Origin: a virus
IMG/VR virus record: IMGVR_UViG_3300017605_000539
Location: 1 to 27,029 of that record
Reading direction: 5' to 3' (one strand)
Length of the DNA: 27,029 nt
Below, in pieces: positions 1-27,029 of this stretch. The first letter of the stretch is position 1. Every line of letters begins with the position of its first letter. The position numbers and the translations under genes were made by a program. The notes under the pieces are model-generated. The model saw only the letters and a list, made by a program, of their open reading frames with translations, was not told the origin of the DNA and ran no database searches.

Positions 1-1
1 G

Positions 2-178
2 CCAGAGCGCCGCGGCAACGAGCATCGTGCCAGCGACATACGCGGCGTTGGCTTGCGTATCGGGCGATCTCGTTGCGACAATTGCCACAAGCATCAACAT
101 GTCTATATCAAAAAGGGACAGCGACTAAGTGGGCTTCATCGAGAGTGCAAGACTTGTGGCTGCGAAGTGAAGCTCTAA
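2..178 (+). CDS. Small zinc-ribbon-like protein, C-terminal part (5' end cut by window edge)
   Basis: An open frame enters from the left edge with no start codon visible and ends at TAA 176-178, leaving 58 codons. The C-terminal half reads RCDNCHKH...RECKTCGCEVKL, that is two CxxC pairs about 21 residues apart plus a third Cys, as expected for a small zinc ribbon. The fragment is basic and Arg-rich before the first pair. Its first 110 bases are visibly more GC-rich than the genes that follow. The next gene starts 14 bases downstream, so it fits the same tightly packed plus-strand block. The family is not recognised; DNA binding or a Com-like regulatory role is possible but unproven. Confidence 0.5.
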   Translation, partial: PERRGNEHRASDIRGVGLRIGRSRCDNCHKHQHVYIKKGQRLSGLHRECKTCGCEVKL

Positions 179-192
179 CCCAACCACCCAAA

Positions 193-663
193 ATGAACAC
201 TCCCACTGAAACAAAGACGCCGAGGACGGATGCTGCGGTCAATTCAGGCGGCAACCAACTATTGAATGTAGCCACGGAGTCCCGCCAACTCGAACAAGAG
301 TTGCAGCAGGCGAGGGAGGAGTTGGTGCAATTATCCGCAGTTAATTTTGAGCGAAGCATGAAATTTCACAGTCTCCAATCCCAACTCTCTCAACTTCAAG
401 GCGAATTACAGGAACGCGAAGGTAGTTTGTTGTTCTACAAGCAACAACTCTACCAAGTGAAAGAGGAGTTGAACACCGCATTCCTTCGACGTGCCGAGTT
501 GATGAATGAACTCTCCCAATGGCAGGAGTGTGCGAGGGAGCAGAATGAAGCAATACAATGGTTTATTACTCGCTGTGAAAAAGGAGAAGTCATTTCTCGC
601 AAAACCTATACTAAATTCAAGCTCCTCTCCCTCTTCACCCAACTAACCCAGACGGAGAAGTGA
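193..663 (+). CDS. Coiled-coil phage protein, unknown function
   Basis: The protein has 156 residues if it starts at ATG 193. That start was preferred over an in-frame ATG at 73 because the earlier one overlaps the zinc-ribbon fragment for over 100 bases and adds a low-complexity basic leader. The N-terminus (MNTPTETKTPRTDAA) resembles the TPRTDA openings common in hypothetical proteins of environmental phages. Residues about 25-135 are rich in Glu, Gln, Leu and Arg with heptad-like spacing, indicating a long coiled coil. There is no signal peptide, membrane segment or catalytic motif. No good Shine-Dalgarno is visible before ATG 193. The stop codon overlaps the GTG start of the next gene, implying translational coupling. 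A structural or scaffold-like partner role is only a guess. Confidence 0.6.
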   Translation: MNTPTETKTPRTDAAVNSGGNQLLNVATESRQLEQELQQAREELVQLSAVNFERSMKFHSLQSQLSQLQGELQEREGSLLFYKQQLYQVKEELNTAFLRRAELMNELSQWQECAREQNEAIQWFITRCEKGEVISRKTYTKFKLLSLFTQLTQTEK

Positions 664-884
664 CAAACAAGAGCAGAAAAGCCAGAGCTAAGTGGCGGTT
701 AAAACAAAAGCTTCGTCTAGGATGCAAACGTAAGACAGTGTATAAAACCTTACAAAAAGCTCTTTCTTTTCGTCCGGATACTTCCTTAAGACCTTATCTT
801 TGTCAATACTGTTCGCAATGGCATTTAACTAGTAGCACAGTTTCTAAGCCAAGCAAAGGAACAATAGAACTTTTTAATACATGA
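660..884 (+). CDS. Small basic zinc-finger-like protein
   Basis: This 74-residue protein begins with GTG whose last two bases are shared with the preceding stop codon (GTGA). The first 25 residues are strongly basic (KSRKARAKWRLKQK). The middle carries the signature RPYLCQYCSQWHLTS, which matches a recurrent small-protein pattern, Y-x-C-x2-C-x2-W-H-L-T, seen in many phage and bacterial hypothetical proteins. The single CxxC plus the His could form half of a zinc site, perhaps completed by dimerisation. The basic N-terminus suggests nucleic-acid binding. The stop overlaps the ATG of the following nuclease (ATGA), so it is probably co-translated with it. The function is not established. Confidence 0.65.
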   Translation: MTNKSRKARAKWRLKQKLRLGCKRKTVYKTLQKALSFRPDTSLRPYLCQYCSQWHLTSSTVSKPSKGTIELFNT

Positions 885-2074
885 AACCACTTCCTCTAGT
901 CAATGGTTCTCTCTTCGTGTCTAGTAGCTTCTTGGATACTCTCACCTGTCCCCGCTACTCCGAATACTACAAACTCGAATCACGAGTTTCAAACAGTGAA
1001 GGAGCAGGACTTAGGTTTGGCACTCACCTCCACAGCGCGATGAGTTTATCCTATAGACTTAGAGAGTATGGCCTCCACCAAGAAACAATAGACAGCAAAG
1101 TTTCACTTCTTCTTCAAGATAAGTTTGCACAAGAACCTAATGAAGAAGGTGATTGGAGGAATTTGAATTGGGCGATGGAGATTTACCAGCAGCATTCTAG
1201 GAAGTTTGAATTTGAGAATTTTGAGTTGATGAGGTATAAAGAACCAAGAGAGTGTAAGAATTGTGGAGGTAAGGGCTATGGGAAACACTTTGCTTATGAA
1301 GATTCTAGTGGTGAGCAACACACTTTTGAAGCCTGTCTCTGGTGCAACGGCACTGGTCGCACAAGCATAATGAGTGAGGTGCCGTTTGTGGTGAAGTTGT
1401 TTGATTATGCTACACCAACTTGGCAAAAAGATGCCTATGCTTTGTCAATGGGTTTACTTTCAACAACAGAAGGAGATCGTTGGCATATCCCAGTTTACTA
1501 CCACGGCTTCATCGACCTCCTTGTCTCTCACAACGATCTTCTTTTTGTCTTCGACTGGAAATCTACAAGTAAGCTTGGTCAATCCTACTGGGACGACAAG
1601 AAAGCAATAGCACAACCTAAGGGCTATAGTTGGGCAATGGAACAACTTCTTGGAGTGAAGATGCACGGCTATATTATTCGGGCACTCCGAACCATTGAAC
1701 CTCCTCAATACGTCACTAATGGAACAGCAAGTAAAAAAGGTGAGTTTAAGAAAATAAGTGATTGGTGGGATGAGAGTCTAGTTGAGCAAAGATTTGACCT
1801 CGGTGATGGGGAATTGGAGGAGTGGAAGAACAATGCAATCGAGCAAGTGGAGCAGTTCTTGTGGCACTACAGCAGAGGGTTTTATCCACAGAATAAAAGT
1901 ATGTGCACTGCGGCAACTGGAGACTTTTATCCCGATAGTGACACGATGGGTAGGAAGTATGGAAGATGTCAGTATTATGAAGTCTGCCATACCTTTCCTG
2001 AAAAGGATAGAGAGATACTTTTAAACAGCGACCTGTTTAAGACAAAAGAAACAAACATAAAACTAATAGCATAA
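881..2074 (+). CDS. PD-(D/E)XK (RecB/Cas4-type) nuclease with zinc-finger insertion
   Basis: This is a predicted DNA exonuclease of 397 residues. The PD-(D/E)XK core is readable: the RecB-like N-terminal turn with Cys23 (LTCPRYSEYY), Gly-Thr-His-Leu-His at 47-51, Asp212 in HGFIDLLV, Asp225-x-Lys227 in VFDWKST, and a downstream Gln-Tyr region (AQPKGYSWAMEQL, about 245-257). Cys342, Cys363 and Cys369 (C-x20-C-x5-C) together with Cys23 could hold an iron-sulphur cluster as in AddB and Cas4. Residues 125-160 form an insertion with CxxCxGKG and CxxCxGTG pairs, resembling a DnaJ-type zinc finger. Close linkage to a Sak4-like ATPase and a candidate ssDNA-binding protein suggests a phage recombination or end-processing module. 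The start overlaps the upstream stop (ATGA). The superfamily call is firm; the exact substrate is not. Confidence 0.8.
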   Translation: MKPLPLVNGSLFVSSSFLDTLTCPRYSEYYKLESRVSNSEGAGLRFGTHLHSAMSLSYRLREYGLHQETIDSKVSLLLQDKFAQEPNEEGDWRNLNWAMEIYQQHSRKFEFENFELMRYKEPRECKNCGGKGYGKHFAYEDSSGEQHTFEACLWCNGTGRTSIMSEVPFVVKLFDYATPTWQKDAYALSMGLLSTTEGDRWHIPVYYHGFIDLLVSHNDLLFVFDWKSTSKLGQSYWDDKKAIAQPKGYSWAMEQLLGVKMHGYIIRALRTIEPPQYVTNGTASKKGEFKKISDWWDESLVEQRFDLGDGELEEWKNNAIEQVEQFLWHYSRGFYPQNKSMCTAATGDFYPDSDTMGRKYGRCQYYEVCHTFPEKDREILLNSDLFKTKETNIKLIA

Positions 2075-2075
2075 A

Positions 2076-2651
2076 ATGAAAATCGAAACCTACGAAATAG
2101 AAGAAATCAACAGCAGCGAAGCCTCAACTATGGCAGCAGATGGTGCTGCTATTGAACTAATCGAGAAACTTGGTTTAGCTGGTCAACAAACCTTGTTGAA
2201 TCCAGAAACCGGAACTCGTTTTCAATATCCACGTTTGACTAAACTCCAAACACTCATCTTCAAGACTTGTTTTCCCGCTGCCACCAAAATTGATCAGTTC
2301 AAGCACGAATTGATTCCACTTCGTGTCCTTCAGGTCGCCGCTTTTTGTCGTGACTTTCCACAGACCGCTTATCTCGAAATCTGGCACTCGGAAATTCCCA
2401 AGCAAGACCCGATTCTTGTTGGTCGAAAAGAGCGGTGGAACAACGAAGAGTATCTTCTTGCTCGTTGGGGAGACTCGTTGCCAACTTTTGATGAGTTAAT
2501 TGTCAAGGCGCGGCCAATCTTGGAAGCAAAGTATAAAGCCAATGTCAACAAGCTTCGTAATAAGCTGGCGGAAATGGAGTCTAGTCTAAGTGACTATGTG
2601 GAACTTGCAATCACTCAAGGTGAAAGTCCTTCTTTCTCTTTGTATGTATGA
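2076..2651 (+). CDS. Conserved-looking phage protein of unknown function
   Basis: This protein of 191 residues starts one base after the nuclease stop. It has an acidic N-terminus (MKIETYEIEEINSSEAS), a central mixed alpha/beta region with an aromatic stretch (AYLEIWHSEIPKQDPILVGRK) and a helical C-terminal part (about 145-180, KARPILEAKYKANVNKLRNKLAEM). No nucleotide-binding, metal or membrane motif is visible. Its position between a PD-(D/E)XK nuclease and a nucleotidyltransferase, with an ATGA overlap downstream, suggests it belongs to the same DNA-metabolism transcript. The family is not recognised and no function is proposed. Confidence 0.7.
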   Translation: MKIETYEIEEINSSEASTMAADGAAIELIEKLGLAGQQTLLNPETGTRFQYPRLTKLQTLIFKTCFPAATKIDQFKHELIPLRVLQVAAFCRDFPQTAYLEIWHSEIPKQDPILVGRKERWNNEEYLLARWGDSLPTFDELIVKARPILEAKYKANVNKLRNKLAEMESSLSDYVELAITQGESPSFSLYV

Positions 2652-3055
2652 ATATCTCTAGCCCCACCTCCCTCAAACCACCTGAGCCAAAGAGTATGCC
2701 ACCAAATAAACCTATTGTATGGACATTTAGCGACGCTCTTAAAGAGATTCGTGCAATTGATCCACTAATTCGCGAGAGATACAAATGTTTTCTCGCTTTA
2801 ACTGGAGGAGTTCTAGTAAAAGGCGACTCCTTCAAAGACCTCGACTTAGTTCTTCTCCCAATGAACGGAGACACTTGTCCAGACCTTGAAGGAGCTAAGC
2901 AGTGGTTAGTCTCTCAATGGGGAGAACTTTGGTATTCTGCTACAGCTTCGTTTGATCAGAAATTCACTCCTCTAGTTTTTCAACAATATAGAAATAAAAA
3001 AATCGACCTTATCACATATGCAACTATCAACTCCGACAGCACCAAAGCAAACTGA
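2648..3055 (+). CDS. Stand-alone nucleotidyltransferase-fold protein (MNT/Pol beta-like)
   Basis: A 135-residue protein whose centre reads LTGGVLVKGDSFKDLDLVLLP. This contains the nucleotidyltransferase signature: the GG turn (53-54), then the metal-binding pair Asp64-x-Asp66. A third acidic strand residue lies in KKIDLITY (Asp120). The compact size fits minimal nucleotidyltransferases, which transfer a nucleotide to a protein, RNA or small molecule; the acceptor cannot be read from sequence. The first 20 residues are Pro-rich and probably disordered, and an in-frame ATG at 2696 is an alternative start. It overlaps the upstream stop by ATGA and its last 38 bases overlap the next gene. No adjacent HEPN partner is visible, so a toxin-antitoxin role is not supported. 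Confidence 0.65.
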   Translation: MNISSPTSLKPPEPKSMPPNKPIVWTFSDALKEIRAIDPLIRERYKCFLALTGGVLVKGDSFKDLDLVLLPMNGDTCPDLEGAKQWLVSQWGELWYSATASFDQKFTPLVFQQYRNKKIDLITYATINSDSTKAN

Positions 3056-3782
3056 GCCAAAGTCTATCCTCTTAATCGGCCCTCCCGGTGGAGGTAAAAC
3101 CACTCTTGCAATGCAGTTTCCAGGAGTGTGTTTTATGGACTGTGATCGGAATCTTGATGGACCGGAAAGATTCATTCGACTAAAGAACAAAGACCTATCC
3201 TATGGTTATACTCAAATCACATACAAGGATAACGTTGCGGTTCCAGCGCACGAGTGCTTCGAGCGTCTCTGTGACTCCGTATCAGACCTCAAGACTGAAA
3301 CCAGCATCAAAACCGTCGTTGTTGATGGTCTTACTATGGTCAATGAGTTCATCATCCAAAAGATACTTAAAGCCCAAAGTAAGTCTGAGATGGAAGCCCG
3401 TCACTGGCAGCCCTTCAAAAGTTACATGATCAATCTCCTCGTTGCCAAGCTTCGTGGAACGGGAAAGACTGTTATCTGCACCTGTCACGAAACTATTCTT
3501 GAAAAACCAAACCCTGATCCTAAAAAGGTAATGGACCCAGTTCTTGTTGGTTATCGTCCAGCAATACAAGGAGGAATAACGGATTACTTTGGTGGCTTCT
3601 TCACTGATATGTGGAGATGCACTGCTTTGGTGGCACCTGGAGGAAGTGAGTATAAGATTCAAACTGTTCGAGACACTAAGAGTGATTTGAAGAACAGTTT
3701 GGGACTTCCTGCTGAGATAATTGTAAAAGAAGAAGAGTTAGTTTGGACAAAACTTGAACCTTATTTGAAAGGATTGGTATGA
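3018..3782 (+). CDS. Sak4-like RecA-fold ATPase (phage recombination ATPase)
   Basis: A 254-residue P-loop ATPase. Walker A is GPPGGGKTT at 21-29 and Walker B is TVVVDGL ending near Asp103, with a TCHE sensor-like strand end at 155-158. The size, the single RecA-like core and the lack of extra domains match phage ATPases of the Sak4/AAA_24 group. Those proteins stimulate single-strand annealing or strand exchange alongside a cognate ssDNA-binding protein. A candidate partner lies about 540 bases downstream and a PD-(D/E)XK nuclease lies upstream, which supports a recombination or replication-repair role in the cytoplasm. The first 15 residues are a Pro/Thr/Lys-rich leader encoded inside the end of the nucleotidyltransferase gene. 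No clear Shine-Dalgarno precedes the ATG, so coupling is likely. Confidence 0.8.
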   Translation: MQLSTPTAPKQTEPKSILLIGPPGGGKTTLAMQFPGVCFMDCDRNLDGPERFIRLKNKDLSYGYTQITYKDNVAVPAHECFERLCDSVSDLKTETSIKTVVVDGLTMVNEFIIQKILKAQSKSEMEARHWQPFKSYMINLLVAKLRGTGKTVICTCHETILEKPNPDPKKVMDPVLVGYRPAIQGGITDYFGGFFTDMWRCTALVAPGGSEYKIQTVRDTKSDLKNSLGLPAEIIVKEEELVWTKLEPYLKGLV

Positions 3783-3934
3783 ATAGACAAGCTGTATTAA
3801 ATGGAATCCTTGGTTTTCTTGCAGGATGGTTTGCGACTGATTTACTAAAAACACAGCCAATTATTTCCCTGGTTATTTTGACCGTCTATTTTGGAACTTT
3901 AATAAACAATTTAATTCCGTCTGACTATGACTGA
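3779..3934 (+). CDS. Small membrane protein, two predicted helices
   Basis: An open frame of 51 codons plus TGA, starting at an ATGA overlap with the ATPase stop and ending in another overlap with the next gene (its stop lies inside that gene's first codons). The peptide has two hydrophobic stretches, about residues 6-20 (VLNGILGFLAGWFAT) and 28-46 (IISLVILTVYFGTLINNLI), joined by a short polar turn. This is a plausible hairpin membrane protein. Perfect packing between two real genes supports it as coding despite its size. Small double-helix membrane proteins in phages include holins and superinfection-exclusion factors, but its place in the early block argues against lysis. Function unknown. 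Confidence 0.65.
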   Translation: MNRQAVLNGILGFLAGWFATDLLKTQPIISLVILTVYFGTLINNLIPSDYD

Positions 3935-4280
3935 ACCCAACGAATCCGCCCACGAGAAACTCCGCAAACTCTCCGGGGTAAAACAAGAAGAGCAACAAAG
4001 AATCATTGCAGACTTATCCAAGAAGATAGGTAAAGTCAAAGATGACTCCGACTACGAGAGATTTATCAAAGAATGTCAACGCAGGATTAAGAACGTAAGG
4101 GACTACGCCACCCTTCTCGACAACGAATGCAAAGCAGCAGGCAAAGACCCAGACAGGAAGTTCATGGCCCACGAAGTCATGAAGAAATGTCTCGACAACT
4201 TCAGCCACTATAGCAAAGACGACCTCTTGATTCTTCTTTGCCAGAGTTTTAGTGAAACAATCTTGAATGAGGTTGTTTGA
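3927..4280 (+). CDS. Helical phage protein of unknown function
   Basis: The protein has 117 residues, is highly charged and almost entirely helical by composition, with Lys/Glu/Asp-rich heptad-like runs at about 5-65. It contains three Cys (in KECQRR, NECKAAG and KKCLDN) that are too scattered for a clear zinc site, plus one more near the C-terminus. There is no signal or membrane segment. Its start overlaps the end of the small membrane protein by eight bases. It precedes the ssDNA-binding candidate after a 43-base A-rich leader. The family is not recognised; an accessory replication or recombination role would fit the neighbourhood only by association. Confidence 0.7.
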   Translation: MTEPNESAHEKLRKLSGVKQEEQQRIIADLSKKIGKVKDDSDYERFIKECQRRIKNVRDYATLLDNECKAAGKDPDRKFMAHEVMKKCLDNFSHYSKDDLLILLCQSFSETILNEVV

Positions 4281-4323
4281 CTAGATAACAAGTAAACAAA
4301 AACAAACCAAAACAAAAAACAAA
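4281..4323 (+). promoter_or_regulatory. A-rich unstructured leader before the ssDNA-binding candidate
   Basis: The 43-base gap is almost free of G and T and consists of repeated AAC/AAAC units running up to the ATG. No Shine-Dalgarno sequence is present. A/C-rich single-stranded leaders can promote initiation through ribosomal protein S1, so this may be a translation enhancer for an abundantly needed protein. That role is inferred, not shown. Confidence 0.4.
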
Positions 4324-4782
4324 ATGAGTGATACAATACTAGACCCATTAGCAATGACCGGTGATGCTCCTGATCCTTCTTTTCCAGTTCTTCGTGAAGG
4401 AGTGAAACGTCTCACTATCTCCTCCATTGAAAAGAAAGAATTCGAGGGAAAGGACGGTAAGCCTCCTTCGAGTGCCGTTTCTATCAAACTCACAACGACT
4501 GCTGAAGACCGTGACACCGAAAACAACATCCTCCATCCAGGTTTTGCTTTCAACGTGATGATCTTCACCACACCGAATGAGAACACCTCCGTTGCACAAA
4601 TCAAGGAGAACCTCTCCATGCCAGTAAAAGCTGCGTTTGGTCGCGACATTGCGAAGACCAAATCCCTCAACGACTGTCTTGGAAAGGTTGTTGATTGTAA
4701 GGTTGGAGTGCGTGCAGGTAAGGGTAGCTATGGCGACTCTAATGTGGTGAAGGCCTGGATTGTGCCGGGAGAGAAGAAGTAA
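4324..4782 (+). CDS. Putative single-stranded DNA-binding protein
   Basis: This protein of 152 residues has a disordered acidic start followed by a beta-rich region. Strands alternate with charged loops: VKRLTISSIEKKEF (28-41), SAVSIKLTTTAEDRD, then HPGFAFNVMIFTTP. The C-terminal part, from about residue 120, reads GKVVDCKVGVRAGKGSYGDSNVVKAWIVP. It looks like the last OB-fold strands of phage ssDNA-binding and DUF669-type proteins, where a strand pair is followed by a V-x-x-W/F-x-P end. Unlike classical SSBs it ends in basic residues (PGEKK) rather than an acidic tail. Proximity to the Sak4-like ATPase supports the call. This is inferred from fold-like pattern and context, not from a definitive motif. 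Confidence 0.45.
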   Translation: MSDTILDPLAMTGDAPDPSFPVLREGVKRLTISSIEKKEFEGKDGKPPSSAVSIKLTTTAEDRDTENNILHPGFAFNVMIFTTPNENTSVAQIKENLSMPVKAAFGRDIAKTKSLNDCLGKVVDCKVGVRAGKGSYGDSNVVKAWIVPGEKK

Positions 4783-4796
4783 GTAAAAACTACGGC

Positions 4797-4831
4797 ACCT
4801 CAGCGTAGAATAAAATCTGAGGTATCTTTTT
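4797..4831 (+). terminator. Hairpin with T-run; terminator, possibly masking a ribosome site
   Basis: A 7-bp perfect inverted repeat, ACCTCAG (4797-4803) and CTGAGGT (4817-4823), encloses a 13-base AT-rich loop. It is followed by ATCTTTTT, the pattern of an intrinsic terminator after the ssDNA-binding candidate. The right arm contains GAGG, 12 bases before the next ATG (4835), so the same hairpin could hide that gene's Shine-Dalgarno. The stem is short, so termination may be partial. Confidence 0.5.
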
Positions 4832-4834
4832 ACT

Positions 4835-5050
4835 ATGACTCTTCTTCCTTTTCATTGTGAAGTCTACTACAAAGGAGACAACGACTCCTTAATCTACTAT
4901 GGAATTCGAGTTAAAGACATTCCCGAAGTCAGCTCTTGGGCTTGGCTTCGAGAACCAAGTCATGAAGCCGCCATCGCCGAAGCTTTGCCTAGACTTCAAG
5001 AACATTTCACCAGCCTGTTAGAACGAATAAACAGTCTTGTTTCAAATTGA
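4835..5050 (+). CDS. Small phage protein of unknown function
   Basis: This is a 71-residue acidic protein. The N-terminal half looks beta-rich (LLPFHCEVYYKGDNDSLIYYGIRVKDI) and the C-terminal half, about 43-68, is a helix (AAIAEALPRLQEHFTSLLERI). It lacks recognisable motifs. It follows the hairpin at 4797-4831, whose right arm carries the only Shine-Dalgarno-like GAGG. Its TGA stop (5048-5050) lies inside the first copy of the TGTTTC-N5-GAAACA dyad. A MazG-type gene follows 14 bases later. No function is proposed. Confidence 0.6.
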   Translation: MTLLPFHCEVYYKGDNDSLIYYGIRVKDIPEVSSWAWLREPSHEAAIAEALPRLQEHFTSLLERINSLVSN

Positions 5051-5060
5051 AACACAACCA
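5033..5060 (+). repeat. Gene-boundary dyad repeat, copy 1
   Basis: AGTCT is followed by TGTTTC (5038-5043), loop AAATT and GAAACA (5049-5054), then CAACCATC overlapping the right flank. The same arms and left flank recur near 12841 and 24327. Here the dyad contains the upstream gene's stop codon and ends 10 bases before the MazG-type ATG. It could be an operator, part of a promoter, or a hairpin in the message. The role is unknown. Confidence 0.75.
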
Positions 5061-5064
5061 TCTT

Positions 5065-5412
5065 ATGACACACGAAGCTTTAGTCCGCGCTCTCTGCAAA
5101 CCCGGACAAGAAATCAAAGACTCCCTAAGTCCTATCGACGCCCACCTTCTTCACATGCTTGTAGGTTTAAGTGGTGAAGTAGGTGAACTAATCGACGCCA
5201 TCAAGAAACCAGTTATCTATCGACGACCAATAGACATAGGCAACGTCATCGAAGAAATGGGTGATATTGAATTCTACCTCGAAGGTCTTCGCCAAGGCTT
5301 AAATGTTCAAAGAGAAAAGACTCTCGAAGTTAATATTGAAAAGCTTGAGATAAGGTATGGGCAGAAATATAGTAACGAAAGCGCGAATGAAAGAAAGGAT
5401 AAACAAGTATGA
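5065..5412 (+). CDS. mazG: MazG-like NTP pyrophosphohydrolase
   Basis: A 115-residue all-alpha protein with the metal-binding motifs of MazG-type nucleotide pyrophosphohydrolases: GEVGELIDAIKK (Glu38-x2-Glu41) and IEEMGDIEFYL (Glu63, Glu64, Asp67). Such enzymes hydrolyse NTPs or dNTPs to monophosphates plus pyrophosphate. In phages they are thought to clean nucleotide pools or lower alarmone levels during infection. The start is placed at ATG 5065 rather than the in-frame TTG at 5047, which lies inside the dyad repeat and the previous stop. No Shine-Dalgarno is obvious. The stop overlaps the next ATG (ATGA). The family call is good; its substrate is not readable. Confidence 0.75.
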   Translation: MTHEALVRALCKPGQEIKDSLSPIDAHLLHMLVGLSGEVGELIDAIKKPVIYRRPIDIGNVIEEMGDIEFYLEGLRQGLNVQREKTLEVNIEKLEIRYGQKYSNESANERKDKQV

Positions 5413-5585
5413 CTCTTGCCGTAACAACTCTTAATGGTCTCCACTCCCGCACCGACGTATCTTCCCTCGAAGAATACACCGACATCGAAGGTAAAGAAGT
5501 ATATCATCTCACCTTCTTCCACCCAAAGATGGAAGACGTAATCATAGACAAGAAGGAAGTTCTTTTGATACAGGTGTTGAAATAA
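5409..5585 (+). CDS. Small protein of unknown function
   Basis: An open frame of 58 codons beginning at an ATGA overlap with the MazG-type stop and ending in TAA four bases before the next gene. The peptide is beta-rich by pattern (EGKEVYHLTFFHPKMEDVIIDKKEVLLIQVLK) with no membrane segment. Tight packing on both sides supports coding. Its last six residues, LIQVLK, and the underlying 17 bases are identical to the end of the following DHH gene, which suggests a small duplication or template switch. Function unknown. Confidence 0.65.
   Translation: MTLAVTTLNGLHSRTDVSSLEEYTDIEGKEVYHLTFFHPKMEDVIIDKKEVLLIQVLK
5565..5581 (+). repeat. 17-bp direct repeat at gene 3' end, copy 1
   Basis: TTGATACAGGTGTTGAA encodes the C-terminal LIQVLK end of the small protein here. 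It recurs exactly at 6439-6455, in the same frame at the end of the DHH gene. Confidence 0.8.
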
Positions 5586-5589
5586 TTAT

Positions 5590-6459
5590 ATGACAAACGT
5601 AATCTACCACCGTTCTGACTTTGATGGTTTATTCTGCCAAGCAATAGCTAAAAAGTTTCTTGGCGACAACGCTAACTACTACGGACTTGAATATGGCGAT
5701 CCTCTACCGCCCATTGACGATAGTCCATTATTCATTCTCGACTTCTCTGTGCCAGAATACATGAACCATCCAAGACTCACTTGGATTGATCATCATAAAA
5801 CAGCAATCGAAAAATTTGGGTCTAAACAAGGATTTCAACTTGATGGAGTCGCTGCCTGTCGTCTAGCTTGGCAATACTTCACTATTGAAGGGAAGCAAAA
5901 GGATAGTGACGACGCTTCTCAATGGCCAAAACGTCCAGAGAAACAGGACTTTATCGACCGAATAGTCCTAGAACCTTGGTCAGTTCGTCTTGCCGGCGAG
6001 TATGATGTTTGGGACAAGCGCGATCCTAATGCGGAATTGTTTCAACATGGTCTTAGAAGCGAAGACTTAGACTGGATTAGACTCCTTAATGACGACGACA
6101 CTTACATTTATAGGCTTCTTGAACAAGGTAAAGCCTTACAATACTCAAAAAGTAAAGAAAACGCTTCAATTATCAAAGAAATAGGTTTTACTATTCAATG
6201 GGAAGGACTAACCTTTCTTTGTTGCAATGCTGCGAGATACAACAGTCTTTTATTCACTGCTGGTCTGCTCGAAAACCACGACGCCTGTTTTGGTTTCAAG
6301 TGGACAGGAAAAGATTGGAGCATTTCTCTCTATCATGCACCAGGAAAAGAGCATCACGATCTTTCCATCATTGCTTCAAAGTATGGTGGAGGTGGTCACA
6401 AAGGTGCTTGTGGTTTTAGAACCAAAGAGCTTCCATTCTTGATACAGGTGTTGAAGTGA
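5590..6459 (+). CDS. DHH-family phosphoesterase
   Basis: A 289-residue protein with the DHH-DHHA1 signature. The N-terminal metal motif is HRSDFDG (His7, Asp10, Asp12), followed by Asp51 in FILDFS and the diagnostic IDHHKTAIE (Asp67-His68-His69). The C-terminal DHHA1 glycine loop is GGGGHKGACGF (about 266-276). Family members hydrolyse short RNA oligonucleotides, cyclic dinucleotide products or pAp using Mn2+. A phage version may recycle nanoRNA or act against nucleotide-based signalling, but the substrate cannot be told from sequence. All key metal ligands appear intact. It sits four bases after a small gene and before a 143-base gap. The last 17 coding bases repeat the end of the upstream small gene. 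Confidence 0.85.
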   Translation: MTNVIYHRSDFDGLFCQAIAKKFLGDNANYYGLEYGDPLPPIDDSPLFILDFSVPEYMNHPRLTWIDHHKTAIEKFGSKQGFQLDGVAACRLAWQYFTIEGKQKDSDDASQWPKRPEKQDFIDRIVLEPWSVRLAGEYDVWDKRDPNAELFQHGLRSEDLDWIRLLNDDDTYIYRLLEQGKALQYSKSKENASIIKEIGFTIQWEGLTFLCCNAARYNSLLFTAGLLENHDACFGFKWTGKDWSISLYHAPGKEHHDLSIIASKYGGGGHKGACGFRTKELPFLIQVLK

Positions 6460-6583
6460 ATTTGCATCCTTCCATGATAGATTCAGGCTTCCAAATAAAA
6501 AGAGACACGAGCGATCCGATAACGCCTAGAATCGCCTGCTAGAGGCCAAAGAATAGCCTTCCTGTCATTCCTATATCTGCCAT
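6416..6583 (-). pseudogene. Possible small membrane-protein remnant with in-frame amber codon
   Basis: On the minus strand, an AGGG Shine-Dalgarno lies six bases before ATG 6583, which opens MADIGMTGRLFFGL and then TAG (6541-6539). The same frame continues for 40 more codons, starting QAILGVIGSLVSLFIWKPES, which reads as a membrane helix. It runs antisense into the DHH gene end before TAA at 6418-6416. A Trp codon changed to TAG would explain it. Because it opposes its neighbours and is broken, it may be a decayed gene, a readthrough gene or chance. Otherwise the 143-base gap 6460-6602 shows no strong promoter or terminator. Confidence 0.2.
6439..6455 (+). repeat. 17-bp direct repeat at gene 3' end, copy 2
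   Basis: Exact copy of the 17 bases at 5565-5581, again immediately before the stop codon and in the same reading frame, encoding LIQVLK of the DHH protein. Confidence 0.8.
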
Positions 6584-6602
6584 AATCTGCCCTAAAACGA
6601 AG

Positions 6603-8105
6603 ATGGAAACTAAAACCTTAACCTTAAAAATAAATGAAATCAAAGTCGAAGATAGACAAAGACTTGACTACGGTGACATACAGTCACTTGCCGCAAGCAT
6701 ACAAAAGTATGGACTTATCCAACCTGTTATCGTCACTGAAGATTACAGACTGGTCGCTGGAGGCAGGCGTTTACGTGCTGCACAATCAATCGGATTGGAA
6801 ACTATTAAAGTCTGCTTTAGAGAAAGAATGTCAGACGAAGAACTCCATATTTTGGAATTAGAAGAGAACCTTAGAAGAAAGGATGAGACGTGGCAAGAAC
6901 GCTGTCTCCACATCAAAACGATCCACGACCTCAAAGTAAAATCTAACGCCCAAGACTCGCTCATCTGGACCCAACGTCAAACGGGTGAACTTCTCGGTGT
7001 AGATAGTGTTCGTGAAATCAACCATGCCTTGAAGATGGCACGATACCTTGAAAGCGAACTTGATGAAAACAAAAAACCAAAACCAGATGCTAAGTATTGG
7101 CAGTGTGAAACCATCTCAGATGCCTTCCGTTTATACTTTAGAACAGCAGAAGAAGCTATGCTCGCCTACTCTGCCCAACAAGCACAAAAGAATGCGGTCT
7201 CACAAACAGTCTTTGAAGAAGAACAAGTCTTACTCTCTGAATTTGAAAGCATTGAAGCGTGTTCTGACGCTTTGTCAGAAGAGAGGAATCGTTACTATTC
7301 TAACCCCTGTAATCCACCAGATTCATTTGAAGAGTATTGGAAAGAAAAACAAGAGTGGGCAACACAAGTCAAACAAACAATCTACCTCTCGAAGAGACTA
7401 ATCAAAGGGGATAGTATTAAATTCATGTGGGACAACCCTGGGCGATTCGATCACGTCATCACCGATATCCCCTATGGTATCAATCTCGAAATGATCAGTC
7501 AATCCAAGAATGAATTTAGAGACATAGACACAGTAGAGGAACTCCACGACGTTGAATACAATAAACAACTCATCTCTGACTTCTTTCCTGCCGCATTTAA
7601 CACCATCAAAGAAAGAGGTTTCTGTATAACATGGTGCGACCAAATGCTTTGGCAATATATGTATGACCTAGCAGTTAAAGCAGGCTTTGCAGTTCAAAGA
7701 TGGCCTATCACTTGGGTTAAGAACACCGCAATGAATTCGTGTATCGCATACAACACCACAAAGGATACAGAAATCGCAATTGTTTGTAGAAAAAAGAAAA
7801 CCACCGCTGCGATGACAAAGAATACCTCTGTTATACATAGTGGAAAAGATGAACTCTGCAACGAGATAGACCACCCATTCGCAAAGCCATTTGAGTGTTG
7901 GCGCTTCCTCACTGAATTCGCCTCCCTAGAATCCCACTCCATCCTCGAACCTTTCGCTGGTCGAGGCTCCGGTGTAATCTCTATGCTTCAACAAGGTAGA
8001 AATGTAACTGGAGTTGAGCTGGATGAAACCCACTATAATGCTTTGATTGATAATGTGAAGCGACTACACTATCTCAAACTCAACCCTAACTATATCTTCA
8101 AATAG
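6603..8105 (+). CDS. ParB-domain/DNA methyltransferase fusion
   Basis: A 500-residue fusion. Residues 5-95 form a ParB/Srx-type domain (SLAASIQKYGLIQPVIV, then VAGGRRLRAAQSIG with the GxRRLRA box). Residues about 120-150 look like the ParB helix-turn-helix (TQRQTGELLGVDSVREINHA). The C-terminal half is a DNA amino-methyltransferase of beta order: motif IV DIPYG (288-292, a variant of DPPY) precedes motif I LEPFAGRGSG (448-457), with GVELDETHYNAL as motif II. Such fusions are found on phages and mobile elements, where the ParB part may guide methylation or act as a CTP/ATP-using switch. Products would be N6-methyladenine or N4-methylcytosine. No cognate endonuclease is adjacent, so it is best seen as an orphan modification enzyme. 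DIPY rather than DPPY or NPPY is unusual. Confidence 0.85.
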   Translation: METKTLTLKINEIKVEDRQRLDYGDIQSLAASIQKYGLIQPVIVTEDYRLVAGGRRLRAAQSIGLETIKVCFRERMSDEELHILELEENLRRKDETWQERCLHIKTIHDLKVKSNAQDSLIWTQRQTGELLGVDSVREINHALKMARYLESELDENKKPKPDAKYWQCETISDAFRLYFRTAEEAMLAYSAQQAQKNAVSQTVFEEEQVLLSEFESIEACSDALSEERNRYYSNPCNPPDSFEEYWKEKQEWATQVKQTIYLSKRLIKGDSIKFMWDNPGRFDHVITDIPYGINLEMISQSKNEFRDIDTVEELHDVEYNKQLISDFFPAAFNTIKERGFCITWCDQMLWQYMYDLAVKAGFAVQRWPITWVKNTAMNSCIAYNTTKDTEIAIVCRKKKTTAAMTKNTSVIHSGKDELCNEIDHPFAKPFECWRFLTEFASLESHSILEPFAGRGSGVISMLQQGRNVTGVELDETHYNALIDNVKRLHYLKLNPNYIFK

Positions 8106-8110
8106 AGTGT

Positions 8111-8293
8111 GTGCCTCACCTTCTCACCATCACCCACGCAGGAGACTTGTATGAAGTTCGCTTCAACGGAACTCTCATAACAAATATTCAGAAGTGGTAT
8201 TCTGGCACCAACTCTGTGCGAACAATTCAATTTGTGAATCTCCCTAAGGAGGTTCAGGATGAAATAGTAAAACAAATAAGGAAAAGAAAATGA
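8111..8293 (+). CDS. Small protein of unknown function
   Basis: A 60-residue protein with a GTG start five bases after the methyltransferase stop. It has a beta-hairpin-like N-terminal half (LLTITHAGDLYEVRFNGTLI) and a basic C-terminal helix (PKEVQDEIVKQIRKRK). It carries no known motif. A weak GAG precedes the start. Its stop shares bases with the next gene's start (ATGA). Its place between the methyltransferase and polymerase suggests the same operon, but no function can be assigned. Confidence 0.55.
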   Translation: MPHLLTITHAGDLYEVRFNGTLITNIQKWYSGTNSVRTIQFVNLPKEVQDEIVKQIRKRK

Positions 8294-8481
8294 CTACATC
8301 AAGACAACCGTGGACAGCTAGTGGTAACGTAATCAAAGACGCAAACGGAAACAACATAGGTGTAATGGTAGATGCAAGAGACGCAGATATTATAATTGGT
8401 TGGCAGGAGTTAAATGAGAAGTTAGATACTGCCGAAGAAAAAATTCAAGAGATTGAGAACGTGTTAAAGGGAGAATACTGA
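8290..8481 (+). CDS. Small acidic protein with C-terminal coiled coil
   Basis: A 63-residue protein starting at an ATGA overlap behind an AAGGAAAAG Shine-Dalgarno region. The first 35 residues look like short beta turns (VIKDANGNNIGVMVDARDADII). Residues 38-60 form a Glu/Lys-rich helix (ELNEKLDTAEEKIQEIENVL) likely to be a coiled coil. The stop overlaps the polymerase start (TGATG), so it is probably co-translated with it. The family is not recognised. Confidence 0.65.
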   Translation: MTTSRQPWTASGNVIKDANGNNIGVMVDARDADIIIGWQELNEKLDTAEEKIQEIENVLKGEY

Positions 8482-11246
8482 TGTCCAAGCTGGACGCTTT
8501 CTCTGCCTTCGACGAGGTTGATGTCGCCTCCGACCCATCTCCTCATTCTGAACGAACCATTGTCCCCAACCAACACCCCTCAATCCCATCCTCCACCTAC
8601 CGCATTGCCATCATCGGTGAAGCACCTGGCCAAGATGAAGAACAACAAAAACGACCCTTCGTTGGAATGTCCGGTCGATTCCTCGACTCCATCCTCTCAA
8701 ACTCCGGCATTGTTCGAGCTTGCACTTTTGTCGGGAATGTTTGTCAAATCCGACCACCTAAAAATGACATTTCCACCTTTAGTTATGATGGTTCTGAAAT
8801 ACAATCTGGTTTGCAAGTTCTCAAAGATGACCTTGACAAGTTCAAACCAAACCTTTGTGTCTTGCTTGGCAAAACTGCCCTCTTTGCCGCTTCAGGGTTA
8901 AAGAATCTTGGAGACTGGAGAGGGAGTTTCTTCGTAGGTTCTCGTCCTCCCTTTGAAGGTATCAAATGTCTCGCCACCTACCATCCAGCAGCGTGCCTAC
9001 GTAACTATGAATGGACACCTCTACTTCGCTTCGATTTGTCTAGGGCTGTTGTTGAAGGTAGAACCAAAGAGTGGCTACCTCCTGCTCGTTCTCTACGTGT
9101 TAACTTATCTTATGATGAACTAATCTATGAACTTACCAAAATTTCCCAAGCAAAGTCTCTTATCTCGTGTGATATTGAAGGTGGTGTTGGCAGCCTGTCT
9201 TGTATCGGCATTGCTACTTCTGCGAATAGCGCATTCATTGTTCCATTTGAGCGACTCGACCGCACCTCGTGTTTTTCTGCCTCTGAAGAAGCGACGCTTT
9301 GGAGGATGGTCTCGTCTATCATGGCAGATCGAGAAGTCCCAAAAGTCTGGCAGAACGGACTCTATGATCGTTTCGTTCTACAATACTCCTACAACATCCT
9401 CGTCAGAAACTCTCTCGACGACACCATGCTCAAGTGGTGGGAACTCTACTGTGAACTAGAAAAGAGTCTCGGCTTTCAATGTTCCATTCTCACCAACGAA
9501 CCTTACTACAAGGCAGATAGAAAAACTACAAATCAAGAAACCTTCTACAAGTATTGCTGCACTGATGCTTGTGTAACCTATGAGATCAATGAAAAGCTCA
9601 CACCACTCCTCACAAGGGAACAAAAAGAACACTACAAGTTCAACAATGAAGCCCTTAACTTCCTTCTATACGCCGAGATACGTGGTATTCGATACGACCA
9701 AGAGACAGCTAACTCTCGTCTATCGGACATTCAGACTAATATTTCCTCCTTGCAAAACCGGCTCGATGAAATCGCTTCCGGTCTCGGAGCATTACAACGA
9801 ATTGATTTCACGCAAGCTAAGGAAGAAATACTCAAAGCTGCTCAAGGACTGCTATGCTACAAAAAAGACCCCACCCGTCCAAAGAAAGGCAAAGAAGAAG
9901 GCTACGAAAAAGTGGCTTCAATCTTGCGCCAAAGCGAAGCTCTTAGCGAAGAAGAGTGCGGAACCATTTCTATCGTATGTGGGTTGACGATGAATACAAA
10001 GAGCACCAAGTTCAAAGACTTCCTTTATGGAACTTGTGGTTTACCTACGCAGTGGAAGAAAGACTTAAAGACGAAAGAGCTTCGACCAACTACTGATTAT
10101 GAAAGTCTTCTTAAACTTTCTAAGTCGCATGACCATCCTGCTCTTGATCTGTCTCTTGATCTCTCTCTACTTCGTACTCGTGCTCAAATGCTGGCTATTA
10201 AGTCTTCTGAAGGACGGATGCACTGTAGCTATAACTTGGTTGGTTCGGAAACTGGTCGCGTTACAAGCAGCAAGTCAATGATTGGTGGCTTTGGAAAGAA
10301 CCGTGTTGGAGCTAATCTACAAACCGTCCCCGACGATTGGGAAGTCTTTGACTCAGACCATCCTGTCCATGATGGTATGCGCGACCTCTTCCTCGCAGAC
10401 GAAGGTTGCTATCTATTCAAATGCGACTTAAAGGGTGCAGATGGTTGGACCATCGGAGCATACATGGCTTCGCTTGGTGATTCAACTATGTTGGATGATT
10501 TGAAGTTTGGACTAAAGCCTGCTCAAATCGTAGCCTACATTCTAAAACACGGAGCAGAAGAAATACAACGCTATGCGAACGACAGACCAAAACTCAAAGA
10601 ACTCGTTAGTGAGATTAAGAAGGACGACTGGGAATACTTTGTTAGCAAGCAAGGTATTTGGGGCACCTGTTACACGATGGGACCTAGAAAATTGGCTGAA
10701 CGAGTATTTATCGAGTCCGAAGGTAAGGTCAATCTATCTGAAAAACAAGCCAAAGACTTTCAAGCTGCAATTTACATTCGATATCGTGTTAAGATATGGC
10801 AGGAGTGGATGCTACGTTTCCTTCAGGCGCAACCCTACCCCGCTAGAGTCTCTGCATCCAATGGACAAGTGCGTCGTTTCTTTGGTCGCAACTCGAAAAA
10901 GAATTGTGAAATCCTAGGTGAAGCACTGGCTCATCTCCCTCAAGTCTATACAACCTATGCCACACTCAAAGCAGCGCGTCGTCTATGGAACGACCCCGAC
11001 AACCGTCACGATAGACGAGATGGTCAAATGGGCCAAACGCTACGAATTGAACCCCTTCACCAAGTCCATGACGAACTCCTCTGCCAAGCCAAAATCTCCG
11101 ATACCTCTTGGGCTATTGATAAACTTAAATCCTACTTTGATAACCCAATTCAAATCGCAAACCAAACAATCATTATCCCTTTTGATGGTGCTTATGGCAC
11201 TGCATGGTCTATGGACGAAACTCATAAGAAAGGTGAAATAAAGTAA
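8481..11246 (+). CDS. Uracil-DNA glycosylase / 3'-5' exonuclease / family A DNA polymerase fusion
   Basis: A 921-residue replicative polymerase fusion. Residues 40-195 are a family 4/5-like uracil-DNA glycosylase: GEAPGQDEE (46-54), PFVGMSGRFLD (59-69) and HPAACLRNY (168-176). No N-terminal CxxC pair is seen, so the usual family 4 iron-sulphur site looks incomplete. Residues 225-380 form a DnaQ-type exonuclease with Asp231-x-Glu233, Asp296 (NGLYD) and Tyr358-x3-Asp362, so proofreading looks intact. The polymerase has motif A CDLKGADGW (Asp649), motif B KQGIWGTCYTMG (723-734) and motif C QVHDELL (His863-Asp864-Glu865). Motif B is atypical. An AGGGAG site lies seven bases before the ATG, which overlaps the previous stop. 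The fusion would couple uracil recognition or removal to synthesis; whether the glycosylase is active is unknown. Confidence 0.9.
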   Translation: MSKLDAFSAFDEVDVASDPSPHSERTIVPNQHPSIPSSTYRIAIIGEAPGQDEEQQKRPFVGMSGRFLDSILSNSGIVRACTFVGNVCQIRPPKNDISTFSYDGSEIQSGLQVLKDDLDKFKPNLCVLLGKTALFAASGLKNLGDWRGSFFVGSRPPFEGIKCLATYHPAACLRNYEWTPLLRFDLSRAVVEGRTKEWLPPARSLRVNLSYDELIYELTKISQAKSLISCDIEGGVGSLSCIGIATSANSAFIVPFERLDRTSCFSASEEATLWRMVSSIMADREVPKVWQNGLYDRFVLQYSYNILVRNSLDDTMLKWWELYCELEKSLGFQCSILTNEPYYKADRKTTNQETFYKYCCTDACVTYEINEKLTPLLTREQKEHYKFNNEALNFLLYAEIRGIRYDQETANSRLSDIQTNISSLQNRLDEIASGLGALQRIDFTQAKEEILKAAQGLLCYKKDPTRPKKGKEEGYEKVASILRQSEALSEEECGTISIVCGLTMNTKSTKFKDFLYGTCGLPTQWKKDLKTKELRPTTDYESLLKLSKSHDHPALDLSLDLSLLRTRAQMLAIKSSEGRMHCSYNLVGSETGRVTSSKSMIGGFGKNRVGANLQTVPDDWEVFDSDHPVHDGMRDLFLADEGCYLFKCDLKGADGWTIGAYMASLGDSTMLDDLKFGLKPAQIVAYILKHGAEEIQRYANDRPKLKELVSEIKKDDWEYFVSKQGIWGTCYTMGPRKLAERVFIESEGKVNLSEKQAKDFQAAIYIRYRVKIWQEWMLRFLQAQPYPARVSASNGQVRRFFGRNSKKNCEILGEALAHLPQVYTTYATLKAARRLWNDPDNRHDRRDGQMGQTLRIEPLHQVHDELLCQAKISDTSWAIDKLKSYFDNPIQIANQTIIIPFDGAYGTAWSMDETHKKGEIK

Positions 11247-11247
11247 A

Positions 11248-11409
11248 ATGAAAATCAAAACAATGGTCTGCTGCGAAAAAGACTGCGGAATAGTTTTCCG
11301 TGTCACTGAAGAGAAACAACCTTGGAAGCTGGCTCAACCACAAGAAGAACATGAAGTTCTTTTTTGTCCTTTCTGTGGGTATGATAGTGTGATGGAACAG
11401 GAGGACTAA
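11248..11409 (+). CDS. Small zinc-ribbon protein
   Basis: An open frame of 53 codons plus TAA starting one base after the polymerase stop. It carries VCCEKDCG near the N-terminus and LFCPFCGYDSV near the C-terminus, that is two Cys groups about 27 residues apart, a typical zinc ribbon arrangement. The end of the gene contains AGGAGG (11399-11404), a strong Shine-Dalgarno for the next gene. Such small ribbons often bind nucleic acid or a polymerase partner. Its specific role is unknown, but perfect packing and the Cys pattern support a real gene. Confidence 0.7.
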   Translation: MKIKTMVCCEKDCGIVFRVTEEKQPWKLAQPQEEHEVLFCPFCGYDSVMEQED

Positions 11410-11410
11410 T

Positions 11411-11614
11411 ATGATCTTCGCCAAACTTCGTCTTGGTCCCGAATACGCACCCAATGCTTACATCATGGTTGAAGTTCTCGACCAATGTAACGAAACACCT
11501 TTTGGTCGCTTCCGCGTTCGAGATGTTATCTCAAATAAAGTCTTTGATGTCTTTGAACCACAGCTAACCTTGAAGTGGTGGGATGCTCCTCAACCTCCAA
11601 CCAATCCGTCATGA
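11411..11614 (+). CDS. Small protein of unknown function
   Basis: A 67-residue protein with a consensus AGGAGG six bases before ATG. It is beta-rich by pattern (IFAKLRLGPEYAPNAYIMVEVL, then FRVRDVISNKVFDVFEPQLTLKWWD), suggesting a small barrel, and has a Pro-rich end. There are no catalytic or membrane signatures. It precedes the helicase-like gene by seven bases. The strong ribosome site suggests efficient translation relative to neighbours that lack one. Function unknown. Confidence 0.6.
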   Translation: MIFAKLRLGPEYAPNAYIMVEVLDQCNETPFGRFRVRDVISNKVFDVFEPQLTLKWWDAPQPPTNPS

Positions 11615-11621
11615 AATCTAA

Positions 11622-12833
11622 ATGGACTTTATATCTCAGTATTTTGTTAGTAATAGCGGAACAATGGTTCCTCGTCTCTTTACTCTTTGGAGCGGATTGT
11701 TTGTCTTGGCCACTACGATGGGGCGTCGTATCTATGTTGATCATCAGCATTTCCAGATTCGCCCGAACTTGTATATTACCCTAGTAGGCGAACAAGGCAC
11801 TCGAAAAGGAAGTGCAAAAGATGCCGCCCAAGCAATGTTCTGTGAAACCTTTCCTTCCTTTCCTATCGGCGCAAGTGTAATGTCCCGCGAGCAAATCGTA
11901 GCTCGCATGTCTCACGTCGACAACATCTGTTCCTTCACCGACGAAACTGGAACTCAAATAGAGTGGCATCCATTAACCTTCTTTGTAAATGAACTCAAAA
12001 ACTTCATGTCGATTAACCCATCTACTATGGTGGAGTTTCTTACAGATATCTATGATAGGAAGTTCTTTGCCGCTGACACGATTAAGCACGGACTACAACC
12101 AATTGTCAACCCGTGTATCAATATTCTTGCTTGTGAAACCCCCGAGTGGATCATCGAGAAGATGAAGTATAAAATAACCACTGGTGGATTCTCTCGACGA
12201 ATGTTATATGCCTACGAGGTTGAAAGAGTGCCTCGCCGAACCTTCGCTCACAAATCCAAAGAAGCCTACGAAGCGGAAGGATGGTGCAAACAACACCTTC
12301 TCAAAATCGAAAAGATTGCAGGACCATTCACCTGGACCCAAGAAGCGAGAGTGGAATTTGACAAATGGTTTGTCAATCTCCCCTACCCTGATGATCGAAT
12401 CATTGCTGGTTTCTATGAAGCAAAAGATGTCTTAGCAACCAAAGTTGCCATGCTCTGCGCTATGGCACAAGAGGAACCTAAACTCGAACTCTCTTGGCCA
12501 ATCATGCAACAAGGTATTGCCATCCTAGAAACCATAGAAGTAAACCTCAATCGCTTAACTGTTGCGGCTGGTAGAAACGAACTTTCTGTTCCTCAGAGTC
12601 AAATCCTTCAGAAACTAAAAGACAAAGGTGGTTGGATGCCAGAGAAAGAATTCCATCGTGTTGCTTCTGCCGACATGAGTGAAAGAGAAATCAACGAAAT
12701 GAAATCACTCCTTAAATCAACTGATCAACTCTATGAACACCATATCACCTGTGATGGTTACAACGAAAGGATGGTGTTAAATCACCAGAAGTTCACAGAC
12801 CTTGTAAAAAGTGGAGGGATTAAAATTGTATAG
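11622..12833 (+). CDS. DUF3987-like helicase/primase-type ATPase
   Basis: A 403-residue protein matching the pattern of phage DUF3987 proteins, which are related to replicative helicase-primase ATPases. An opening PRLFTLWSGLFVLATTMGRR is followed by RPNLYITLVGEQGTRKGSA with a relaxed P-loop (Gly56 to Ser64, Lys62). A Walker B-like strand ends in FFVNELKNFM and the core ends in GGFSRRMLYAYE with an arginine-finger-like pair. A C-terminal region from about 320 (SQILQKLKDKGGWMPEKEFHR) resembles a winged helix. It probably unwinds or loads at the replication fork with the upstream polymerase. No other helicase is visible in the window. A shorter overlapping frame with an ATGA start at 11611 was judged spurious. 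It is the last gene of the plus-strand block. Confidence 0.65.
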   Translation: MDFISQYFVSNSGTMVPRLFTLWSGLFVLATTMGRRIYVDHQHFQIRPNLYITLVGEQGTRKGSAKDAAQAMFCETFPSFPIGASVMSREQIVARMSHVDNICSFTDETGTQIEWHPLTFFVNELKNFMSINPSTMVEFLTDIYDRKFFAADTIKHGLQPIVNPCINILACETPEWIIEKMKYKITTGGFSRRMLYAYEVERVPRRTFAHKSKEAYEAEGWCKQHLLKIEKIAGPFTWTQEARVEFDKWFVNLPYPDDRIIAGFYEAKDVLATKVAMLCAMAQEEPKLELSWPIMQQGIAILETIEVNLNRLTVAAGRNELSVPQSQILQKLKDKGGWMPEKEFHRVASADMSEREINEMKSLLKSTDQLYEHHITCDGYNERMVLNHQKFTDLVKSGGIKIV

Positions 12834-12835
12834 AT

Positions 12836-12863
12836 AGTCTTGTTTCAAACTGAAACAGCACCA
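12836..12863 (+). repeat. Gene-boundary dyad repeat, copy 2 (convergent junction)
   Basis: AGTCT precedes TGTTTC (12841-12846), loop AAACT and GAAACA (12852-12857), then GCACCATC. It begins three bases after the helicase-like stop and lies between the converging early and late transcripts, where a bidirectional terminator would be expected. No T-run follows on either side. An ATG follows eight bases later. Confidence 0.75.
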
Positions 12864-12865
12864 TC

Positions 12866-13018
12866 ATGGATATTCTAACCCCCATACTCCTTCTTGCCCT
12901 CACTGTCCTGGTTGCAACTTCCCTACATTACGTCGAGTCATATTCCAAGCTTTTGTTCTCGCGTGCTCTAGATTTATATCGACATATCGTTGCTTGTCTG
13001 AAGAAGGTAAAGCACTAA
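12866..13018 (+). CDS. Possible small membrane protein overlapping the giant gene antisense
   Basis: An open frame of 50 codons on the plus strand, starting eight bases after dyad copy 2. The peptide begins MDILTPILLLALTVLVATSL, a good single membrane helix, followed by a basic helical tail (SRALDLYRHIVACLKKVKH). Most of it overlaps the C-terminal end of the opposite-strand giant protein, which weakens the case. No Shine-Dalgarno is visible. The dyad-to-ATG arrangement resembles that of the MazG-type gene. It could be real, or a by-product of the opposite coding strand. Confidence 0.3.
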   Translation: MDILTPILLLALTVLVATSLHYVESYSKLLFSRALDLYRHIVACLKKVKH

Positions 13019-16000
13019 TTCTTGGATTACTTTGTAGCTTGTCAAACACCTTTTGATATTCCTCAACGATATGCTTATGAAGAAAGTCTGTCTCCTCCTT
13101 CGTCAAATGCACCGTAACCTTCCCAAGCGTCTTCGAGGTCTCATAATTTCTCAACTTCACTCCACCCTCTTCAATCCACTTCTGTGTGTCTTCCCTTAAT
13201 CCCTTGCGGACATTCTCCAACCTTTCATTACTCTTCTTCATTGCCAACTCTTGACTTCTTTCCTCCGTCAATCCAGTTGGAACTCCCGCAAGTTTCTTGT
13301 TAGTCTCCTTCTCTATTGTCTTTCTCTGACCCAAAGACAATTCCCCAAACTCTTTCCCCTTCTTCTCCTGACTAATCTCACTCTCAACTCTATTCCTTCT
13401 TGAGGTATAACTCTCAGGTGTCGCTGTCATCCCTAATGCACTAGCCACATATTCAACTGGTTTCGCTGGTGATTCACCCTTCTGCGGTATAGCCTGTTGT
13501 GCAATCAAAGGAAGTGCTCTTGTCCCCATTGAAGCTATATCTGAATTCCGTCCGAGGAAATCCTTTCCCGTAACTCCTTCCCATGTAAGTGCTACTGTGG
13601 GTCCAGCATGACCTCGATACCACCTAGATAGTGGATTCTTCTCAGCAGAAAGACTCTTCCAGTTTTCTGGATGTTCAACACTTGTCTTAACAGTGCTTGC
13701 CGCCAAGCGAAGAAGACTTCTATGAATTCCACCAAAGCCTACATTAACCACACTTCCATCATCCTGCTTCACTGCAACATTGAGATAGTCACTTCGAGTT
13801 GGGTCAAGTCTCTTCTTGATCTCATCGTCCTTCATCCCTGCCAACTTTGCGGCAGCATAATAAGTAAGTAAACCACCAATGATAAAACGACTCATTGTGT
13901 TTCTAATCACCTTCCCACTAGCTCCCTGTTCTGCTAGTCCTGCAATCGAATCTACTGCTCCTCGATAATAAGATGGTGCAAGTAAAGCTATCCTCTCCAA
14001 GAGAGACCTTCCATGAGGAACCATTGCACTTTCCATTCTTCCAGACAAAAGACTTGTCTCTATTCCTCTAACAAGTTTTGGCCACTCACTCTTCGGAGCC
14101 GTCTCTCGTAGTGCTTTCCACATCTCTACCTTAGCTACATCAAGTGCAGTTTGAAACTGTCTTCCAAACGCTTCACCAACTGGACCAACCACTGGAACCT
14201 TTGAGAGAAGTTGTCCCTTTCCAAGTCCAGCCATCATCTCTTGCAGCCTACCCACTGAACTTCCCATCTGAGCAAGCTCACTAATTGGGCCTTGATTCTG
14301 TCTTGCATACTCAGAGAAGAACTTTGGACTTGCCATGCTCTGAAGCGACTTAAATTGTGCTTTAGCCCAAATCTTTGGATTGTTATAAAGCATAGGTAGC
14401 ATTTGGATTTGCCCCACACCTAAATCAAACCCAAGCTGAGTTGCTTTCAATAGCGAATTCGTATCTGCTATTGCTTTCATCACATTGCTTTGCTCTGCTG
14501 CAAATTCTCTATTGAGGGTCTTCGCCACCTCAGGATCAAATATCTTCCTAATTAAGATTGGCTGCATCACCTGCCCCTTTGTACGAATGCCTTCAGCTAT
14601 GCGATCAATCTTAGCCTGTGTCATCTCCCCACTCCCTAGCTCCTCAGAGAAAGCCTCCTGTATTTCTGCCTTGACCTGTGCTTCACTCTTTGCTCCAAGA
14701 ACAGGGTCTTTCGCCAACCTCTGATTGGCAATAGCCCGATATAGTCTTTCCACCCCTGAAACAAGTCGCTTCTCTGGATTAGTCTCATACTTATACCCAC
14801 GTTCCCAGCCTTCCTTCTCAGTCGAGAATGCTCTCTTCTGAAATGCAGAGGTTCCTTTTTCAGGTTGCACCTTCGGATGCTCTGTAACGATGCGTGGAAA
14901 GTATGGTTTGAAATCACCACTTTCATCTACCATCTCATCAATCAAATCATACTTCTGAGCTAGTTGAGTAATGCGCTTAGTCAAAGGTTCAATAATCTTA
15001 TTAAACACTTGTGCTTGGCCTGGTGTAAGTTTATAAGCACTTGGATTCTTTCTCAATGCCTCAAACACATCACTCATCTTAAGACTCTGCTTCGGACCTT
15101 CTGTCCTACCTACGTTCAAATCTCCATCTTCACTTACCTTAAACACAGAAGTAATCTGTCCCCTTATCCGCTCACCAACATTAGAAGCTATCGCCGGTCC
15201 TACTCCATGTCTTTCTGCATACCACGTTGCTATGGCTTCATCTTGAGGAGTTCGGATACGGGCTTTACCTCCCATCATTCTACCTAAAATTGGCATCTTC
15301 TCACTAGCAAAAGGTTGACTCCAAATCTTATTTGCTATATCTTTTGGTTGAAGGTCTGGAAGAGGACTCTTGGTGTCAAAGTTCAACGCTGGAAGAGCCT
15401 TGTCCGCTGCTCCCTTAAAATATTCACCAAGTTTTTCTGAAACTCCTTTAACATCTCTAATAGCCTGTGTCACTATAGGTCCAACAGGATTCATGTAAAG
15501 TCTTCCAGCTACTTGCTCTGGACGATCTTTTTCAAAGAGAGAAAACTTTTGTTCGGCTTTGGGGAGAGGATACATTAAGCCAGAAACATCAGTCTTTGGT
15601 GTGCCATCGGGATTTTTGAAGATGAGGTTTTCTCTTGGTTTAGTTGCAGGCTCTCGTCCAGTAGTATAAGGATGGTCAGGATGAGAATCAGGACGAATAA
15701 AAGCATTCTTATGCTCTCCCAAACTCACCTTCTCTCCCTTACTTCCTGTGAGTTCTTCTGCTATCTTTGGAAGGATAGTGTCGTAGTTGAGACGCATACC
15801 GGGTTCTTGTTCCGGTTCTCCTTGTTCCACCATTTTAGTTCCTTCTGGTAGCACAGTATCTTCATCAGGTTCTTCTCTATATCGTTTTAGCACTTTACCA
15901 TCTTTATCCAGCGCTACCCATGTTTCTATTCTGTCATGCCCCTCCGTCATCATCACAGTCTCCGCATCACTCACCATGATATGCGTAGCACCTTCTTTTC

Positions 16001-18995
16001 GTGCTTGGTCAATAGCGGCTTTTAGGATTAGACGGTTATAGTCGCGGAGGAGGGGGTGTCCTTTTTCTTCTACTTCGCGTAGGCGCATCATGCTTTCAGC
16101 ACGTTCTCTATCATATGGCGCACTACCATTACCATGCCCTCTAGCTACCAGTTCTTCTACGCCACGTTTTCTATCAGCTACTTCTTCCCTCACACTCTGC
16201 CCCCACCTACTCTGTGCCTCTGCTATCACCGCTATTTTCTCTCCATTCGGCCCAGTCTTATACTGTATCATCGCCCAACCTAAAGTGTTGGGTAGGTTTT
16301 CGTGGAGGTTGTCAGGTTGCCAGAGTGGTTCGTTTTTGGTGTATTTAGTTCCGGTTATCAGTTCCTTTTCTACTGGCACTGTCTTGTTTGGTATCACCAC
16401 ATCCACTCTTTGCACATTCTTCCCACTCTTACTCTTTGTCCACTCTGGCATTGGTTCAGTAGTAGGTAGGGCGGAGACTTGAGAGTATGCGGAGGTTGCG
16501 CGAGGGCCAGAATGTGAATTTCCTTCTTTACGCATCTGAGCACCTAGACTAAAATACTCAGTTGCTTGTTTGATTTGCTGGTCGGTTAAACCATGCGCAA
16601 TTAAGTCTTTTCGGAATCCCTCAACATCATCGGCCCTTTGATGGTCGCGCCAAACGGAATCAAGAAGTGTTCTAGTTACTGGAGTTTGAGCATCATAGAA
16701 TGTATGTGACAATTCATCATAACGACGTTCTGCCTCACTCACCTTCCCTTCCATCCCATAACTCTCCACCTTCACCTGAGGCCCACCCTCCTGCATCAAC
16801 CTTCCCGCTTCTTCAGGAGTAATCTTACTCTTCCCAACAATAGCCTTATCAATTCCACTCTTCTCATAGATGTCTCTCTCTGCCGGTGTCAACTTATTCT
16901 TCACCCTATTCCACAACTGTTGTGCATCAACTTCTTTCTGTGGATTAGGAAACCCACTCTCTTTAGGGTCAATCGCAATCCTTGGACCAGACAAAGCAAA
17001 CGTATCTCCTCGAAGTTCTTTTTCTCTATTCTTAAACTTATCAATCAAAGCACCAATAGGATTAAGTATACTTCCACCCTCTCCTCCCTGTCCCGGTTTA
17101 ATCCTAGTCTGCATCCCCTTTGCTTGACTAGGGATACTTCCTCCTTGTTCCTTCTGCAACTCTCTCAACCTCTCTGACTGAAGTGGCTCCAATTCATCAA
17201 GTGCTTTTGCTGCTTCTTCTCTTGAATAAAACTTATCGCCCTTAACAAACCCATGTTCAGGTTGTTGTAGTCTGAGCATGGCCCCCTGTATCCCAGGTTG
17301 TGCTGCATAAATATCATTATGCACTTTTCCCTGTTCTCCAACAATCACATTTCCTTCCTTAGTTTTAAGCGCAGGAGTGAACTCACTAGGACGAGCAAGC
17401 TGGGGATATGCCGATATAGGTTCTTTCACCCAAGTAGGACTATCTCCCACTTGCTTAAAGCCGGCTTTCTTAACTAAATTCAATCCACCATCACTAATAG
17501 GTATAGTAACAATTGGAACCTTAGACTTATTCCCTTCTTCCACCAACTGTTGAATCAATCTAGTTGCTCCGCCCAACTTTCTACTCGCTTCTGGAGTTTT
17601 TGCAAAATCTAAATTGATATGTGGTTGACTATAACCAGTATCTCCTTCACCTGCGGCTTCGTGCCAATAGGTTAAAGTCGATCCAGTTTGTTCGTCCTTT
17701 AATGTCTTTACTTCTCCCCGTGCTTCTTGCGATACTCCTGTAGGCTCGGCTTGTTGTGTGCCTTCGCGAAGCTGTTGTATATCATTGCCGCGTGCTTCTC
17801 CGCGTTTTTCTTGTCCATACCCCCCTTGAGTAACTTCTTCTTGATTGCCTCGTATTGTGCTGGCATAGTTTTCTCCTACGTTTGGTTGTGCTTGTTGTAA
17901 TGCATTAGGAATTCCCTCTGCACTGGCTGGTGCTCTAAACGAAATCTCTCCTCCACTTGGCTCAACTGGTGGCTTATTAGGAACCACTGACTCCACCAAA
18001 GGTTGCTGTTGCTGCTCATAGTAAACCTCCCACGGCATCTTATCTTGACCAAGAATTGTTGGACCTTCTTGACTTGGTCTAACTGTCTCTTCTCTAGGTG
18101 CAAAAGTTCTTGGTCCCCTCATCGCCTCTCTTTGTTCCATCGGACTCAACTGTCCCATTGGAAGTGTTCTTGCTGCCGGATCAACCACAAAGCTTGCTCC
18201 TCCCACTGGATTTACTTCTGTTGGAGGTTGATAAGTATTCTCCGGCAACATCAGTCCTCTCTCTCGTGGACCAGGAAAAGGAGTTGCACTATATCCAAGC
18301 TGTCTTTCAGGACCAAGAACATCAGTCTGCCCAGGAAGGTCTTGAATCTTTGGTCCAGGAATCTCATTATATCCAATCCCACTTGGTTGAGGCAACGACA
18401 ATGCGCCTTTCGCCATCATCACTGGAAAAATGATATTAGCCAGCAACCTAAGGGCATTCTCCGTCGTCTGCTGACCTCCTTGACTTTGACTCAAATCCTG
18501 TGTTGCTTGAGGTATATCCGATACCATCTGAGGAGAAAAACTCACCGCTGGAAGAACTGGATTTATCTTTCCACTTACTAACCCAGCCATTGCTTTTGGA
18601 CTAGTCAACCCACTAACCACTCCTGCTGCAAAGTTCTGCACTCCCTTTCCTACACTTCCTTCTGAAGCAATTCCAGGAGTGAAAAATTCAACTCCTTGTC
18701 TTGCTACTTCAGGAGAAATTGCTGGAGTCTCAAATTGGTTTCCTCCAGTTCCTACACTTAATGCATCCGTAATCGCAGTGATTGGGTCAATCCTCGAAAG
18801 AACTCTCGTGGGCCAATACAACGCATTAGCCACCTGTTCCAGTCCACTCAACTGTGTAGTATCTCCTTGCGGAATACTAGCCATCACTTGTTCTTTAGTC
18901 TTCTTCGTCTTTGGTAAAGCAAAATCCTCCCAAGGAGGACTCTCGACTGCGGTATTAGTTTGGGCAAAATCTTCCCAAGGAAGTGTGTCTGGCAT
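12900..18995 (-). CDS. Giant multidomain internal virion (ejection) protein
   Basis: About 2031 residues if started at ATG 18995, four bases after the upstream gene's stop and behind GGGAAAAGG; an in-frame ATG at 19040 would overlap that gene. The N-terminus carries PWEDF twice and a third PWEVY near 320, then about 400 low-complexity Pro/Gln/Gly-rich residues. Residues about 440-525 look like a GNAT acetyltransferase (KLGGATRLIQQLVEEG, LVKKAGFKQV). Residues about 895-1095 (GWAMIQYK, VIAEAQSRWGQ, MRLNYDTILPKIAEEL) resemble a domain of large phage polyvalent proteins, which are packaged and injected. The last 850 residues are mostly helical, with one hydrophobic stretch (RFIIGGLLTYYAAAKLAGM), as in podoviral ejection proteins. 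No lysozyme or protease motif was recognised. It is last in the late operon. Virion location and injection are inferred. Confidence 0.7.
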   Translation of the reverse strand: MPDTLPWEDFAQTNTAVESPPWEDFALPKTKKTKEQVMASIPQGDTTQLSGLEQVANALYWPTRVLSRIDPITAITDALSVGTGGNQFETPAISPEVARQGVEFFTPGIASEGSVGKGVQNFAAGVVSGLTSPKAMAGLVSGKINPVLPAVSFSPQMVSDIPQATQDLSQSQGGQQTTENALRLLANIIFPVMMAKGALSLPQPSGIGYNEIPGPKIQDLPGQTDVLGPERQLGYSATPFPGPRERGLMLPENTYQPPTEVNPVGGASFVVDPAARTLPMGQLSPMEQREAMRGPRTFAPREETVRPSQEGPTILGQDKMPWEVYYEQQQQPLVESVVPNKPPVEPSGGEISFRAPASAEGIPNALQQAQPNVGENYASTIRGNQEEVTQGGYGQEKRGEARGNDIQQLREGTQQAEPTGVSQEARGEVKTLKDEQTGSTLTYWHEAAGEGDTGYSQPHINLDFAKTPEASRKLGGATRLIQQLVEEGNKSKVPIVTIPISDGGLNLVKKAGFKQVGDSPTWVKEPISAYPQLARPSEFTPALKTKEGNVIVGEQGKVHNDIYAAQPGIQGAMLRLQQPEHGFVKGDKFYSREEAAKALDELEPLQSERLRELQKEQGGSIPSQAKGMQTRIKPGQGGEGGSILNPIGALIDKFKNREKELRGDTFALSGPRIAIDPKESGFPNPQKEVDAQQLWNRVKNKLTPAERDIYEKSGIDKAIVGKSKITPEEAGRLMQEGGPQVKVESYGMEGKVSEAERRYDELSHTFYDAQTPVTRTLLDSVWRDHQRADDVEGFRKDLIAHGLTDQQIKQATEYFSLGAQMRKEGNSHSGPRATSAYSQVSALPTTEPMPEWTKSKSGKNVQRVDVVIPNKTVPVEKELITGTKYTKNEPLWQPDNLHENLPNTLGWAMIQYKTGPNGEKIAVIAEAQSRWGQSVREEVADRKRGVEELVARGHGNGSAPYDRERAESMMRLREVEEKGHPLLRDYNRLILKAAIDQARKEGATHIMVSDAETVMMTEGHDRIETWVALDKDGKVLKRYREEPDEDTVLPEGTKMVEQGEPEQEPGMRLNYDTILPKIAEELTGSKGEKVSLGEHKNAFIRPDSHPDHPYTTGREPATKPRENLIFKNPDGTPKTDVSGLMYPLPKAEQKFSLFEKDRPEQVAGRLYMNPVGPIVTQAIRDVKGVSEKLGEYFKGAADKALPALNFDTKSPLPDLQPKDIANKIWSQPFASEKMPILGRMMGGKARIRTPQDEAIATWYAERHGVGPAIASNVGERIRGQITSVFKVSEDGDLNVGRTEGPKQSLKMSDVFEALRKNPSAYKLTPGQAQVFNKIIEPLTKRITQLAQKYDLIDEMVDESGDFKPYFPRIVTEHPKVQPEKGTSAFQKRAFSTEKEGWERGYKYETNPEKRLVSGVERLYRAIANQRLAKDPVLGAKSEAQVKAEIQEAFSEELGSGEMTQAKIDRIAEGIRTKGQVMQPILIRKIFDPEVAKTLNREFAAEQSNVMKAIADTNSLLKATQLGFDLGVGQIQMLPMLYNNPKIWAKAQFKSLQSMASPKFFSEYARQNQGPISELAQMGSSVGRLQEMMAGLGKGQLLSKVPVVGPVGEAFGRQFQTALDVAKVEMWKALRETAPKSEWPKLVRGIETSLLSGRMESAMVPHGRSLLERIALLAPSYYRGAVDSIAGLAEQGASGKVIRNTMSRFIIGGLLTYYAAAKLAGMKDDEIKKRLDPTRSDYLNVAVKQDDGSVVNVGFGGIHRSLLRLAASTVKTSVEHPENWKSLSAEKNPLSRWYRGHAGPTVALTWEGVTGKDFLGRNSDIASMGTRALPLIAQQAIPQKGESPAKPVEYVASALGMTATPESYTSRRNRVESEISQEKKGKEFGELSLGQRKTIEKETNKKLAGVPTGLTEERSQELAMKKSNERLENVRKGLREDTQKWIEEGGVKLRNYETSKTLGKVTVHLTKEETDFLHKHIVEEYQKVFDKLQSNPRISALPSSDKQRYVDINLEHARTKAWNMTRRNVGKLQPGQ

Positions 18996-18996
18996 A

Positions 18997-19896
18997 CTAT
19001 TGAACCTTTTCCCAACTAGCTTTGTCGGCTGGATTACCACCTTTGAACTTATATCCTTTACTTATAGTCCCAACTGCTGGACCTTTAGAAGGAGAAGTCA
19101 CAGGTTGTTGCACATTCAATTGTGGCTGCGGAGCATTAGTTGCTTGATTCATCACATAGGGAAGTAATGCTTGAATACTCGCATTGATCTGTTTATACTC
19201 AGGTGCATCTTCAGCACCTGCTGCTTGATAGTGTCCTTGAAGGGATTGCAGAGAACCAAAAGCTTTAAGAAGATCACTCTGTCCAGCAGCAGGTGCCATT
19301 CCCTCTGCAATAGGAGCACCACCCATTCCCGGCACCATCACATTTCCTCTAGGAATAGTTCTCGGACTCTGCATCATCGTGTTTTGGTTAAGCACATCAT
19401 ACAATGAACCTCCTGCTGGAACATTAGCGGTCATCTTCGTTCCGGTCGCCATCATCTGTTGTGCTCTTGGGTTATTCATCTGAAGAATCTGCGCCAGATT
19501 CACCGGAACATGCTGCTGCCCCTGTCCACTAAGTTTTGCTGCTTGACCCAAAATAAGTGGCATCAAGTCAGCTTGAGTATTTTGTGGCACTCTATTATAG
19601 TCTGTAACAAGGTCTCCCATCGTTCCTGCCGCTTGTTGCTTCTGATTCAAATCATTAGCTTGTGCAGTATAGTGTTCAGCCTGTGCACCACTCTCTTTCA
19701 CCTGTGCTCCATAGAGTTGCTCCTGCATCCTCTTATGCATCATATCACTCGCAAGCTCCGCTTGTTTCAACGCTAAAGCTTGACGCTGTTGCTCCATCAT
19801 ATACTTCTGTTGCGCCATCCCAATCGCGAGACGATTGATCGAGTTTCCTAATTCACTAACTCCCGGTGTGGCCATTTGATATTGTGATAGTGGCAT
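18997..19896 (-). CDS. Putative internal virion protein, Gln/Ala-rich
   Basis: A 299-residue protein. Residues about 15-100 are helical and Gln/Met/Ala-rich (MAQQKYMMEQQRQALALKQAEL), typical of DNA-ejection or internal virion proteins. The middle is Met/Gln/Pro-rich and probably disordered. The C-terminus, KGYKFKGGNPADKASWEKVQ, fits a pattern I recall at the ends of phage proteins encoded just before large virion proteins. The stop lies one base before the giant protein's ATG, implying coupled synthesis. There are no membrane or catalytic motifs. Assignment is by composition and position in the late block. Confidence 0.6.
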   Translation of the reverse strand: MPLSQYQMATPGVSELGNSINRLAIGMAQQKYMMEQQRQALALKQAELASDMMHKRMQEQLYGAQVKESGAQAEHYTAQANDLNQKQQAAGTMGDLVTDYNRVPQNTQADLMPLILGQAAKLSGQGQQHVPVNLAQILQMNNPRAQQMMATGTKMTANVPAGGSLYDVLNQNTMMQSPRTIPRGNVMVPGMGGAPIAEGMAPAAGQSDLLKAFGSLQSLQGHYQAAGAEDAPEYKQINASIQALLPYVMNQATNAPQPQLNVQQPVTSPSKGPAVGTISKGYKFKGGNPADKASWEKVQ

Positions 19897-19899
19897 AAT

Positions 19900-20559
19900 T
19901 TAATAAGTAAAGATTGTTGGCTGAGAACTTCCACCACCTTCGTCATTAGGAACGCTTTGATAGAACCGATTATTTGCTCCTGGGTAAATAGAACCAAAAG
20001 CCGGTCCTTGATTACCTTGAGGAATAAAACTCCCAGCCCCACCTCCAAGACTCGCAATCAAGCTTCCCCAAAACGCAAGTTGATCCCCCTCATGTCCCGC
20101 TTGTTCCATCCTATATGGAAACACTCCAGCAGTTCCACCAGCAAAATTACTAATCCTATTCAATTCATCTTGCGTGCGTATATTCGCAATCATCCTATTG
20201 AGTGCCCAATCACTATACCCTCCCAAATTCGCCCTACCTTTTCCAAGCAACCCATAAAGTGCCTTATCCCTTTCACTTGGTCCTCCACCTACACCAAACT
20301 TTGTCTGTCCTATCTGTTGATAGTTTGCTTCTCTGTTCTGTGCACCTTGACCTATTTCCGTCCTAGCTGTTTCCACTCCTCTTTGTTGAACTGCTGGCTG
20401 AAAGGTATTAAACGCTTCATTCCTATACTTCTGCTGCCTCTGTATCTCTCTTTGAAACTCCTGCTCCTGAGCATGTTTGGCCATAGTTGCTGCAACACTC
20501 TGCATCAACCCACCAGCCAAATTCGCTCCCATCCCGATTCCCATGTCTAGTCCAGGCAT
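19900..20559 (-). CDS. Putative internal virion protein
   Basis: A 219-residue protein with a Gly/Met-rich, weakly hydrophobic start (MPGLDMGIGMGANLAGGLM), a Gln/Arg/Glu-rich helix at about 22-65 (KHAQEQEFQREIQRQQKYRN) and a Gly/Ser-rich second half ending QPTIFTY. This architecture resembles small internal virion or DNA-transfer proteins of podoviruses, with an N-terminal amphipathic segment that might contact membrane. It starts three bases after the upstream stop and is followed by another protein of similar composition. No enzyme motif is present. Function is inferred from context. Confidence 0.55.
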   Translation of the reverse strand: MPGLDMGIGMGANLAGGLMQSVAATMAKHAQEQEFQREIQRQQKYRNEAFNTFQPAVQQRGVETARTEIGQGAQNREANYQQIGQTKFGVGGGPSERDKALYGLLGKGRANLGGYSDWALNRMIANIRTQDELNRISNFAGGTAGVFPYRMEQAGHEGDQLAFWGSLIASLGGGAGSFIPQGNQGPAFGSIYPGANNRFYQSVPNDEGGGSSQPTIFTY

Positions 20560-20562
20560 ATA

Positions 20563-21498
20563 TTAAGAAGGTATAGGTGCAAAGTAATTTCCACCACTCT
20601 GTCCCGGTGCCCCATAGGGCTGTCTATAGTTGTTCAAAATCTGACTTGTTGCGTATTGATTTGCCAAATTACTAAACATATTAGTAATCGGCGCAAAGGT
20701 AGAAGGAGCTTGAAAACCACTAGCTGTCCTCACCGCCCCTTGAAGTGCTTGTGCTGGGTCCGCACTCTGATAGAGTTGCGAAATTGCCTGTTGTCTTGCG
20801 GCTTCAACATCACGTCGAAGCTGGTTAGCTTGTGCCAACCCCGTATCGGCAATCTGTTGCCTTCCTTCGCCTGCACTTCTTTCCAAATTACTTGAGGCTT
20901 GATCTGCCACTGAACTTTGTCCCAACCCTCTATTGGCAAGACCAAACAACATCTGGTTCCTATTCTGCTGGTATTGCTGTGCAAATTGTGGTAAAGCGAA
21001 GTTGACATAGTCTTGAGCACGTTTGGCATAGAATGGATCTTGAAACCCTTCAAATGTTTTTGTTTCTGGTGCGTTAAAAAGCTGACCTCTATTAAATGAC
21101 TTTTTTGCTATCTGCCTAGGACTTGGACCTTTATGCCCAAGAACTCCACCCATGAAACCAAATGGACTTCCTGGAGCGGTCTCCAAAGTAATGCTGCCTA
21201 TTCCTGGACTATTTGGTCCTTGTTTTGGTTGAACACTACCAGGTGCCCAATAAGGAGCAAAGTCACCTTTTCCAGTTAATCCATAATAGGTGTTGTGCCT
21301 ATTAAACTGATTCTCTCCTGTGTTTGCAGAAGTGTAGAATGGTGCGCTTCCTCCACCAAAGATCGCATTGATCTGATCCATTCCAAGGTTGATAATCCCT
21401 TGTCTTTTAGCTTCGTTCTTTCCTGCAACCTTAGCGTAATTCGGTGCACTAGTATCAATCAATCCACCACTCAAAATACTTGTTAAATTATCAGCCAT
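20563..21498 (-). CDS. Putative internal virion / DNA-transfer protein
   Basis: About 311 residues from ATG 21498 (MADNLTSILSGG), chosen because the earlier in-frame ATG lies inside the upstream gene and this ATG follows that gene's stop by one base. The N-terminal half is Gly/Pro/Asn-rich. Residues about 165-250 form a long Gln/Ala/Arg-rich helix (FALPQFAQQYQQNRNQMLFG, then SSNLERSAGEGRQQIADTGL). That segment resembles a conserved region of podoviral virion proteins lying between tail and ejection genes. The C-terminus is Pro/Gly/Gln-rich. It sits immediately after the tail-type genes. The role as an ejected or tail-internal protein is inferred. Confidence 0.55.
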   Translation of the reverse strand: MADNLTSILSGGLIDTSAPNYAKVAGKNEAKRQGIINLGMDQINAIFGGGSAPFYTSANTGENQFNRHNTYYGLTGKGDFAPYWAPGSVQPKQGPNSPGIGSITLETAPGSPFGFMGGVLGHKGPSPRQIAKKSFNRGQLFNAPETKTFEGFQDPFYAKRAQDYVNFALPQFAQQYQQNRNQMLFGLANRGLGQSSVADQASSNLERSAGEGRQQIADTGLAQANQLRRDVEAARQQAISQLYQSADPAQALQGAVRTASGFQAPSTFAPITNMFSNLANQYATSQILNNYRQPYGAPGQSGGNYFAPIPS

Positions 21499-21499
21499 A

Positions 21500-22918
21500 T
21501 CATTTTTTGTTTCCAAGATTATACACCAAGCTAAGCTTTCCAAACTTAACCGCTGCGTTATTCCAACAAGTTCCTCTAAACTTTACATGAGTTCCAAATC
21601 CACTCACTGGAAATCTTCCAACATCAAAGGTTGAGTCATTAACCATCAAAGGACTTGTTGGACTTCCTCGATCAAACACCTTAAACAAACTTGTTCCTCT
21701 AGGATTGACTCCATACTCTCCAAGCCAATCTCCACTAAATGCAGCGTCAACTGCAAGAATCTGTTTGTTGTCGGAGATCATCTTGAGGTCAAGCCAAGGA
21801 AGTTCAAACTGCAATCTACAATGATCGTAGGTGGTATTATCAGCTCCACCATATCTCATCACTTCTGTATTTGAAGACATTGCAAAAATCTGTCCACCAT
21901 GAGAAAGCATCTTTACTGGTGCCCACTCCCTATTCTCTGTAAGCGTTCCAGCAACAACTGCAAATGGAGTTCCTGTTACTGTTGCCACGAGTCCATCAAT
22001 ATCAAATCCTCCTGATTCAGTTAACACATTGGAACCATTAACTAACTGAGTCTCTCCTGCTCCTTTAGTCCAATAGTATGATCTTCCTAAAACAAGGGTA
22101 TAAGTAACTAATCCTCCAGCATCATAGTTAGCTGCATTTGGAGTCTTATCTATTGCATAGGTAGGTAAGAATCTCGACCACGCTTGAATTTTTGATCCTG
22201 GAAAGCTTGAAAGAACATAAATACTAGTCCCAAGAAATAACCAATATTGTTTTGTAGTTGACTCGATAACTGAACAGGCTCCGCTATCGTCAACATAAGG
22301 AACTCCAATTGCTACTAAATCTGCGCGAATGAGTGAATCAATCGGTGTTCCAATATCATCCACATACGCATTAAGATTTGCTTCTTTTGTTCTTAAACTT
22401 CTAACTCCAGTTCTATCAAGATAGTAGACATCCAAATCTCCAATACTTTGAATTGACAAACTTGCTATGGTTCCTGAGTTATTAAGAGTCTGAAGAAGAG
22501 AAAACAATGCTGGGTCTGCATCTATTTGCCAAATCTGAATAGAGTATTTTGCAAACACCGCAAGTTTTCCCTGCATTGTGGCAAAACCTCTAACCGTGTC
22601 TTGCTGTCCAAATTGAGAAGTATAGCTAACAATCGCACTTCCTGCGTCTTGTTCCTCCCATAAAGTTACGTCTCCGTTAGTAGATAGAGCAAAATTCGAC
22701 CCAAGAGAAAGATATGCTCTGTCTCGTAGGGACATTCCATAAGTATAAGCTTGTCCTGCAATGTTTCCTTTACCTAGAATGAAGTTTCCACTTAAAGTAG
22801 AAACAATCTCTGTCGTCCAACTTTCTCCAGCAACCCAAGTTCCAGTAAATCTAAACTTGTGCTTCTGTCCTACTGCGTTGATTGGTGCTGTAGCACCAGA
22901 AAAAGCGTATGTAGCCAT
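21500..22918 (-). CDS. Beta-propeller-like tail protein (tail tube / stabilisation second part)
   Basis: The protein has 472 residues, is almost all beta, and is built from repeated strand-turn units such as GKLAVFAKYSIQIWQID, GDLDVYYLDRTGVRSLR, KQYWLFLGTSIYVLSSF and GGQIFAMSSNTEVMRYG. This resembles the propeller-like main body of podoviral tail tubular protein B (T7 gp12) and P22-type DNA-stabilisation proteins. Its N-terminus lacks the usual opening of those proteins, which is instead found in the upstream gene. The ATG overlaps the upstream TAA by one base (TAATG), so the two are made together. It probably forms the tail tube or nozzle in the virion. The family match is by pattern only. 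Confidence 0.55.
   Translation of the reverse strand: MATYAFSGATAPINAVGQKHKFRFTGTWVAGESWTTEIVSTLSGNFILGKGNIAGQAYTYGMSLRDRAYLSLGSNFALSTNGDVTLWEEQDAGSAIVSYTSQFGQQDTVRGFATMQGKLAVFAKYSIQIWQIDADPALFSLLQTLNNSGTIASLSIQSIGDLDVYYLDRTGVRSLRTKEANLNAYVDDIGTPIDSLIRADLVAIGVPYVDDSGACSVIESTTKQYWLFLGTSIYVLSSFPGSKIQAWSRFLPTYAIDKTPNAANYDAGGLVTYTLVLGRSYYWTKGAGETQLVNGSNVLTESGGFDIDGLVATVTGTPFAVVAGTLTENREWAPVKMLSHGGQIFAMSSNTEVMRYGGADNTTYDHCRLQFELPWLDLKMISDNKQILAVDAAFSGDWLGEYGVNPRGTSLFKVFDRGSPTSPLMVNDSTFDVGRFPVSGFGTHVKFRGTCWNNAAVKFGKLSLVYNLGNKK

Positions 22919-27029: not shown

Follow-up and report, generated by a model that had tools for sequence, protein, structure and literature searches.

Polyvalent proteins of phages and conjugative elements include GNAT and zincin-like peptidase domains (Iyer et al. 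2017, PMC5512222) and are thought to be a first strike arriving with the phage DNA. The same work describes T4 Alt, a protein-modifying enzyme injected with the phage DNA. The window analyzed here, a complete IMG/VR virus record of 27,029 bases from an uncultured phage, contains a giant gene whose product we read, with a probability of roughly 0.6, as a packaged polyvalent protein: a conserved, GNAT-fold-like chassis with exchangeable cargo, in this case a compact GNAT modifying the host.

The chain of about 2031 residues that the preliminary description placed at 12900-18995 was confirmed as one open frame of 2,031 aa, lying on the minus strand (the strand had not been given) and running from the ATG at 18995 to the stop at 12900 (12900-12902). 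An AAAAGG stretch resembling a ribosome site precedes this ATG directly on its 5' side, and an alternative GTG start at 19040 would run into the gene upstream. The start lies 1 nt past the stop of the upstream 299-aa gene. The giant gene is the final gene of the virion/tail operon and is convergent with the replication genes, an arrangement that is kept in the relatives; the operon genes directly upstream of it had their best matches in L002 and L017. The features of the region, with residues numbered along the giant protein, are as follows:

11622..12833 (+), DUF3987-like gene (E 8e-6, just below the cut-off) that converges on the giant gene and has a match in 15 of the 20 relatives
12900..18995 (-), giant polyvalent-type protein, 2,031 aa (ORF translation)
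12903..15560 (-), residues 1146-2031, C-terminal region, divergent and with a mild helix propensity, without a family match
15561..17006 (-), residues 664-1145, conserved core, a homologue of the EIQSDWHQ domain, with a GNAT-fold-like sub-domain predicted at about 833-1145
17121..17375 (-), residues 541-625, a short segment of the pattern 'GFV..F.SREEA..L.SE'
17406..17723 (-), residues 425-530, compact GNAT-like domain in the cargo slot, with motif A R472-K-L-G-G-A477 and motif B ending GF512-513
17736..18398 (-), residues 200-420, low-complexity linker rich in P/G/Q/S (41% P+G+Q+S)
18396..18995 (-), residues 1-200, N-terminal region, which contains PWEDFA motifs and shows 45% identity with L002 across 199 aa
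18997..19896 (-), 299-aa protein of the virion operon, with synteny kept in L002 and L017
19900..20559 (-), 219-aa protein of the virion operon, likewise with synteny kept in L002 and L017
20563..21492 (-), Q-rich product of the virion operon, about 310 aa long and by eye similar to internal virion proteins; 5 relatives have a match
21500..24321 (-), a pair of genes (21500-22918 and 22918-24321) that by eye resemble tail-tube genes and whose place upstream of the giant gene is conserved

The position of the giant gene among late virion genes is a conserved placement after the tail/virion genes, the tail assignment being partly by eye. The phage morphology is unproven because the P22-portal search gave matches only in G012 and G015, both below the cut-off, and the T7-type portal search found no match anywhere, its controls being silent as well. 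Elsewhere in the window, on the plus strand, a family-A DNA polymerase (8481-11246; N-terminus uracil-DNA-glycosylase-like by eye) was matched in ten relatives, a gene at 6603-8105 combines, by eye, a ParB-like N-terminus with a DNA-methyltransferase-like region (52-66% identity in L002 and L003), and the gene at 5590-6459 looks DHH-phosphoesterase-like.

For the full-length giant protein, searches of Pfam (best E 0.72), PHROG and PDB gave no match, and its tblastn search of 50,697 phage records was negative. Among phage records there was also no match in a near-identity search or in tblastn with the L027 core. Two scans of viral contigs, after the merging of duplicate contigs, provided 20 relatives (L002-L012, L017, L020, L023, L027-L032), and no cultured relative was found in the viral contigs and phage records searched. 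The core is present as well on L035, a short contig from a metagenome bin assigned to Proteobacteria; since this contig could be either a prophage or a phage binned wrongly, it does not point firmly to a host. The giant gene of L009 is broken into two frames within the core domain (8771-8895) by a frameshift, a stop or an assembly error.

The core, at about residues 664-1145, is common to all 20 relatives, with 31-57% identity to the window protein, and is strongly conserved over about 696-1145. Of its residues, 37 are invariant, including many polar ones (H898, E899, N900, E926, Q928, S929, R930, K992), and much of the giant protein outside it diverges. Profile comparison by hhalign aligned the core with the EIQSDWHQ family over 133 columns (probability 93.8, E 1.7e-7), and its BFVD matches (E 6e-9 to 7e-4) were large phage proteins, mostly of uncultured Caudovirales, three of which are named 'Large polyvalent protein associated domain'. 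The EIQSDWHQ motif occurs in no fewer than 120 viral stretches (at least 120 in the search), and 80 of these sequences were examined. Twenty long EIQSDWHQ proteins also contained ART-PolyVal (in four), InPase, LPD38, LPD39, LPD22, PBECR5 and GGDEF domains; since each Pfam family found was present in at most four of the twenty, the domain that they have in common is uncatalogued in the Pfam copy searched. The EIQSDW motif was not found printed in the literature searched. Judged by sequence, the core is homologous to this very common, uncatalogued domain of phage polyvalent proteins, and the giant protein shares domains with known polyvalent proteins. The polyvalent-type domain of the preliminary description is hence significant by hhalign and BFVD, but its range of about 895-1095 was drawn too narrowly and extends over approximately 664-1145. 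In the annotated phage MW202675.1 (L158), an EIQSDWHQ-type protein (42531-45074) is encoded two genes past the head-to-tail connector gene.

Flanking parts of the protein are less uniform. The disordered linkers described earlier correspond to the P/G/Q/S-rich stretch at about 200-420. Residues 541-700 show 34% identity to L007 (E 5e-10). Along the C-terminal region (1146-2031), L002 alone aligns over the length (24% identity), and L017 and L003 show short stretches. The long helical ejection-type C-terminus proposed previously is weakly borne out, the region having a mildly raised helix propensity but neither a family match nor a TM-like segment: at a hydropathy threshold of 1.6, no such segment was detected in the window protein, and one or two were present in 7 of the 12 proteins scanned.

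The compact region was searched as a slice (420-531), for which Pfam returned only two matches, Acetyltransf_10 and Acetyltransf_18, both GNAT and both sub-cut-off at E 0.19 (12.2 bits for Acetyltransf_10, cut-off 23.6). In phmmer against PDB, several GNATs appeared near E 1 alongside unrelated chains. A profile of 24 cellular GNATs scored the region at 7.2 bits, the top of 1,498 family tiles outside L032, and none of 1,000 shuffles reached this score; the alignment places motifs A and B in register over residues 467-523, the C-terminal half of a GNAT. The A-to-B spacing pattern (RxxGxA...GF order) was present only in the window protein and L032 among 22 family sequences (42,943 residues), against 0.007 expected per shuffled protein, a count weakened by the pattern having been written after the sequence was seen. 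The single-sequence model is poor (pLDDT 57) and has the order beta-beta-alpha-beta-alpha-beta. Its comparison with known structures, of the kind suggested in the preliminary description, matched FemX, TacT and Elp3, but also DNase-I-like and other folds.

No homologue of the compact region was detectable in viral contigs or in 387 genomes. The tblastn match of the slice in the Erwinia jumbo phage pEa_SNUABM_37 (E 0.1), inspected residue by residue, seems to lie in an unrelated subunit of RNA-polymerase type and was rejected as chance. A Pantoea plasmid GNAT aligned with the slice in register (E 2, 28% over 109 aa), which is weak support; a two-row profile of the slice and this protein matches PDB GNATs, a result that the Pantoea row alone could explain. 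The absence of any GNAT or polyvalent similarity in sensitive profile searches, named beforehand as the outcome that would count against the domain assignments, did not occur: the polyvalent similarity was significant, and the GNAT similarity was sub-threshold but specific. The acetyltransferase-like region previously placed at 440-525 is thus borne out by motifs better than chance (467-523), but below curated cut-offs. A compact GNAT spanning about 425-530 is the preferred interpretation, one that is probably right but not proven. We consider it likely that residues 425-530 form a true GNAT domain. This GNAT would be cargo of the window lineage only and not a function conserved across the family.

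The sequence around the core is variable between relatives. The flank slot spans about 385-640 in the window protein, and L017, one of its nearest relatives, has no GNAT in the corresponding place. In L032, a GNAT of about 105 aa is inserted in the beta-hairpin loop of the core itself (27.5 bits, cut-off 23.6); it was the only one found when the family's records were searched with Acetyltransf_10. HExxH (zincin-like) motifs stand before or after the core in L005, L008, L009, L011, L012, L027, L030, L031 and L032; these modules are known by motif, the sole Pfam metallopeptidase match being a weak one (L008, Tox-MPTase4, E 0.0046). A DUF2188-like piece is above the cut-off in L017 and very weak in L003. 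Concerning the presence of at least two disparate domains, the core is certain, the GNAT-like domain of the window protein is likely, though sub-cut-off, and the GNAT of L032 is clear. Two relatives have a small separate gene on the upstream side of the giant one that is GNAT-like, in L030 by a Pfam match (581-1036; Acetyltransf_1, E 0.0012) and in L023 by eye only (2959-3318). What is new here is the core family with its domain insertions and slots, the theme itself having been published already (Iyer 2017).

These data bear on a purely structural role, in which the giant protein would be a T7 gp16-like ejection or internal virion protein, the GNAT-like stretch a decayed or chance resemblance and the core only structural or DNA-conducting. 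A gene closing the virion operon beside small internal-protein-like genes would suit such a role, as would the long divergent tail, the slot missing in L017 and the sub-threshold score of the compact GNAT. However, 37 invariant core positions, many of them polar, are unusual for a structural spacer, core homologues were found in proteins with several enzyme domains, and the window protein has neither a TM-like segment nor a PHROG or Pfam match. We regard the structural role as unlikely and prefer the polyvalent protein with exchangeable cargo.

The core chassis of this polyvalent protein was modeled with AlphaFold2 from 20 sequences (pLDDT 73.7). Its main elements include three strands, helix, strand, helix, strand, strand, which is the GNAT order. 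With VIA, the best 50 rows were almost all GNAT-superfamily structures, with rmsd of about 3.1-6.5 Å (mostly 3-4.5 Å) over 102-143 residues and Z of 7.8-6.7, every core Z being under 8 and so below the level that the tool calls safe; Foldseek against PDB gave no match at E <= 0.001. The CoA-binding loop Q/RxxGxG/A between beta4 and alpha3 is not conserved in the core family. We term the core GNAT-fold-like, and not an acetyltransferase, because this conserved motif is missing in the family; its resemblance to GNATs is a predicted one, by fold alone. For many of the top-scoring sequences among the 80, the EIQSDWHQ helix-strand falls into the GNAT register, with insignificant scores. Where core tiles scored against the GNAT profile through an out-of-register alignment, as some did, they were discarded as evidence. 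With respect to the preliminary description, two corrections follow: the conserved polyvalent domain itself looks GNAT-fold-like, and the GNAT at 440-525 is lineage cargo.

The conserved core might instead be an active acyltransferase-like enzyme, with 425-530 as its accessory duplicate. Its GNAT-like topology, the structural matches, the strict polar conservation and the common GNAT register of the EIQSDWHQ helix-strand (insignificant scores, best-scoring of 80 sequences) would agree with that, but the family has no conserved Q/RxxGxG/A loop, the sole match to the pattern in the core, RGHGNG at 952, sits inside a variable insert, and in the model an insert of about 50 residues parts beta4 from alpha3. 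We find an active core quite doubtful. The broader proposal that the EIQSDWHQ / EAQSRWGQ domain, with its at least 120 viral stretches, represents a family of divergent enzymes with the GNAT fold, which phages inject and which serves as a chassis for swappable cargo, is put forward tentatively, as a possibility somewhat short of even. If it were true, the giant protein would deliver two GNAT-fold domains in one chain, one conserved and one lineage-specific.

According to the preferred reading, that of a packaged protein with a GNAT-fold-like chassis and a compact GNAT as cargo, an uncultured tailed phage would make the giant protein late, at the same time as its tail proteins and internal virion proteins; most likely, the giant protein would be packaged and then ejected with the genome. 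The core (664-1145), with its predicted GNAT-like fold, would be the chassis, its loops and flanks taking up exchangeable domains; the flank slot at about 385-640 would be filled here by the compact GNAT-like domain, which the nearest relative lacks there, and in other relatives GNAT or HExxH modules would occupy the same or other positions. In the cytoplasm, the compact GNAT could acetylate, or otherwise acylate, a host macromolecule early in infection, and the chassis domain may perform a separate conserved job. Packaging, ejection and early host modification are what we infer from the gene position and by analogy with polyvalent proteins (PMC5512222) and ejection proteins (PMC8954989). That the giant protein is instead expressed early and stays in the cytoplasm unpackaged would be compatible with the phage group being uncultured, but is very improbable for a gene that has the orientation of the tail and virion genes, lies almost contiguous with them (1-nt gap) and, in the relatives, converges on the replication genes.

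Compared with gp16, the ejection protein of T7-like podoviruses (PMC8954989), the giant protein is likewise very large and encoded in a virion block after small internal-protein-like genes, but it has no sequence match to gp16, and no lysozyme or TM segment was detected. No similarity to known ejection proteins was found in PHROG, in Pfam or by tblastn in 50,697 phage records; such proteins diverge fast, and a common role is possible. With the RimI-like GNATs (Acetyltransf_7, Acetyltransf_10), region 425-530 has in common a motif A (RKLGGA) and a motif B (...KKAGF) that are correctly ordered and spaced; unlike them, it is no longer than about 105 aa and is missing the N-terminal half, its score is below the cut-off, and the searches found no close homologue. 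T4 Alt offers a precedent for an injected modifying enzyme but is an ADP-ribosyltransferase. The giant protein differs from known polyvalent proteins in a core lying outside any Pfam family (in the copy searched), with a GNAT-like predicted fold and, in L032, a beta-hairpin insertion; it resembles them in being large and encoded beside virion genes and in that relatives of its core co-occur with ART-PolyVal, InPase, LPD22/38/39, PBECR5 and GGDEF domains. Many polyvalent domains have no assigned activity, and a GNAT fold of the EIQSDWHQ domain, if correct, would supply an initial concrete hypothesis, with candidate residues, for one that is very frequent. The giant-protein family displays natural domain exchange in and around a fixed chassis.
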